Shown one piece after another: positions 1-61,136 of a stretch of 61,136 nt of DNA. Below the pieces are notes generated by a model, which was given only the letters and a program-made list of their open reading frames with translations, was not told the DNA's origin and searched no databases. The translations under genes and the position numbers were made by a program. Position 1 is the first letter of the stretch. Each line of letters begins with the position of its first letter. The stretch comes from Verrucomicrobium sp. BvORR034 (GTDB lineage Bacteria > Verrucomicrobiota > Verrucomicrobiia > Verrucomicrobiales > Verrucomicrobiaceae): positions 1 through 61,136 of the forward strand of contig NZ_BATQ01000044.1 in the NCBI RefSeq assembly GCF_000739635.1, read 5' to 3'.

Positions 1-1923
1 GGAGGGGCTGTCCCAGCGCAGGCCAGCCAGGCCCGTGATGGGCAGGAGCCGGCTCAGAGGTTCTTCCACAAGGCGGGTGGTGGAGTCGGGGTAGCCCTCC
101 ACCTGACCGTCCTGCCAGGCAATGCTGCCATACAGGTGCCAGTCGTCTGCAAACTGCCAGTTGAACTCAAACTCGATGCCCTGCACATAGCCGTCGCCGG
201 CGTTGAGCTTGGTCACCTCGTCCAGTCCGTCAATGACGCGTCCGGTGGGGGCCCGCACGATCATGTCGCTGATGTCTGTGTAAAAGTAGGTCAGGCTGGT
301 GCTCAGCCGCTCGGAATTCCAGCGGATGCCCGCCTCGGCGGTCAGGTATTTTTCGGGATCCAGTCCCTGTGAAGGCGTCTCCAGCTCGTTGGAACGGGCT
401 GTGTCCAGCCGGGAGAGGTCGGACAGGTTGGGGGCGCGGAAGCTTTGGGAGACGCCGGTAAAGATCTTGAACCGCTTCGCCTCGTCCACGCTGTAGAGCA
501 GACGGGCACTGCCGGAGAAGTCATGCCAGTCATCATCGAAGGAGATCTCGTCTCCACTGGTTGGATCCTGGGCCTTGCCGACATCGGCCGCCGCGTAGGT
601 GTAGCGTCCGCCCAGAGTGAGATCGAGACGGTCACTGAGGGCAATGAGATCCTGGAAATAAACTCCGGCCAGATGGTATTCGGAGTCATCGGCCACGGGA
701 CCTTGAATGGCCCGGCGGTTGAAGCTTCCGTCTGCATTGTACCGATCAGAGAACGAATTGACGTCGTCGAAGTAATAGTTCGCCCCATACGTCAACGTGC
801 CAATGGATGTCTTGCTTTCGAACTGGAGGTCGAGCCCCCAGGTGGAGACATCAAAGCCATCCACCCGGCTGGTGTGATCTTCGGCTTTCCGGTGGTTGTC
901 CTCGCTCTGCCAGTGGTGCGAGAAGGTGAACTGCCAGCGGTCGGCGAATCCAGTGTCAGGAGTGCCTTCGAGCCGAACGTAGCTCAGGTACCGGTCTTGA
1001 TCGAAGTAGTGTTCCAGTTCATTGCCCACTGCGCTGCCTGCAAAGGGCACCGCATAGATGGTGCGGTGGGTACGCCAGACGTCATCCTGGATGAACTGGT
1101 TGTGCGCCACCGTCAGCTTGAGATCGTCGGCGAGGAACACCTCCAGTTTGGCATCGATGCCCAGTTCATCATAGCCGGTATGGGAGAGGTCTCCCACTTC
1201 AGCAGCATGCAGATCCCCGTAGGTACGACCTGTGACCCCGATATGGAAGCCGTACTTGTTATACTCGCTGATGCTGCCTTCCAACCGGCCCATCCAACTG
1301 TTCTCGGCGGTGGCACAGCGTGTAGAAGCTTCGCCAGTGATGTAGGGGCCGGTGGGGGCAGGTGGCGCAACGGGGGCGACTTCCTTGGGCGACTTGCCGG
1401 AAATGGTGGTGGCCACCATTGGGGGCTCCATGTAAACGGGGCCTTTTGTCAAGGCATTGACAATACCACCGATGGCATCGCTGCCGTAGAGAAACGACCC
1501 CTGTCCTTTGACCACCTCAATGGAACTCAGACCCAGCGGATCGATGGTGCTGAAATATTGGTTCGGTCCGTCCCGGAAGACGGAGTTGTTAAGACGGACG
1601 CCGTCGATCAGCCCCAGCGTACGGAAACCTGTGAAACCACGGATAAAGGGTGACCCTTGGCCATGCCCCGTTTGCTGGATAAACACCCCCGGCACCTCCT
1701 TCAGAGCTTCAGGGAAGCTTTGGGGCTGCATTTCTAGAATGCGGCGCGCATCCACCTCACTCACACTGTAAGGGACGTTTTTTGCGGAGGTTTTGCCACG
1801 TGTTGCCGTAACGATCAGCTCCTCAGTTTCTTCCGGTGGCAGCTCCGCACCTGCTGCGGAAAGGCAGACGCTCGTGGCGGCGGAGAACAGCGTTCGTCTG
1901 AGGGAGTGTGTGAGAGATTGCAT
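1..1923 (-). CDS. TonB-dependent outer-membrane receptor, 3' end beyond window
   Basis: Reading leftward from ATG at 1923 there are 641 codons with no stop before the window edge, so the C-terminal strands are missing. The product has a signal peptide (about residues 1-25), a TonB-box-like stretch (ELIVTATR), a plug domain with FIRGFTGFRTLGLIDGVRLN and IEVVKGQGSFLYGSDAIGGI, then aromatic-rich alternating strands typical of a 22-strand barrel. Such receptors import siderophores, cobalamin or other ligands with TonB energy; the substrate cannot be told here. It is one of few genes in the window with a good ribosome site (GGGGAGG before the ATG). It is divergent from the two-component pair at 2158. 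Confidence 0.93.
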   Translation of the reverse strand, partial: MQSLTHSLRRTLFSAATSVCLSAAGAELPPEETEELIVTATRGKTSAKNVPYSVSEVDARRILEMQPQSFPEALKEVPGVFIQQTGHGQGSPFIRGFTGFRTLGLIDGVRLNNSVFRDGPNQYFSTIDPLGLSSIEVVKGQGSFLYGSDAIGGIVNALTKGPVYMEPPMVATTISGKSPKEVAPVAPPAPTGPYITGEASTRCATAENSWMGRLEGSISEYNKYGFHIGVTGRTYGDLHAAEVGDLSHTGYDELGIDAKLEVFLADDLKLTVAHNQFIQDDVWRTHRTIYAVPFAGSAVGNELEHYFDQDRYLSYVRLEGTPDTGFADRWQFTFSHHWQSEDNHRKAEDHTSRVDGFDVSTWGLDLQFESKTSIGTLTYGANYYFDDVNSFSDRYNADGSFNRRAIQGPVADDSEYHLAGVYFQDLIALSDRLDLTLGGRYTYAAADVGKAQDPTSGDEISFDDDWHDFSGSARLLYSVDEAKRFKIFTGVSQSFRAPNLSDLSRLDTARSNELETPSQGLDPEKYLTAEAGIRWNSERLSTSLTYFYTDISDMIVRAPTGRVIDGLDEVTKLNAGDGYVQGIEFEFNWQFADDWHLYGSIAWQDGQVEGYPDSTTRLVEEPLSRLLPITGLAGLRWDSPS

Positions 1924-2157
1924 GCGGGTCCCTCCCCTTGGCAGGTTACATGCCAGCGCCTACATAAATCCTCCAAGCCCTAGTGGGATAAGGGTTTGGC
2001 AGCTCCGGGCAGGTATGGCAACCTTGGGTAAATGGGATAAAAAGCATTCACATTCGATGTGTAATGGGTGAAATTTGACCATCGAAAAATTCTCATGGTG
2101 TTGCGTCTTTGCAACTGCCGGGTTCTGTATCAGTTTCGCTGCTTCAATAACTATTGC

Positions 2158-3489
2158 ATGCCCGCTCAACGTCTTCCCTGGCGCATTGTCCTCCCGTTTG
2201 CCGGGTTGGTGCTGGCGGGGTCCGTGGCGCTCCTGGTTTGGATGGTGGTGATGGTGGGACGGGAGGATCGGGCCCGGTTCGAGTCACTGGCACGCACGAA
2301 TGCTGGTTTCATGGGGGAGGCAGGATTCCCGCCCACGGAGCGGATGGCCCGTCAGCTGGGGGAGGTGCTGGACATGGCGGTGGCCTTCCGCCGACAGGGC
2401 AAGTTGATTCCTGAATCCCTGCCTGGCGTGCCGGTCGAGGAGCTACAGAGTTTTCCCGCAGACGGCCTTTGTCATGCGGTAGCGCATTGGGAGGTGGTCG
2501 GTGTCGGTCTTCCGGCTGGTGGAGATCTCTTGTTGATTCGGCCGCTGCGGCCTGCCTGGCGGGGAGTCTGGCAGCCGCTGACCTTTGCGGTGCTGGGAGC
2601 GTTCTGGCTGCTCGCTCTCGGAGTGGGCTGGCTGGTGTCCCGGGGGTTGGTCCTGCCACTGCGGAATCTCGCCTCGCGTCTGCCTGAGATTGAAGAACCC
2701 GGCGAGCTGGTGCTCCCGGAGGCAGAAAGGAACGATGAAATAGGCGATGTGGCGCGGGCCTTTGTGCGCACCCGGGAAGCCCTGCATGAAGAGCGGGCCA
2801 AACGGGAACAGGCGGAGAAGCTGGCAGTATTGGGGCGGATGACGGCGGCTCTGGCCCATGAGATCCAGAATCCCGTCTCCGCCATCAAGATGCACGCCGA
2901 GCTTGCGGCCCTGGATGGGAATGCACCCATTGCAGAGGTGATCGCCAGTGAGGCGGCTCGCATTGAAGGGCTCGTAAACCAATGGATGTTTCTTAGCCGC
3001 CCTGAGCCGCCGGCGCTTCAACTGGTGGAACTCAAACCCTTGTTGGAAGCGGTGGTAATCACACACGGACCGCAAATGCGACACGCGGGCGTGCAGGTTC
3101 AGCTGGAGGTGCCGGGGAGCATCCAGATCATGGCGGATCGCAGACGACTGGTGCAGGTTTTCAGCAATCTGCTCATCAATGCCACCCAGGCGATGCCTCT
3201 GGGTGGCGTGACCATCGTGACGGCCGTCCAGGAGCAGGGGATCGTGAAAATCTCCTTTGCGGACGAAGGCAAGGGCTTCTCTCCTGAGGCGCTGGCACGG
3301 TTCGCGGAATTTTTCTATTCAGAGCGGGAGGGGGGCATGGGCATCGGCCTCACTGTGGCCAATGAGATCGTCAAAGCTCATGGGGGCACTCTTTCCGTGG
3401 TGAATGTTGCGCGCGGCGCGGTGGTCACGGTGGAACTTTCCCCGGCTCCCTCCGCGTCCGCTTCGCCCTCTTCTCATCCTCTCCATTAG
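2158..3489 (+). CDS. Membrane sensor histidine kinase, NtrB-like
   Basis: 443 residues. Membrane segments at about 10-33 and 141-161 enclose a small periplasmic sensor region, followed by HAMP (about 158-212), a HisKA helix with ALAHEIQNPV (phospho-acceptor His234) and an ATPase domain with N box NLLINATQAM and a glycine-rich MGIGLTVANEIVKAHGG. It lies 12 bp upstream of the sigma-54 regulator at 3502 and should phosphorylate it. I chose ATG 2158 because it directly precedes the first membrane helix; in-frame starts further upstream add a Cys-rich unconserved stretch. No clear ribosome site. The signal sensed is unknown. Confidence 0.9.
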   Translation: MPAQRLPWRIVLPFAGLVLAGSVALLVWMVVMVGREDRARFESLARTNAGFMGEAGFPPTERMARQLGEVLDMAVAFRRQGKLIPESLPGVPVEELQSFPADGLCHAVAHWEVVGVGLPAGGDLLLIRPLRPAWRGVWQPLTFAVLGAFWLLALGVGWLVSRGLVLPLRNLASRLPEIEEPGELVLPEAERNDEIGDVARAFVRTREALHEERAKREQAEKLAVLGRMTAALAHEIQNPVSAIKMHAELAALDGNAPIAEVIASEAARIEGLVNQWMFLSRPEPPALQLVELKPLLEAVVITHGPQMRHAGVQVQLEVPGSIQIMADRRRLVQVFSNLLINATQAMPLGGVTIVTAVQEQGIVKISFADEGKGFSPEALARFAEFFYSEREGGMGIGLTVANEIVKAHGGTLSVVNVARGAVVTVELSPAPSASASPSSHPLH

Positions 3490-3501
3490 ATCATCCATCA
3501 A

Positions 3502-4908
3502 ATGTCTCGTCCCATGTCTCGCATACTCATTATAGAAGATGAAGCCGCCCTGGCTTCCGCCATCGGGCAGTTGACTCGCCGCATGGGGTTTGAGCCGGTG
3601 CTGGCCGCCTCTGCCGCCCAGGGTTTGGAGCAACTGCGACGCCAGCCTCCCAACCTCGTCGTCCTGGACATCGGGCTGCCGGACCGCAGCGGCCTCGAGG
3701 TGTTGCAGGAAATTCGGGGTGTGGACGCGGACTTGCCTGTGCTCATCATCACCGCGCACGGACATCTGCAGAATGCCGTGGAGGCGAAAAAGCGGGGTGC
3801 CTCAGGTTATTTAGTGAAACCCCTGGACCTTCGCGATCTGGAGAAGTCGCTGCAAGTGCTTCTCCAGTCTCAAGGGGATGGTGCTGTGGCAGCCGCGATC
3901 CAGGACGCGTCTTCGGATTCCGCGCTCCTGATTGGCAGCGCTCTGGCCATGCAGCCCGCCTTCGCCGCCATCGCGCATGCGACCACCTCGGACGCTCCGG
4001 TGCTGATCACCGGGCCTACCGGAATTGGCAAGTCGCTGGCGGCCCGGGTCATTCATTTGCACAGCCGTCGCCATGCCGGGCCCTTTGTCACACTCTCGTG
4101 CGCCAGCCTTCCGGAGAATCTGCTCGAAAGCGAGGTCTTCGGTCATGAGAAGGGGGCGTTTACAGGAGCACTCGCCACCAAGACGGGCCATATTGAGCGC
4201 GCAGCAGGCGGGACCTTGTTTCTGGATGAAATCGGTGAGCTCTCTCCCGCGCTACAGGTGAAGCTGCTCCGTTTCGTGGAGGAGAAGATCTTCTCCCGCG
4301 TGGGTGGTCGGGAGGATCTGAAGGTGGACCTTCGAATCATCGCCGCCACCAATCAGGACCTCGTGCAGGCAGCGGCTGAGAAGCGGTTTCGCGAGGATCT
4401 GCTGTACCGCCTGCGGGTGTTGGAGGTGCAGTTGCCCCCTTTGCGGGAACGTCTGAGTGACATCCCCGGGCTCTGCTCCTACCTCCTCGCCTCCGTCGCT
4501 GGTGACCGGAAGCTGGCGGTATCTGAAGAGGCGCTGAGCGTCCTCCTTCGCCACAACTGGCCTGGCAACGTGCGTGAATTGCGCAACGTGATCGAGCATG
4601 CCGCTGCCGTTTGTACCGGCCCGCTCATCCTGCCCGCCCATCTTCCCAAGGATGTGGCCACCTCTCCAGCGGGAGAGACTTCTGGCTTCATCAGCGGGCT
4701 GGATGCCGCGCTTCACGAGTGGATCGAGGCCAGACTTCGCGAGGGGATGAAGTACGATGCCCTGCATGATGAGCTGGAATCGCGACTTTTGGCTGCGCTC
4801 TTGCCGCGTTTTGAGAATAAACCAACGGTTTTAGCCCGGGAAATGGATATGAACCGCGCCACGCTCCGCAAAAAACTGCGCGACCCAAGCAGTATGGAGG
4901 AAAACTAA
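3502..4908 (+). CDS. Sigma-54-dependent response regulator, NtrC-like
   Basis: 468 residues with three domains: a receiver (acid pocket IEDE, phospho-acceptor Asp56 in VVLDIGLP, Lys in YLVKPLD), an AAA+ activator domain with Walker A GPTGIGKS (171-178) and the sigma-54 contact loop GAFTGA (218-223), and a C-terminal Fis-like helix-turn-helix (PTVLAREMDMNRATLRKKLR). It is the partner of the kinase just upstream and should activate RpoN promoters when phosphorylated. A second in-frame ATG at 3514 is an equally plausible start. All catalytic residues expected of an active regulator are present, unlike the relative at 11175. Confidence 0.93.
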   Translation: MSRPMSRILIIEDEAALASAIGQLTRRMGFEPVLAASAAQGLEQLRRQPPNLVVLDIGLPDRSGLEVLQEIRGVDADLPVLIITAHGHLQNAVEAKKRGASGYLVKPLDLRDLEKSLQVLLQSQGDGAVAAAIQDASSDSALLIGSALAMQPAFAAIAHATTSDAPVLITGPTGIGKSLAARVIHLHSRRHAGPFVTLSCASLPENLLESEVFGHEKGAFTGALATKTGHIERAAGGTLFLDEIGELSPALQVKLLRFVEEKIFSRVGGREDLKVDLRIIAATNQDLVQAAAEKRFREDLLYRLRVLEVQLPPLRERLSDIPGLCSYLLASVAGDRKLAVSEEALSVLLRHNWPGNVRELRNVIEHAAAVCTGPLILPAHLPKDVATSPAGETSGFISGLDAALHEWIEARLREGMKYDALHDELESRLLAALLPRFENKPTVLAREMDMNRATLRKKLRDPSSMEEN

Positions 4909-4985
4909 CGAAAAAGTTAATCAAGAAACAAAGAAGTGGCGGCTACGGGTCGTTTCAGATGCGTAGTCGTACCGGTGTCTCGTGG

Positions 4986-5049
4986 GATCTTTTCACCTTG
5001 AAGGTGGAAAGGTCGCACAAGACGTCGTCCCATGGTCCGGCTGCCGGAC
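4986..5049 (+). other. Two hairpins in the leader of the rhodanese gene
   Basis: Between the response regulator and the rhodanese gene lie a 12-bp imperfect stem (4986-4997 with 5003-5014, allowing G-U pairs, loop about 5 nt) and a perfect 6-bp stem with a 3-nt loop (GTCCGG/CCGGAC, 5035-5049). Neither has a U-tract, so a normal terminator is unlikely. They could be an untranslated-leader structure; no known riboswitch class is recognised. Confidence 0.35.
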
Positions 5050-5088
5050 ATTCCGTCTAAAAACCAAACATAACCTGCATCAGATATC

Positions 5089-5472
5089 ATGAAGAAAGCA
5101 CTCGCATTCCTTGCCGCAGCATTCCTCGCCATCCCAGCCGTGTTCGCCGGTGAGTATCCCGATATCAGCATCGAGGACCTGAAGAAGGCCATCTCCGAGA
5201 AGAAGGTGACAGTCATCGACGTGAACGGCAGCAAGTCCTACGAAAAAGGCCACATCCCAGGGGCGATCGACTACACCGCCAGCAAGGAAGCCCTTGCCTC
5301 CAAGCTTCCTGCTGACAAAGGCTCCCTCGTCGTGGCCTATTGTGGTGGCCCTACCTGCAGCGCCTACGCCAAGGCCGCTACAGCCGCCAAGGAACTCGGT
5401 TACACCAACGTGAAGCACCTCTCCGCTGGCATCTCCGGTTGGCTCCAGGCCGGCGAGAAGACTGAGAAGTAA
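5089..5472 (+). CDS. Exported single-domain rhodanese
   Basis: 127 residues. A signal peptide (1-20, cleavage after AVFA) precedes one rhodanese domain: GHIPGAIDY is the substrate-pocket strand and YCGGPTCS carries the catalytic Cys85 in a 6-residue loop typical of sulfur rather than Cdc25-type phosphatase activity. It probably acts as a periplasmic sulfurtransferase or thiol carrier. It is first in a run of three small exported proteins (rhodanese, HMA metal-binding, thioredoxin-like), each a separate unit with its own downstream terminator or gap, suggesting a shared role in periplasmic thiol or metal handling. No ribosome site is visible. Confidence 0.9.
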   Translation: MKKALAFLAAAFLAIPAVFAGEYPDISIEDLKKAISEKKVTVIDVNGSKSYEKGHIPGAIDYTASKEALASKLPADKGSLVVAYCGGPTCSAYAKAATAAKELGYTNVKHLSAGISGWLQAGEKTEK

Positions 5473-5486
5473 TTCATCTTGAATTG

Positions 5487-5532
5487 AAATGCAGTCTGGC
5501 TTGGATTTTTCCCTGCCAGGCTGCATTTTTTG
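5487..5532 (+). terminator. Rho-independent terminator after the rhodanese gene
   Basis: A 14-bp stem (5487-5500 with 5515-5528, one G-U pair) closes a T-rich loop and runs into six T residues. It lies 15 bp after the rhodanese stop codon. Confidence 0.8.
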
Positions 5533-5574
5533 TTTCGCCCCTGCCGTCCTCGAACCCCACATTCTTTTCCCGCT

Positions 5575-5901
5575 ATGAAGCGCTTTGCCCAATCCCTTTC
5601 CCTTCTTCTCGCTGCCGCCTCCCTTCCGCTCTTGGGTGCGGATCCTGTCGCGAAGGGGACGGAGTACACCGCCACGGTCTCGGGCATCGTCTGTGCTTCC
5701 TGCAAGGCCCACGTGACGGAGGCGCTGAAAAAGCTGCCGGGGGTGACAGCAGTGGAGGTGACCAAGGGCGCAGAAGCCAACACCCAGAAGGTCACTTTTG
5801 CCGCCAGCACCGATACTTTGACCAAACAAGATGCCGTGAACGCTCTCGGGGAGAGTGCCAGCCAGTACCAAATCTTGAGCCTCGACAAGACGGCCAAATA
5901 A
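5575..5901 (+). CDS. Exported heavy-metal-associated (HMA) domain protein
   Basis: 108 residues: a signal peptide (about 1-21, ending LLGAD) and one ferredoxin-fold HMA domain with the metal-binding pair Cys40-x-x-Cys43 in the context GIVCASCKAHV. The usual Met two residues before the first Cys is replaced by Ile. HMA domains bind Cu(I), Zn or Hg; an exported stand-alone copy suggests periplasmic metal chaperoning, which is inference. I chose ATG 5575, just ahead of the signal peptide; an in-frame start 45 bp upstream would put 15 Pro/Arg-rich residues before it. Confidence 0.87.
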   Translation: MKRFAQSLSLLLAAASLPLLGADPVAKGTEYTATVSGIVCASCKAHVTEALKKLPGVTAVEVTKGAEANTQKVTFAASTDTLTKQDAVNALGESASQYQILSLDKTAK

Positions 5902-5983
5902 GTTTTTTGGAATATTCCCGGTCCTTCGGGAGTCGTAGTTCCAGTGACCCGTGAGGGTCGCCTGTTCACCAACCCTGCCCTCC

Positions 5984-6457
5984 ATGAAAACACTCATCAA
6001 ATCGCTCGCCCTCGTTCTTCTGACTTCCGCGGCCCTGGTGCACGCGGGTGACTTCCCGAAGGGGAGCCCCAAGTTTGAATCCAGCCTCCGGTCCGCCCTG
6101 AATGATGCCAAGAAGAACGGCAAGCCCATTGTGGCCGTGTACTCCGCCGTCTGGTGCGGCCCCTGCCAGGCCATGAAGAACAATGTTTATCCCAGTGATT
6201 CGGTGAAGCCCCTTCATGACAAATTCAACTGGGCCTACCTGGATGCGGATGACAAGCGCAACGAGAAAGACATGAAGAAGTTTGGCGTGAGCGGCATTCC
6301 CCACATTGAGTTCCTGAACGCCGCCGGGGAATCCGTTGGCAAGCAGGTGGGAGGCAACTCGCCAGAGGCCTTCGCCAGCAAGCTCAATGAAGTGCTGACC
6401 AAGGCAGGCACGGCCCCCGCCACGGCGACTGCGGCTGCTGATACCTCCAAAAAATAA
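5984..6457 (+). CDS. Exported thioredoxin-like protein
   Basis: 157 residues. A signal peptide (1-21, LVHA) is followed by a thioredoxin fold with active site WCGPC (Cys58, Cys61) and a cis-Pro loop (VSGIPHIEF). The Gly-Pro dipeptide between the cysteines is that of thioredoxins rather than DsbA oxidases. The Ala/Thr-rich C-terminus is disordered. Likely a periplasmic disulfide reductase, perhaps acting with the neighbouring rhodanese and HMA proteins. ATG 5984 is preferred over an upstream in-frame GTG because it directly opens the signal peptide. Confidence 0.9.
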   Translation: MKTLIKSLALVLLTSAALVHAGDFPKGSPKFESSLRSALNDAKKNGKPIVAVYSAVWCGPCQAMKNNVYPSDSVKPLHDKFNWAYLDADDKRNEKDMKKFGVSGIPHIEFLNAAGESVGKQVGGNSPEAFASKLNEVLTKAGTAPATATAAADTSKK

Positions 6458-6482
6458 CCGGCACTCAGCCATTCCAAATTCT

Positions 6483-6521
6483 AAAAACCGTGACTTCGCC
6501 AAAGCGATGTCACGGTTTTTT
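6483..6521 (+). terminator. Rho-independent terminator after the thioredoxin-like gene
   Basis: Perfect 12-bp inverted repeat (6483-6494 with 6509-6520) flanked by A and T tracts, so it could act on both strands. It closes the small exported-protein cluster. Confidence 0.88.
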
Positions 6522-6611
6522 CACATACGGGGAGTGGTGGGGCGGTGCCCGCCGGGAATCCCATCTTGCATCCCCTGGAAAATGCGGGTAAGTCGCCCCA
6601 TCGCACAATAG

Positions 6612-7781
6612 ATGAAAGCCATTCTAGCACTGGAAGACGGACGTTACTTTGAAGGGGAAGCTTTTGGAGCCCCGGTCACACGCACCGGGGAAATCTGCTT
6701 TAACACCTCAATGACCGGATATCAGGAGGTGCTGACGGACCCGTCCTACCGCGGTCAGATGGTGGCCATGACCTACCCGCTGATCGGCAACTACGGCGTC
6801 AACCCGCTGGACACAGAGAGCGATCAGCCTCATGTGCGCGGCTTCATCATCGAAGAACTTTGTGAAATCCCCAGCAACTGGCGCAGCCAGCAGTCGCTCG
6901 ATGAGTACCTAAAGCACTGGGAGATTCCCGGCATTCAGGGCATCGATACCCGGGCGCTGACCAAGCATCTGCGCACGCGGGGAGCCATGCGCGCCGTCAT
7001 TACGAGCGAAGTCTCCTCCGTCGCGGAGGCCGTGGCTCTGGCCCAGGCCAGTCCTTCCATGGAAGGCAGCGACTATGTAAAAGAGGTCTCCACCGTGAAT
7101 CCCTATCACTGGGATGCGGACAATTCCGACAGCTGTCGCTGGGACATCCCGAACCCCAGCCAGGGAACACTTGGCGGAGAGACGGGGGTTTTCCACCCTC
7201 TCAGTGAGACCCGGCACCGTGTGGTTGCCTATGATTTCGGCATCAAGCGCAATATCCTGCGCCGTCTCCGGCAGGAAGGCTTTGAAGTTCAGGTCGTTCC
7301 CTCCACCGCCAAGGCGGAAGACGTGCTCGCGCTCAAGCCAGACGGCGTCTTCCTGAGCAACGGCCCCGGGGATCCGGCGGCTCTGGACTACATTCACGAG
7401 GAGATCCGCAAGCTGATCCCGCACCAGCCCATCTTCGCCATCTGCCTGGGTCACCAGATCCTGGGACACGCGTTCGGCGGCAAGACTTTCAAGCTTAAGT
7501 TTGGGCACCGCGGTGGCAACCAGCCCGTCAAAGACCTGCGCAGTGGCAAGGTTTCCATCACCAGCCAGAACCATGGCTTCGCGGTGGATGGGGAGTCGCT
7601 GCCCTCGAATGTGGAAGTGACCCACCTCAACCTCAATGACCAGACGGTCGAAGGCCTGCGCCACAAGGAATGGCCCGTGTTCAGCGTCCAGTACCACCCT
7701 GAGGCGGCTCCTGGTCCGAACGACGCGAGCTACTTCTTCCGTGAGTTTGCCAGCTTGATCGACGCGACCAAGGGCAAGTAA
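6612..7781 (+). CDS. carA: Carbamoyl-phosphate synthase small subunit
   Basis: 389 residues, normal for the family. CarA hydrolyses glutamine and passes ammonia to CarB for carbamoyl phosphate, feeding pyrimidines and arginine. The N-terminal half carries the conserved [15 protein letters not shown] and [17 protein letters not shown]; the class I glutaminase half has the nucleophile Cys in ICLGHQILG and the catalytic His-Glu in YHPEAAPGP. carB is not next to it: a 417-bp repeat-rich gap and an FHA gene follow. There is no visible ribosome site and no recognised leader attenuator. Confidence 0.97.
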
Positions 7782-7796
7782 CCTGCGGCTGTGCAG

Positions 7797-7960
7797 AGTA
7801 GAAGAGCCGTCCCGGCTCTTTGCGCAGCGGCGTTGAGGCGTGGGCGTCCTCTTGACGGACTTCGGCAGCCCGGGCTGTAGCGGGCCCAAGAAGCGGGACG
7901 CTTCTTCCACAATGTCGGCCTGCGTCTGGGGGGAAGGGTAGAAGAGCCGTCCTGGCTATG
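7797..7960. repeat. Cluster of short palindromes after carA
   Basis: The 417-bp gap 7782-8198 has no credible gene. It holds several hairpin modules: AGAGCCG/CGGCTCT (about 7804-7820), the 12-bp palindrome CAGCCCGGGCTG, and AAGAAGCG/CGCTTCTT. A second partial copy of the first module (GTAGAAGAGCCGTCCTGG) is near 7940. At about 8030-8060 a stretch reading CTCCGTGCCCTCTGTGG resembles a phrase I associate with dispersed intergenic repeats in several phyla (memory, not a search). No terminator with a T-run is seen. Confidence 0.55.
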
Positions 7961-8198
7961 GAGTTTGCAGAGGGTAGTCGCCGATGGGCGGGGTGTAGAG
8001 CGGAAAGGGCGAATGAGAAGTTAACCCTGTGAATCTCCGTGCCCTCTGTGGTTGAAAAGGCTGGGCCCCTTCGGCAGGGGGCTGAATACTGAAAACTTGA
8101 CACTGAAAACCCCCCGGCTTCCTGACTGCTGCTCCCAATATTGGATTATTGGTATTGGTCTTGCCTCGGCATTCGCGCCCTGCTAAAAAACTCGCGAT

Positions 8199-8777
8199 AT
8201 GCCGAAAATTCAATTCACCACGCCTGATGGCGGCACTCTGGAGCTGGACCTGACGACTGAACGCGTCCGCGTTGGTCGTGCTGAGGACAATGACTTTGTC
8301 ATCCCGGACGGTTCCGTCTCCAGCTACCATGGTGAAATCATCAACAAGGGCGAGGGCGTTGAGCTGCGCGACCTTGGCTCCACGAACGGCACCCATTTTG
8401 ATGGCGCTCGCGTTGACCAGGCTGAAGTAGGCCCGGGGCAAAGCTTCCGCCTGGGCAATGTGACCGGCTACGTCGAAGGTGAGGCGGTGGCGGAAGCCCC
8501 TGCTGAATACGAAGAGGCTGCGGCCCCTGCCTATGAGGAGGAAGTGGTGGAGGAGGCTCCGGCCGCCCCGTCCCGCTCCTGGTCCCAATCTCCTGCGGCC
8601 TCTGCCGCACCAGTGGTGACAGGCCTGGGCTCCACACCCTGCCCGACCGGTCAGCGCCGTGGTTTTGGCCCCAAGGCGAAGGCAAAGAACGCCGGCGGTG
8701 GCCTGATGGCCCTCGCTTTCGTGGGTCTCGCCGCCTGTGGCGCGGCTGTTTTCATGATTCTGAAGATGGGCGCTTGA
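8199..8777 (+). CDS. FHA-domain protein with C-terminal membrane anchor
   Basis: 192 residues: an FHA phosphothreonine-binding domain (about 1-85, with VGRAEDNDFVIPD, SVSSYHGEI and LGSTNGTHFDG), an acidic Ala/Pro/Glu-rich linker (about 95-135) and one membrane helix near the C-terminus (about 168-190). The FHA signature Arg, Ser, His and Asn residues are all present, so phosphopeptide binding is plausible. It is probably a cytoplasmic reader held at the membrane. A paralogue with the same layout, frame-disrupted, is at 60253. No kinase is nearby. Neighbours carA and purA are unrelated. Confidence 0.88.
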   Translation: MPKIQFTTPDGGTLELDLTTERVRVGRAEDNDFVIPDGSVSSYHGEIINKGEGVELRDLGSTNGTHFDGARVDQAEVGPGQSFRLGNVTGYVEGEAVAEAPAEYEEAAAPAYEEEVVEEAPAAPSRSWSQSPAASAAPVVTGLGSTPCPTGQRRGFGPKAKAKNAGGGLMALAFVGLAACGAAVFMILKMGA

Positions 8778-8897
8778 TTTTTTCGCGTCCCGGTCAAGGG
8801 AATCAGGCTGGCCAATTGGGGTTCAGACGTGCGCTCTTTGGGGCGGGCGGGCTGAGCCCTCTTTTTGCCGCTTCCCGTCAGTTCTTATTTTCATCTC

Positions 8898-10172
8898 ATG
8901 AGCAATACCATCATCGTCGGCCTCCAGTGGGGGGACGAAGGCAAAGGAAAAATCGTGGACTATCTTACGGAGCGTAGCGACGTGGTCGCACGCGCCCAAG
9001 GTGGCAGCAATGCCGGCCACACGGTGATCAGCGGTGGCACGAAGTACATCCTGCACCTTATTCCCAGCGGCATCCTCTGGCCGGAGAAGAAGTGCGTGAT
9101 CGGCAACGGCGTGGTGATTGACCCGCTCGGCCTGCTCAAGGAGATGGAAAAGCTCCGCTCCCAAGGAGTGCACATTTCCCCGGAGAACCTGCTCATCAGT
9201 GAGCATGCGCACCTCACCATGCCCTACCACTGCTCCCTGGACAAGGCCCGGGAAGCCCGCCGTGGCGTGAACGCCATCGGCACCACTGGCCGGGGCATCG
9301 GACCCACCTACGCAGACAAGATCGAGCGGCAGGGCCTCCGGGTAACCGATCTTCGCGATCCGGACAAGCTCACCCATGAGATCACCTGGCGCGCCGCCCT
9401 GCACAATCAGGAACTGGAGTCTGCCGGATTTGAGAAGGTGAACGTGGAAGAAGTGGTGGCCCAGATCGTGGCCGCCGCTGAATTGCTGCGTCCGCACATC
9501 GCCAACACCGTGGTTTACCTGAACGAGGCTCTTGCCGAGGGCAAGATGGTCCTGTTTGAAGGGGCCCAGGGTAGCTACCTGGACATCGACCACGGCACTT
9601 ATCCCTTCGTCACTTCCTCGAACACCACCGCAGGCGGTGCCTGCACGGGTTCTGGCGTGTCTCCCCGCAAGATCGACAAGGTCATCGGCGTGGCCAAGGC
9701 CTACACCACCCGCGTCGGTGGCGGCCCGTTCGTCACGGAGAATGAAGCCATCTCTGACATGCTTCACAACATGGGGCGTGAGTATGGCGCCACCACGGGG
9801 CGTGCCCGCCGCTGCGGCTGGCTGGATGCCGTGCTGCTGAACTACGCCGTCATGGTGAACGGATGCGATGAAATAGCGATCACGAACCTCGACGGCCTCG
9901 ACGGGCTGGATGAGATCAAGATCTGCCGTGCCTACCTTCTGGATGGCAAGGAGATCAATCACCCGCCAGCAACCATTCCAGAGCTGGAGCGTTGTGAGCC
10001 GGTTTATGAAACTCACCAGGGCTGGAAACAGGATCTCAGTGGCCTCACCAACGCCGCTGATCTGCCGCCGCTCGCCAAGACCTACCTCAACCGTCTGGCG
10101 GAACTCGCCGGCGCGCGGGTGAGCCTGCTCGGCATCGGCCCGGCACGTGAACAGACCCTTGTGGTGGATTGA
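8898..10172 (+). CDS. purA: Adenylosuccinate synthetase
   Basis: 424 residues, close to the usual length. Joins IMP and aspartate using GTP, the first step from IMP to AMP. Signatures: P-loop-like WGDEGKGK, GNGVVIDP, TTGRGIGPTYADK, the IMP-binding GAQGSYLDIDHGTYPFV, and GATTGRARRCGWLD. I start at the ATG giving MSNTIIVGLQWG, where family members begin; an earlier in-frame start would add 11 residues. The leader TTATTTTCATCTC has no ribosome site. Confidence 0.97.
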   Translation: MSNTIIVGLQWGDEGKGKIVDYLTERSDVVARAQGGSNAGHTVISGGTKYILHLIPSGILWPEKKCVIGNGVVIDPLGLLKEMEKLRSQGVHISPENLLISEHAHLTMPYHCSLDKAREARRGVNAIGTTGRGIGPTYADKIERQGLRVTDLRDPDKLTHEITWRAALHNQELESAGFEKVNVEEVVAQIVAAAELLRPHIANTVVYLNEALAEGKMVLFEGAQGSYLDIDHGTYPFVTSSNTTAGGACTGSGVSPRKIDKVIGVAKAYTTRVGGGPFVTENEAISDMLHNMGREYGATTGRARRCGWLDAVLLNYAVMVNGCDEIAITNLDGLDGLDEIKICRAYLLDGKEINHPPATIPELERCEPVYETHQGWKQDLSGLTNAADLPPLAKTYLNRLAELAGARVSLLGIGPAREQTLVVD

Positions 10173-10328
10173 TTGGGCCTGGACCACGGGCAAGCGACCG
10201 TAAATGCGAACCCTGAGCCGGGGTGGTGGGAAACTAGCCGCCCCGGTGTCCATGGGTGTCGTCCCCGACACGCGGGATTGCAAATCGCTTGAACCCTCAG
10301 GGGTCGTCTATCAGAGTGCGCTCCTCCC

Positions 10329-11042
10329 ATGCCGGAAGATCTCGTCATTCCCCGTCACGTTGCCATCATCATGGATGGCAACGGCCGTTGGGCCAAAGAA
10401 CGGGGGCTGCCGCGCACTGAGGGGCATCGCCGCGGAGCGGAGTCTGTGCAGGCGGCGGTTGAGTCCTGCGGAGATCTGGGCATTGAATTTCTCACGCTGT
10501 ACGCATTTTCCACAGAGAACTGGAAACGGCCCAAGAGCGAGGTGGACTCGCTCATGAAAATGCTGGAGCGCTTCTTGAAGCAGAAGACGCCAGACATGGT
10601 GAAAAAGAATGTGCGCCTTCAGGCCATCGGCCGGTTGCACGATCTTCCCCAGTCCTGCCAGGATCAGCTTCACAAGTCCATCGAGGCCACTTCCGGCAAC
10701 ACCGGCCTGACGTTGATTTTTGCCCTCAGCTATGGCTCCCGCGAGGAGATCATTGATGGCATCAAGAGCCTGATCGACAGCGTGGAGAAAGGCCACCTCG
10801 ACAAGGGCATGATCGATGCGGAAGTGTTCAGCAAGCACCTGTACACCCGCTACTATCCCGATCCGGATCTGCTGATCCGCACCAGCGGGGAGATGCGTCT
10901 CTCCAACTTCCTCCTGTGGCAGCTCAGCTACACGGAGTTTTACATCACCCAGACGCTCTGGCCTGACTTCCGGCGGGAGCAGTTGGTGGAGGCGCTGCGG
11001 GACTTCGGCAGGCGGCAGCGGCGCTTTGGGGGTGTTGCCTGA
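10329..11042 (+). CDS. uppS: Undecaprenyl diphosphate synthase (cis-prenyltransferase)
   Basis: 237 residues. Extends farnesyl diphosphate with isopentenyl units to the C55 carrier lipid used for peptidoglycan and O-antigen. It carries the catalytic-Asp motif IIMDGNGRWA, the LTLYAFSTENWKRP signature and RTSGEMRLSNFLLWQLSYTEFY near the C-terminus. Neighbours are purA and a sigma-54 activator, so the common uppS-cdsA pairing is not kept. The 156 bp before it hold nothing I recognise. Confidence 0.97.
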   Translation: MPEDLVIPRHVAIIMDGNGRWAKERGLPRTEGHRRGAESVQAAVESCGDLGIEFLTLYAFSTENWKRPKSEVDSLMKMLERFLKQKTPDMVKKNVRLQAIGRLHDLPQSCQDQLHKSIEATSGNTGLTLIFALSYGSREEIIDGIKSLIDSVEKGHLDKGMIDAEVFSKHLYTRYYPDPDLLIRTSGEMRLSNFLLWQLSYTEFYITQTLWPDFRREQLVEALRDFGRRQRRFGGVA

Positions 11043-11174
11043 TCGGCCTACTAGCCTATTGGCTAGTCATCATAAGGGGGAGGCATTCTGCCTTCACTTG
11101 ACACTCTGCGTCTGCGTTGCAGAAAGGAACGTAACCTTTGCGCATCTCCGCAATTGTGTGAAAGTGCTTTTCCG

Positions 11175-12656
11175 ATGCTGACCAACGACACACCTCCCGA
11201 ATCCACGCGGCTGTTCATCGTGGATCCGGACACAGACTTTCTTGCTTGGGCTGTATCGCACCTCAAGTCCCCCAATGTGACGATCGAAAGCTTCGAGCGT
11301 GGGGAAGAGGCGCTGTCAGCCTATATGAAGCAGCGGGCGGATCTGGTGTTGAGCGAAGCCCGCCTGCCGCAGATGAGCGGCATCGAGCTTCTCAAGCGCC
11401 TGCGCCAGCAAGACCCGAACGCCATGGTGCTGCTTTTCAGCGGCCTGGCGGGAACGAGTGCCGTCATTGAATCGATGCGCCTTGGTGCGTACGATTTTTT
11501 GCGGAAGGAACAGATGCCTTACGACCTGCGCTCCATCGTAGAAAGCGCCTTGCGTGCAGTGGAGGCCAGAAAGGTCACGCTCGCCAGTGCACAGCCGGTT
11601 TCCTCTGAAAGCATTCAGGAAACTATCATTGGGCGCAGTGGCGCCATGCAGGAGGTTTTCAAGCTGATCGGTCGCGTCTCACGCTCGGATGCCGCAGTGA
11701 TGATCACTGGTGAAAGCGGTTGTGGTAAGGAACTTGTGGCCCGTGCCGTGCACAAGTTCAGCCCGCGGACGCAGAAGGAGTTTGTGGCGATCAACGTGAC
11801 CGCCATTCCTGACAACCTGCTGGAGAGCGAGCTTTTCGGTCACGAGAAGGGGTCATTCACCGGAGCTGTCGCCCAGCGCATGGGGCGCTTTGAGCAGTGC
11901 GATGGCGGAACGCTTTTCCTGGATGAGATTGGCGACATGCCGCTCACCGTTCAGAGCAAGTTGCTGCGTGTGCTGCAGGAAGGCGAATTCAGCCGCGTGG
12001 GCGGCAACTCCACCCTCAAGACGGACGTCCGGGTGCTGGCAGCCACCAACAAAGATCTGGAGAAGGAAGTGACGGAAGGCAGCTTCCGCGAAGACCTCTT
12101 TTACCGCCTCAACGTGGTGCGCATCCACATTCCGCCGCTTCGTGAGCGTCGCGAAGACGTGCGCATCCTGGCCGAGTTTTTCTTGCAACGCATGGCGGCG
12201 CGCAAGCGCACCCCGCAGATGCGGTTCAGTGAGGACGCTCTGGCATTACTCGAGGCCTATGACTGGCCGGGCAACGTCCGGGAGCTGGAAAATACGCTGC
12301 AACGCGCCTGTGCCCTCTGCAACACAGACGTGCTCCTGCCCAGTGACATTCCGCTGGGCAGCAATACCCAGCGCATCGCCACACCGATTCACACGCTGAT
12401 GCGCATGCAGGATGCCCTGCAGTCGCTGCTGCACGGTGCCCAGGCTCTGCCGGACTTTGAGCTCATTCCCTGGCTGGACCGCGAGCTGAAGAAGATGGCG
12501 CTGCGTAACTGCCATCAGGATGTGGATGAGGCCGCCAAGCTTCTCGGCATTCCCGCGATCACGTTGGCCAAGTCCGACGTGAGGGTGGGGGACGAAAAGA
12601 AGCCGGAGGTCAAGCCCGCTGACGTCAAGGCGGCCAAGGCCCGCAAGGCGTCCTAG
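11175..12656 (+). CDS. Sigma-54 activator with non-canonical receiver domain
   Basis: 493 residues from ATG 11175. The receiver keeps the Ser (LLFSG) and Lys (DFLRKE) of the family but the phospho-acceptor is Glu61 (LVLSEARLP where NtrC has LLSDIRMP), and the acidic pair reads DPD. The AAA+ domain is complete: Walker A GESGCGKE, the sigma-54 loop as GSFTGA, Walker [11 protein letters not shown] and an arginine-finger region. A short Fis-like helix-turn-helix ([16 protein letters not shown]) and a charged tail end it. No histidine kinase is adjacent. Asp-to-Glu can mimic phosphorylation in some regulators, so constitutive or ligand-driven activity is possible (inference). Confidence 0.92.
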
Positions 12657-12778
12657 CCGGGTGACAGGCGTCTGGTTGCGCAAGCCGGACACTTGGAGCC
12701 GTTGCGTCTCATTTTTGTCGATTTAGCAGCAGAATCCGCGTGGCCTTCCCGGCCAGCAGGTTCTGCTCCATTGTGTTC

Positions 12779-15700
12779 ATGGCCAAGGAAAAAGAGCTGC
12801 ATGTGGACGAACACCACCTGGCGGAAAGCCTGGTGAAGGTAGCCCATGGGGCCAAGCCGTTCGGCACCCTTTGGAAGTCGCTGAAAAGTGGCGGGATCAT
12901 CCTGGATCACGTGGCAAAGGAGGCCTGGCCCTTCGCCACGGCCCTCGCGGCCCAGGCCTTGCCCAAGCGGCGGCTGTGGGTGGTCTGCCCAGACGCCCGC
13001 GTGCAGGAGCAGGTCCAGGGGGAGTTGAGGGTCTGGGGATTGCCGGCGTTATTCTTCCCCAGACTTTCCCAGATGGGGGATGCCGCAGGATTGCCAGACC
13101 CCGACGCTCTGGCGGAGCGGATCACGGCCTTGACGCGATTTTCCGAGTCCGTGTCTGGCAAGGGTAAAGGCAAAGCCCGAGCTGGCGACAGCGGCGAGGA
13201 GACTGGCGGGGACGAAGGCCAACCACGGGTGTTGGTGATTTGCGCGGACAGTCTGGATGAGGAGGTGCCGGCACTGAATGAGCTGGAGGCGGGCAAGATG
13301 TCCCTGCAAACCGGCATGAAGCTGGATGTAGAGGCCCTCCTCCAGGATCTGGGGAGCGCCGGTTATGAGCGGGTTCCAGTGGTGACCGAGCGTGGTCAGG
13401 TGGCGCGGCGTGGCGGCATTGTGGACGTTTTCTCCTGGCAGGCGGAGGAGCCTCTGCGGATGGAATTTTTTGACGATGAACTGGAGTCGCTGAGGAGCTT
13501 CGACATCCACACCCAGACCTCAGTGCAACGCTTTCAGCGCATGCAACTGCTGGTGCACGCTGCAGACTCGACTGGGGAGACGACCACAGTACGGCAGTTC
13601 ATTCAGGAGCAGGATGCGGTGATTGCCCTGGAGGTGGAGACTCTGTCGCCTGCAACCGTTACCATTACCTCCGGTGCCCGTGCTGATCTGGCTGAGGAGG
13701 ACTTTTCCACGGCCATCTTCGAGAATCCACTGGGTGTCTTCCATGCAGGGGACTTCGTGGTGCAGGAGGCCCGGCGCGAGCAGTTCACCAAACAGGTGGA
13801 GGAGTGGCGCAAGCAGAAGTGGCGGGTGGTCATGTTCTTCCACAATCCTGGCGAGCGGGAGCGCTTCGAGGAGCTGGTGGGGGGCGAGTGGTTGCAGAAG
13901 CATGACATGGAGCTGGCGCTGGGCTTGTTGCATCGCGGGTTTGCCATTCCTGCCGCCAAGCTGGCCGTATTGACGGGAGCGGAGGTCTTCGGTCGGTATC
14001 AGAACACGCGTCGTTTCCGCGGCTCCAAGCTGGATGAGGCGCAGGTGCTGCGTCAGGCGCGGGACCACCTGCGGGAGTTGCGGGAAGGGGATCTGGTGGT
14101 CCATCTGGATTATGGGATCGGGAAGTACGGCGGCATTGAAGTGCGCGAAGGTGCCCGGCGTGAGGAAGTGATGGTCATCCGGTACGCGGAGGATGCGAAG
14201 GTCTTCGTTCCGGTGTCCCAGGCCCACATGGTTTCCCGCTATGTCGGGGTGGGAAGCAGGGCTCCCACGCTCAACAAGCTGGGAGACGCCCGATGGGTGA
14301 AGACCCGGGCCCAAGCGGAGAAGAGTGTCGAGGAGTTTGCCGCCGGCATGCTGAGCATCGCGGCGCAGCGCCAGACGCTGAAAGGCTATGCCCACCCGCC
14401 CGATACCAAGTGGCAGGTGGAGTTCGAGCAATCCTTCCTCTACCGGGAAACGCCGGACCAGCTGAAATCCATCGCCGAGATCAAGCGGGACATGGAGCAG
14501 GAGAAGCCCATGGACCGTCTGCTCTGCGGGGATGTGGGTTTCGGCAAGACGGAGGTGGCGATTCGGGCGGCCTTCAAGGCGGTGATGGGGGGCAAACAGG
14601 TGGCGGTACTGGTACCGACGACCGTGCTGGCCCAGCAGCACCTGGCCACCTTCAAGGAACGCATGTCTGACTATCCCGTGACGGTCGAGATGCTGAGCCG
14701 GTTGACGCCGGCGAAACGGGAAAAGGAGATTCTCAAAGGGGTGAAGGATGGGACGGTGGACATCGTGGTCGGCACCCACCGCGTGATTTCCAAGGACGTG
14801 CAGTTCAAGCAGCTGGGACTGGCGGTGGTCGATGAGGAGCAACGCTTTGGCGTGAAGCACAAGGAACGGTTCAAGCAGCTGTTCCGCCTCGTGGACGTGC
14901 TCACTCTCAGCGCGACGCCCATTCCCCGGACGCTGTACCTTGGCCTCGTGGGCATGCGGGACATGTCCACCCTGGACACCGCGCCGCCCAACCGGCATGC
15001 CGTGCAGACCAGCGTGTGTGGTTACGACGAGAGGATCATTCGCGACGCCATCAACAAGGAGATCGAGCGAGGCGGGCAGGTCTTTTTCCTCCACAACCGG
15101 GTGATGGATATGGAGAAGATGAAGGCCAAGCTGGAGGCGTTGTCGCCCAAGGCCAGGGTCGTCATCGGCCATGGCCAGATGGATGAGACGCTGCTGGAGG
15201 ACGTGATGCGTCGCTTCATCGCCGGGGAGGCGGACGTGCTGCTCTGCACCACCATCATCGAGAGCGGGGTGGACATCCCCAACGCCAACACCATCATCAT
15301 TGACCGCGCGGACCGGTTTGGCCTGGCGGATCTCTATCAGCTGCGTGGACGGGTGGGGCGTGGGGGCGAGCGGGCTCATGCCTACCTCATGCTGCCCCGT
15401 GATCTCATGACCGTGGGAGATGCCCGAAAACGGGTGACCGCCATCAAGCAGTACACGGCGCTTGGCAGCGGGTTCAAAATCGCCATGCGCGATCTGGAGA
15501 TCCGCGGAGCGGGAAATTTGCTCGGAACTGAGCAAAGTGGGCACATTTTTGCGATCGGCTTTGATCTATACTGTCAGATGTTGAAGTCTGCCACCGCCCG
15601 CCTGCAGGGCCGACGCACCCCTCCGCCCATGGAGGTGAGTCTGCGTGTGGACTTCCTGTGCATGAGTGAAGCGCAGTGGTTGCAGGAGGCAGATGGCACT

Positions 15701-16126
15701 CCTCAAAAGCGGGTGACGGCCGCCACGGCCCATCGGCCGCCCGATCGCCAGAAGCTGGTCACCATCAACGAGTGGCGCATACCCTGTTTTATTCCCCAGA
15801 GTTACATTGAGGATGCCCGTTCCCGCATCACCGCCTACCGCCTGTTGGGGGAGGTGTTGACTCGCAAGGAGTTGGATTCCCTGGAGCGCAACTGGCGCGA
15901 CCAATACGGCCCTCCTCCTCCTGCGGTGGAGAACCTCCTCGTCTGCGCTGGCATCAAGCTTGCTGCTGCACACGCCAGTATTTCCGCAGTGGAGGTCAAA
16001 GAGGGCAAGCTCATGCTTACCCGAAATGGTCAATATGTCCTGCTGAGCGGCAAGTTTCCCCGTTTGACAGCGAATGACCCAACCCTACAATTGCGCGAGT
16101 CTTTCCACCTGCTGAGAAGTTTTTGA
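12779..16126 (+). CDS. mfd: Transcription-repair coupling factor
   Basis: 1115 residues. Mfd removes RNA polymerase stalled at lesions and recruits UvrA. In order: an N-terminal UvrB-like module, the RNA-polymerase-interacting domain (LREGDLVVHLDYGIGKYGG), and an SF2/RecG-like translocase with Walker A GDVGFGKTE, DEEQ box (VVDEEQRFGVKHKERF), LSATPIPRTLYL and QLRGRVGRGGERAHAY, then a TRCF C-terminal domain. An in-frame GTG 39 bp upstream is possible, but MAKEKELHVDE is the better start. It ends 2 bp before the SurA-like gene, implying one transcript. Confidence 0.96.
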   Translation: MAKEKELHVDEHHLAESLVKVAHGAKPFGTLWKSLKSGGIILDHVAKEAWPFATALAAQALPKRRLWVVCPDARVQEQVQGELRVWGLPALFFPRLSQMGDAAGLPDPDALAERITALTRFSESVSGKGKGKARAGDSGEETGGDEGQPRVLVICADSLDEEVPALNELEAGKMSLQTGMKLDVEALLQDLGSAGYERVPVVTERGQVARRGGIVDVFSWQAEEPLRMEFFDDELESLRSFDIHTQTSVQRFQRMQLLVHAADSTGETTTVRQFIQEQDAVIALEVETLSPATVTITSGARADLAEEDFSTAIFENPLGVFHAGDFVVQEARREQFTKQVEEWRKQKWRVVMFFHNPGERERFEELVGGEWLQKHDMELALGLLHRGFAIPAAKLAVLTGAEVFGRYQNTRRFRGSKLDEAQVLRQARDHLRELREGDLVVHLDYGIGKYGGIEVREGARREEVMVIRYAEDAKVFVPVSQAHMVSRYVGVGSRAPTLNKLGDARWVKTRAQAEKSVEEFAAGMLSIAAQRQTLKGYAHPPDTKWQVEFEQSFLYRETPDQLKSIAEIKRDMEQEKPMDRLLCGDVGFGKTEVAIRAAFKAVMGGKQVAVLVPTTVLAQQHLATFKERMSDYPVTVEMLSRLTPAKREKEILKGVKDGTVDIVVGTHRVISKDVQFKQLGLAVVDEEQRFGVKHKERFKQLFRLVDVLTLSATPIPRTLYLGLVGMRDMSTLDTAPPNRHAVQTSVCGYDERIIRDAINKEIERGGQVFFLHNRVMDMEKMKAKLEALSPKARVVIGHGQMDETLLEDVMRRFIAGEADVLLCTTIIESGVDIPNANTIIIDRADRFGLADLYQLRGRVGRGGERAHAYLMLPRDLMTVGDARKRVTAIKQYTALGSGFKIAMRDLEIRGAGNLLGTEQSGHIFAIGFDLYCQMLKSATARLQGRRTPPPMEVSLRVDFLCMSEAQWLQEADGTPQKRVTAATAHRPPDRQKLVTINEWRIPCFIPQSYIEDARSRITAYRLLGEVLTRKELDSLERNWRDQYGPPPPAVENLLVCAGIKLAAAHASISAVEVKEGKLMLTRNGQYVLLSGKFPRLTANDPTLQLRESFHLLRSF

Positions 16127-16128
16127 TC

Positions 16129-17163
16129 ATGAAGTACCGTCCCCTCCTATTGAGCCTGACCCTGGCGCTCACCCTGTCTGCCGTGAGCTCTGCCGTGGCC
16201 CAAAGCTCCAACGGCATTGCGGTGGTGGTGAACGGCAAGGTCGTCACAAAATCCGAAGTGAAGGAGGCTGTGGAAGCCCAGGAGCAGCTCATCCGCATGA
16301 CGGTGCGTGACCCCAATGAACAGAATGCCCGTCTTGCCCAACTCCGCGAAGGCGCCCTCTATGCGCTGATCGAGCGTCAGCTGGTTCTCTCAGAGTTCGA
16401 CAAACTCGGTGGCTCCATCAAGCCCCAGTACATCGATGACGACATCAACGGCATCGTGCGCGACAACTTCGAAGGGAACCGCGAGAAGTTCCTCATGGAG
16501 CTGGCCAAAACCGGCATGACGCTGAAGAAGTTCCGCGAACAGCGCCAGAAGATGATGGTGGTCTCCGTGCTGCGTGCCCGCCAGACGAAGGATCTGGCGC
16601 CGCCCACACCGGCACAGGTGGAGGAGTTCTACCGCAAGAACGCCGACAAATTCCGCGACAAGGACTACATCAAGTTCAGCACCATCACGATCCCCAAGTA
16701 TCCGATCGGCAACGTCGGTGCCTCTCCTGAATCGCAGAAGACTCTTGCAGAAGAGATCCGCGGCAAAGTGACGAGCGGTTCGGATTTTGCCAATCTGGCC
16801 AAAACCTACTCCCAAGACAGCCGTGCTGACTCCGGTGGTGACTGGGGTCTGCAGGAGCGCGCCACGCTGAGCCGTGAGATCGCTGATGTGGCCTTTGCCC
16901 TCAAAGTTGGTGGAGTCAGCCGCGTGGTGGAGATCGGTGGCAACTACATGATCATCTATTGCGAAGCCAAACAGCCCGGCAACATGGAGCCCCTGGAAAA
17001 AGTCCGTCCCCAGATCGAAAAATTCATCCAGAGCGAGCAGGGGCGCAACGCCGTCAACCGCTGGTTGTCCGGTCTGGCCAGCAAGGCCATCATTCAGCCT
17101 GACTCCGTCCGCAAGGCCTTCCTGGCCTGGCTGAGCAAGCAGTCCGATCTGGTGCAGCCGTAA
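16129..17163 (+). CDS. Exported SurA/PpiC-type peptidyl-prolyl isomerase
   Basis: 344 residues: a signal peptide (1-25, ending AVAQ), a SurA-like helical N-terminal chaperone region with VVVNGKVVTKSEV, and one parvulin rotamase domain (about 175-275; FANLAKTYSQDSRADSGGDWG is split here as FANLAKTYSQ and SGGDWG). Likely a periplasmic chaperone that helps outer-membrane proteins fold. SurA of Enterobacteria has two rotamase domains; this has one. It starts 2 bp after the mfd stop, and a strong terminator follows. Confidence 0.9.
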   Translation: MKYRPLLLSLTLALTLSAVSSAVAQSSNGIAVVVNGKVVTKSEVKEAVEAQEQLIRMTVRDPNEQNARLAQLREGALYALIERQLVLSEFDKLGGSIKPQYIDDDINGIVRDNFEGNREKFLMELAKTGMTLKKFREQRQKMMVVSVLRARQTKDLAPPTPAQVEEFYRKNADKFRDKDYIKFSTITIPKYPIGNVGASPESQKTLAEEIRGKVTSGSDFANLAKTYSQDSRADSGGDWGLQERATLSREIADVAFALKVGGVSRVVEIGGNYMIIYCEAKQPGNMEPLEKVRPQIEKFIQSEQGRNAVNRWLSGLASKAIIQPDSVRKAFLAWLSKQSDLVQP

Positions 17164-17207
17164 GCTGACAAAACTGTCACCGACTCACGCAGAGTTCGAT
17201 TTTCAGG

Positions 17208-17238
17208 GCCTCGTTCCGCTTGGAACGGGGCTCTTTTT
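17208..17238 (+). terminator. Rho-independent terminator of the mfd-SurA unit
   Basis: A 10-bp stem (GCCTCGTTCC with GGAACGGGGC, one G-U pair) with loop GCTT is followed by CTCTTTTTTG, about 45 bp after the stop codon. Confidence 0.88.
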
Positions 17239-17280
17239 TGTGGTGGAGTGCGTGAACCGGAGCGATCACCAGAGCGCCGT

Positions 17281-17604
17281 ATGAAACAACTCTTTGAAGT
17301 TCGTGCCGAGGTGGATGCCACCGGAAAAGCCCACCCCTTCTATGCTGCGGCCACAGTGTACGCCCTCGTGGGAGCGGGATCTGAACAGGAAGCCCAGACC
17401 AGGTTGCGTCACGATCTCGAGGCGGATGGCTATTTGCTGGTCAGTCAGCAGATTCCCGCTAGACAAGTTGATCCTCAATCTTGGACGGCCTATGTGGCAG
17501 AACATTGGGCTGGCATTGCGAGCCAGTTGCCGGATGGGGAAGGCATCACCAGTCTGCTACAGAGGGAGTTTCTGCTGCATCTCAGTTTTTATCCTCATGA
17601 GTAG
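17281..17604 (+). CDS. Small protein of unknown function
   Basis: 107 residues from ATG 17281 (MKQLFEVRAEVDATG). No signal peptide, membrane segment or known motif. The N-terminal half looks like an alpha-beta fold (strand FEVRAEV, helix EQEAQTRLRHDLEADG, strand YLLVSQQIP), and the end is Leu/Phe-rich. It follows a terminator, so it needs its own promoter; no convincing -35/-10 pair is seen. I do not recognise the family. Coding bias and GC resemble the neighbours, so a real gene is likely. Confidence 0.65.
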   Translation: MKQLFEVRAEVDATGKAHPFYAAATVYALVGAGSEQEAQTRLRHDLEADGYLLVSQQIPARQVDPQSWTAYVAEHWAGIASQLPDGEGITSLLQREFLLHLSFYPHE

Positions 17605-17885
17605 AGGAACCTCCTGCAACCTAGGGTCTTCGACAGCGGGATGAACCGCAAAACGTCCATCGCCCGGCTCCTCTTGACTTGCATCTTATCGAGAAGTTGA
17701 GGCGTTGCTCCGGATGATCTGATCGTGTGCCGATTTGATCAGTTCTTGCAGATGTAGGACAGGCGCATCGCCTGCCGTGAGCGTCCCCTCAGGTCTTTCT
17801 TCTTGTGTCTTCCAATCTTCTGTCTCCTACGGAGTGGGCGGAATTCAGTTGCCAAAATGCGGCAGTTCCGGTGAGATGTGCGGCC
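17605..17885. other. Gap with one dispersed-type palindrome
   Basis: 281 bp without a gene. At 17754-17777 is GTAGGACAGGCGCATCGCCTG, a short palindrome (CAGGCG/CGCCTG) of the sort scattered between genes in this lineage. It is probably also the leader of the next gene. No riboswitch or clear promoter was found. Confidence 0.4.
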
Positions 17886-18959
17886 ATGAATCGCCGCCGC
17901 TTTCTCCAGACCTCCGCTGCCGCTGCTGCCACTTTGCCTGCCGTATCCACCTTCGCTCAAGGTGGGCCGCTCAAGGTGCGGATCGGCCTGGATCACTTTG
18001 CGGTGCGGTCCACCGGGTGGAAGGCCCCCCAGTTCATCGAGTATGCCGGGGCTCAAAAGGTGGACACCCTGTTCCTTTCAGAACTTCTGCCGTTTGAGAG
18101 CTTCGAAGATGCTTACCTGAAGGGGTTGAAGGAGCAGGCGGACCGGGCGGGGCTGGCTTTGTACGTGGGGACCTCCAGTGTGTGCCCCACCTCCGCGCGG
18201 TTCAAAGACACGTTTGGCACGGCAGAGGAACATCTTGCCCTCTGCATTCGGGTGGCGAAGGCGCTGGGGTCTCCCGTAGCGCGCTGCTACCTGGGCAGCA
18301 ACGACGACCGCAAGGGTGACGGCGGCATTCAGCGGCATATCGAGTCTTTGCTGAAGGTATTCCAGGGCTGCAAGAGCCGGGCTCATGACGCCGGCATTCG
18401 CATTTCGATCGAAAACCACGCGGGTGACATGCAGTCCCACGAACTGAAGGCGCTCATCGAGGCTGCGGGCAAAGACTGGGTGGGGGCCAATATTGACCCT
18501 GGCAACGCCACCTGGGTGATGGAAGATCCGCTGCGACACCTGGAGGTACTCGGGCCTTATGTGAACTGCTCCAGCGTGCGTGACTCCATGATCTGGGAGA
18601 GCGAAAATGGGGCGACGGTGCAGTGGACGGCCATCGGTGAGGGCATCGTGGACTTCAAAGCGTACACCAAGCGGTTTGCCGAGCTTTGCCCCGGCGTTCC
18701 GCTCAATATTGAGACCATCTCCGGCTTTGCCAAACCGCTGCCATTCAAGAAACCCGAGTTCCTGAAGGACCTGGGCTACGACAAGATGCCTGCGGAAGAT
18801 CTGGCGGCCTTTGAAGCTCTGGCCAAAAAGGGCAAACCGATTCCGCCCTTCAAGGCCCCGAACAAGGAAGCGGACATCGCCTACCAGAAGGGCGAGTTCG
18901 AGCGCAGCGTGGCTGCGCTTCGCACCTACGGAGCAGGGGTGAACGGCGGAGCCCGCTAG
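17886..18959 (+). CDS. Tat-exported sugar phosphate isomerase/epimerase-like protein
   Basis: 357 residues. A twin-arginine signal (MNRRRFLQTSAAAAATLPA) precedes an AP-endonuclease-2/xylose-isomerase-type TIM barrel. Metal-ligand-like residues are visible in ISIENHAGD, GANIDPGNATW and LNIETISG. PVC bacteria encode many such exported TIM barrels, usually with sugar dehydrogenases or DUF1080 proteins, which fits the 1428-residue DUF1080 protein downstream; the substrate is unknown. Start chosen at the ATG directly before the Arg cluster. Export in folded form would suit a metal enzyme. Confidence 0.85.
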   Translation: MNRRRFLQTSAAAAATLPAVSTFAQGGPLKVRIGLDHFAVRSTGWKAPQFIEYAGAQKVDTLFLSELLPFESFEDAYLKGLKEQADRAGLALYVGTSSVCPTSARFKDTFGTAEEHLALCIRVAKALGSPVARCYLGSNDDRKGDGGIQRHIESLLKVFQGCKSRAHDAGIRISIENHAGDMQSHELKALIEAAGKDWVGANIDPGNATWVMEDPLRHLEVLGPYVNCSSVRDSMIWESENGATVQWTAIGEGIVDFKAYTKRFAELCPGVPLNIETISGFAKPLPFKKPEFLKDLGYDKMPAEDLAAFEALAKKGKPIPPFKAPNKEADIAYQKGEFERSVAALRTYGAGVNGGAR

Positions 18960-18984
18960 CCGTCAAATTCAACAGAAACCTCCC

Positions 18985-19902
18985 ATGAAGACCTGCCGCC
19001 CCCACCGCCTTTGGAGTGCCGCTCTGGTTGCGGCTGTTTTAAGTCTTGGATCGCTGAATCTCTTCGCTGCCCCCATCCCCGCCAAGGGTGGCGTGGTGGT
19101 CATTGGCAGTTCCGCCAGCAGCGGAGACGAGTTTGCCACGGCGCACGAGTTTGTGTCCGTGGAGACGTTTGGCATGACCAGCACCTTCACTTTTGCAGAT
19201 GGTTCGTCTAAACAACTCCAGCCACCGGTGCTGCGCAAAATGGTGCCTTACCCGATCTACGGTCAGCTGACCCTGGTGAGTGACGAGGACTGGAAGGGGT
19301 TGGAGAAAATCGGAGCGGAGGCCCAGGAGACCGCCAGACGGTATCCCAAGGCAGTGGCTCTGATGCAACCGCTCATCGGCCAGATCGTCGCGGCCATGGA
19401 CAAGCACCGCCAGGGCAATGTGGTGGTGGCCGGTCGTTGGATGCCGCTGCAGGAGTTTCAGCGCCAGCATGCGAATGCCAAAGCGGACTACGTGCCGATG
19501 CTGGAAATTGCGGGCAAGACCTACAAGAACGTGCGGATGTCTGCCGTGAAGGATCTGGAGATCAAGCTCATGCACGACGGCGGCTTCTCCACCGTGCAAC
19601 TGGACGATCTGAAGAAACTCCCTGACGCCCAGCGCAAGGAACTGGCCAGGACGAATCCACGTATGGCCCCGTTGCTGGGCTTCAAAGCGGAGGAACTGGG
19701 AGCGTCTGCGGGTTCCGTCGCAGCCTCGGCGGTCAGTGATGCGAGCCGGCCCACCACGTTCTCCTTCTCCATCAGCGGCAAGAACGTCATCATCAACCGC
19801 ATTGGCGGGCAGGAGACGTATGCGCTGGACAAGGTGCCCCAGGAACTGCTGGATGCCAATGTGGACTTGGCCCGGGCGGTGAAAGCGGCGGGGAGTCGGT
19901 AG
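18985..19902 (+). CDS. Secreted protein of unknown function
   Basis: 305 residues. A signal peptide (about 1-29, SLNLFAAP) precedes a soluble region with no motif I recognise. A Lys/Gln/Arg-rich central helix region (ARRYPKAVALMQPLIGQIV) includes AGRWMPLQEFQRQ, reminiscent of short motifs in PVC proteins that describe a gene product's own rewriting of a substrate, but this is not evidence of function. It starts 25 bp after the sugar-isomerase-like gene, so the two may be co-transcribed. The stop codon abuts an 8-bp tandem repeat. Confidence 0.75.
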   Translation: MKTCRPHRLWSAALVAAVLSLGSLNLFAAPIPAKGGVVVIGSSASSGDEFATAHEFVSVETFGMTSTFTFADGSSKQLQPPVLRKMVPYPIYGQLTLVSDEDWKGLEKIGAEAQETARRYPKAVALMQPLIGQIVAAMDKHRQGNVVVAGRWMPLQEFQRQHANAKADYVPMLEIAGKTYKNVRMSAVKDLEIKLMHDGGFSTVQLDDLKKLPDAQRKELARTNPRMAPLLGFKAEELGASAGSVAASAVSDASRPTTFSFSISGKNVIINRIGGQETYALDKVPQELLDANVDLARAVKAAGSR

Positions 19903-19964
19903 GTCAGTGCGTCAGTGCGTCAGTGCGTCAGTGCGTCAGTGCGTCAGTGCGTCAGTGCGTCAGT
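19903..19964. repeat. 8-bp tandem repeat, 7.75 units of GTCAGTGC
   Basis: Seven perfect GTCAGTGC units run from 19903 to 19958, then a partial GTCAGT. The array begins directly after the stop codon of the preceding gene. The 8-bp period is not a multiple of three, so it is not a coding repeat. Perfect units suggest recent expansion by slippage, and copy number may vary between strains. Confidence 0.95.
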
Positions 19965-20132
19965 TTCGGGTTCGAGGAATATTTGACATTGGTGGAGGGG
20001 GTTATTGTTGGAGTTCCGCTTTTAGGCGGTCAGGCTGAAATTAGCCTGCGGATTGTCCGATTTCGCATAAAACATGTCCGCAGAGACCCAGGGTGAGGGG
20101 CCGTATTTTCCGACGCTTCCTCTCTCTGACAT

Positions 20133-23100
20133 ATGAAACGGAACTGGTCTGCCCGCTTGCTCTTGATCTTTGGCCCGGTGTTTTGGTCTGCCGTCATGGC
20201 CTCCGCTGCGGAGCCCGTGCCGCTGCGTTCCGAAAAAGCCCGGCCCTTTTTTGACGGCCAATCCCTCGAAGGTTGGGAGGCGCTGGCCCCCGTTCGATGG
20301 GCGGTGAAGGACGGTTCTCTCACGGGAGGTGACGGTGTCAGTAAGGTGCCCTACAACGAATTTCTGGCGACGAAGCAATCCTACGGCAACTTCGTCCTGC
20401 ATCTGAAAATCAAACTCACGGGCGATCCCAAGACGGGATTCATCAACTCCGGGGTGCAAATCCGCACTCGCCGCAATCCTGATGGCCACGAGGTTTGTGG
20501 CTACCAGTGCGACTATGGTGAGCCGGAGTGGTACGGCGGCATCTATGACGAGGGGCGCCGCAACCGGTTGCTGGTCAAGGCGGACATGGGCACGATGCGG
20601 TCGGCGGTGAAGTTGTGGGATTGGAATGACTACGTCATCAAGGCCGACGGGCCCCGGATCCAGACGTGGATCAACGGTGTGCAGGGCGTGGACTACGTCG
20701 AGCAGGATCCGGATATCGCCGGGGAGGGGATCATCGCCATTCAACTCCACAGCGGTGGCAACGCCGTGGTGCAGGCGAAGGAGGTCTTTATCGAGGAGCT
20801 TCCTGCCTCTCCCAATGTCATCACCTGGGAAAAGCTCGGCGGTGTACCGGGACAGCGGGCCAAGTTGAAGCCTGTCGCGCCGAAACCCCAGCCGCCGCCA
20901 TCCTCGGGTGCGGCAGTGAATGCGCTGTTGGCTCCAGGAACCAAGGTCATTCCGGTGGTGGCTTCGGACGGCCGGGCTCTCAACTTGGGATTCGAGACGG
21001 GCACCTTGCAAGACTGGACCCCGGTCGGTTCGGCCTGGGAGGGGCAGCCCGTGAAAGGCGATGCCGTGAAGCTCAGGGGTCGCGGGGAGAGCAACCATGC
21101 TGGCCAGTACTGGATGGGCGGTTATGAGAAGGTTGGCGACAAAGGCATAGGGACACTCACTTCTGCCTCCTTCAAGGTCACTCAGCCGTGGGCCAGCTTC
21201 CTGATCGGTGCGGGACGCGCGGTCAATAAGGTGCGGGTGGACGTGGTAGAGACGGCGACCGGCAAGATCTTCCACCAAGCCAGCGGACAGGCGTTGGAGA
21301 ATATGCGCCGGGAGGTGCTCGACCTCCGTCGTCTGGCAGGACAGGAGATCTTCATCCGGCTCGTGGATGAGGGAACGGAAGGTTGGTGTCACTTGAACTT
21401 CGATGACTTTGTCTTTCACGACAAAGAACCTGTCGTGATTCAACCTCCGACCCAAAAGGGAGGCCAGGGTGGGCTTGCGGCACGGCAGAAGGAAAGCCCA
21501 GTGCTGCGGCATCTGGTTCCCAATCCCAAGACCTCAGACGAGGCGTATGGCTCCGCCAGCGCAAAGACACTGGTGGCAGGCATGATGGTGACGCCAGGGT
21601 TTAAGGTGGATCTGGTCGCTTCAGAGCCGGAAGTGCGTCAGCCCATTGCTTTTGCCTGGGATGAGCGGGGCAGGCTCTGGGTGGTGGAGGCCTACAGTTA
21701 CCCCGCCCGGCAACCGGAGGGACAGGGAAAAGACCGCATTGTCATCCTGGAGGATGAGGCCGGGAAGGGGAGTTTTAGGAAACGCACGGTGTTTGTGGAG
21801 GGGCTGAATCTCGTGAGTGGTCTGGAGGTGAGTCCAGACGGGATCTGGGTGGGGGCGGCCCCGGAGTTGATTTTCATTCCGCGGGATGCAGCGGACCGTC
21901 CGGGAAAACCTCAAGTGTTGCTGGATGGTTGGGGCTATCAGGACACGCATGAGACGCTCAACAGCTTCACCTGGGGGCCGGACGGCTGGCTCTATGGCAA
22001 TCAGGGGGTGTTTACCCGTTCTCTGGTTGGGAAGCCCGGCACGCCTGAAGCTCAGCGTATGGAGCTTCGGGCCGGAGTCTGGCGCTTTCATCCGCAGAGA
22101 CACGAGTTCGAGGTATTCGCCCATGGTGGCAGCAACCAATGGGGACTGGATTTCAATGAGAACGGCCACCTCTTCATGACGCACTGCCGCAGCTTCTGGG
22201 GTGGGGGCGGCACCACGCATGTCATCCGCAACGGACATTTCTGGAACCAGGCGAACTCCGGGTATGCGTCATTCATCTCCAATGCCGGACTCGACATCGC
22301 TCCGGATCTGAAGAACTACCTGCCGGCTTCCGCAAAGTATGACAGCGGGGAAGGAGGAGCGGGCAAGCCGGGCAGCACGGCCATCTACGGCGGACACAGC
22401 CATGTGGGCACGATGATCTATCTGGGGGACAACTGGCCGGACAGCTATCGCAATCATCTTTTCACCCACAATCTGCACGGCCACCAGATGAATCATCAGG
22501 TGAACGAGCGGGAGGGTTCGGGGTATGAAACCCGACACGGCGGGTTCGACATGGTCTTCGCTCCCGATCCCACCTACATGGGCGTGGACCTGCAGACGGG
22601 TCCTGATGGGGCGGTGTACATGATTGACTGGAGTGACACCCAGGAGTGCCACAATCCCGCCGAGGAAAAGTGGGATCGGAGCAATGGGCGGATGTACCGC
22701 ATGGCTTGGGAAAAGACCTACCAACCGGTGAAGGTCGATCTGGGGAACGAGACAGACTTGGAGCTTGCCAAAAGACACTTGCATAAGAACGACTGGTACT
22801 CGCGCACGGCGAGGGGATTGCTCCAATCCCGGGCTGTGAAGCGCCCAATTCAGCCAGAGGCCCTGAACGCCCTGCGTGCCCAGGTGGCGTCGCCTTCCGT
22901 GCCGCAGGTACTGCGGGCAGTCTGGACGCTGCACGTCATCGGTGCACTCGGCGACGAACTTCTTCAAACCCTGACCCGGCATCCCAGCGATGTGGTCAGA
23001 GCTTGGGCGGTGCAGTTGGCAACGGAGTCAGCCGGTGCCCCTCGGTTGAGTGAGGAGCAACTGTTGAAGCTGGCGCAAGGAGATGCTTCCGCCACCGTGC

Positions 23101-24419
23101 GGTTGGCCATCGCTTCAGCCTTGCCGAAGTTGGGCGCTGCCCAGATCTGGAGTTTGGGGCAGGCTCTCGCGGCGCATGGAGAGGACCAGCAGGATCGGTT
23201 TCTGCCGAAGATGATCTGGTTCGGACTGGCATCGGTAGTTGGGCAGGATTGGGAGCGGGCGCTTTCCCTGGCTGCGACAACGCCGCTGACCAGCCTGGCT
23301 GACTCAATTCGGTGGTCGGCGGCGCGATCGCCATCTGGTCGCGAGGCACTGGTTGCGTGGATGCAGGCACAGCCTGATGAGGTTGTCTCAAAGAACCTCC
23401 GTATCCTTGCCTTTGCGCTGAAAGATGAAGCATCGGTGACGATGCCCAAGGGATGGCCCGACTTGCAAAAGAAAGGGGTGCCCGCAAGCGGGGCCACGGA
23501 TCAACTGTCCGCACTCTTCGGTGACAAGACCGTTCTCGCCAAGATGAGGGACATCCTGGCAGATGCCACGCAATCGCCGCCGCAGCGCAAGATGGCGTTC
23601 GACGTGTTGAAGCGTAGCAACGATCCCCTGGCGACGCCCATCTTCGCGGGCTTGTTGGATGCGGAGACTTTTCGCTCCCTGGCCATCCCGCTGCTTTCTC
23701 GTTCCGCGGATCCTACTGTATCCCGGGCCTTGCTGGATCGCTTCGAAAAATTCGATGCCGTTGACCGCAGCGCGGCGCTTGGCGTGCTGACGAGCCGGGT
23801 GCAACTGGCGGTGCCCCTGCTTCAGGCGGTCAAGGCGGGTCAGTTCAAGCGCGAGTATCTCACTGCCTTGCAAGTACGTCAGATGCGCAACCTGCGGGAT
23901 GCCTCGGTGGACCAGTTGCTCGATCAATCCTGGGGCAAGGTGAATGAGTCCTCAGAGGCGGCAAAATCGTCCATGGAGCGCTTGAAGAAGGCCTATGCCG
24001 CCGCGCCTCTCTGGGCCTACAACGCCGGGGCGGGCAAGGAGACCTACACCCAGTTGTGTGCTGTGTGTCACGCGTTCAATGGGGCAGGTGGCAAACTGGG
24101 GCCAGATCTCGGCGGTTCCTGGCGCAACGGGGTGGATTATTTCCTGGAGAACATCGTGGACCCCAATGCTGTGGTGGGAGAGAACTTCCAGTTGCATCTG
24201 GTTACCAAGAAAGACGGCGCGGTCATTTCAGGCGTCGTGGAGCAGGAGTCGGCTTCGGCCCTGACGTTGCGGACTGTGACGGAAGCTGTCGTGGTGGCGA
24301 AGCAGGACATCGCCAAGCACGACAAGATGGCGCAGTCCCTGATGCCGCCAGGGTTGCTGGAGGCGCTGCCCGAGCGCAAGGCGATTGAGTTGTTGAAGTT
24401 TCTGACGAGCAAGCCGTAG
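20133..24419 (+). CDS. Secreted DUF1080 / PVC dehydrogenase / HEAT / cytochrome c fusion
   Basis: 1428 residues. After a signal peptide (about 1-26) come: a DUF1080 (3-keto-disaccharide hydrolase-like, concanavalin fold) domain at about 35-225 (RPFFDGQSLEGWEAL, SGVQIRTRR); a jelly-roll-like module at about 285-430; a beta-propeller of the PVC 'membrane-bound dehydrogenase' family at about 465-870 (FAWDERGRLWVVEAYSYP, GPDGAVYMIDWSD); HEAT-like helices to about 1270; and a C-type haem domain with CAVCH at 1309-1313 and a C-terminal PGLLEALPERK tail. It probably oxidises or cleaves sugars at the cell surface and passes electrons to the haem. The first, DUF1080, domain is the usual neighbour of TIM barrels like the one at 17886. 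Confidence 0.92.
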   Translation: MKRNWSARLLLIFGPVFWSAVMASAAEPVPLRSEKARPFFDGQSLEGWEALAPVRWAVKDGSLTGGDGVSKVPYNEFLATKQSYGNFVLHLKIKLTGDPKTGFINSGVQIRTRRNPDGHEVCGYQCDYGEPEWYGGIYDEGRRNRLLVKADMGTMRSAVKLWDWNDYVIKADGPRIQTWINGVQGVDYVEQDPDIAGEGIIAIQLHSGGNAVVQAKEVFIEELPASPNVITWEKLGGVPGQRAKLKPVAPKPQPPPSSGAAVNALLAPGTKVIPVVASDGRALNLGFETGTLQDWTPVGSAWEGQPVKGDAVKLRGRGESNHAGQYWMGGYEKVGDKGIGTLTSASFKVTQPWASFLIGAGRAVNKVRVDVVETATGKIFHQASGQALENMRREVLDLRRLAGQEIFIRLVDEGTEGWCHLNFDDFVFHDKEPVVIQPPTQKGGQGGLAARQKESPVLRHLVPNPKTSDEAYGSASAKTLVAGMMVTPGFKVDLVASEPEVRQPIAFAWDERGRLWVVEAYSYPARQPEGQGKDRIVILEDEAGKGSFRKRTVFVEGLNLVSGLEVSPDGIWVGAAPELIFIPRDAADRPGKPQVLLDGWGYQDTHETLNSFTWGPDGWLYGNQGVFTRSLVGKPGTPEAQRMELRAGVWRFHPQRHEFEVFAHGGSNQWGLDFNENGHLFMTHCRSFWGGGGTTHVIRNGHFWNQANSGYASFISNAGLDIAPDLKNYLPASAKYDSGEGGAGKPGSTAIYGGHSHVGTMIYLGDNWPDSYRNHLFTHNLHGHQMNHQVNEREGSGYETRHGGFDMVFAPDPTYMGVDLQTGPDGAVYMIDWSDTQECHNPAEEKWDRSNGRMYRMAWEKTYQPVKVDLGNETDLELAKRHLHKNDWYSRTARGLLQSRAVKRPIQPEALNALRAQVASPSVPQVLRAVWTLHVIGALGDELLQTLTRHPSDVVRAWAVQLATESAGAPRLSEEQLLKLAQGDASATVRLAIASALPKLGAAQIWSLGQALAAHGEDQQDRFLPKMIWFGLASVVGQDWERALSLAATTPLTSLADSIRWSAARSPSGREALVAWMQAQPDEVVSKNLRILAFALKDEASVTMPKGWPDLQKKGVPASGATDQLSALFGDKTVLAKMRDILADATQSPPQRKMAFDVLKRSNDPLATPIFAGLLDAETFRSLAIPLLSRSADPTVSRALLDRFEKFDAVDRSAALGVLTSRVQLAVPLLQAVKAGQFKREYLTALQVRQMRNLRDASVDQLLDQSWGKVNESSEAAKSSMERLKKAYAAAPLWAYNAGAGKETYTQLCAVCHAFNGAGGKLGPDLGGSWRNGVDYFLENIVDPNAVVGENFQLHLVTKKDGAVISGVVEQESASALTLRTVTEAVVVAKQDIAKHDKMAQSLMPPGLLEALPERKAIELLKFLTSKP

Positions 24420-24431
24420 GGGGCGGGATGC

Positions 24432-24456
24432 CACTCCGAAGGAGTTGTGGCGGTCT
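24432..24456 (-). repeat. Dispersed palindromic module, copy 1 of 2
   Basis: The minus strand reads AGACCGCCACAACTCCTTCG followed by GAGTG, matching 35757-35782 at all but two positions. The core CTCC-TTC-GGAG is a hairpin. Confidence 0.7.
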
Positions 24457-24460
24457 CCGG

Positions 24461-24670
24461 GGCGTCGGCCTTGCGGTGAGGAGGGGGCGTTGGGTGAGTG
24501 GTCGTGCTGAGCGGGGGACGCATGGCATGCGTGGAAATAAGTGCCTCCTTACGTCGTCAGCTACGGTCGGTGTTGGGAGTGTCTGGGCAGAAGGGGCATC
24601 AAGGAGCCTATGCGTCCGTAGGCAAGCTGACGAGGGCTGAGGCCGGGGCGGACACCCTCTGGTGATTGGT
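24461..24670. repeat. Long imperfect direct repeat, copy 1
   Basis: About 165 bp closely match 25096-25263 (nearly 90% by eye) with weaker similarity for another 40 bp. Shared landmarks are GTTGGGTGAGTGGTCGTGCT, GTGGAAATAAGTGCCTCCT and GTGTCTGGGCAGAAGGGG. Reading leftward, both copies stay open and encode RRHLFPR.PCVPRSARPLTQ; several differences are synonymous in that frame. No known insertion sequence is recognised. Confidence 0.85.
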
Positions 24671-24809
24671 GGTCGGTCGCCCAGCGGCCATGTAGTTGTC
24701 GACGTGAGGAGAACGAACCAATAGCGCGCGTTTTGGGGTGGCCGCCAAGGAACCACCTGGAGGTGCCCTTCTCAGTTCGAAGTCGATCCCCAGCGGGGAT
24801 CTCTAACAC

Positions 24810-24850
24810 AGCCCAACGTTGGACGAGCCCTAAGCGAGTCAACGTTGGGT
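24810..24850 (+). repeat. CCAACGTTGG palindromic element, copy 1
   Basis: An imperfect hairpin with arms CCCAACGTTG and CAACGTTGGG and inner CGAGC/GCGAG pairing. The reverse complement of 35800-35839 matches it almost base for base. Just before it (24785-24801) is the perfect hairpin GATCCCC-AGC-GGGGATC. Confidence 0.75.
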
Positions 24851-24957
24851 ACCTCCGCAGACGATGATCAGGTGGGGAGGCCGACAGCAACCGCTTTCTC
24901 CCCTCTGCCATCAATGCCTCCACGTCAGGCGGATGCGATGTCATGCACTGCCTGACA

Positions 24958-24998
24958 TTCGCGGCAAGATGCCGCGAACAGCACGCAGGGATGCGTGC
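24958..24998. repeat. Two adjacent perfect hairpins in the gap
   Basis: TTCGCGGC-AAGAT-GCCGCGAA (24958-24978 with overlap) is followed at once by GCACGCA-GGGA-TGCGTGC (24981-24998). Together with the flanking direct repeats they fill the 906-bp gap 24420-25325, in which I find no credible gene. Confidence 0.65.
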
Positions 24999-25095
24999 GC
25001 TCCCCGAGCTTCCCAGGCAAAGGCCATTTTGAGAAACGGCCAGACCACGTTTCACCACCCCAGGTTCCTTGGCAGGCACTAACTGACGCGTCTGT

Positions 25096-25308
25096 GGCGT
25101 TGCCTCGCGGTGAGGGAGGGAGCGTTGGGTGAGTGGTCGTGCTGAGCGAGGGACGCATGGCACACGTGGAAATAAGTGCCTCCTCACGTCGTCAACTACG
25201 GCCGGTGTTTGGAGTGTCTGGGCAGAAGGGGGATCAAGGAGCCAATGAGGGCGTAGGCAAGCTGAAAGGGGGCTGGCAAGCTGGGCGGATGCCTACTAGC
25301 GATTGATC
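25096..25308. repeat. Long imperfect direct repeat, copy 2
   Basis: Partner of 24461-24670, same orientation, 635 bp downstream. It ends next to the stop codon of the CapA-fusion gene. Indels relative to copy 1 are few and short. Confidence 0.85.
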
Positions 25309-25325
25309 ACCATCCTCTGCACCCG

Positions 25326-27950
25326 TCACTCTTTATCCACAAACGTCGCCGTCCCATCATCCGCAATCTGAACGGACCGCAACTTCGCCCGGATCATCCG
25401 CAACGTCTCGGCATCCCACGTCACTTCCAACAGGGCCCCGCGACTCCACTCACGCGTGGGGCCGGGGCCATCGAACACCAGATTGCCCAGTGACCATGCC
25501 ACGCTTCCGCCCCACAGATGCTCCAAAGGCTGAACCACATGTGGGCCTGTGCCGACAATCAGATGCGCCCCTGCATCCAGCCAGGTTACTGTGAGGGCTC
25601 GCTGCTCAGCGGTGGGTGTTTGAGTGTGTTCCCGACCCCAGTGGGGCATCATGACAATCAGGTCCGCCTTGGTGCGTGCTGCCGCGACGGCTCTTACGAT
25701 GGCGTCGGAAGCGGCTGTCGTGGCGATCATCGGTCCTTCAGTGCGCAGAGGCGCGGCCTCATCATCATACACGGAGAAGAGAGCCATCTTCCGTCCTTGG
25801 GCTTCCAGGATGAGCGGTTGCAGGGAGGCTTCGCTCGATGCTCCCGCGCCGCAGTGCTTCAGCCCGGTTTCATCCAGAAGGGAAACTGTTGTCTGGAGCC
25901 CAGCTGCGCCGCGGTCCATGGAGTGATTGTTGGCCAGGGTCACAGCATCCACGCCAAGCTCCTTGAGCAACCTGGCAGCATGGGCAGGCGCAGAGAGCGG
26001 GGCTTTGGCATCAGAAGTGGCGCCCTGGGGCAGCAAGGCGCACTCAAGATTCACCACGGCGAGGTCGGCAGCGCTCAGCGTGGCGTTCAGGGAGGCCAGG
26101 GGATTGTTTCCTAGATGAAGGGGGGCTGCCACTCTGCGGCCCATCATCACGTCTCCTCCGAAGACGGTCGTGAGGGTCTTTTGGGGACGGCGCAACTGCA
26201 GGATCTTCGGAACAGGGCGTCCCTGCTTCAATTCGCCCAGCGAAACCACGGCGGCGATGCCTTCCAGTTGATGGACCACCAGGTCGGCGTCGGTGAGCTC
26301 GCCAAGCGGCGGGAGATCCTGCCACAGAGCCGCGGCATGGGCGCCGAAGTCAATCACGCAGCCCTTGTCAGCCTCCAAGAAGCCCTGCCAGGGTTCAAGG
26401 AATTGCCGAAGGTCTCTCGGACTGCCCCAGGGCAGACGCCAGCCTTGAGCGCGAAAGCCTGCGATCAGGAAGTTGGCGCAGTCTGCTCCCCAGCCAGTCT
26501 CGGGCCCTGAGAGCTGGCCATCTTGTATCCAGGTGGAGCCAAAGATGTAAGGCAGGGCGAACTGCTCGCTCCAGGCCGCTCGGAGGCCGGTGGTGCCGGC
26601 CGCTTTCACGCGCAAAGTCAGAAGGTTGCTGAATCGCGATTCTCCATCGCGGATGACCTCCGCGTAGATGGGAAGGGTGCCGCAGTGATGGTGCGGATCC
26701 AGGAAGGGCCTCAAGGCGGCGACATCCAACGCTCCCATGACCGAGCCCTCAGCGATCAATCTGGGCTGTTGCTGAATCCAGCGAGGGGCCTTGCTGGCAA
26801 AACCAAAGTCCACCTCGGTGACGCGGTACACGGATTTCTCTGCCTGCAGTGCCCACCAGCGCACCCGCGCACCGGTGGGGACCGGGTTCATGGTGACAAC
26901 CGCTGGTTTGCCTGCCTCAAGCCGGTAGCTGCCGTCCGGCTCGCGGGGCCGGTCGTTCATGGAAATGTCAGGCAGAAACGAGTCAGCCCTCCAATCGCTC
27001 AGCATCCCTTCCATCCGTGACCGGTCGTACTCGGTGTGATTGGTTTGCCACCGTTGCAGAGCCTTCGTGCGGAGCGCCAGTGAGGCCTTGCTGACGTCGA
27101 AGGAAGGGATCTGCTCTCCCTTTCGCTCACGGAGTCTCGCCATCATCGAGCGATCCGGACCAGTAATGGCGAAAGGCTCCCATCGCACATCGGCATTGGA
27201 GATGCGCCAGCTTTCGTCCAGAGCTGCATGCAGCAGCTTGTCCGCCTGCTCGGGTGATTTGAGCCAGGGGGTGGAGAGAGCCCAGCAGAGTGCCTTGAGG
27301 CCGCGTTTGTCGAGAACGGATGCCAAGACCTCGTGAACCTCAGGCACGAGCTTGTCATCTGGAAGGGCGGCGAAGTAATCCAGGTCGATGCTGGCGACGA
27401 AGGAGCGTTCGGCGGACCATGCGGCGGATTCCGTCTTCCATTGCTCGAAGTCCAGGGCCCGGAACTTGGGGGCCAGCGGGCCGGCATCGCGAGGCAGACC
27501 TTCTTCATGGGCATCCAGATATTCGCGGGCATCTTGTTCCAGCCTCGCGCATTCCTCCGTGGGCAGCCTGCGTGCCGAAACCCAGATCACCTCCGCAATC
27601 GGGGCGGGCATCAGCGGCTCGATCCAGTTGAAGCACTGGATGGCACCCTGCTCCCGCCAGCGTTGCAGCCGGGCGGCTCTGTCTTCCACAGAAGGCACCT
27701 TGCGAATGGCCTCACGGATCCGGTCGGACTTGGCGATGGCCGAGGCATCGCTGTGGGCATCGAACAGCACCAGGGTGTGCGGTTCATTCAACGGAAGCGT
27801 CTGGGCGAGGAAATAGAAGCTGCCTGCATGGGATTCCTCGATCCAGACAGGGAGGGGCGGGGCTGCGGAATGGAGGAATGTGAATGCGCTCCAGAACAGA
27901 CAGATCGCGAGCGACTTTCTGCGCACGGGGAGTGGAACGGGGCGGCTCAC
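25326..27950 (-). CDS. Secreted UPF0489 / NlpC-like amidase / CapA fusion
   Basis: 874 residues from GTG 27950, overlapping the upstream gene's stop by 4 bp. After a signal peptide (about 1-30) come: (1) a UPF0489-like domain with metal-ligand-like DAHSD (64-68) and SIDLDYF (187-193), which resemble arginase-family ligands; (2) a central module with GWGADCANF (Cys491) and DLVVH (His560), like NlpC/P60 or DUF1287 cysteine amidases; (3) a CapA/PgsA metallophosphoesterase-type domain from about 592 (FGGDVMMGR, NLECALL, LANNHSMDRG, MPHWGREH, GTGPHVVQP). The three-part architecture is new to me. It may cut or modify a poly-amino-acid or peptidoglycan-linked polymer outside the membrane (inference). 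Confidence 0.85.
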   Translation of the reverse strand: MSRPVPLPVRRKSLAICLFWSAFTFLHSAAPPLPVWIEESHAGSFYFLAQTLPLNEPHTLVLFDAHSDASAIAKSDRIREAIRKVPSVEDRAARLQRWREQGAIQCFNWIEPLMPAPIAEVIWVSARRLPTEECARLEQDAREYLDAHEEGLPRDAGPLAPKFRALDFEQWKTESAAWSAERSFVASIDLDYFAALPDDKLVPEVHEVLASVLDKRGLKALCWALSTPWLKSPEQADKLLHAALDESWRISNADVRWEPFAITGPDRSMMARLRERKGEQIPSFDVSKASLALRTKALQRWQTNHTEYDRSRMEGMLSDWRADSFLPDISMNDRPREPDGSYRLEAGKPAVVTMNPVPTGARVRWWALQAEKSVYRVTEVDFGFASKAPRWIQQQPRLIAEGSVMGALDVAALRPFLDPHHHCGTLPIYAEVIRDGESRFSNLLTLRVKAAGTTGLRAAWSEQFALPYIFGSTWIQDGQLSGPETGWGADCANFLIAGFRAQGWRLPWGSPRDLRQFLEPWQGFLEADKGCVIDFGAHAAALWQDLPPLGELTDADLVVHQLEGIAAVVSLGELKQGRPVPKILQLRRPQKTLTTVFGGDVMMGRRVAAPLHLGNNPLASLNATLSAADLAVVNLECALLPQGATSDAKAPLSAPAHAARLLKELGVDAVTLANNHSMDRGAAGLQTTVSLLDETGLKHCGAGASSEASLQPLILEAQGRKMALFSVYDDEAAPLRTEGPMIATTAASDAIVRAVAAARTKADLIVMMPHWGREHTQTPTAEQRALTVTWLDAGAHLIVGTGPHVVQPLEHLWGGSVAWSLGNLVFDGPGPTREWSRGALLEVTWDAETLRMIRAKLRSVQIADDGTATFVDKE

Positions 27951-29314
27951 CTTACAGGCGGAAGCTTGGGTTCTTTAGAGAGGGGTGTGACCAGCACCAG
28001 ATAGGCAAGACAGGTGTCATCGAACTTGGTTCCCTTATAGACCTCCGCAATGGTCAGCGTGATCGTCTTGACGTCCCGATGGGGTTCTGGCAGGTCAAAG
28101 TAGTAAGTTTCCAGGGTCAGACGCTCGTCAGGCACTGTGACGGTGAATGGTTTCCCATCATTCACGCGCACCTCAAGCCTTTTCACCCGGTTGTTGGCAT
28201 CATACTTTTCCTGGTCTTCAGCATAGCCATTCACGATGCCGATCCGTGAAACATGGGATGGCTTGGTGAGGGTCAGCGTTAGTGTTTCTCCGATGCCAGC
28301 GCCGGGTACACCTTCAGCCCAACTGGTGTGCCGCCCAGGCATGATGAGGTTTTCAGCGAAATAGTTGAGTGTCCCTTCTGAAGCCAGAGTGGATGAGGCT
28401 TTGACCGAATAGTGGTTGGAGTGCAGTTCCCAACGATCCCGCCCGTCAGGCTGGCCTTTGTCCCACCGCACATAGTGCAGCTGTGAGCGGGGATCGGACT
28501 CTGGCAAACCCTCCATGGAAGGGGAATGGTAGGCGGGGGCTGCGACGATGGTCAGGTCGTCTTCCAGAGTGGGCTCAAGATCGGTAAACGACCAAGTCCA
28601 CTTGTTGTCTTCACGCTTGAATCTCGCGGGATGGCTGAGTTGCACCTTGTCAGGACTAACCGAGATGGCCCGAATGATGACGGTGCCGTGTCTGATGGTG
28701 CCGCTCCATGCTGCCGCGCTGGAGAAAATATAGCCTAGTGTCGGGGCGCTTCGAGCGGACCCAACTCCGCCGCTGATCACGCTCACTGCATAAGGCTGGC
28801 GATATTGAATGCTGAGCCGTCGTGTCTGTCCCTTCTTGAATGCCAATTGCGACATGTGCCAGCCTTTGATGCAGGGGCCCAATGCTCTGCGGGCCTTGAG
28901 ATCGTCGGCACTGATCTGAAGGTCATCAGGGACGATGGAGGTTTTGACCGGTTCATCATCAGCCTGGAGTTGAAAGCCCTCCAAACTCATGAGCGACGTC
29001 GATGAGACGTTAGGGATAGGTCCGAACGGGCCCATTTTCACAATCGACGGAAAGCCAGCTTGGACAGCCACTTTAGGGCCTGGATTGTGGAGGACATACT
29101 CAATCCGGATCTCGGCATATTCGATGTGGAGATCTATCTCGAGTCTTTCGGAGACCATCTCTACTTGGTCAATGCCGATCGGCTTGAACGCACCAGTGGT
29201 GTGCACTCCTGTCGAATATCCACCGATGTTGCCGAGTGCTGTCATGGAGACGGTGGTGCAAAGGAGCACCAGCACCATCATCCATGGTTTGCAGAGGGGT
29301 CTTGATATCGACAT
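27947..29314 (-). CDS. Secreted protein with DUF4424-like N-terminus and discoidin-like C-terminus
   Basis: 455 residues. A signal peptide (about 1-28, TALGN) is followed by a DUF4424-like beta region (IDLHIEYAEIRIEYVLHNPG) and a C-terminal F5/8 discoidin-like domain of the type seen in NAD-glycohydrolase translocation domains (SSTLASEG, SWAEGVPGAGIGETL, RIGIVNGYAEDQEKYDANN, VYKGTKFDDTCLAYLVLV). Such domains bind glycans. It is a paralogue of the gene 22 bp upstream, and its stop overlaps the CapA-fusion start, so all three are probably one translationally coupled operon. The paralogue keeps GNGGGY, here GNIGGY. Confidence 0.82.
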   Translation of the reverse strand: MSISRPLCKPWMMVLVLLCTTVSMTALGNIGGYSTGVHTTGAFKPIGIDQVEMVSERLEIDLHIEYAEIRIEYVLHNPGPKVAVQAGFPSIVKMGPFGPIPNVSSTSLMSLEGFQLQADDEPVKTSIVPDDLQISADDLKARRALGPCIKGWHMSQLAFKKGQTRRLSIQYRQPYAVSVISGGVGSARSAPTLGYIFSSAAAWSGTIRHGTVIIRAISVSPDKVQLSHPARFKREDNKWTWSFTDLEPTLEDDLTIVAAPAYHSPSMEGLPESDPRSQLHYVRWDKGQPDGRDRWELHSNHYSVKASSTLASEGTLNYFAENLIMPGRHTSWAEGVPGAGIGETLTLTLTKPSHVSRIGIVNGYAEDQEKYDANNRVKRLEVRVNDGKPFTVTVPDERLTLETYYFDLPEPHRDVKTITLTIAEVYKGTKFDDTCLAYLVLVTPLSKEPKLPPVR

Positions 29315-29336
29315 GACTTCTTGGACTGATGGCTGC

Positions 29337-30746
29337 TCATCGCGACGCCCGGATCTTCGGCTCTTTCTCCAGCGGCGACACCAGCACCACTTCCGAGAGG
29401 GCCGTGTCGCTGTACTTCGTCCCCTTGTACACGGCGGCGATGGTGAGCTTCACGGAAACTACGGGCTCGGTGGGGGCTGGCAGATCAATGTAGAAGAGCT
29501 CGGAGGTGAGACGCTCGTCAGGGACTTCCACAGAAAAGCTCTTTCCGCCGTTGAGGCTTACGTCCAGCCGGGCCACGCGATTGTTCTTGAGGTAGATGTC
29601 CTCCGACTTGGTGTAGCCATTGGCGATCCCGATGCGGCTGAGCTTGGCGGGTTGCGCCAGGGTGAGTGTCACGGATTCACCGATCCCGTCCCCTTTGGCT
29701 CCTTCAACCCAGGCGGTGCTCCCGCTGTCGGAGTCGTCTTCCGCAAGAAGCTGTGGGTCATAGCGGAGCCCGCTTCCGGGGGCGAGCGTGGAGGAGGCGG
29801 TGGCCTTGTAGTCGTAGCGATGCAGTTCCCACTTGCCGCCCATCTTGCCCTCGTAGTTCTTGACCGCACCCCATCCCACATACTCGGTGCGGCTGTAGTC
29901 TTCGACCTCGCCGTTGGCGTTCTGGTTGTAAACCGTCTGCCCGAAGCATGAGGGCCGCGTGGTGATGACGAGATCGTCTTCCAGAGTGGGCTCGAAGTCC
30001 GTGAAGAGCCAGCGCCAGGTGTTGCCGTCCTTTTCGAATCGCTTCGGATGGCTGAAGTGGACCAGGTCAGGATTGGCTGTCACGGCCTTCACGGTCACGC
30101 TGCCTTGTTTGATGGGGCCATTCCAGGCTCCAGCGCTGGAGAAAAGATAGGTCAATGTGAGAGGGCTGATCCGGCTGTCTTCTGACACGTACACATAGCT
30201 GCCGAAGTACGGATTGCGGTACTTCACCGTGACCTTGCGGGTCTGGCCTTGGGCGAAGTCCAGTTTGAAGATGTGCCAGGCTTTGATCTTGATGCCGCCA
30301 TCCTCGCCGTCGGAAGGAAGGGATTCCACCGAGTCGAGCTTCAGGTCGTCGGACTTGATGGTGGTCTTCACCGTCTTGCCGTCGGCTTTCAATTCAAACT
30401 CCTCGAGCGGCAGCTTGGTCGCGAGCTGCTTCATCGTCATGGGTTCCGCATCGACCTCGCCATAGGGATCCACCGCGACGGCTGAGGGAAACCCTGCCTC
30501 CACCGTGACTTTGGGACCCGGATTGTGCAGCACGTACTCGATGCGAATCTCTGCGTGCTCGATGTGGAGATCGATGTCGAGCTTCTCCGACAGCATCTGG
30601 ACCTGCTCGATGTTCAGCGGCTTGAAAGCCCCGCTGGAAGCCAGTCCTTTGACGTAGCCGCCCCCATTGCCGAGGACAGGAGCCGCAAATTGCAGGGCCA
30701 CAAGACCCGCGCCCAGTACCAGACGAAGCCACTTACGCGTGTGCAT
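29337..30746 (-). CDS. Secreted protein, paralogue with discoidin-like C-terminus
   Basis: 469 residues, first gene of the operon. It has a signal peptide (about 1-26, APVLGN), a DUF4424-like region (IDLHIEHAEIRIEYVLHNPG), a central beta region (YLFSSAGAWNGPIKQG), and the same glycan-binding-type C-terminal domain (SSTLAPGSG, AWVEGAKGDGIGE, RIGIANGYTKSEDIYLKNN). It aligns end to end with the following gene, so one arose by tandem duplication. The pair may recognise two forms of one glycan and present it to the CapA-fusion enzyme (inference). No promoter is clear in the 60 bp before it. Confidence 0.83.
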   Translation of the reverse strand: MHTRKWLRLVLGAGLVALQFAAPVLGNGGGYVKGLASSGAFKPLNIEQVQMLSEKLDIDLHIEHAEIRIEYVLHNPGPKVTVEAGFPSAVAVDPYGEVDAEPMTMKQLATKLPLEEFELKADGKTVKTTIKSDDLKLDSVESLPSDGEDGGIKIKAWHIFKLDFAQGQTRKVTVKYRNPYFGSYVYVSEDSRISPLTLTYLFSSAGAWNGPIKQGSVTVKAVTANPDLVHFSHPKRFEKDGNTWRWLFTDFEPTLEDDLVITTRPSCFGQTVYNQNANGEVEDYSRTEYVGWGAVKNYEGKMGGKWELHRYDYKATASSTLAPGSGLRYDPQLLAEDDSDSGSTAWVEGAKGDGIGESVTLTLAQPAKLSRIGIANGYTKSEDIYLKNNRVARLDVSLNGGKSFSVEVPDERLTSELFYIDLPAPTEPVVSVKLTIAAVYKGTKYSDTALSEVVLVSPLEKEPKIRASR

Positions 30747-30806
30747 GGCACTACTCGTAAGGGCAGCGGCTGATATGGCAAAGAGAAAAGGTGCCTGAGC
30801 CCTACG

Positions 30807-32576
30807 TCAGACTGCCGGAGCAGGGGTGGCGACCGTGGTAGGGATGGCACCCGCCTCCTTGGCCTCAGCGGTGGCGTTCTTCACCTCGAACTCGCGGCAC
30901 CAGCCTTTGATCTCCAGATCGTTGAAGATCTTGCCGATCACACGACGCAGGAGGCCCTTGAGGTTGGCGTTGTCCACGGCCTGAAGGCTGCGCACGGCCT
31001 GCTCCTTGTAGCTCTCGAGCAGCAGCATCGCCTTTTCATGAGCGGTGCTGGATTCAGCCCAGGCGCGGATCGTCGCCTTGTCGGGAGATTCCTTGAGCTC
31101 GCCGTTCCAGAGCTTTTCCATGGTGTCTTTGATCTCCCCTTTGCCGCGCTCGCGGATGAGGGCCAGCACGATGCTGGGGCGGATGGCCACGGTGTTGTCC
31201 GTGGCGGAATCGTCGCCCAGGTCGTCGAGGTCGTCGTGAATCTGGTAGGCGATGCCGAGGGCCTCGCTGTACTCGTGAAGGGCTTCTTCCACCTCATCCA
31301 GGCGGCCGCTGAGGGCGGCGCCGATCTTAAGGGCCACTTCAAAGGCGGGAGCGGTCTTGCTGCGGAAAATTTCCAGCACCTGGGTGCTGCTCAGCGCCAC
31401 GGGATGATTGTTCCAGAGGAGTTCGGCACCCTGGCCACGGCAGAGTTCGCGCTGGCCTACAGCTGCAATCTTGAGCATCTCCGTGCGGAAGTCCGCACGC
31501 ACGTTGGAGTCGGCGAGCAGGCGGTAGCCTTCGCCGATGAGGAGGTCACCCACGTTCAGGGCCACCGGCATCCCGTGCTCGGCATGCAGGGTGGCTTCAC
31601 CGTAGCGCTGGGCATCGTTGTCCTCGATATCATCGTGGACGAGAGAGGCTTTGTGGAAGCATTCCACGGCAATGGCTGCTTTCTTGAGGTCATCACTGAG
31701 GGTGCCTTCCGGATCCTCACGAAGCGCCTGGTAGGAGGCGACGGTGAGGAAGGGGCGCCAGCGGTTGCCGGCGCGGGCCAGCCACTCGCGGGCGATTTCC
31801 TCGGTCCGATCATGGGGCTTCCCGAGGAGGGCATCGAGGTTCTCGCGGGTGAACCACTCGCGCACATCCTCGTGCAGCTTGTTGAGGTTCAGGCGGCGGG
31901 TCTTGTCCTCGCTGGTGAGGTGGATGTAGTCCCACACCCAGTCGATGTCCACGGTGGTGTCGATGCAGTCGTCCTGGAGCAGGGGTACCGCCACGGCTGG
32001 GATGGCGGCGGCTTCCACGTAGGGGAAGGTGCGCTCCAGCACGGGAAGGCAGGAGATGCCCACGATGGCCTCGATCTTGCCGGTCTGGATGAGGCTCATG
32101 ACGATGGCGGAACCTTCTGCCACCAGAACGGCATAGCCGAGTTTCTCTGCCTCGTTCTGAAAGTCCTGGATGGTGCAGAGGCCGCACTGCTTGCAGAGCA
32201 GGCCGAATTCATCAAACGGGGCTGGGCACTTACTCTCCACCCGCAGGCACTTGGGCATGAGGAGCAGCCGTTTCTCGTAGGGGATGGTGGCTAGCGTTTC
32301 ACGCCAGAGCTCATTGCTCAGGAGCACTCCGATGTAGTCGCGGTAAATCGGGTTGAAGTTGTTGTCCGCCACGATCTTCTCCGCGTGGTGGCGCATCTCA
32401 TCCAAGGGAGCTGGCGGGACCAGCTTGGCGGTCTCGAGATACTTGCGGATGGTGCCCAGGATGTGATCCCGCTCGACCTTCGTCTGCGGGATGTTCTTCT
32501 TTGGCTGGCGAAAGCGCCGCACCGTGATGGGTACTGCGGGCGGGAGCTGGGCGGAGCGGACGGCGACCGTGGACAT
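30807..32576 (-). CDS. DUF116 - polyprenyl diphosphate synthase fusion
   Basis: 589 residues. The N-terminal 240 residues are DUF116-like, with Cys110, Cys117, Cys128, Cys131 and Cys134 (CKQCGLC) suggesting an Fe-S or zinc site and a following GYAVLVAEGSAIV segment. From about 255 it is a trans-isoprenyl synthase: GNRWRPFL, first Asp-rich motif HDDIED (314-319) and second IHDDLDDLGDD (DDLDD 448-452). It should make a polyprenyl diphosphate for quinones or carotenoids from farnesyl or geranylgeranyl diphosphate. Fusion to DUF116, a domain seen with lipid or metal enzymes, hints at a coupled redox or carrier step. No linked genes clarify it. Confidence 0.88.
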   Translation of the reverse strand: MSTVAVRSAQLPPAVPITVRRFRQPKKNIPQTKVERDHILGTIRKYLETAKLVPPAPLDEMRHHAEKIVADNNFNPIYRDYIGVLLSNELWRETLATIPYEKRLLLMPKCLRVESKCPAPFDEFGLLCKQCGLCTIQDFQNEAEKLGYAVLVAEGSAIVMSLIQTGKIEAIVGISCLPVLERTFPYVEAAAIPAVAVPLLQDDCIDTTVDIDWVWDYIHLTSEDKTRRLNLNKLHEDVREWFTRENLDALLGKPHDRTEEIAREWLARAGNRWRPFLTVASYQALREDPEGTLSDDLKKAAIAVECFHKASLVHDDIEDNDAQRYGEATLHAEHGMPVALNVGDLLIGEGYRLLADSNVRADFRTEMLKIAAVGQRELCRGQGAELLWNNHPVALSSTQVLEIFRSKTAPAFEVALKIGAALSGRLDEVEEALHEYSEALGIAYQIHDDLDDLGDDSATDNTVAIRPSIVLALIRERGKGEIKDTMEKLWNGELKESPDKATIRAWAESSTAHEKAMLLLESYKEQAVRSLQAVDNANLKGLLRRVIGKIFNDLEIKGWCREFEVKNATAEAKEAGAIPTTVATPAPAV

Positions 32577-32793
32577 GGCGGGGGAGTCAGGCGGAAAAAA
32601 GGAGAGATGAAGCGGCAGTTACGTTTACGAACCGGAGCACCGCCTTGTCTTAACCGTTTTGAGATGAGGTTGTCTTGCAGAAAGTCATGGCAAATGCAGG
32701 CAAATGAGGCATGGGCTGTATCGGTCTCGAATTGTCCAACTTTACCCATTTTTTGCTAAGGGGGCCAATCAGACCTTCGTTCTTGTTCCGTCC

Positions 32794-33363
32794 ATGAAAT
32801 TCCTTCTGCCTGCCGCCCTCGTCGCTATCCCCGCCGCTGCCGTCCATGCGGTGGATTTCAAGCGTGACATCCAGCCCATTTTGAAAGCCGAATGCTACAA
32901 GTGCCACTCGGAGGAGTCGGGCAAGGAGAAGGGGGGATTCGTCTTCGACAACTTGGAGCGTTTTGCCAAGGACATCGGACCCGGTCGCACCATTGAGCCC
33001 GGCAATCTGAAGGAGAGCCACCTCTACACCACGCTGGTGGTGGAGCTGGATGACGACGCTCACATGCCTCCCAAGAAGAATCTTCCAGAGGCGAGCATCG
33101 CCAAAATCAAACAGTGGATTGAAGAGGGCGCCTCTCTGGACGGCAACAAAAAGCCTGCCGCAGCCTCGACGGCGGCAGCCATGCCCGCGCCTGCGGCGAT
33201 CCAAAACTGGACCAATACCGAAGGCCGGATCATTCAGGCGGCCATGCTCAAGCTGGACGGGGAGAATGTCGTGCTGCGCATGGCCAATGGGCAGGTGTAC
33301 AACTACCCGCTCAGCAAGCTTTCCCCGGAGAGTCAGGCTCAGGCCAAGGCCGGGGTGAAGTAA
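32794..33363 (+). CDS. Exported planctomycete-type cytochrome with SHD1-like tail
   Basis: 189 residues: signal peptide (1-19), a C-type haem motif CYKCH (34-38) in the planctomycete cytochrome context (DIQPILKAECYKCH, MPPKKNLPEA), an Ala/Pro linker and a C-terminal SHD1-like module (WTNTEGRIIQAAMLKLDGE, VLRMANGQVYNYPL). These modules are a hallmark of PVC-group surface electron-transfer proteins. No DUF1553/1549 partner is beside it. The start is the ATG before the signal peptide; no ribosome site is visible. Confidence 0.88.
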   Translation: MKFLLPAALVAIPAAAVHAVDFKRDIQPILKAECYKCHSEESGKEKGGFVFDNLERFAKDIGPGRTIEPGNLKESHLYTTLVVELDDDAHMPPKKNLPEASIAKIKQWIEEGASLDGNKKPAAASTAAAMPAPAAIQNWTNTEGRIIQAAMLKLDGENVVLRMANGQVYNYPLSKLSPESQAQAKAGVK

Positions 33364-33382
33364 GCCTGTTCTTTTTACTGTG

Positions 33383-33413
33383 CGGCTCGCCATGATCTGG
33401 CGGGCCGTTTTTG
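33383..33413 (+). terminator. Rho-independent terminator after the cytochrome gene
   Basis: CGGCTCGCCA pairs with TGGCGGGCCG (one G-U), followed by TTTTTGTTTT, 20 bp after the stop. It may also serve the convergent NlpC-like gene. Confidence 0.75.
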
Positions 33414-33439
33414 TTTTCGGGGAGACGGCAGGGCGGAGA

Positions 33440-33988
33440 CTACAGGCCTGGTGGATGCCGCATTTGATACCCCTTAAAGGAGCGCGCCGTGGGGCGCCAG
33501 CGGGGGCCGTCACCTCGTCCCGCTCCAAAATCGCTGGTGTCCAGACGGAGGCCGCAGACGGACATGAAGACGTGGCCATCCTTCACAAAGAGGGTGATGT
33601 AGCGGCCTGGCCCCGGGGCACCGTAGCTTCTGAACTGGTTGGAGGCCATAGGTCCACGCAGCAATCCCGCGTGGTAGAGGACGTAGGAGACCGTGCCGGA
33701 GCAGTCGTAGCCGCGATCATGCAGCACACGGTGACCTCCCCCGTACCTATACGGTTTGCGCTGGAGGGCATTGGCAGCGGCCACCGCATGGTGGACAGCC
33801 TGGGGTACGGACGCGGGTGCAAAGGCGAGCCGTCCGTTGTACTCCAGGTACTCCCGCGCCCAGGTGGACTGGAACGCGGAGGGGAGAAAGACCATGAGCA
33901 GGGCAATCGGCCACCATGAAGTGACGCGGCGGAAGCCGGAGATGGGGAGTGCAGGAGAGAAGACCATAACCGTGGGGAGATGGTGCAA
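33440..33988 (-). CDS. NlpC/P60-like exported cell-wall hydrolase
   Basis: 182 residues with a hydrophobic N-terminal segment (about 25-40) serving as signal or anchor. The catalytic pattern YDCSGTVSYVL (Cys96) and GHVFM (His139) is that of NlpC/P60 peptidoglycan endopeptidases, though the N-terminus is short for the family and no binding repeats are present. Likely cleaves cell-wall peptides. It is convergent with the cytochrome gene and divergent from lysC; the 225 bp between it and lysC are AT-rich near 34000 and may hold promoters for both. Confidence 0.82.
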   Translation of the reverse strand: MHHLPTVMVFSPALPISGFRRVTSWWPIALLMVFLPSAFQSTWAREYLEYNGRLAFAPASVPQAVHHAVAAANALQRKPYRYGGGHRVLHDRGYDCSGTVSYVLYHAGLLRGPMASNQFRSYGAPGPGRYITLFVKDGHVFMSVCGLRLDTSDFGAGRGDGPRWRPTARSFKGYQMRHPPGL

Positions 33989-34212
33989 TAATAACCCTGT
34001 TTACCATAAATACAATAAAATAGTTCAGTTGTGTAAACTAATATGGCGCTGCGGGTGGATAGGGAGGCACTGGCCGACCTCACTGGGCAAAAGGCAATCT
34101 GGGGTGAGCTGGAGGTGTCTTCCGCGTAAAGCTTCACTTGCACCCTGCTTCGTCTGTGCCAGAATCCGCGCTCTTTTCGCTGGATTTTACGTTCCGCACG
34201 CACGCTAAGCAC

Positions 34213-35445
34213 ATGGCATTGATCGTTCAGAAATATGGTGGCACCTCGGTGGGCACGCCCGAGCGCATTCGCAATGTGGCACGTCGTGTCTTGGAGACTC
34301 AGAAGTCCGGGCATCAGGTGATCGCGGTAGTGTCCGCGATGTCCGGCGTCACCGACAGCCTGCTGAAACTGGCTAGAGATGTCTCGGAGAGCCCGACTGA
34401 ACGCGAGCTGGATGTGCTCCTCTCCACCGGTGAGCAGCAAACCATTGCGCTCACCGCCATGGCGATCAATGCGCAGGGCGGCAAGGCTGTGTCTCTGACG
34501 GGTGCCCAAGCGGGTATCCAGACCGATGGCGTGCACACCAAGGCCCGCATCGCCAACATCACCCCCACTGAGGTGCACGAGATGCTCGATGAGGGCAACA
34601 TCGTCATTCTGGCTGGCTTCCAGGGGCAGACCCGCGACGGCCTCATCACGACCCTTGGTCGCGGCGGTTCAGACCTTACGGCGATCGCCATGGCCGCTGC
34701 GGTGAAAGCCGACCTCTGCCAGATCTACACGGACGTGGACGGCGTTTACACCTGCGATCCCCGTGTGGTTCCCACCGCACAGAAGATCGATGTGATCAGC
34801 TATGACGAAATGCTGGAGATGGCCAGCAGCGGCAGCAAGGTGATGCAGAGCCGTTCCGTCGAGTTTGCAAAGAAATTTGGCGTACGCTTTGAGGTGCGCA
34901 ACAGCATGAACAACAACCCTGGCACCCTTGTGAAAGAAGAAGAACCTGGCATGGAATCCGTCGTCGTCCGTGGTGTGAGCCTTGAGCGCAATCAGGCGAA
35001 GATCACGATTGATGATGTGCCGGACCGTCCGGGTGTGGCTGCCAAGATTTTCGGTGCCATTCACAAGGCGGGCGTTGTGATCGACATGATCGTGCAGAAC
35101 GTGAGCTGGGACAACGAGACCGACATCAGCTTCACGCTGAGCGCTGCGGATCTTCCCAAGGCTGAGGCCGCCCTGCAGGTCGTGCTGGCTGAGCTGGGGG
35201 ACAAGGTGCAACTGCGCTCCCAGACGGGCGTGGCCAAGCTGAGCATCGTCGGCATCGGCATGCGCAGCCACAGTGGCGTCGCCAGCAAGATGTTCGGTGC
35301 CCTGGCCAACGCCAGCATCAACATCCAGATGATTTCCACCAGCGAAATCAAGACGGCCGTGACCGTTGAAGAGCGCGAGATCGAAAAAGCTGCCAAAGTG
35401 GTGCACGAGGCCTTCGGCCTGGATGGCGCGGCACCGACGGCCTGA
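34213..35445 (+). CDS. lysC: Aspartate kinase, monofunctional
   Basis: 410 residues. Makes aspartyl-4-phosphate, the first step to lysine, threonine, methionine and diaminopimelate. The kinase domain shows VQKYGGTSVG, TLGRGGSDLTA and DVDGVYTCDPR; two ACT domains follow (about 270-330 and 345-405), the usual sites of lysine/threonine feedback. I chose the ATG giving MALIVQKYGG; a further 25 in-frame codons upstream do not look coding. No L-box lysine riboswitch is seen in the leader. Confidence 0.96.
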   Translation: MALIVQKYGGTSVGTPERIRNVARRVLETQKSGHQVIAVVSAMSGVTDSLLKLARDVSESPTERELDVLLSTGEQQTIALTAMAINAQGGKAVSLTGAQAGIQTDGVHTKARIANITPTEVHEMLDEGNIVILAGFQGQTRDGLITTLGRGGSDLTAIAMAAAVKADLCQIYTDVDGVYTCDPRVVPTAQKIDVISYDEMLEMASSGSKVMQSRSVEFAKKFGVRFEVRNSMNNNPGTLVKEEEPGMESVVVRGVSLERNQAKITIDDVPDRPGVAAKIFGAIHKAGVVIDMIVQNVSWDNETDISFTLSAADLPKAEAALQVVLAELGDKVQLRSQTGVAKLSIVGIGMRSHSGVASKMFGALANASINIQMISTSEIKTAVTVEEREIEKAAKVVHEAFGLDGAAPTA

Positions 35446-35471
35446 TCGGGTTGGCGACAACAAATTGTTTG

Positions 35472-35505
35472 AAGGGCCGGACTTGCAGAAGTCCGGCCCT
35501 TTTCG
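35472..35505 (+). terminator. Rho-independent terminator of lysC
   Basis: Perfect 13-bp stem (35472-35484 with 35489-35501), loop GCAG, followed by TTTTCGTTTTG, 26 bp after the stop codon. Confidence 0.92.
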
Positions 35506-35756
35506 TTTTGGAATGGTGCCTACGGAGTTGGTCCGACGGTCCCCGCCTGGCCGAGGAGCCCTGAGATATCGAAAGCCGAATCCGGTTCTGAACAACTCCA
35601 ACTCCTCCAGCACCTGGCGACGAAGTCGCTTTGGGAGTGCGTGCGGGAACCGCCGCTTTTGGGAGTCCTGTGTCAGGCTGGCACCGATAAAGGAGGAACG
35701 GAGGCGGGGTTCATGAGATGTTGGGCAAGGTTCGCGGAAGTGACGCCGCGGGTGCC

Positions 35757-35782
35757 AGACCGCCGCAACTCCTTCGGAGTAG
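35757..35782 (+). repeat. Dispersed palindromic module, copy 2 of 2
   Basis: AGACCGCCGCAACTCCTTCG followed by GAGTAG, with two substitutions relative to 24432-24456 in the opposite orientation. It lies in the 626-bp gap after lysC, most of which has no gene; 35513-35750 holds only degenerate repeat-like phrases. Confidence 0.7.
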
Positions 35783-35799
35783 TTCCGCTTTCGTTACCC

Positions 35800-35839
35800 A
35801 CCCAACGTAGACTCGCTGGAAGCTCGCCAACGTTGGGCT
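35800..35839 (-). repeat. CCAACGTTGG palindromic element, copy 2
   Basis: Inverted copy of 24810-24850. Arms CCCAACGT and ACGTTGGG enclose GCGAGC-type pairing. Conservation is best in the stems, as in REP-like elements whose structure matters. Confidence 0.75.
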
Positions 35840-35898
35840 TGTGGCCGAATCCTCTTCGAGGAAGGGCTACGCGCCAGCAGTTGCTTTGGCGGGGCTCT

Positions 35899-36044
35899 GT
35901 TTGTAGTTCAAACTTTAGCTTGCCTCAGTACGCCTTAGACGCTCTGAGCAGTCTGAAGTCTGTACTCCGAACAATAACCAACACAGGAGGCTGCCTCAGA
36001 TGGTTTTTCGTAAACTGAGGCAAACTAAAGTTTGAACTACAAAC
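35899..36044. mobile_element. MITE-like element with ~34-bp terminal inverted repeats
   Basis: GTTTGTAGTTCAAACTTTAG at 35899 is the reverse complement of the right end (CTAAAGTTTGAACTACAAAC ending 36044); the match continues inward through GCCTCAGT/ACTGAGGC with few mismatches. The internal 75 bp encode nothing. It is 146 bp long and AT-richer than its surroundings. It is likely a non-autonomous transposable element; no matching transposase is in the window, and target-site duplication is not evident. Confidence 0.75.
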
Positions 36045-36071
36045 CGCTTCCAAGAGCAGGCGGGCCCATCC

Positions 36072-37211
36072 CTACTTCGCTGCCACTCCCTTGCGACGCC
36101 GGAAGCGTTGCCAGGACATTGCGAACCCCGTCCACACCAGAATGGCAGCGGAGATCGCAGCGAAACCCGCAATCGTCTGGCCAATGAATCCACCAGCTTC
36201 ACCCGTGTGCACCCAGCGAGCCCAGAAGCGCAACTGCTTGCCGAGGTTGTAGGTCGAGAAGGTTTCCCAGGTGACGACTTCGCCGCTGGCGAGATTGACG
36301 TTGAGCTGGGACTTCAGGTCGGGGCGGCCTTGATGGCTCTCACTGATGAAGAGCATGGCGGGAGCCTTGGCGTTGGCAGGAAGGCGGACGGTGATGCTCT
36401 GCCAGGTGGGAACCTTGGCCACGGCGGTGTCCCAGGCTTGGTTGAGACCAGTCAACGCCACAGGCTCGGGTTTCCCGCCCTGTGGCCGGGCTTGCTGGGC
36501 ACGAGGAGGGGGTGGCGGATTGCCGGTGAGGGTGAAGAGAACATTGTTCGCCCATGGATACGCCATGATGAGTCCGGTGAGGATGATGAGCAGGAGAGGA
36601 ACGCAGGCCCAGAAGCCAAAGACGTTGTGCCAGTTCCAATCCCGGGCACGACCCGTGAGACGACGGTCAAAGGCGACGATCCGTTTGATGAAGTGCCAGG
36701 TGAAGCGGCGGGGGAACCACAGATAGAGACCGCTGATCACGAGGAACAGGAAGACAAGGCAGGCGGCACCCGTGATGGCCTTGCCGGTATCGCGCGACTC
36801 ACCCCCCAGGGCCAGCCAGCGGTGTAGTTCGGTGACGAAGTGGAAGAAGTTCCGCGCCTTCGCAGCGCCTTCACCCAGGAGTTCTCCCGTGTAGGGATTG
36901 GCATACTGGGTGGCTTCACGACCAAAGGACAGCATCACGGCGGCGTTCGTATCGGACTCCACTGTCAATGCGGTCAGCGCCTGTTTGGGATTGGCGGCGG
37001 TCGCCTTTGCGGCCAGCTCTTCCAGCGGCAGGCGGCTGGCGTTGGCAGTTAATGTGACCTTGTAGCCGTCCACCCATTCCAGGATCTGGCGCTCGTACAT
37101 CAGGATGGTACCGGTAAGGGCCATCAGCAGAATGACGATGCCCGCGAGGCAGCCCGCAACCAGATGGAGCCAGAAGATGGATTTGCGAAGAAGTCGAACA
37201 ACGGTGGTCAT
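36072..37211 (-). CDS. PepSY-associated membrane protein
   Basis: 379 residues. Three to four membrane helices (about 12-38, 135-160, 190-215 and 340-365) with His residues near the helices (FWLHLVAG, FVTELHRWLALGG, WNWHNVFGFW) and a PepSY-like periplasmic region are typical of the iron-uptake-associated PepSY_TM family, thought to reduce ferric siderophores or carry haem. It is the last gene in the minus-strand iron block, after a hairpin, and a relative is at 41660. A 14-residue N-terminal extension is possible, but I start at the ATG of MTTVVRLLRKS. Confidence 0.9.
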   Translation of the reverse strand: MTTVVRLLRKSIFWLHLVAGCLAGIVILLMALTGTILMYERQILEWVDGYKVTLTANASRLPLEELAAKATAANPKQALTALTVESDTNAAVMLSFGREATQYANPYTGELLGEGAAKARNFFHFVTELHRWLALGGESRDTGKAITGAACLVFLFLVISGLYLWFPRRFTWHFIKRIVAFDRRLTGRARDWNWHNVFGFWACVPLLLIILTGLIMAYPWANNVLFTLTGNPPPPPRAQQARPQGGKPEPVALTGLNQAWDTAVAKVPTWQSITVRLPANAKAPAMLFISESHQGRPDLKSQLNVNLASGEVVTWETFSTYNLGKQLRFWARWVHTGEAGGFIGQTIAGFAAISAAILVWTGFAMSWQRFRRRKGVAAK

Positions 37212-37249
37212 GGAAGAAGACGGTTTTTCTAACGGGCAAATGAAGCAGG

Positions 37250-37290
37250 GCAAAAAGGAAGTGACGGCACCCTGTTGGGAGTGCCGTCAC
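37250..37290 (-). terminator. Terminator between the PiuC-like and PepSY genes
   Basis: Perfect 10-bp stem GTGACGGCAC/GTGCCGTCAC (37261-37270 with 37281-37290), followed on the minus strand by TTCCTTTTTG. It sits between two genes of one block, so it may attenuate rather than end transcription. Confidence 0.7.
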
Positions 37291-37324
37291 GAAGAGAAGT
37301 TCCAACTGGAGGCTCACGCCGTCA

Positions 37325-38017
37325 TCACATTTCCGCCCACTGCCGCAGAAGGTTGTGATACACGCCGGTAAGTTGGACCGCAGTCTTGTCCGCGGCAGGG
37401 TTTCCTGCAAGATCCCGTGCCAGCCGTTGGATGGAGAGATCGAGGTCAAACAGGAGGGACCGCTGGCCGTCATCACGGATCATACTTTGGATCCAGAAGA
37501 ACGAACTGACACGCGCCCCGCGAGTGACCGGGGTAACGTGGTGGAGGCTTGTGGAAGGGTAGAGGACCATGTGCCCCGCAGGCAGCTTCACTTGTTGGAC
37601 ACCGTAGGTGTCCTCAATGGTGAGTTCGCCGCCGTCATAGTCTTCGGGTTCGCTGAAAAACAGTGTGGCCGAAATGTCTGTGCGGATGCGCTGGCCAGTG
37701 CCGGGAATCTGCCGGATGGCATTGTCCACATGGGTGCCAAACGCCTGGCCTCCCGCATAACTGTTGAACATGGGGGGCAGGACCCGGAGGGGAAGCGCGG
37801 CGGCCATGAACAGGGAGTTCCGGCCCAGTGCTTCCAGGATCGTGCCACCCAGCTCCTTGGCGACGGGATGTCCCTCAGGGAGCTGCATGTTGTTTTTTGT
37901 TTTGGCGGACTGATAGCCGGTGGTTGCCCGGCCATCAGTCCACTCCGCCTTGTCCAGCAACGCTCTGGCGTGCTTTACCTGTTCAGGGGTGAGAACGTCA
38001 GGGATGCGAATCAGCAT
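37325..38017 (-). CDS. PKHD-type Fe(II)/2-oxoglutarate dioxygenase, PiuC-like
   Basis: 230 residues, the PiuC/PKHD length. The iron ligands are His96 and Asp98 in FGTHVDNAI and His160 in the [11 protein letters not shown] segment, whose Arg binds 2-oxoglutarate. PiuC genes usually sit beside TonB siderophore receptors (PiuA), and here the receptor ends 47 bp upstream on the same strand, so they form one operon. Role in iron acquisition is supported by linkage; the substrate is not known. Confidence 0.93.
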
Positions 38018-38064
38018 GGAGGAAGGCTACTTAACAGATGTCTGGATAGATGCGAGCCTGGAGC

Positions 38065-40347
38065 TTAGAACTTGATCGCAGCGGAGACGGCCACGGAGCG
38101 GCCGGCGCCTGGGACGAAGTGGCCACCGCCCACGCGGTCGATGTACTCTTCATCAGCCAGGTTGTAGAAGTTCACGCGCAGCGAGACGTTCTCATTGACC
38201 TTGTAACCCACCATGGCGTCGAAGACCCAGTAGCTGGGGGCGATGCGCTGGTTGATGTTGTTGTTGAAGCGGTCATCCACGAACTGGGCGCCTGCACCGA
38301 TCTGGAAGCCAGCGGGAAGGTCATACACCGTCCACAGGTTGAAGGAGTGCTTCGGCGTGTTGGACACGTCTTTGCCCACTTCTTCCGGGTTGAGGGAGGA
38401 TTCGATCTCGCTGTCGAGGTAGGTGTACCCCGCGAAAATGCGCCAGTTGTCGGTGACGGTACCGGCAAAGCCCACTTCGAAGCCTTGAACCACCTGCTCG
38501 CCGCTCAGTTCAAACTCGGTCGGATCGGCCGGGTCTGCGGTGCGGGCGTTGGATTTCTCCGTGCGGAACAGGGCTGCGGTGAAGGAGAGCTTCTCGTCGA
38601 GGAGATCCCACTTGGTGCCGAGTTCATAGCTGCGGTTCTCTTCCGGATCGGTGTCGAACTGGTTGATGACGGCCGAGGCGGAGCTGCTCACAAGCAGTTC
38701 GGTAGCCGGGTTGAAGGAGGTGCCGTAGGCGAAGTACACGCTGCCATTGTCAGCGGGCTTGAACACGAGGGCGGCTCTCCAGCTGAGAAGGTTGTCTTCG
38801 CGGTTGAGGTCGGTGCTGGAACCATGGTCGTCCACGGAGGTGTAGTCCGTGTCGATGTAGTCATAGCGGAGACCGCCGTTGATTTCCCAGTGTTCGCCCA
38901 GCTCGACTTTGTCGAAGAGGTAAACAGCAGCGGAGAACACGTCAGCTTCCTGGCGGGCGCCGTTGTAGCGGATGGTGCCGGTGTAGGGGTCGAGGGCGTT
39001 CGGGTGGAACAGGTCCGTCTGGGGAGCTGCGTCCGCCACACGGGCTTTGTTTTCCGACTGCTCCCAGGAGAATTCCAATCCTGTCGTCAGCGTGTGCTTG
39101 AGGGCGCCGGTATCGAACTCAGCGATCAAGTTGGTCTGGTTGGAGAGGATGCCGTCTTCCTGGTCGCGGGACTGGAACTGGCGGTTCAGGATAGAACCGG
39201 TGCCAGCGAAGCGAGGAGCCGTGGTCACGGAGTCACGCGTGGTGAGACCGGCGCGGGTCACGTTGCGCAGCTTGAGGTCGGAGGAGAAGTCGTGCTCAAG
39301 GATCGCCGTGGCGATGTGGGTCACGATATCTTCGTAGTCGCGGTCAAGGATGCCGTAGAAGTTGCTGTAGGAGACCGGGGCCGCCTTGTTGTGGTACTTC
39401 GTGAGGCGGGGGTCAGTGACGGTGTCAGGAATCCAGGGGATACCGTAGTCCGGCACGTTGTGCTGCTCCAGATACAGGTAGTTCAGGGACAGACGGGTGT
39501 CTGTGCCCAGACCGAAGACGAGGGAGGCGGCAGCGCCCCAGCGCTCGTTTTCCACGTAGTCACGGCCAGGAAGGTCCTGGGTGTGGTACAAGCCGTTGAT
39601 GCGGAGGGCGGAGCCGGTGGTCGGCGTAGGAGCGACGGGCTGGACGGCCTTGGCGCCTTTGCCACCGACGGTGCCTTGCACGCCGGGGTTGCCTTCGTTC
39701 ACCCAGAGCGGCTGGTTGATGTCGATCGTGCTGCGGAACAGGTTGTCCGAGCCGCCGGTGAACTCACCGCTGTAGAAGGGGTCAAGCTTGGCCTGCTTCG
39801 TGGAGAGGTTGATGGAGCCACCCGTGGATCCACGGCCGGCATTGGTGGAGGACGGGCCTTTCACCACTTCCACCTGCTCGATGTTGAAGGGGTCGCGGGA
39901 ATAACCGCCGAAGTCGCGCACGCCATCGATGAAGAGGTCCGTTTTGGCGTTGAAGCCACGGATGGACAGGTTGTCACCGGCAGGGCCGCCGCCGCCTTCA
40001 CCCGCCTGGATGCTGATGCCGGGGACGTTGCGGAGCACGTCACGCAGGGACGTGGCACCCTGTTCCTTCATGAGTTCCTGAGGGATGACCGTGATGGTCT
40101 GGGGAACGTCGCGAAGAGGGCCGGTGTACTTCGGCGAAGACACTGCCTGGGGCTTGTAGAGCGGCACCTGAGCGCCGGAGACGACGACTTCAGGAAGCTG
40201 CTGGGTGCCGGTAGGAGCAGCTGCCGGAGCGGGAGCCGGGGCTGTCTGGGCCGTCAGAGAACTGGCGGTGGCGAGGAGCGTCGTGACCGCCACGCTTTCA
40301 CGGGCGATGCGCTGACGCTTGGTCTTGGATGGGTTGCGTTGCTTCAT
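38065..40347 (-). CDS. TonB-dependent siderophore receptor, PiuA/Fiu-like
   Basis: 760 residues with signal peptide (about 1-33), a plug domain (VVVSGAQVPLY, RDVPQTITVIPQ, SIRGFNAKTDLFIDGVRD, IEVVKGPSSTNAGRGSTGG) and a full barrel ending in AVSAAIKF with terminal Phe, the outer-membrane export signal. Plug phrases RDVPQTITVIP and SIRGF are typical of siderophore receptors. It is followed by the PiuC-like gene. Its start faces the esterase-like gene at 40608, and the 260 bp between hold a candidate iron-regulated promoter region. Confidence 0.95.
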   Translation of the reverse strand: MKQRNPSKTKRQRIARESVAVTTLLATASSLTAQTAPAPAPAAAPTGTQQLPEVVVSGAQVPLYKPQAVSSPKYTGPLRDVPQTITVIPQELMKEQGATSLRDVLRNVPGISIQAGEGGGGPAGDNLSIRGFNAKTDLFIDGVRDFGGYSRDPFNIEQVEVVKGPSSTNAGRGSTGGSINLSTKQAKLDPFYSGEFTGGSDNLFRSTIDINQPLWVNEGNPGVQGTVGGKGAKAVQPVAPTPTTGSALRINGLYHTQDLPGRDYVENERWGAAASLVFGLGTDTRLSLNYLYLEQHNVPDYGIPWIPDTVTDPRLTKYHNKAAPVSYSNFYGILDRDYEDIVTHIATAILEHDFSSDLKLRNVTRAGLTTRDSVTTAPRFAGTGSILNRQFQSRDQEDGILSNQTNLIAEFDTGALKHTLTTGLEFSWEQSENKARVADAAPQTDLFHPNALDPYTGTIRYNGARQEADVFSAAVYLFDKVELGEHWEINGGLRYDYIDTDYTSVDDHGSSTDLNREDNLLSWRAALVFKPADNGSVYFAYGTSFNPATELLVSSSASAVINQFDTDPEENRSYELGTKWDLLDEKLSFTAALFRTEKSNARTADPADPTEFELSGEQVVQGFEVGFAGTVTDNWRIFAGYTYLDSEIESSLNPEEVGKDVSNTPKHSFNLWTVYDLPAGFQIGAGAQFVDDRFNNNINQRIAPSYWVFDAMVGYKVNENVSLRVNFYNLADEEYIDRVGGGHFVPGAGRSVAVSAAIKF

Positions 40348-40447
40348 TTATGTGCGGGACTTCCGCCGGTTGGCGCCGGACGGAACGGGTTGTTGTGAGA
40401 GAGCAAGAGAGATTATGACCGGCCTCTGAGGGGAGAAGGCGCGATTG

Positions 40448-40484
40448 GGTCTCAATTGCGGCGCAATCAAGACGCAGTCGCAAC
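40448..40484 (-). promoter_or_regulatory. Candidate metal-regulator site shared with 42900
   Basis: Contains GGTCTCAA (40448-40455), the near-palindrome TCAATTGCGGCGCAATCAA and the minus-strand word TTGCGACTGCGTCTT. GGTCTCAA and TGCGTCT both recur at 42900-42916, also about 100-130 bp upstream of an iron-related minus-strand gene. It partly resembles diverged Fur boxes; the link is inference. Confidence 0.3.
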
Positions 40485-40607
40485 AAATAGTCAATCTCGT
40501 TTCTGTTCCGTTTGTCACCTTTTTAGCCCGCCCTTGGTCAATTAGTGTTCCCTGATTTGGCTTGGTGAATCCCCTGGTTTCTGCTTTGGTGTCGAGAAAA
40601 TACCAAT

Positions 40608-41585
40608 ATGAAATTGACACAAATTCTGCCCTTCCAGCGACTCGCGTCGATTGCCGCCGTTTCGCTCGCGGTATCGATGGCCCCCAAACTGGTCGCTGGC
40701 GGGGGTGAAATCGACCTCGGCCCGCAGACTTCCTTGGATCTGGAGGCGGCGCAGTTTCGAGTTTGGTTCCCGGATGATGCCAAGACTTTGCGGGGAACGC
40801 TCTTCCTCATTCCCGGCAAAAACGGGGACGGTCGTGGTCTGGCGGGCGATGCGAACTGGCAGGCCTGGGCGACCAAGAACGGCTTTGCGTTGCTGGCCTG
40901 CAATCTGAAGGACGACGACCAGGAGGCAGGCTATCAGATGATGCCGGCCACCGTGGAACTCCTGGAGAAGGCATTGACGGAGGCGGCGAAGGTCGCACAG
41001 CATCCAGAGATCGCGACGGGGCCGCTTGCCTTTTGGGGGCACTCTGCAGGAGCGAATCTGAGCCGGGTCTTCACGGGCCTGCACTCCAAGCGGGTGGTGG
41101 TGATGGCGGTGACGAAAGCCACCGCAGGGGGGCCCTCTGAGGTGCGCGACGCTCTGGAAGTGCCGGTGCTCCTCACTACGGGGGCGAAGGAAAAGCCAGA
41201 CTGGCGCAAGAGCAACCAGGACTCCTGGACCCAGGCGCGGAAAAGCGGAGCGGTCTGGGCCATCGGCGATCATCCCAATGAGGGCCACGAGGCGGGGAAA
41301 ACGCTGGAGGCGATCCGGCCGTTCATGGACGATGCCATTGCGCTCCGTCTGGGGGCCGCATCTCCTGCCGCAGAAACTGGGCGCCCAGCGCTGGGGCAGC
41401 GTCCCACCCGAAGCACGGGCGGGAGCGGACCGAGCCTGACCAAGATCAAGGATCAAGATGGCTGGCTGGGGGATCTGGGGACCAAGGAGGTCGCGCCCTA
41501 CAAGGACTTCAAAGGAAACAAGCGTATCGCCTGCTGGTTCCCGGGTGAAGCCAGTGCCAAAGCGTGGCAGAGCTATCTGAAGTGA
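40608..41585 (+). CDS. Secreted alpha/beta-hydrolase-like protein
   Basis: 325 residues. After a signal-like N-terminus (about 1-30, KLVAG) it shows an oxyanion/strand motif TLFLIPGKNGDG and the nucleophile elbow GHSAG in FWGHSAGANLSR, with a possible catalytic His near HPNEGHEAGKT. The last 70 residues, Pro/Ser/Gly-rich, are a linker and a short module. Siderophore esterases that release iron from catecholate esters have this fold, and it sits divergent from a siderophore receptor, which would fit, but no direct evidence is visible. Other esterase substrates are possible. Confidence 0.78.
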   Translation: MKLTQILPFQRLASIAAVSLAVSMAPKLVAGGGEIDLGPQTSLDLEAAQFRVWFPDDAKTLRGTLFLIPGKNGDGRGLAGDANWQAWATKNGFALLACNLKDDDQEAGYQMMPATVELLEKALTEAAKVAQHPEIATGPLAFWGHSAGANLSRVFTGLHSKRVVVMAVTKATAGGPSEVRDALEVPVLLTTGAKEKPDWRKSNQDSWTQARKSGAVWAIGDHPNEGHEAGKTLEAIRPFMDDAIALRLGAASPAAETGRPALGQRPTRSTGGSGPSLTKIKDQDGWLGDLGTKEVAPYKDFKGNKRIACWFPGEASAKAWQSYLK

Positions 41586-41593
41586 TCCAATGA

Positions 41594-41632
41594 AAAGCCC
41601 GTGACCGGTCACGCAGACCAGACACGGGCTTT
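41594..41632. terminator. Terminator between convergent genes
   Basis: Perfect 10-bp stem AAAGCCCGTG/CACGGGCTTT (41594-41603 with 41623-41632) with a 19-nt loop, placed between the ends of the esterase-like and PepSY genes. The T-run is short, so strength is uncertain. Confidence 0.65.
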
Positions 41633-41659
41633 AGGAACTTACTGTGGCAGAGCCGTGGC

Positions 41660-42796
41660 TCAGTTGGCCGGTTCCAGGCCGCTCTTCTCGCGGGTGCTCA
41701 CCTGTTCGCCCACGGTTTGCTTCCGGCGCTTCGGAAACTTGCGCTTGTACCACATGAGGAAGCCGGTGATGGAAAGGATGCCGGGGGCGAGGCCACCGAG
41801 GCTCCAGAGGATCTTCACCGGCAGGCCGCCAAAGGTGCCGTAGTGCAAGGGGGTGAAGCTGTCCAGAAACTGGTCCCAGGCACCCGACTGGCTCACGTTG
41901 GTGAAGTCTTTGAGTTCACCTGACTGGGCATCAAAGGTGGCGACGCACCCATAGTTGCTGCGGAAGGGGCCATAGGACTCCAGCTTCCCGTAGGAAACAA
42001 GGTCGTCTTTCTCAGTCGTGGGCAGGGAGATATAACCCGGGATGTAGCCAGCGGCTTTGGCTTCTGCCTTGGCGATTAGCGCGTCGATGGAGGTGCCCGG
42101 AGCTTCGAAGGTCCGATGAATCGGCGGGTCCTCCTCGACGTGCTCCTCTTCCATCGCGTGATGCAGGATGTGGCTGATGTTCCACCACGCACCGGTGAAG
42201 CCCAGGATCAGATTGAAGCCCACGGTGGTGATGCCCACCATCTTGTGAGTGTCTGAGAAGAAGATGCGGGCGCTGCGGCCCCAGCGGAGCAGGAAGAGCG
42301 TCTTCCAGAAGCCGCGGTAGAGCCAGACCCCCGTGATGCCCAGCAGGAAAAGCAGCGCGGCAAACAGGCCCGCGATGAGAAGTCCCGCGTGGTCGGCGAA
42401 CAAGGTGTAGTGCAGTTCGAGGAGCCACCCGGTCAGCGTCTTGCTGGACTCGGTCGGCGTTCCCCGGACTTCACCCGTGTACTGGTTCACCCGCACAAAT
42501 CGCCACACGCTGGTGCCCTCCTGCACCACGTAGAACTGGTCTGCTTTGGTGGGGGAATCTGCCACCGACCACCCGGTGACCACGTATCCTGGAACGGCTT
42601 TGCGCACACTGCCCAGGAGTGTGTCGTAAGGGAGTCTGCCCGCTGGGGTGGGGCTTACGATCACTTCTGCGGGGGCGATGTTCCGGTCAATCTCCTCATT
42701 GAAAACAAGGATGCTGCCCGTCAGGCCGATGACGATGAGTCCCAGAGCGGCGATCAGGCCCATCCAGGAGTGAAGGTTGAAGAGGAAGCGCTTCAT
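41660..42796 (-). CDS. PepSY-associated membrane protein, second copy
   Basis: 378 residues, related to the product at 36072. Membrane helices at about 12-35, 130-155, 185-210 and 335-355, with His pairs (FNLHSWMG, HYTLFADHAG, SHILHHAM) that may bind haem, and a PepSY-like periplasmic region with conserved GWLLELHYTLF. It flanks the siderophore receptor block and shares a candidate upstream site with it. A ferric-siderophore reductase or electron-carrier role is inferred from family. Confidence 0.9.
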   Translation of the reverse strand: MKRFLFNLHSWMGLIAALGLIVIGLTGSILVFNEEIDRNIAPAEVIVSPTPAGRLPYDTLLGSVRKAVPGYVVTGWSVADSPTKADQFYVVQEGTSVWRFVRVNQYTGEVRGTPTESSKTLTGWLLELHYTLFADHAGLLIAGLFAALLFLLGITGVWLYRGFWKTLFLLRWGRSARIFFSDTHKMVGITTVGFNLILGFTGAWWNISHILHHAMEEEHVEEDPPIHRTFEAPGTSIDALIAKAEAKAAGYIPGYISLPTTEKDDLVSYGKLESYGPFRSNYGCVATFDAQSGELKDFTNVSQSGAWDQFLDSFTPLHYGTFGGLPVKILWSLGGLAPGILSITGFLMWYKRKFPKRRKQTVGEQVSTREKSGLEPAN

Positions 42797-42899
42797 GGAA
42801 TGCTAAAGGGCGTCTGGTTGCAGGGCTGCGAGAGGCAGGCGGGAGCGCCGATGTGGTGATGTGGGAGGGGTGAGGGTTGGAACGGAAGGGTTAGAGATA

Positions 42900-42916
42900 T
42901 TGCGTCTAGGTCTCAA
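42900..42916 (-). promoter_or_regulatory. Candidate metal-regulator site upstream of the PepSY gene
   Basis: TTGCGTCTAGGTCTCAA, a loose palindrome, about 104 bp upstream of the 42796 start and 80 bp upstream of the divergent protease. Words in common with the receptor promoter (GGTCTCAA and TGCGTCT) suggest a shared regulator, perhaps Fur-like. A related TTGCGTCTTTGCAA word is at 2101, between the first TonB receptor and the kinase. Confidence 0.3.
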
Positions 42917-42995
42917 ATGCAATAGGCAATTGCCTGCCGTTGCCGAGCCGCTGGGGAGGTGGTTGACGTTTCGGCTGAGCGGGTTATGAGCGGGC

Positions 42996-45104
42996 ATGCT
43001 CCGGAGTATCCTCGCTTCCCTCGTGTTGGTGACCCCTCTTGTCGGTCAAGAGTCGACTCCCAAGGCTGAACGCCGGCCCTTTTTGCATCAGGAGCATGGG
43101 GAATCCCGCCCGGATGACTACTCCTGGCTGAAGAATCGGGATGATCCCGCAGTGCGGAAGTACCTGGAGGCGGAGAATGCGTACACCAGCGCTTACTTCC
43201 AGCCGCTCAAGCCTCTCTATTCCACCCTGCTCAAAGAGTTGCGGTCACGCGTGGTGGATGAGGATGTGGGCGTGCCCGTCCAGCGTGGTGCTTACCTGTA
43301 CTACGAGAAATACGTGGCGGGCAGTGAGTACGAGACCTTGTGCCGGAAGAAGGCGGCAGGTGGTGTCGAGGAAATCATGTTGGACTTCAACCAGCGTGCC
43401 AAAGGTCACCCGGTGTTCCTCGGGGGAGGTGCGTCAGTCAGCCCGGATGACCGGCTGCTGGCCTGGAAGGAGAATCACGATGGGACGGACATGTACACCC
43501 TGCATTTCCTTGAACTCGCCACTGGCAAGCTGTTGCCAGACGAGATTGCGGGCACCGCCTTTCACATGGGGCCGGTGTGGGGCAACGACAACCGCACCCT
43601 CTTTTACACCACGCCGGATGAGGCCCAGAGATCCTACCGGGTCATGAGGCATGTGCTGGGCGGGAAGCCAGGGGACGACGTGATCGTATACCAGGAAACC
43701 GACCGGCAGTTCGATGTACGGGCGTTTCCCACCAAGGACCGCAAGTACCTCATGATTGAGAGCGGCAGCTCCAACACCACGGAGACGCGGGTGGTACCCC
43801 TGGATCGTCCGGAGGAGGCGGCCACCGTGTTGATTCCCCGGAAGCAGGGCATCCGGCACAATGTCGCTCATCGGGATGGCCGCTGGTACTCCGTGAGCAA
43901 TCTGGGTGGCACGAACGGCTGCCTGCTCACTGCGGTCGATGCGGGTGGCAAGTTGGGCGAGTGGGAGGAATTCTGGCCCTACGAGGAAAAGCTGGCGTTG
44001 CAATGGGTGGATGCCTTTGCTTCGCACATTGTGGTGGGCGCCCGCAATGAAGGCGTGCCTGGCGTGTTCTTGTTGGACCCTGAAACCAAGGACAAGGTCA
44101 GGGAGCGTCGCTGGGTGCCTGCCCCGGTGGAGGGAGGCTCGTTCGATTCAGATGAGACTCCTGACTACCATGCCACCGCGCAGAGGGTGATGTACACCTC
44201 CTATGTCACGCCCTTCACGGTTGCCGATCTTAATCTTGCGGACGGCACCATGAAGATTCTGAAGCAGAAGAAAGTGCCTTCGGGCTTCGATTCCACCAAG
44301 TATGTGGTGGAGAAGGTGGAGGCCAAGGCTGCCGACAGTGTCGTTTTGCCTGTCTGGCTGGTGCGCCGGAAGGATCTGCCGCTGGATGGCAGTGCCGGGT
44401 TGGTGCTGGATGGCTACGGTTCCTACGGGTCTTGCAGTGATCCGTGGTTCGACGCCGGTGGGCTGAGCCTTTTGGATCGCGGTGTGACGTTGGCGACAGC
44501 GCAAGTGCGTGGCGGCGGCGAGTTCGGCCGGACTTGGTACGAAGCCGGCCGGGTGCTGAAGAAGGAGGTGACCTTCACGGACTACATCGCCTGCGCGAAG
44601 CGCCTGGTGGAGCTCAAGTACACTTCTCCCTCAGGGCTGTGCGCCTATGGCGCCAGTGCCGGGGGACTGATCATGGGTTATGTCCTGAATCAAGCGCCTG
44701 AACTCTTCCGGGCTGTGGTGGCCGATGTGCCGTTTGTGGATGCGCTCAACACCCAGTTCGATCCCACCATCCCGCTCGTGACCGGCGAGTATGAAGAGTG
44801 GGGCAATCCGGAGGACCGTGCGGTGTTTGATGTCATGCGGCGCTATGTGCCGTATGAGAATGTCAAACCTCAGACCTATCCCTCACTCTACGTGACCACT
44901 GGCTGGAATGACCCCCGCGTGGCCTACTGGGAGCCTGCCAAGTGGGTGGCCAAGATCCGTGCCGTGCATCAAGGAAAGAACCCCGTGCTGCTGGAAACCA
45001 ACTTCGACGCCGGCCACGGCGGTGCCACCGGCCGCTACGCCCAGTTGGAGGATGTGGCGCGGCGGTATGCGTTCATCCTGCGAGAACTGGGAAAAGAAAA
45101 TTAG
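42996..45104 (+). CDS. Exported oligopeptidase B-like serine peptidase (S9A)
   Basis: 702 residues with a short signal peptide (about 1-17). An N-terminal beta-propeller (PDDYSWLKNRDDP, YLYYEKYV) controls access to a C-terminal alpha/beta hydrolase. The catalytic triad is Ser554 (YGASAGG), Asp639 (GWNDPRV) and His674 (AGHGG). The family cuts short peptides after basic residues. Length and propeller are normal for oligopeptidase B. Export is unusual for this family. The divergent PepSY gene shares the upstream region; the stop codon is the edge of a long AT-rich inverted repeat. Confidence 0.92.
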   Translation: MLRSILASLVLVTPLVGQESTPKAERRPFLHQEHGESRPDDYSWLKNRDDPAVRKYLEAENAYTSAYFQPLKPLYSTLLKELRSRVVDEDVGVPVQRGAYLYYEKYVAGSEYETLCRKKAAGGVEEIMLDFNQRAKGHPVFLGGGASVSPDDRLLAWKENHDGTDMYTLHFLELATGKLLPDEIAGTAFHMGPVWGNDNRTLFYTTPDEAQRSYRVMRHVLGGKPGDDVIVYQETDRQFDVRAFPTKDRKYLMIESGSSNTTETRVVPLDRPEEAATVLIPRKQGIRHNVAHRDGRWYSVSNLGGTNGCLLTAVDAGGKLGEWEEFWPYEEKLALQWVDAFASHIVVGARNEGVPGVFLLDPETKDKVRERRWVPAPVEGGSFDSDETPDYHATAQRVMYTSYVTPFTVADLNLADGTMKILKQKKVPSGFDSTKYVVEKVEAKAADSVVLPVWLVRRKDLPLDGSAGLVLDGYGSYGSCSDPWFDAGGLSLLDRGVTLATAQVRGGGEFGRTWYEAGRVLKKEVTFTDYIACAKRLVELKYTSPSGLCAYGASAGGLIMGYVLNQAPELFRAVVADVPFVDALNTQFDPTIPLVTGEYEEWGNPEDRAVFDVMRRYVPYENVKPQTYPSLYVTTGWNDPRVAYWEPAKWVAKIRAVHQGKNPVLLETNFDAGHGGATGRYAQLEDVARRYAFILRELGKEN

Positions 45105-45213
45105 GAATGATGAATTAGGAATTATGAATGAGCCATGACTCCCCGGTCACGTGGGCGTGAATCGGCGGCATCGGACAGCTCATTCATAATTCCTCATTCC
45201 TAGTTCGTAATTT
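45102..45213. repeat. AT-rich inverted repeat between convergent genes
   Basis: Left arm 45102-45133 (…GGAATTATGAATGAGC) and right arm 45178-45213 (GCTCATTCATAATTCC…) pair over at least 16 bases, then imperfectly further. Small tandem units TTAGGAATTA/ATGAATGA make each arm itself repetitive. The GC-rich 44-bp loop contains no gene. It fills the gap between the peptidase and the efflux operon and may stop both transcripts. Confidence 0.75.
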
Positions 45214-45214
45214 C

Positions 45215-46360
45215 CTAGTCCACCGCGATGCTTACGATGGCCGACAGTCCGGGCCGGACTTGCTGGCTGATGCCGGAGAGGGAGGCGGGATCGAAAGTGA
45301 TCTTCACTGGCACACGCTGGACGACCTTGGTGAAGTTGCCTGAGGCGTTGTCAGGAGGAAGCAGAGCGAACTGGGCTCCGCTGGCGGGGGCAAAGCTGTC
45401 GATGTGCCCGGTGAGGACGTGCCCGGGGAGGGCGTCCACGGTGACTTCCACAGCCTGGCCGGGGTGAAGGTGGGAGAGTTGGGTCTCTTTGAAGTTGGCC
45501 TGGATCCACACCTCCTGGTCCACCACGGCAAAGAGGGCCTGGCCCGGTTGGACACGATTGCCCACTTCCACATTCTTACGGCTGATGATGCCGTCGGAAG
45601 GTGCGGTGATCGTGGTGTAGGAAAGCTGCAGCTCGGTGAAGCTCAGGGCGTACTCAGCAGCGCGGACCTGGGCTTTGGCGGCGTCACGCTCAGCTTCGGT
45701 CGCTTTCTTCTTGGCGGCGATGCTGGCGATGTAGGCCTGGGCAGCCTCAAGCGAGGCATGAGTGGCCTCCAACCCCGCCGTGGCTGTGGCCAGCGTGGTC
45801 TTCGCGGTATCGTAGTCCGCCTGGGAGATGGCGGAGAGTTGGTCCCTGGTCTTCAAGGTCTCGGCGCGTTCGAAATCGAGCCTGGCTTTGGCCACCGTCG
45901 CTTCATCTCGCGAGACATTGGCCCTGGCCAGTTTGATGCCGGCGCGTACCAGATCATCCTGGGAGGTGGCATCGGAGACTCTCGCTTCCGCCTGGGCCAG
46001 TTGGGACTGGGCCTGTTGCAGGGCCACGCGAGCCTTGTCACACTCCAGGGCGAGATCGCGGGTGTCGAGCTTGATGATGGGCTGTCCCGCCATTACCTGG
46101 GTGTTCTCCTGCACGAGGATCTGATCCACCACGCCTGCCAGGCGGGAGCTAAGGGTGTGGATGGAGCCGGTGACATAGGCGTCATCCGTCTCCTCATGAG
46201 TGAGCATGTGATAGATCACCCTGCCGGAGGCGAGCAAGGCGACCGGCAAGACGATCCCCAGCATGAGCATTCTTATGATGCGGGGCCGGGTTCGCGGTGC
46301 AACGGAGGCCGGAGTCGCGGCATCGTCTTTGGTTGGGACAACGGCAGTCTGGGTGCTCAT
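45215..46360 (-). CDS. HlyD/EmrA-type membrane fusion protein
   Basis: 381 residues: cytoplasmic tail, one membrane helix (about 27-48), a biotinyl/lipoyl half-motif (GSIHTLSSRLAGVVDQILVQE, split by the hairpin), a long coiled-coil hairpin (QQAQSQLAQAEARV to RAAEYALSFTELQ), a second half-motif (APSDGIISRKNVEVGNRV) and a beta-barrel. It links the inner-membrane pump at 46403 to an outer-membrane channel. Last gene of the tetR-emrB-emrA operon, 42 bp after the pump. No TolC-like gene is adjacent. Confidence 0.93.
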   Translation of the reverse strand: MSTQTAVVPTKDDAATPASVAPRTRPRIIRMLMLGIVLPVALLASGRVIYHMLTHEETDDAYVTGSIHTLSSRLAGVVDQILVQENTQVMAGQPIIKLDTRDLALECDKARVALQQAQSQLAQAEARVSDATSQDDLVRAGIKLARANVSRDEATVAKARLDFERAETLKTRDQLSAISQADYDTAKTTLATATAGLEATHASLEAAQAYIASIAAKKKATEAERDAAKAQVRAAEYALSFTELQLSYTTITAPSDGIISRKNVEVGNRVQPGQALFAVVDQEVWIQANFKETQLSHLHPGQAVEVTVDALPGHVLTGHIDSFAPASGAQFALLPPDNASGNFTKVVQRVPVKITFDPASLSGISQQVRPGLSAIVSIAVD

Positions 46361-46402
46361 GTGGTGGGGATTGAGGAAAGAGATGGGAAGCAGGCAGTCG
46401 GA

Positions 46403-47995
46403 CTAGTGGGCGTCCACCGGGGCTTGTTTGCCGCCTTTGCCGAGGAGCAGCAGAAGTGGCAGGGTGAGAATGAAGGCGAGTGCGACGTAGCGGAAGATGT
46501 CGGCGTAGCTGAGCACACCTGCCTGGGCCTGGAGGGTGCCTTTTACCACGGCCAATGCTTGCTGCTGGGCATTGACCACGCTGGAGGCATGCGTCTGGAA
46601 TCCGGCCGTGAGCATCTCCAGCCGCTCTTGTGTGGCCTGGTTGAAGAGGCTGACTTTTTCTGCGAGGATGCTTTCATGAAGCGCCTGGCGACGGGCCAGC
46701 ACCGTGGTGATGAGCGCGATGCCGATGCTGCCTCCCAACTGGCGGGTGAGATTGTAGAATCCAGCGCTGGCTGCAATGTCCCGCGTGGGGACGGGGCCTA
46801 GCGTGGCCAGGCTTAGTGGCAGAAACATCAACACACTGCTTCCTCCGCGCAGCACCAGCGGCCAGAAGAGTTCACTGGCTCCCGACTGGGTGGTGATGTG
46901 GGAAAGTTGAAACGCCACCAGGGCAGTGAGCATGCCTCCCATGGCGACCAGCGCGCGGGGATCCACAAACTTCGTGACCCGGGCCAGCATGATCATGACC
47001 ACGGCTGAAGTGATCGCACCGGGGCCGAGGAGATTGCCCGTCTGCATGGCATTGAAGTGAAGGTAGTTCTGCGCGAACACCGGCACGGCGAAGATCACAC
47101 CATAGAGGCCCGCTCCGAGCACCATGGAGTAGAGGCTGCCTGCTGCGACAGACCTGTGGCGCAGTACCCGAAGATCCACCACGGGATGGCTCACCGTGAG
47201 TTGCCGCCAGACAAAGAGCGCCGCGGCCACCACGCTGGTCACCGCCAGGGCACTGATGAACCGGGAGGCAAACCAGTCATCCTGCTGGCCTTCCTCCAGC
47301 AGGGTCTGCAAACTGCCCAGACCAACGGTGAGCAGAATGATGCCCAGCCAGTCCACGCCTTCTCCGGTCTTTTTTTGGGAGGGGTCGTCCTTGGGCAGGA
47401 AGGTGATGGCGAGGATCACGGAAACAATCCCAACGGGCAGGTTGATGAAGAAGATCCACCGCCAGCCGAGGGTGTCGGTCAGGTAGCCTCCCAGGATAGG
47501 GCCGATCGCAGGGCCCGTGATGACCCCAAGACCAAACACCGCCTGAGCCAGACTGCGCCGTTCCGGTGGGAACGACTCAAAAATCACTGACTGGGCATTG
47601 GCCAGGAGCACTCCGCCGCCCAGCCCCTGCAGAATGCGGGCCGCGACGAGCATGGGCAGTGAAGTCGCCAGGCCGCAAAGCATGGAGGAGGCGATGAAGA
47701 GAACGAGGGAAAAGAGGAAATAAGTCTTCCGGCCAAACCTCCGCCCCAGCCAGGCGGTGAGAGGAATGATGATGACGTTCGCCACGGAGTAGCCTGTGAC
47801 CACCCAGCTGATTTCAGAGAGGGTGGCTCCGAGGTTCCCCTGCATATGGGTGAGGGCCACATTCACGATGCTGACATCGATCACCTCCAGGATGGCTCCG
47901 AGCGAGGCGGTGATGAGCACGGCCCAGGGCAGCCACCCCTGGCGGGCGGCGAGGGCGGCAAGGGGCGAAAGCCGGGACGGGTCGGTGACGATCAT
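46403..47995 (-). CDS. EmrB/QacA-type (DHA2) multidrug efflux MFS transporter
   Basis: 530 residues with 14 predicted membrane helices. Motif C of drug antiporters is visible as GVITGPAIGPILGGYL, and the DHA2 loop as LGAILEVIDVSIVNVAL with TAWLGRRFGRKTYF (motif A). It should export hydrophobic toxicants with proton antiport through the HlyD-type adaptor at 45215. Its start codon overlaps the TetR stop by 4 bp (ATGA), giving coupled translation. Confidence 0.95.
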   Translation of the reverse strand: MIVTDPSRLSPLAALAARQGWLPWAVLITASLGAILEVIDVSIVNVALTHMQGNLGATLSEISWVVTGYSVANVIIIPLTAWLGRRFGRKTYFLFSLVLFIASSMLCGLATSLPMLVAARILQGLGGGVLLANAQSVIFESFPPERRSLAQAVFGLGVITGPAIGPILGGYLTDTLGWRWIFFINLPVGIVSVILAITFLPKDDPSQKKTGEGVDWLGIILLTVGLGSLQTLLEEGQQDDWFASRFISALAVTSVVAAALFVWRQLTVSHPVVDLRVLRHRSVAAGSLYSMVLGAGLYGVIFAVPVFAQNYLHFNAMQTGNLLGPGAITSAVVMIMLARVTKFVDPRALVAMGGMLTALVAFQLSHITTQSGASELFWPLVLRGGSSVLMFLPLSLATLGPVPTRDIAASAGFYNLTRQLGGSIGIALITTVLARRQALHESILAEKVSLFNQATQERLEMLTAGFQTHASSVVNAQQQALAVVKGTLQAQAGVLSYADIFRYVALAFILTLPLLLLLGKGGKQAPVDAH

Positions 47996-48630
47996 GAACG
48001 GCGTCGGGGACGGTCGGGGGTGACCGGCGTGATGCCGGAGACAAAGATCTCCACACTGGTGTCCAGATAGGTGGAGGCAGGGTACTCCGTGATGCCGTGC
48101 GAGGTGCGTCGCAGCATGCCTGCCAGGAGCATGCCGGTGAACATGTCCACCGCTGCAGACAGATTGAGATCCGCACGAATGCGCCCCTCATCGCAGGCTT
48201 GTTTGAGGTAGTCGATGAATCCCTCCCGGGCCGGGCGGATCGAGTTCTGGATGATCTCCTTCGCGTGGGCTGGCTGGCGGCGGGCCTCGCCGATGAGGGT
48301 GCGGATCATGGCCTCCCCCTTTTCCAGGGCAGTGTTGAGTGCCTTGGCGTGGGCTCGCAGGTCCTTGCGCAAATCAGTCGTCCAGGACGTGCGTGCTGCC
48401 ATCATGTTCTGCTGGGTCAGGCATTCGTTCTTGAGAACCTCTGCCAGCAGCCGCTCTTTGGTCTCGAAGAGGCGGAAAAGCGTGACCTCGTTCACCCCAG
48501 CCTCCTGGGCAATGCCACGGGTGGTGGCGGCTTGCAATCCGTCCCGCGCAAAGACTACCGCAGCCGCGCGCAGGAGCTTCTCCCGGGCAGGAATGGTGGT
48601 GCGTCTGGACGTTTTGATCGCAGTCGGCAT
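47992..48630 (-). CDS. TetR/AcrR-family repressor of the efflux operon
   Basis: 212 residues. The N-terminal helix-turn-helix is clear (REKLLRAAAVVFARDGLQAA, TTRGIAQEAGVNEVTLFRLF) and the C-terminal half is a variable ligand-binding region. It leads the efflux operon, and the first 30 bp upstream of its start contain the palindrome at 48643, so it probably represses its own operon and lets go when a drug binds. It overlaps the MFS gene start by 4 bp. Confidence 0.93.
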   Translation of the reverse strand: MPTAIKTSRRTTIPAREKLLRAAAVVFARDGLQAATTRGIAQEAGVNEVTLFRLFETKERLLAEVLKNECLTQQNMMAARTSWTTDLRKDLRAHAKALNTALEKGEAMIRTLIGEARRQPAHAKEIIQNSIRPAREGFIDYLKQACDEGRIRADLNLSAAVDMFTGMLLAGMLRRTSHGITEYPASTYLDTSVEIFVSGITPVTPDRPRRRS

Positions 48631-48642
48631 GTCAAAAAGGAG

Positions 48643-48660
48643 TGCAAGTGGTTGCTTGCA
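48643..48660 (-). promoter_or_regulatory. Candidate TetR operator
   Basis: Perfect inverted repeat TGCAAG-TGGTTG-CTTGCA, 13-30 bp upstream of the tetR start. Its placement over the likely start of transcription fits autoregulation. Confidence 0.6.
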
Positions 48661-48782
48661 TTTTTGTCATGATGTCGCGCTTAGTGAGGGGCTCAAATGA
48701 AGAAACGTTTAGGCGGGGAGTGATTCCGCTTTCTGGGGCAGGAAGGCTTCCCGATCTGGCGGTTGGGGGTTTCCGGCGGGCG

Positions 48783-48887
48783 CTCTATGCCGAAGGCATT
48801 TCGCAAGGTAACCAGGGACTGGGCGAGGCTAACGAGCTCTGTCCCTGGAAAGTGTGGAAAGAGAATTGCACCCTGAAGGGGTGCCAG
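48783..48887 (+). repeat. REP-like element, copy 1
   Basis: A ~105-bp unit of three nested palindromes: ATGCCGAAGGCAT, CCAGGGAC...GTCCCTGG and GCACCCTGAAGGGGTGC. Best matched by copy 2 (about 95% by eye). It opens the 1.6-kb repeat island that begins after the efflux operon. Confidence 0.88.
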
Positions 48888-48947
48888 AATGCCACGCTCT
48901 TGAGTGCGACCTTTCTATCTCGCACGCTCCCAATCTTCGGCGATCAT

Positions 48948-48977
48948 CGGCGGTTGTGCTCAAAGCACAAACCGCCG
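48948..48977. repeat. Hairpin in the spacer between REP copies 1 and 2
   Basis: CGGCGGTTGTGCT pairs with AGCACAAACCGCCG across a 3-nt loop with one bulged base. It is unlike the REP unit and has no T-run. Confidence 0.6.
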
Positions 48978-49058
48978 CTCCTTGTGTGAGGCAGGCGTGC
49001 ATTGCGCGATGATCGATAGAATCCAGCCCTATCACCTTGCTTGCGCGTTCTCATGGGC

Positions 49059-49168
49059 CATGCCGAAGGCATTTCGCAAGGTAACCAGGGACTGGGCGAA
49101 GGTAACGAGCTCTGTCCCTGGAAAGTGCGGAAAGAGATTTGCACCCTGAAGGGGTGCCAGCAAGGTGG
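49059..49168 (+). repeat. REP-like element, copy 2 (left flank of the RAYT gene)
   Basis: Same three palindromes as copy 1, followed by GCCAGCAAGGTGG, whose reverse complement CCACCTTGCTGGC begins copy 3 at 49651. It ends 17 bp beyond the RAYT stop. Confidence 0.88.
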
Positions 49169-49184
49169 CAGTCTCTTCGATTCC

Positions 49185-49628
49185 TCAGTCCAAAAACCGG
49201 TCTTCGAACCGAACTCCAGCCTTCACCAACATTTGGGCCAGTTCCTCTCTGAATGACCGGGTACGATGGTGATCTTCCTGTTGGGCGATATACTTCAACA
49301 CAGCTTCCCGAGAGGTTGCACTGATTGAAAAAGCCGCATATCCCTCCTGCCAGGAGAAGTCGCGCATGGTAATTTCCTGGTGAACCCAAATCGACGATGC
49401 CTTTTTGAGGTCTCGCATGAACGAGAGGCAATGTGTTGCCTTCAGGCCCACGAGAAGGTGTACATGATCAGAGACGCCACCAATACCTGCAGGAATGCCA
49501 CCGAGTCCGTGCACTGTGCCACCCAGATATTCATGGAGGCGGGAAATCCATACGTTTGAAATGAAAGGTTCTCGGTTCTTGGTGCTGAAGACCAAGTGGT
49601 AGTGCAACGACGTAAAGGTGCCGGGCAT
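49185..49628 (-). CDS. REP-associated tyrosine transposase (RAYT, IS200/Y1 family)
   Basis: 147 residues. HUH motif DHVHLLV (His55, His57) and catalytic Tyr113 in YIAQQEDHH with the trailing QxxHH pair are the RAYT signature; the start is FTSLHYHLVFSTKNR. RAYTs are single-copy IS200-like enzymes that bind and mobilise REP hairpins without usual IS ends. Here it lies exactly between two inverted copies of the REP-like element, and three more copies lie within 0.9 kb. A separate insertion element is not needed to explain it. The gene looks intact. Confidence 0.92.
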   Translation of the reverse strand: MPGTFTSLHYHLVFSTKNREPFISNVWISRLHEYLGGTVHGLGGIPAGIGGVSDHVHLLVGLKATHCLSFMRDLKKASSIWVHQEITMRDFSWQEGYAAFSISATSREAVLKYIAQQEDHHRTRSFREELAQMLVKAGVRFEDRFLD

Positions 49629-49650
49629 GGTGGTTGATTTGATCGAGAAA

Positions 49651-49758
49651 CCACCTTGCTGGCATCCCTTCAGGATGCAAATATTTCTCTGCCTTCCAGG
49701 GGCATGGGTTCGTAGAACTCACCCGGTCCCTGGCTACCCTCTGTGATGCCCTCGGCAT
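49651..49758 (-). repeat. REP-like element, copy 3 (right flank of the RAYT gene)
   Basis: Inverted relative to copies 1, 2 and 5. Its outer palindrome is ATGCCCTCGGCAT with one substitution, the central arms are CCAGGGAC-like, and the end GGCATCCCTTCAGGATGC retains the hairpin through compensatory changes. Confidence 0.85.
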
Positions 49759-49922
49759 GGCCTCCGAATATGCTCGGGGGGGAGCTTGGTCGCAATCGCG
49801 CGGCCAACCAAACGCTATCTCGCCCTACCCAACAAGCGAGGTTTTGCGCCTTGCGTACCACCACCGAAGATGAGCGGATGGGCTCGCTATCGATTGAAGG
49901 CCAGCGAGTGAGTTGGCATTTT

Positions 49923-50023
49923 CTGGCACCCCTTCAGGGTGCAAATTTCTCTCGCGCTTCCCAGTGGCGGGGCTCGCTGAACTCGCCCAGCCACTGGCTA
50001 CCTTGTGGAATGCCTTCGGCATG
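49923..50023 (-). repeat. REP-like element, copy 4
   Basis: Inverted. GGCACCCCTTCAGGGTGC, a central region with CCAGTGGC...GCCACTGG-like arms changed on both sides, and AATGCCTTCGGCAT. Paired changes in the central stem preserve pairing. Confidence 0.85.
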
Positions 50024-50229
50024 CTGAATTCAAATGAAGAGGCTAGATGCAGTGCATGGCTCCAGCGCGTGTCGCGGCTTGACGATTCAGGTTGGCGAGC
50101 CCATCGCTCTCAACGAGGTGCTATGCTCTGTTCTTGCTGAAGAATTCAGTCCGCTCCTCGTTGCGCTTATACTGCAGGCATCGTGAGCATGAGGCAATGA
50201 AGCGGGATGGGAAAACCTCCCAACGGCTG

Positions 50230-50332
50230 CTCTATGCCGAAGGCATCCCAGAAGGTAGCCAGGGACCGGGCGAGTTTGACGAGCCCTGTCCCTGGCTAGA
50301 TCGAAAAGTTTTGCATCCTGAAGGGATGCTAG
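50230..50332 (+). repeat. REP-like element, copy 5
   Basis: Direct orientation: ATGCCGAAGGCAT, CCAGGGAC...GTCCCTGG and GCATCCTGAAGGGATGC. It stops 22 bp before the end of the orphan gene 50355. Confidence 0.85.
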
Positions 50333-50354
50333 AGATGTACCATTCGCCATTGTT

Positions 50355-52715
50355 TCATGACTTGTCTTTCCTTGCCGCCGTCGTCGGCATCAGCCAGTGG
50401 GGTGTGGCTGACCATCCCAGGAAAACTCGAGGGTCACCCGTCGCCGGGCCATCGTGAGGATTGGAATTCAGTCTGCCGCCTTCCACTACGTGCTTAAATC
50501 CGGCGGCAACCGGATGAAAACGCGTTTGAAACTCGTCGCTCTGCTGTTTCATCGTCTCATCCATCCATAAGGAAAAAGACTTCAACTGATCACGGGGTGT
50601 CAATGCGAGATAGAACAGCATCTGTCGCCAGGCGTAAGCGGTGTTCTTCAGCATGATGAGTCCGGCATGATGATGAGAGATCTTCATCTGCTGCCGCTGA
50701 CAGATCCAGGTGAAGCTCTGCCTCGCAAGCTGCGGGAGTTTTTCAACCAACACATCCATCAAGTCCAGGCGGCTAAAGAGTACGGCAAGATTCTGCGTGG
50801 TGAGGATCTGTTGCTGCTCAATGACCACGCCATTTGCCGCCACGGAGTGCGACGCGGAGGAGTTGCCCGCCCCCCTCGCGTAGCACAAGCTGGCAAACGT
50901 CCCGTCATTTGTGACCGCGTTTCTTCTCAGCCATCTGCTCATGAGAGAAGGTTTGGCATCGGAAATCGACAAGACTGCGGCGTAGTCAATATCGTAGTAA
51001 GCTTCATAGAGCGTGCCTTTCAGCAGGAAGGCTGCAATCTTGGCTGCCTGGAGATACTTGTGAGTGAAGTCACCCATGAAGATGTCCGCGGCGACTTCTT
51101 CCACCAGCGGCAGGTCCAGGCCTGCGGTCTTGGCGAGGGCCGAGAATTCTTTGAGGAGCTTGTTGGGAAGGATGGTGTGAGGAAAGAACGAGATGGTAAG
51201 CGCGGCCAGCTCCCGCATGGGCTGATTGCGCGCTGACGGCTCTGAAGACGAGCAGGTACGGTTTGACCCGAGGCTCGCTGCCCAGGGGAGCTCATCGAGT
51301 TGAACTTGATGTTGAAAATTGAGAAGGAGCAGCGAACGGCGTTTCCGGAACGCCCGGTAGAGGCGGGAATACAGTCGCCGCAATGACGGCGAGGTCATTT
51401 CTGCAGCCTGAAGCTCTGCTGTGAAACGCGGAAGATACTCCGCCAGCATGTCTGCAGAACTGATCAATCCCTGCTGTACGAAGGAATCCAGCGTATTGAT
51501 TTCGCACCTTGCCAGCCGGCGCTGGACCGGAACCGGGATTTCGGTTCCGGGAGGAACGTCATGTTGTGATGCTTCCGCCGGGGTGGCTGGAAGCTTGAGC
51601 GAAGAGATGTCTTCCATCCCGTCGTCGGTCGCGTAAGGACCCAGCCGCCCGGCCACAATTTTTGCCAGATCGTGGTACAATGGAGCGCTGACATCGAGCA
51701 TCTGGCGCTCACGCTGTAGTCGGACAGTTTCTGAGTTCGGCAGTCCATGCTTCGTCACATAACGCTTGAGTAGCAGGCGGAGCCGTCCTACCTCCCTTCC
51801 AGTGAGCTGTTCCGGGACCGTGCTACTACGTTCGAGGAAATGACGGGCCTGGGCGAACGACCCTCCAGCGTCCTCCGGACGGCCGCAAAGAGTGTGATTC
51901 AGTCTCAGGGCGGAGTAGGATTGCAGCAGGTGGCGGACACGATCGGTCCATCCGGCCGGGTAGTGACGGCAGGGCCAGTCTTCCACCACAGTCTCTTGTA
52001 ACAGCCCCATCATTTGGTCATAGAACGGTGCCCAGACCTGAACCGCCTCCCGTTGGGCGAGGATGGCACGGTGAGGGCGGACCGCCAGCAGCTTGGTGAT
52101 GGTACTCTTGACATCCTGAAAGCTGAACTCCACCGCGGAACGGGAAGGGATGGGAGCGGGCTCTGGGTAGAAACGCAACTGGTCGAACCAGGGGGCGATT
52201 TCCTCGAGGATGGCATGGGCTGCATGACCCTGGTTGTTCCCAGTCAACCATGCCACAGTGAGGAGGGCGGCCTCCTCCGGATGGCGAACGTGGTAGGCGC
52301 CGGAGTCCAGCCATTCTTGAAGCTGGCCCCATCCGGCCTCCGTGAGGAACCAATGGTTCAGCGCCAGTCTTCCGCTGCCGTGGAGAGCTTCCGGGATGTT
52401 CGCAAGCAACGCATTTTCGTGCTCCAGCAGCGGCCCTCCCGCACAGAGTCCGCCGGTGGCGAAACCTCCAGTGACAACTTCCAGCGTCGCCCAGACTGGA
52501 GTGCCTTGCAGGGGGGCTCTGGAGCCATGGAGAAGGCTTGCGTCCAACTTGCCGCGTAGCACCTGCTCCCACTTCGCCACACGCCGTGCTGCCTGGGTAT
52601 GCGCGGTTTCATCGGAGCTGGCATCAAGGGCTTTCAGCGCTTTGGCGAGCTGCCAAGCAGCGTAACCATCGCCAACGGACTCGCTATCTGACTCTGAAAG
52701 GGGGTTCGGGGGCAT
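50355..52715 (-). CDS. Large protein of unknown function next to a tRNA
   Basis: 786 residues from ATG 52715 (a GTG directly before adds one). No signal peptide or membrane segment. I do not recognise the family. It is helical and Leu-rich, with likely conserved blocks in the C-terminal third: HTILPNKLLKEFSALAKTAG, AADIFMGDFTHKYLQAAK, GTLYEAYYDIDYA, VVIEQQQILTTQNLA and KNTAYAWRQMLFYLAL. The blocks rich in aromatic and charged residues look like an enzyme or effector core. It begins 16 bp past the tRNA gene on the same strand and ends in the REP island, so it may be acquired DNA. Toxin, effector and regulator are all open. Confidence 0.72.
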   Translation of the reverse strand: MPPNPLSESDSESVGDGYAAWQLAKALKALDASSDETAHTQAARRVAKWEQVLRGKLDASLLHGSRAPLQGTPVWATLEVVTGGFATGGLCAGGPLLEHENALLANIPEALHGSGRLALNHWFLTEAGWGQLQEWLDSGAYHVRHPEEAALLTVAWLTGNNQGHAAHAILEEIAPWFDQLRFYPEPAPIPSRSAVEFSFQDVKSTITKLLAVRPHRAILAQREAVQVWAPFYDQMMGLLQETVVEDWPCRHYPAGWTDRVRHLLQSYSALRLNHTLCGRPEDAGGSFAQARHFLERSSTVPEQLTGREVGRLRLLLKRYVTKHGLPNSETVRLQRERQMLDVSAPLYHDLAKIVAGRLGPYATDDGMEDISSLKLPATPAEASQHDVPPGTEIPVPVQRRLARCEINTLDSFVQQGLISSADMLAEYLPRFTAELQAAEMTSPSLRRLYSRLYRAFRKRRSLLLLNFQHQVQLDELPWAASLGSNRTCSSSEPSARNQPMRELAALTISFFPHTILPNKLLKEFSALAKTAGLDLPLVEEVAADIFMGDFTHKYLQAAKIAAFLLKGTLYEAYYDIDYAAVLSISDAKPSLMSRWLRRNAVTNDGTFASLCYARGAGNSSASHSVAANGVVIEQQQILTTQNLAVLFSRLDLMDVLVEKLPQLARQSFTWICQRQQMKISHHHAGLIMLKNTAYAWRQMLFYLALTPRDQLKSFSLWMDETMKQQSDEFQTRFHPVAAGFKHVVEGGRLNSNPHDGPATGDPRVFLGWSATPHWLMPTTAARKDKS

Positions 52716-52731
52716 CACTAGGAATGAAGGG

Positions 52732-52802
52732 TCCGGGGGCCGGATTTGAACCAGCGCCCACCCGGTAACAAGCCGGGCGTTCTACCACTGAACTACCCCG
52801 GA
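52732..52802 (-). tRNA. Atypical tRNA gene, anticodon UGU (Thr) by structure
   Basis: 71 nt folding into a complete cloverleaf: acceptor TCCGGGG/CCCCGGA, D arm GTTC/GAAC, anticodon arm CCCGG-CTTGTTA-CCGGG, five-base variable loop, T arm GCTGG/CCGGC with TTCAAAT. The loop gives anticodon UGU (Thr). Three features are odd: U at position 37 where a purine is normal, C at the discriminator position 73, and no encoded CCA. The body and loop closely resemble bacterial tRNA-Asn with CTGTTAA shifted to CTTGTTA. So the charged amino acid is uncertain. Confidence 0.75.
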
Positions 52803-52880
52803 GCAAGGTCGTGACTGCCAATGTGACAGTCAGAAGACGGTGCCATTTTCCCGACAGGGTGTCGAGTCGAATTTTCACCA

Positions 52881-53813
52881 TCACCGCGCCGCACCTTGGG
52901 CCACGGGTGCTCCCTGCGCACTTCCCGAATACGGCTCCACATGCACCACCACATCCAGAATGTGGCATTCGGAGTCCACCAGGGTGCGTTGCACTTCATG
53001 ACCAATGCGATGCCCTTCGGCGACGGACAGAGTGCCTTCCACCTGCACATGAATGTCCATGAGATAGCCCAGGCCGGACTTTTTCATGCGAAGCTTTTCG
53101 ATCATCTCCACACCGGGTACAGAAGAGGCGATGGCACGGGCTTCGTCCTGCAACTCCTGCGGAGGTACGCCGTCCATGGTTTCATGGAGTGCGGTCTTGA
53201 GAAGCATGAAGCCGTTTACCCAAATGATGCTGCATCCAACGAGCGCGGCGATATCATCCGCCATCTCATAACCATCGCCTCCGATGAGGGAGATGGTGAT
53301 GCCGATCACGGCTGCTGCCGAGGTGATGGCATCGGCCCGGTGATGCCAGGCATCACCGTGCAAGGCGGTGCTGCCAGCCAGCTTGCTCTTCTTCAGAGCA
53401 TAGCGGGACATGGACTCCTTGACGATGATCACCAGGATCAATACGGGGAGGGTGAACCATGCAGGGGACGTGTGGCGGTGGAAGATGTTGTGGATGCTCT
53501 CCCAGGCGATCACGCCGCCAGCCGAGAGGAGCGACAGGGCAGAAAACAACCCGGCGAGTTGCTCGGCGCGACCATGGCCGTAGGGGTGGTCGGCATCGGG
53601 GGGGATCTGGGCCACCTTCAGACCGATGAGGACCATGATGGAGGAGATGATGTCGTTGACCGACTCAATCCCGTCCGCCACCAGTGCATAGGAGTGCCCG
53701 ACTACACCAGTGGTGATCTTCACCGCCGCCAGGGTGGCGTTGGTGAGGATGCTTCTGACCACCGTACGGATGGCAATGCGGTGCTGGGTCAGTTGTTTGG
53801 GGACGGAAGCCAT
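52881..53813 (-). CDS. Cation diffusion facilitator metal exporter, FieF-like
   Basis: 310 residues. Membrane helices carry the metal site residues: ADGIESVNDI (Asp), the HPYGHGR signature, HGDAWHHRADAITS (His-Asp pair of the second site). A C-terminal ferredoxin-like cytoplasmic domain (about 215-300) with DIHVQVEG and DVVVHVEP is typical. It should export Zn, Fe(II) or Mn by proton antiport. It lies 78 bp left of the tRNA gene; the gene is transcribed away from it. Confidence 0.93.
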   Translation of the reverse strand: MASVPKQLTQHRIAIRTVVRSILTNATLAAVKITTGVVGHSYALVADGIESVNDIISSIMVLIGLKVAQIPPDADHPYGHGRAEQLAGLFSALSLLSAGGVIAWESIHNIFHRHTSPAWFTLPVLILVIIVKESMSRYALKKSKLAGSTALHGDAWHHRADAITSAAAVIGITISLIGGDGYEMADDIAALVGCSIIWVNGFMLLKTALHETMDGVPPQELQDEARAIASSVPGVEMIEKLRMKKSGLGYLMDIHVQVEGTLSVAEGHRIGHEVQRTLVDSECHILDVVVHVEPYSGSAQGAPVAQGAAR

Positions 53814-53886
53814 GGGCGCAGCAGAGGGAAGAGCACCATGGTCTGCGGGTGCATCAAGTCAACGAAGCCAGCGCCGTGCGAATGGC

Positions 53887-54732
53887 TTATTCTTCCATCA
53901 GCTTGAGCATCAGACGGCGCACCACCTGCCGCTGGGTCATGTTGCCTTCGCGTTCGAAGGCCTCGTCCAGATTGCGCAGCACGCGGGCGACAACGGTCTC
54001 CACAGTGGCGGATTCGTGAACAATCTCCTCCATGGAGGGGTTGGCGGCCGGATGGTGCTTGGCGACATCCTCGGCCAGCATGAAGCGGCCCCGATTGAAG
54101 CAATCTACCAGCCAGGTTTGACCGTCGTGCTCCACCCGGGCCAGGAAGTGGCCGGGGAAGTTGCAGCCTTCGACCTTGATGCCGAGGCGTTTGCCCACCA
54201 GGATGTAGATACAGGAGAGGGAAAGGGGATTGCCCTGCCCGTTGGCCAACACCCAGAGCAGGTTGCTGTTGTTGGCGGCGTAGTAGTCCTTGCTGTTGCC
54301 GCGGAGACAGGCTTCCTGACCGCGACCACCGAAGAGATATTCGGCCAGCTTGCGGGCATCGTAGGCATTGCCCTTTTTCACCGCCTGCTCAGCAAGGGAG
54401 TCGAGCTTGCGCCCCAATTCATCAGCACGTGCCTGCCAGCCGCTCAAGAAAGCGGAGAGGTGCGCCAGGGCCTCCTCAAGACGAGCCTGAGGTGTGGAGA
54501 GCCAGCGCCAGGACAACCAGGTGTCCTCCAGCTCTTCCCGGCAGACCGGGGCGAAGATCTCGCTCAGCAACCGCTCCTGCTCTTCATCCAGCGGCTCGCC
54601 CAAAGCGAGGAGCTGTTCGGGCAGCTCCCGCCGAAGCGAGGCCAGCCGCGTGCGCACTGCCTCCCGGACGACAGGGGTGTCGTCATCCAGCAGCTTGAGC
54701 AAATGGCGCAGGTCGGTTTTTGCGGTCTGCAT
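53887..54732 (-). CDS. Transglutaminase-like (SirB1-type) protein
   Basis: 281 residues. The second half contains the transglutaminase-core-2 pattern GNPLSLSCIYILVGKRLG, NFPGHFL (His) and WLVDCFNRG (Asp). The N-terminal 110 residues are helical. The SirB1 family is found across bacteria, often of unknown function; peptidase or transglutaminase activity is not established. I start at ATG 54732, though an in-frame TTG lies two codons upstream. Neighbours: a CDF exporter and priA. Confidence 0.82.
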   Translation of the reverse strand: MQTAKTDLRHLLKLLDDDTPVVREAVRTRLASLRRELPEQLLALGEPLDEEQERLLSEIFAPVCREELEDTWLSWRWLSTPQARLEEALAHLSAFLSGWQARADELGRKLDSLAEQAVKKGNAYDARKLAEYLFGGRGQEACLRGNSKDYYAANNSNLLWVLANGQGNPLSLSCIYILVGKRLGIKVEGCNFPGHFLARVEHDGQTWLVDCFNRGRFMLAEDVAKHHPAANPSMEEIVHESATVETVVARVLRNLDEAFEREGNMTQRQVVRRLMLKLMEE

Positions 54733-54808
54733 AGTCAAGAATTAGCAAATCGTGGAAGGCATAGCAAGCGGGAAGCTTGAGCCTGAGGGGCATGCGAGTG
54801 TCAGGGCG

Positions 54809-57127
54809 TTACAGGAGAGACATGGCATCCACATCCCAGGTGACAATGACGTCCTCAGGAAAAGTCAGTTCGGAAAGGGTACGCTGGAGATGGGCGACCA
54901 GAGGCCGGATCTTCTCCGTCCGGAGCATAAGTTGGAACCGGTACTGACCGTGGGCCTTTTCTAGAGGGCTGGGGCAGGGCTCACCCATGCGTGTGTCAGC
55001 GGGCAGATTTTGCTTGAGTCGTCCGGCGAGGGTCTGCAGGGCGAATTCCGCGTGGTTGGCCTGCTTGCCGCGGGATCCGATCAAGACCACATGGGTGTAG
55101 GGGGGGTAGTGCCACTGTTGGCGTTGCTCCAGTTCCTGCTCAGTGAATCCGACATAGTCCCCATGACGGGCGAACTGCACTGCGGGACTGTGCGGGGTGC
55201 TGGTCTGGATGTAAACCTCCCCCTTGCGTTCGCCACGGCCGGCGCGACCCGCCACCTGGGTGAGCAGCTGGAAGGTACGCTCCGCCGCACGAAAATCCGG
55301 CATGCTCAGGGCGAGGTCGGCATTGAGCACGCCCACGAGGGTGACATTGGGGAAGTCGAGCCCCTTGGCGATCATCTGGGTGCCGATGAGGATGTCCAGC
55401 TTCTGGCTGCGAAAGGCCCGCAGCGTATCGCGGAGCTGGTTCTTGCGCTGCATAGTGTCTGTGTCCACGCGGGCGAGCCGGGCTTGAGGAAATACCGTGC
55501 GGATGGTTTCCTCGGCGCGCTCCGTACCATAGCCGGTGTAGCTTAGCTTGGCTTCACCACAGGCTTCGCATTTGCGGGGGGCGAGCCGTCGCATGCCGCA
55601 GATGTGGCAGACCAGCCGGCCTTCCTTCTTGTGGAAGGTGAAGGGCACGGCACAGTCTTCGCACTGGCAGACCACCCCGCACTCCATGCAGGAGAGGGCA
55701 GTGTGAAAGCCGCGGCGGTTCAGGAAAAGAATGGTCTGCTCTCCCTTGTCCAGGCGGCCCTGGATGGCGAGACGCAGCTTCTCGCTCAGGATGCTGAAGC
55801 CGTCCTTGGTCTTCCGCTTTTCCAGACGCATGTCCACAATGCGGATCAGAGGCAACTCCTTGCCATCAGTCCGGCGGATCATGCTCAGCAGGTCATACTT
55901 GCCGTTCCGGGCGTTTTCAAAGGTCTCAAGACAGGGAGTGGCGCTGCCGAGCAGGACGACACAGTTTTCCATCTTTCCGCGAACCACGGCGAGGTCCCTT
56001 GCGTTGTAGCGGGGCGCTTCCTCCTGCTTGTAGCTGGGCTCATGCTCCTCATCCACGATGATGATGCCAAGGTTCTCCAGCGGGGCGAAGATCGCGCTGC
56101 GGGCACCGATGACGATGTCGGCGCGCCCCTCGTGGATCTTGAACCATTCGTCATGTCGCTCGCCGTCCGAGAGGTGGCTGTGGAGCACCGCGATGCGCTG
56201 TTTTCTCTCTGCGAACCGGCATTTGAAGCGCTCGATCGTCTGGGGGGTGAGGCTGATTTCCGGGACCAAAACCAGCGCGGTTTTGCTCTTCTCCAACACT
56301 CTTCCGATGGCCTGGAGATACACCTCCGTCTTGCCGCTGCCGGTCACCCCGTGCAACAGGATGGGGCGCGCTTCCAAAGGCTGTTCCAATGCTTTGAGCA
56401 CACCGGCAAAGACAACTGCCTGCTCTTCGGTGAGCGTGAGTGGGGCAGAGGGAAGGAACTCCTCTTCTTGAAACGGATCGCGCTCCACCCGGACTTCGCT
56501 GCGGGTGACGAGGCCTTTGTTGACCAGGACATGGATTACTTGAGTGGCGCGGGGCAGTTGCTTACGCAGGTAGCTCAGTGTGGATTCGTTGCCATTCGCC
56601 TGGAGCAGGTCGATGATTCGGGCCTGCACGGGGGCTGCCTTGTGAAGCTTGGCTATTTCGTCCGCGGAGGGTTTCCCCACCAGGGTGATATGGCTGTCAG
56701 AGAGGAAGCTCTCTGGTTTGCTCCGCACGGCCTCGGGCAGCATGGTGCGCAGAATCTGCCGCACTGGGCACAGGTAATAAGTGGCCATCCAGTTGGCCAT
56801 CTTGAGAAGCGGCCCGGTGAACATGGGCCGGGAGGTGATGGTGTCCGAAATGGGGCGCAGTTTGCCGCCAAATGGGGAGGAATCGAGCAATTGCACCACC
56901 ACGGCCACCGCCTTGCGCCCCTGAAGGGGGATGTGGACCCTCGATCCCAAGCTGACCCGATGGGCGAGAGCTTCAGGGATCAAGTAGTCCAGTTCCAGCG
57001 CGGTCTCTTCGAGCAGCACGCGCGCAACGCCGCGAGAAGGCGGGGCCACCTTCTCTGGTCCCGACCCCGCAAGCTCTGCGAACAACTGAGGTTGTTCGTT
57101 GCGTGGAGAGCTGGCGGATTCGTTCAT
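54809..57127 (-). CDS. priA: Primosomal replication-restart helicase
   Basis: 772 residues from ATG 57127 (57145 or 57142 are also possible). PriA reloads the replisome at stalled forks. It shows an N-terminal DNA-binding domain (RVLLEETALELDYLIP), a helicase with GVTGSGKTEVYLQ, DEEHEPSYKQ, GSATPCLETF and AGRAGRGER, and two zinc-binding sites embedded in the helicase (CMEC, CQCEDC, CHIC, CEAC). The reading frame stays open for another 59 codons upstream, but that region is a REP-like repeat and is not part of the protein. The N-terminal 35 residues before the domain are probably disordered. Confidence 0.95.
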   Translation of the reverse strand: MNESASSPRNEQPQLFAELAGSGPEKVAPPSRGVARVLLEETALELDYLIPEALAHRVSLGSRVHIPLQGRKAVAVVVQLLDSSPFGGKLRPISDTITSRPMFTGPLLKMANWMATYYLCPVRQILRTMLPEAVRSKPESFLSDSHITLVGKPSADEIAKLHKAAPVQARIIDLLQANGNESTLSYLRKQLPRATQVIHVLVNKGLVTRSEVRVERDPFQEEEFLPSAPLTLTEEQAVVFAGVLKALEQPLEARPILLHGVTGSGKTEVYLQAIGRVLEKSKTALVLVPEISLTPQTIERFKCRFAERKQRIAVLHSHLSDGERHDEWFKIHEGRADIVIGARSAIFAPLENLGIIIVDEEHEPSYKQEEAPRYNARDLAVVRGKMENCVVLLGSATPCLETFENARNGKYDLLSMIRRTDGKELPLIRIVDMRLEKRKTKDGFSILSEKLRLAIQGRLDKGEQTILFLNRRGFHTALSCMECGVVCQCEDCAVPFTFHKKEGRLVCHICGMRRLAPRKCEACGEAKLSYTGYGTERAEETIRTVFPQARLARVDTDTMQRKNQLRDTLRAFRSQKLDILIGTQMIAKGLDFPNVTLVGVLNADLALSMPDFRAAERTFQLLTQVAGRAGRGERKGEVYIQTSTPHSPAVQFARHGDYVGFTEQELEQRQQWHYPPYTHVVLIGSRGKQANHAEFALQTLAGRLKQNLPADTRMGEPCPSPLEKAHGQYRFQLMLRTEKIRPLVAHLQRTLSELTFPEDVIVTWDVDAMSLL

Positions 57128-57248
57128 GCGGGGAGGGAGCATCATGCCTCGCTGGGGGTGGGCCGCAAGCGGGATGGTTGAGACGGCTTCGCCTAGTTGA
57201 GACGCTGCGCTGGTTGAGAGGCTCATCGGTTCCACACGCGAGCGCCCT

Positions 57249-57313
57249 GACGCCACGGGCGTCATACAAAATAGCCCAGGGTCGGGCGAGGTACGAGCCG
57301 CCACCCTGGGTAC
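57249..57313 (+). repeat. Diverged REP-like element upstream of priA
   Basis: TGACGCCACGGGCGTCA (hairpin) followed by CCCAGGGTCGGGCGAGGTAC and ACCCTGGGTA. It shares the layout and the phrases CCAGGG-GGGCGAGG-ACGAG-CCTGG with the RAYT-linked copies 7-8 kb away but lacks the third palindrome. It lies in the extra open frame 5' of priA; the gap 57128-57637 has no gene. Confidence 0.65.
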
Positions 57314-57557
57314 ATGGGCAGATGAACTGGAACTCCGAAGTGAGTTCTACAAACCGTGGCCGCGTCCCTGAGTTGTCCGTCGTATGCAGAGCGGTCGTCT
57401 GCAGGTGATCTCGCCGCTCCTTGGATCCTTTGGCGTCACGACCTTGAATCGGCGAATGGGCGCATCAGGATCTTAACCTGACAACCCTGCGCATTGCGGG
57501 ATGGTTAAGGCGCAACGCCCGCTCCTTGGTCAGTTCCATCAGACTCTCAACCCGACA

Positions 57558-57589
57558 CAAAAAAGCCCCCCGGCTTGCACCGGGGGGCT
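57558..57589 (-). terminator. Strong rho-independent terminator of the porin-like gene
   Basis: On the minus strand AGCCCCCCGG-TGCAAG-CCGGGGGGCT is followed by TTTTTTG; a perfect 10-bp GC stem about 50 bp past the stop. Confidence 0.93.
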
Positions 57590-57637
57590 GGATAACTCCA
57601 AAGGAGTTGGAAGCGTTTTCTCTGGGTCAGGCTTCGA

Positions 57638-58411
57638 TTAGAAGCTGACGCTGAGGCTCACGCCGCCGTAGACGCGGTCTTCTTCACCAAGGTCATCGAG
57701 GGCGTCGATCGGAATGTTGCCAGCGATGTAGGGGGTGAGGGTAGCGGTCTTCGTCAGCTTGATCGGAGCGGCCAGGCTAACTTTGATGTGGTTGAAGCCG
57801 TCCACGCCGTAGTAGTCGATGGCGTAGGACACGAGCGCCGCAGGAACGAGGCTGATGCGATCGGTGATGGCGATGTTCTTGGAAACGCCAGCTTCGAAGT
57901 AGAAGCCATCAGCGGATTCGTCGTAGTAAGCGCCGCCAATCACGTCGACAGGGCCGACGGTGGAGGAGATGAGCACGCCGACTTCGTTGATGTCGTCGAG
58001 CACGTCGCCAGCGTCACCTTCGAAGAGGTAATACTGGTACTTCAGACCCACGGTCACCGGGCCGAGGTCGGCCAGAAGGGCGGCGTAGAGGTCGAGTTCA
58101 TGGTAGGAGTCACCGGTGCCGACATAGGAGTCGTCAGCGGAGGTGCCGAACCAGGCGCCCACGTTCAGGGAGAGAACGTCGGTGAAGGGGATGTTGCCGT
58201 CCACAGCGACCGTCACAAGGTTCTGGGCGAAACGCACACCACGATAGACGTAGTCGGTGTCATAGCCAGCGGTCAGGGAGAAACCAAGGGAGGTGTCTTC
58301 CTCGACGATCGGGGGCTGAACCTGGGCGGGAGCTTTGGCGGGAGCGCCGGCGTAAGCCGAGGCTGCGAACGCCGCGCTCAATGCAGGGATGAGCAAGGTA
58401 TTCAATTTCAT
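57638..58411 (-). CDS. Putative outer-membrane barrel / porin-like protein
   Basis: 257 residues. Signal peptide about 1-22 (SAYAG), a Pro/Ala linker, then alternating amphipathic strands (GFSLTAGYDTDYVYRG, YHELDLYAALLAD, KYQYYLFEG) ending VYGGVSLSVSF with the C-terminal Phe outer-membrane signal. Substrate not assignable; the layout matches the small beta-barrels common in Verrucomicrobia. I start at the ATG of MKLNTLLIPALS; an in-frame 61-residue upstream extension has no features. Likely abundant, with a strong terminator. Confidence 0.82.
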   Translation of the reverse strand: MKLNTLLIPALSAAFAASAYAGAPAKAPAQVQPPIVEEDTSLGFSLTAGYDTDYVYRGVRFAQNLVTVAVDGNIPFTDVLSLNVGAWFGTSADDSYVGTGDSYHELDLYAALLADLGPVTVGLKYQYYLFEGDAGDVLDDINEVGVLISSTVGPVDVIGGAYYDESADGFYFEAGVSKNIAITDRISLVPAALVSYAIDYYGVDGFNHIKVSLAAPIKLTKTATLTPYIAGNIPIDALDDLGEEDRVYGGVSLSVSF

Positions 58412-58910
58412 GCAGTTTGTTGTGTTTGGTTGTTGTTTGGGCATCCGAATCGCATCAACATCCCGCAACGCTGTGATGAGCAGTGGTGTGGGAAATTGCT
58501 GTATTTGGATGCCCGAAATTAGCAGTAAACTCTGGGCTGTGAAGTGTTTTTGTGTTTTTTTTGCCCAAGATTGAACACTCTTTGGCCCACACAATGTGCC
58601 TACTTACCGGTTGATATTGAGAAGGTAAGGGCGGTATTGAGAATTTCCCTCGATAGACGGGGAAATTTTGCCCGACTAGAAAGCTCGTGTTGCGAGCTGC
58701 AGTCCTGAGGGGCTGACTTTGCGAAGCTTCCTTCCGCAATTCATTTCGTGCGCTGTTGAGGCAAGCGCTGGCGGGCGGGAGAGGGAAAATGGCAGCCCGA
58801 TTTGAGAAGGGATGATCCCTGAAGCCCCTTCATGCTCCTGGCGGGCTGAAGGGGGCGATGCTGATCTGCGACCTTGTTGGATGAAGGTCCGTTACTCGCT
58901 CAAAGGGGAA
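58412..58910. other. Leader of the porin-like gene and a non-coding gap
   Basis: 499 bp with no credible gene. The first ~100 bp are T-rich on the plus strand (A-rich on the transcribed leader), and GGGCATCC/GGATGCCC words about 70 bp apart could pair. Near 58555 is a run of 8 T. No known leader RNA is recognised. Confidence 0.4.
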
Positions 58911-59147
58911 TTAGGCGAGATCTGAGGACAGGACGGAGTTGGCCTGGCGCTTGGCCAAGGCTTTTGCCTGGGCTACGACCCGGACCTCCGTCTCATCGAA
59001 TTTGTAGGCGTGGCAACTGGGGCACGCCGTGGTTCTCACCGTCACGATGGAGCCGCAGCCTTCGCACACTTTGTAGTCCAACGGCTGCTCCATGATTTTT
59101 TGAGCCTGCTTCAGACGCTCACGATGGGATTCGCTTGGGGAACTCAT
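58911..59147 (-). CDS. Small zinc-ribbon protein
   Basis: 78 residues. A four-cysteine ribbon (CEGCGSIV ... CPSCHAYKFD) is flanked by a helical N-terminus (SHRERLKQAQKIMEQ) and a basic C-terminal helix (QAKALAKRQA). The knuckles match zinc ribbons of nucleic-acid or ribosome-associated proteins. It ends 60 bp before the rpsT terminator region and lies downstream of rpsT on the same strand. Function unknown. Confidence 0.75.
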   Translation of the reverse strand: MSSPSESHRERLKQAQKIMEQPLDYKVCEGCGSIVTVRTTACPSCHAYKFDETEVRVVAQAKALAKRQANSVLSSDLA

Positions 59148-59207
59148 GGGTTGTGCTGAGTATTACGTTACCTGCGACGTCAAGGCACTAAAGATTGCAT
59201 GCGAGCC

Positions 59208-59239
59208 AAAAAAAAGGCGCGGCATGCACCGCGCCTTTT
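59208..59239 (-). terminator. Rho-independent terminator of rpsT
   Basis: AAAAGGCGCGG-TGCATG-CCGCGCC on the minus strand, then TTTTTTTT; 9-11 bp stem, about 35 bp after the rpsT stop. Confidence 0.92.
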
Positions 59240-59272
59240 GCAAACAAAAGATGTGCCAGCGACTCCCGGAGA

Positions 59273-59545
59273 TTACTTGGCAGCGCCAACCTTGGCAAGC
59301 TGGGCGGCAACGCGACTCTTCAGACGGGAAGCGGTGTTCTTGTGAAGCACCTTGGTCTTGGCGGCCTTGTCGGCAGCGGAGGCGAACTCATTGTACGCGG
59401 TCTGGGCTGCGGTCGCGTCACCTTTGGCCACGGCTCCAAGCACCTTCTTACGCAGGGTACGGATCCGGCTTTTGTTCGCCTGATTGCGCAGTGTGCGGGT
59501 CTGCGTTCTGCGGATGTCTTTCTCTGAAGAGCGGATGTTGGCCAT
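59273..59545 (-). CDS. rpsT: 30S ribosomal protein S20
   Basis: 90 residues, the usual size, beginning MANIRSSEKDIRRTQTR and very rich in Lys, Arg and Ala, with the family's helices RTLRNQANKSRIRTLRKKV and VLHKNTASRLKSRVAA. It binds 16S rRNA during assembly. Single gene with its own terminator. Confidence 0.96.
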   Translation of the reverse strand: MANIRSSEKDIRRTQTRTLRNQANKSRIRTLRKKVLGAVAKGDATAAQTAYNEFASAADKAAKTKVLHKNTASRLKSRVAAQLAKVGAAK

Positions 59546-59628
59546 AGGGAGCTAAAATGAAGGGGGAAGTGTTTAGTTCGTGCCTGAACAATTGTCAAGC
59601 ACGCGATCCAAGTTTTTGGCGGGAAGAA

Positions 59629-60135
59629 TCACTTGTACCCGCTGATCATGGCGCAGATGGTCGCCTTTTCCTTGCCGCCGGAGCGGCGGATGGCCACCAT
59701 GAAGACGCCCGTGCGCTTGGGGGTGACGTGCAGGGTCACGCCCCAGCCGCCCTCAGAGGCCTCCACCTTGGATTCGACGGGGTTGCCCTCCGCGTCCAGG
59801 ACATGGGCGGCGATCTGGACACCACTTTTCGGCGGGACGGCCACGCACACCCGGTATTCGTTGCCCTTAAAGAGCTGGATGCGTACCGCCTTGCCCAGAT
59901 CGGGCTTCAACTCCCTTTGCCAGATGTCTGCCCGGAAATCGAATCCGAGTTTCTCCTGTTGCTCTGCGAGTTTTATTATGGCGGCCTCGGAGTCATCTGC
60001 CTCATCGGCCCTGGTTTCGCCACCGGCGAACAGGGTCAAGACGGCAACCACCAAGGTGGCTGCCTTGAAAAACTCCATCACCGATGACCGGCCTGCTGCG
60101 GGCAGGCGCTTTGTAAAGATAGCATTCGCGCTCAT
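59629..60135 (-). CDS. Secreted protein of unknown function
   Basis: 168 residues from ATG 60135; ATG 60078 would give 149. After a hydrophobic signal (ATLVVAVLTLFAGG) it has a helical region (IIKLAEQQEKLGFDF) and a beta region with VRIQLFKGNEYRVCVAVPP and GVTLHVTPKRTGVFMVAI. The latter looks like an immunoglobulin-like or C-terminal beta-sandwich such as those that bind other exported proteins, but I cannot name the family. It is divergent from the FHA gene at 60253. Confidence 0.72.
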   Translation of the reverse strand: MSANAIFTKRLPAAGRSSVMEFFKAATLVVAVLTLFAGGETRADEADDSEAAIIKLAEQQEKLGFDFRADIWQRELKPDLGKAVRIQLFKGNEYRVCVAVPPKSGVQIAAHVLDAEGNPVESKVEASEGGWGVTLHVTPKRTGVFMVAIRRSGGKEKATICAMISGYK

Positions 60136-60252
60136 GAAAAACAGGGCTAGTATCCGCCGCTTTCCGCAAAGTATAGAGAATATGCTCTGGATTGCATCCG
60201 ATTGTTCAAACGAAAACGCCTCTCACCCCAACATTGACCTTATAGCACCACC

Positions 60253-61097
60253 ATGGCGCGGATAGTTTTCACCCTGGAAGACGGCACGGAAATTGAAATC
60301 GAGCTTGATGCAGAAGTCATCACGATCGGCCGTCACGCCGACAGCATCGTGGTGCTGCCGAGTTCTTCAGTGTCCAGTCACCACGCGACCATCCGGCAGC
60401 GCGGGGACAGTTACTACGTGCAGGATTTGGGTACGACCAATGGCACCCGCCTGAATGGTGTGGAGGTGGAAGAGGCCCGTTTGGAGGACGGAGATCAGCT
60501 GACGTTCGGCGACATTCCTGCCGTGGTGCACCTTTCTGTGGCCCCGATCACCCGTGGCGTGCCCACGGCCCCGGTACCCATCCCGGTCCCCTGGCTGCCA
60601 CCGCCCCGGTGGCGTCCAAGTACGCCACGAGCCGCTCGGTGCCGATCGCACCCGGCCCACGTCGCTCAGCGCGCCCGGTCCAGCAATATGAGGAATCCTC
60701 CGGTTGCGCAGGCTTTTTGACCTTCCTGCTGTTTCTGATCCTCGCGTTTGTCGTGGGCTTGCACGTCCGGCACGGGGTGGAAACCGGTGGTTTCTTGATT
60801 GGCGATGTCATCAAGAAGGTGCGCGACAAGGCCAGTGACGGAGTGGAGAAAGATGCCGCTCCCGCCACCAAGGAGGAGGGGAAAGCTCCTGCGGCTCCTA
60901 CGCCAGCTCCAGTTCCGGCCCCTGATGCCAGCGCTCCAGCCAAGCCGGCCCCTGCACCCGCCGCGCCTTCCATGATGAATGGAGACGCCCCCATGTCCAA
61001 CATGGCCCCCGCCATGAGTGGAGAGGGTGCCATGTCCGAAATGGCCCCCAAGCCTGCTGCTCCGCCCGCGGCTCCGGCCATGATGGAGATGAATTAG
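60253..61097 (+). pseudogene. FHA-domain membrane protein, reading frame disrupted
   Basis: The FHA domain (60253 on; IGRHADSIVVLP, SVSSHHATIRQ, LGTTNGTRLNG) is open to 60720 in frame 1, but the continuation (membrane helix FLTFLLFLILAFVVGLHV, linker, Met/Ala/Pro-rich tail) is open from about 60570 to 61097 in frame 0. The frames overlap in a Pro/Ala linker, with a change needed at about 60587-60592 around CCCC. The intact paralogue at 8199 has the same FHA-linker-helix order, so this should be one protein. A sequencing or recent indel in the C-run is most likely; a -1 slip at CCCC is a less likely alternative. Confidence 0.8.
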
Positions 61098-61136
61098 GAC
61101 TCGAGTGAGCTGAGGATCTTGAAAGCTGGGGCGATG

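What the first reader, a model, noticed from the sequence alone, without database searches (positions are those of the whole stretch)
25326..30746. Secreted three-gene operon: two discoidin-tailed paralogues and a three-domain enzyme
Two tandem-duplicated exported proteins with glycan-binding-like C-termini are coupled (22-bp gap, then a 4-bp GTGA overlap) to a secreted UPF0489 / cysteine-amidase-like / CapA fusion. Each part is known alone; I know of no described system joining them. A surface polymer-processing or anti-competitor system is possible.
Basis: partly seen in the sequence, partly recalled or inferred. Interest (0 to 1): 0.62.

Follow-up and report, generated by a model that had tools for sequence, protein, structure and literature searches.

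The report
Exported peptide-arginase-like enzyme and tail partners
A bacterial operon makes two exported sugar-binding-like proteins that end in arginine, plus an exported enzyme whose first domain resembles enzymes that turn arginine into ornithine inside peptides, which suggests that the enzyme modifies its partners' tails.

Summary
The trio is real: two tandem DUF4424-like + discoidin-like exported proteins and an 874-aa exported multidomain enzyme, with the stated 22-bp gap and 4-bp GTGA overlap. It is not local. In 68 family genomes the enzyme core occurs in 15 and the partner in the same 15; in a 387-genome phylum sample, in the same 7; it also occurs in Spirochaetes genomes and one Bacillota MAG.
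The first domain ('UPF0489') is a divergent relative of peptide arginases, which convert Arg to Orn in peptides: it folds like OspR (Z 16.2) and keeps all six metal ligands in 28 homologues (one lacks the N-terminus). The second is NlpC/P60-like; the last is CapA/MslH-like. Partners from enzyme-bearing genomes end in Arg in 34 of 36 cases, through all six Arg codons. Four homologues from genomes without the arginase domain lack that tail.
Leading reading: outside the cytoplasm the enzyme converts the partner's tail Arg to ornithine. The pairing is well supported; the reaction is inferred. The domain fails two tests of strict UPF0489 membership. Polymer processing is a live rival; nothing found supports an anti-competitor role.

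The parts
29337..30746 (-). Partner dA: exported DUF4424-like + NADase-type discoidin protein, 469 aa
   Evidence: AlphaFold2 model pLDDT 79, pTM 0.82; Foldseek to 4g2a and 7ji1
27947..29314 (-). Partner dB: tandem paralogue of dA, 455 aa
   Evidence: tree
29340..29369 (-). C-terminal tail of dA (last 10 residues, ending in Arg469), after the last discoidin strand
   Evidence: last strand 450-459, mean pLDDT 66 over 461-469; conservation
27950..27979 (-). C-terminal tail of dB (last 10 residues, ending in Arg455)
25326..27950 (-). Exported multidomain enzyme, 874 aa, GTG start overlapping the dB stop by 4 bp
27021..27857 (-). Peptide-arginase-like (UPF0489) domain, about residues 32-310; metal ligands H41, D64, H66, D68, D189, D191
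   Evidence: OspR 8BRP Z 16.2 over 214 residues; core profile hits 8brp E 0.0061; ligands 28 of 28 (H41 27 of 27 aligned)
26604..26969 (-). Beta-rich linker domain, about residues 328-449 (Ig-like is my reading, not tested alone)
   Evidence: strands in the model
26226..26588 (-). NlpC/P60-like cysteine domain, about residues 455-575; C491, H538, H560
   Evidence: weak Pfam; C491, H538, H560 28 of 28 in arginase-containing homologues
25329..26183 (-). CapA/PGA_cap domain with MslH-like fold, about residues 590-874
   Evidence: PF09587 E 1.2e-59; MslH Z 31.8-32.0, 265-267 residues, 2.4-2.5 A

Best explanation
A self-contained exported two-component system. The partner proteins (DUF4424-like body, NADase-type discoidin domain) carry a short C-terminal tail with a nearly invariant terminal Arg. 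The enzyme's first domain is an exported, divergent relative of peptide arginases (OspR/UPF0489) that binds the tail and hydrolyses the Arg guanidino group with a binuclear metal site, leaving ornithine and urea. The NlpC/P60-like cysteine domain and, in Verrucomicrobia, the CapA/MslH-like domain act on the same tail or on the polymer that the discoidin domain holds. Shown by computation: the gene set and its recurrence, matching occurrence of core and partner in the samples searched, fold and metal ligands, the tail Arg and its absence in the few homologues without the arginase domain. Inferred: co-transcription, that the Arg is the substrate, the Arg-to-Orn chemistry, the order of steps, the biological role.
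For: Co-occurrence: core in 15 of 68 family genomes and partner in the same 15, including G022 where the two are apart (no partner in the 3.5 kb upstream of the enzyme in L006; no core beside the partner in L064); same 7 of 387 in the phylum sample; same 3 of 256 in the Spirochaetes sample; same 1 of 259 in the Bacillota sample. No other gene family recurs in more than 4 of 23 neighbourhoods. Domain 1: OspR Z 16.2; OspR is the best hit of the core profile among PDB sequences, E 0.0061; the six residues that OspR uses (PMC10028609) are invariant. The UPF0489 enzymes OspR and BipC turn peptidyl Arg into Orn. Tail: 34 of 36 distinct partners from arginase-bearing genomes end in Arg, 27 of 29 clusters at 80% identity; all six Arg codons and three stop codons occur; positions -2 to -5 vary. 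Backgrounds: 22 of 141 neighbouring mechanical ORFs end in Arg, 8 of 26 enzyme frames, 7 of 51 discoidin-only proteins. Without the arginase domain 0 of 4 homologues have the tail or the Arg; two of them (G783, G914) sit beside a shortened enzyme relative that lacks that domain.
Against: No activity shown. UPF0489 scores below Pfam's cut-off, and Pfam sees neither UPF0489 nor NlpC/P60 at E<=0.5 in the three CapA-less enzymes given to it (L014, L160, L161) nor NlpC/P60 in the two shortened ones. OspR's Glu11, next to the His ligand and proposed to hold the guanidine, is Ser, Asn or Arg here, with an acid one position earlier in 26 of 27 aligned rows. Two partners depart: G316 copy 2 ends in SRK (its sister ends in Arg); G928 has the Arg followed by seven more residues. 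The arginase-lacking set is only four: three lie on long branches, two have no enzyme relative, G914's is a contig-edge fragment, and Pfam sees no DUF4424 in the G783 and G836 proteins. Related sequences are not independent. The shortened enzymes also lost H538 of the cysteine domain (Q in both), so the tail could track that domain instead. No complex was predicted.
Confidence: 0.5

Rival explanations
1. Surface polymer processing: the discoidin proteins dock the enzyme on a glycan or peptidoglycan, and the NlpC/P60-like and CapA domains cut or remodel a peptide-bearing polymer. The tail Arg is only a docking signal for the enzyme.
For: NADase-type discoidin and NlpC/P60 families are usually tied to glycan or cell-wall work (general knowledge, no call); arginase-lacking pairs keep a cysteine domain next to a discoidin protein, so the two can work together without tail or arginase.
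Against: Six invariant metal ligands argue for catalysis in domain 1 rather than mere docking; a single invariant terminal residue amid variable neighbours looks like a target.
Confidence: 0.28
2. Domain 1 is an exported ureohydrolase for free or polymer-borne guanidino compounds, and the partner is a binding or scaffold protein; the tail Arg fills or regulates the active site.
For: The same six ligands occur in conventional arginases; Pfam Arginase reaches 4 of 13 members at E<=10, best 0.069.
Against: The closest solved relative by profile is a peptide arginase, and OspR does not act on free arginine.
Confidence: 0.12
3. Anti-competitor secreted effector with accessory binding proteins.
For: Exported enzyme with hydrolase-type folds.
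Against: Conserved along its length rather than variable at one end, no PADLOC match, no relative of the core in viral contigs or plasmids. Immunity genes were not searched for.
Confidence: 0.04

Closest known systems
Peptide arginases OspR (landornamide), BipC, FlmR/OhkR (UPF0489, PF12640)
   Same: Arginase fold, DxHxD and IDLDYF motifs, all six metal ligands; a dedicated protein partner with a candidate Arg target
   Different: Those are RiPP maturases acting on short precursor peptides; this one is exported, fused to further domains, and paired with a folded protein of about 430-480 aa; Glu11 is replaced; below the Pfam cut-off
MslH lasso-peptide C-terminal epimerase (CapA/PGA_cap family)
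   Same: Fold (Z about 32, 28% identity); D11, E44, N87, H88, D91, H259, H295 correspond to D600, E636, N675, H676, D679, H770, H804
   Different: MslH's metal ligand His261 is Gly772 here in 23 of 23 aligned; about 63 bits against a curated cut-off of 700; exported and fused
DUF4424 protein lpg2210 (with YARHG domain; 4g2a)
   Same: Beta-sandwich DUF4424 body (best Foldseek hit of the dA model)
   Different: C-terminal domain is NADase-type discoidin plus Arg tail instead of YARHG
Streptococcus pyogenes NADase translocation domain (7ji1)
   Same: C-terminal domain of the partners (33% identity by Foldseek)
   Different: No NADase domain here; a tail follows the discoidin

Membership tests
Peptide arginases (UPF0489, PF12640; OspR) | Six binuclear-metal ligands (His12, Asp39, His41, Asp43, Asp165, Asp167 of OspR) | tested here: met
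   H41 27 of 27 aligned; D64, H66, D68, D189, D191 28 of 28; ligands of OspR from PMC10028609
Peptide arginases (UPF0489, PF12640; OspR) | Arginase-type fold | tested here: met
   8BRP Z 16.2, 214 residues, 4.1 A, 15% identity
Peptide arginases (UPF0489, PF12640; OspR) | EEH(N/H)EAF motif with Glu11 | tested here: not met
   S/N/R at that position in 27 of 27 aligned rows
Peptide arginases (UPF0489, PF12640; OspR) | Pfam curated cut-off | tested here: not met
   17.3 bits against 27
Peptide arginases (UPF0489, PF12640; OspR) | Arg-to-Orn activity on a peptide | not testable with these tools
   needs an assay
RiPP biosynthesis | Short precursor peptide with leader and core | tested here: not met
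   the partners are two-domain proteins of about 430-480 aa with signal-like N-termini
MslH epimerase (NF038314) | Ca ligands and catalytic dyads | tested here: not met
   7 of 8 residues correspond; His261 is Gly772
CapA/PGA_cap (PF09587) | Curated Pfam score | tested here: met
   202.3 bits against 27
NlpC/P60 | Cys-His-polar catalytic triad and fold | tested here: inconclusive
   C491, H538, H560 28 of 28; Pfam weak or absent; fold of this part not tested alone
NADase-type discoidin (NF047619) | Curated score | tested here: met
   122.9 and 125.8 bits against 38
DUF4424 (PF14415) | Curated score | tested here: inconclusive
   dA 34.2, dB 18.7 against 27; dA fold matches 4g2a

The most novel reading that the evidence does not exclude
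An exported protein-maturation system: a peptide-arginase-type domain converts the C-terminal Arg of a surface glycan-binding protein to ornithine, exposing a new side-chain amine that the fused cysteine domain may use as acceptor to attach the protein to a wall or polymer, and in Verrucomicrobia the MslH-like domain epimerises that same C-terminal residue. This would be peptide-arginase chemistry outside the cytosol and outside RiPPs, on a folded protein.
Probability: 0.25. Interest if true: 0.87.

Novelty: new variant of a known kind. Interest (0 to 1): 0.7.

Why it matters
The characterised peptide arginases I found in print modify short natural-product precursors. If this reading holds, Verrucomicrobia, some Spirochaetes and perhaps a Bacillota lineage use the same chemistry on an exported, folded binding protein, with enzyme and substrate encoded side by side, an easily assayed target (one terminal residue, 42-Da mass loss, urea release) and a built-in control (arginase-lacking homologues). 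It would suggest functions for DUF4424-discoidin proteins and for an unassigned branch near UPF0489.

Tried and rejected
Defence system: no PADLOC match for the three proteins. Mobile element: no confirmed relative of the core in viral contigs (59 pattern matches, none confirmed) or plasmids; phage records not searched. Overlap artefact as cause of the terminal Arg: rejected, because the Arg stays in partners without the 4-bp overlap, in the G022 copy that is apart from its enzyme, and through all six codons. CapA as the cause of the tail: unlikely, since L013, L014 and G895, which lack CapA, keep the terminal Arg. A wider conserved cluster: no other family is in more than 4 of 23 neighbourhoods, though flanks differ in length and some families are shared within related groups. 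Filing domain 1 as a plain UPF0489 member: not done, because two features failed. OspR is not among the 50 rows that Foldseek printed; it appears in the VIA second look, whose rows mostly cover residues 589-874, so the middle domains are barely tested. In the Spirochaetes sample 115 of 256 genomes match the partner profile, mostly by the discoidin part in the rows printed; that table was cut, and only the loci returned were read for termini.

Rows dropped before counts: for enzyme conservation 58 frames in the table became 26 (copies of the same gene, open-ended or under 550 aa left out; count), plus L160 and L161. Partners were made distinct by their last 200 residues; the frame-split G049 copy was left out of the 36 and also ends in Arg; it and the G914 fragment were taken out of the discoidin-only count.
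Full report
What is there. Three minus-strand genes at 29337-30746, 27947-29314 and 25326-27950 are separated by 22 bp and then overlap by GTGA. The first two are paralogous proteins with a DUF4424-like body and a NADase-type discoidin C-terminus. The third is an 874-aa multidomain enzyme. Export is my reading of the N-termini; no predictor was run. Co-transcription is inferred from spacing.

How widespread. A scan of named genome contigs with the enzyme gave 14 loci: 11 from Verrucomicrobia records (L002-L012), one Spirochaetes MAG (L013), one Bacillota MAG (L014) and one Brocadiia MAG that matches only in CapA (L015). In the 68 genomes of the window's family, 22 match the enzyme, 15 of them over the arginase and cysteine regions and 7 only in CapA. 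The partner profile matches 16 of 68: the same 15, plus one genome (G031) with only a discoidin piece. In G049 the partner is split over two frames. In G022 the two genes are apart: the matching named locus L006 has no partner in 3.5 kb upstream and the partner locus L064 shows no core. In G052 they fall on two contigs, but the enzyme's start follows the partner at the end of the stretch held. In a phylum sample of 387 the core is in 7 and full-length partners in the same 7; another 16 genomes match only part of the partner profile, 13 of them in one genus. The family and phylum samples share some genomes. In 256 genomes of the Spirochaetes sample the full core is in 3, the same 3 that have full-length partners with a tail region; in 259 of the Bacillota sample 1, the same 1. 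These last two samples were centred on genomes chosen because they carry the pair. Across 23 neighbourhoods no other gene family recurs in more than 4.

Partners and duplication. A tree of 39 partners places the two window copies in separate clades, each with one copy of the sister genus G061 (support 100/100 and 90/82), so the duplication appears older than Verrucomicrobium; other tandem pairs (G042/G038, G310, G316) look separate. Long branches make the place of tailless rows unsure.

Domain 1. AlphaFold2 with 14 sequences gave pLDDT 81 (pTM 0.58). Residues 32-310 align to the peptide arginase OspR (8BRP) with Z 16.2 over 214 residues at 4.1 A and 15% identity. A profile of the core, searched against PDB sequences, has OspR as its best hit at E 0.0061, with the DxHxD and DxDYF motifs aligned. 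OspR binds its metals through His12, Asp39, His41, Asp43, Asp165 and Asp167 (PMC10028609; sections 4 and 8 read, other passages seen); the matching H41, D64, H66, D68, D189 and D191 are invariant in 28 homologues, the window's included (H41 in the 27 aligned there). OspR's Glu11 is not kept. Passages of PMC12707348 describe BipC as a UPF0489 arginase acting on a RiPP precursor, and passages of PMC12703449 describe further peptide arginases. The OspR authors propose that human C5orf22, of the same family, is also a peptide arginase; that is a hypothesis.

Other enzyme domains. A beta-rich stretch follows, then an NlpC/P60-like region with C491, H538 and H560 in 28 of 28 (that this is the usual Cys-His-His arrangement is recalled). 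The CapA domain matches MslH with Z about 32. Of MslH's eight key residues (PMC10406935, passages) seven correspond and one metal ligand does not (H261 to G772; alignment, conservation). CapA is present in 23 of the 28, absent in 4 (L013, L014, G895, G928) and interrupted by an in-frame stop in G316. Pfam finds neither UPF0489 nor NlpC/P60 at E<=0.5 in the three CapA-less enzymes given to it, so their domain calls rest on the core profile and alignment.

The tail. After the last discoidin strand of dA (450-459) about ten residues of lower confidence remain. Among 36 distinct full-length partners from arginase-bearing genomes 34 end in Arg; the frame-split G049 copy also does. Clustered at 80% identity, 27 of 29 do; in those 27 no other of the last 16 positions is invariant, Pro at -7 being 25 of 27. 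All six Arg codons occur, followed by TGA, TAG or TAA. Exceptions: G316 copy 2 (SRK) and G928 (Arg followed by seven residues). Backgrounds: neighbouring mechanical ORFs end in Arg in 22 of 141 cases, enzyme frames in 8 of 26, discoidin-only proteins in 7 of 51.

The contrast. G783 has a partner-like protein that stops right after the discoidin, beside an enzyme relative (open frame 307 aa) with only the beta-rich and cysteine regions; G914 has the same at a contig edge. Their genomes show no arginase-bearing core. G866 and G836 have partner-like proteins, no match to the core and no Arg tail. So 0 of 4 keep the tail Arg. In both shortened enzymes H538 is Gln, so the cysteine domain changed too.

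Mechanism. Taken together, the likeliest target of the arginase-like domain is the partner's terminal Arg. OspR does not act on free arginine, and its authors think it recognises its substrate through protein contacts, which suits an enzyme and substrate encoded side by side. The further steps (attachment through the new amine, epimerisation of the last residue) are speculation; that arginase-lacking pairs keep a cysteine domain beside a tailless partner speaks against the cysteine domain needing the ornithine.

Literature. Searches for UPF0489, peptide arginase, DUF4424, MslH, PF12640, NADase-type glycan-binding and combinations in an open-licence library listed peptide arginases only in RiPP or peptide-engineering papers and no such pair. 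Most subscription papers are not held. PMC3848476 was seen as outline and abstract; the others only as search listings.

Noticed in passing
window 24480-24630 and 25115-25265: Two copies (91% identical) of a 151-nt repeat downstream of the operon; a diverged copy (78% over 108 nt) in L002 near 196-302. No Rfam match, no unusual fold.
   Followed up: partly
L043 (G316), CapA part of the enzyme: In-frame stop at the start of an otherwise open CapA region; the second partner copy there is also the one whose end is not Arg.
   Followed up: partly
L158, L159 (G783, G914): Shortened enzyme relatives with only beta-rich and cysteine regions, the invariant His538 replaced by Gln in both.
   Followed up: yes
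Spirochaetes sample: NADase-type discoidin domains are common there: 115 of 256 genomes match the partner profile, mostly by that part in the rows printed, often several copies per genome.
   Followed up: no
L080-L091 (one genus of the same order): Proteins of about 470-545 aa with a related discoidin domain at the C-terminus but no tail.
   Followed up: no
window 30807-32576: Upstream gene fuses DUF116 to a polyprenyl synthetase; among 23 neighbourhoods it is found beside the operon only in Verrucomicrobium and G061.
   Followed up: no
window 20133-24419: 1428-aa protein with 3-keto-disaccharide hydrolase-like and DUF7133 domains.
   Followed up: no
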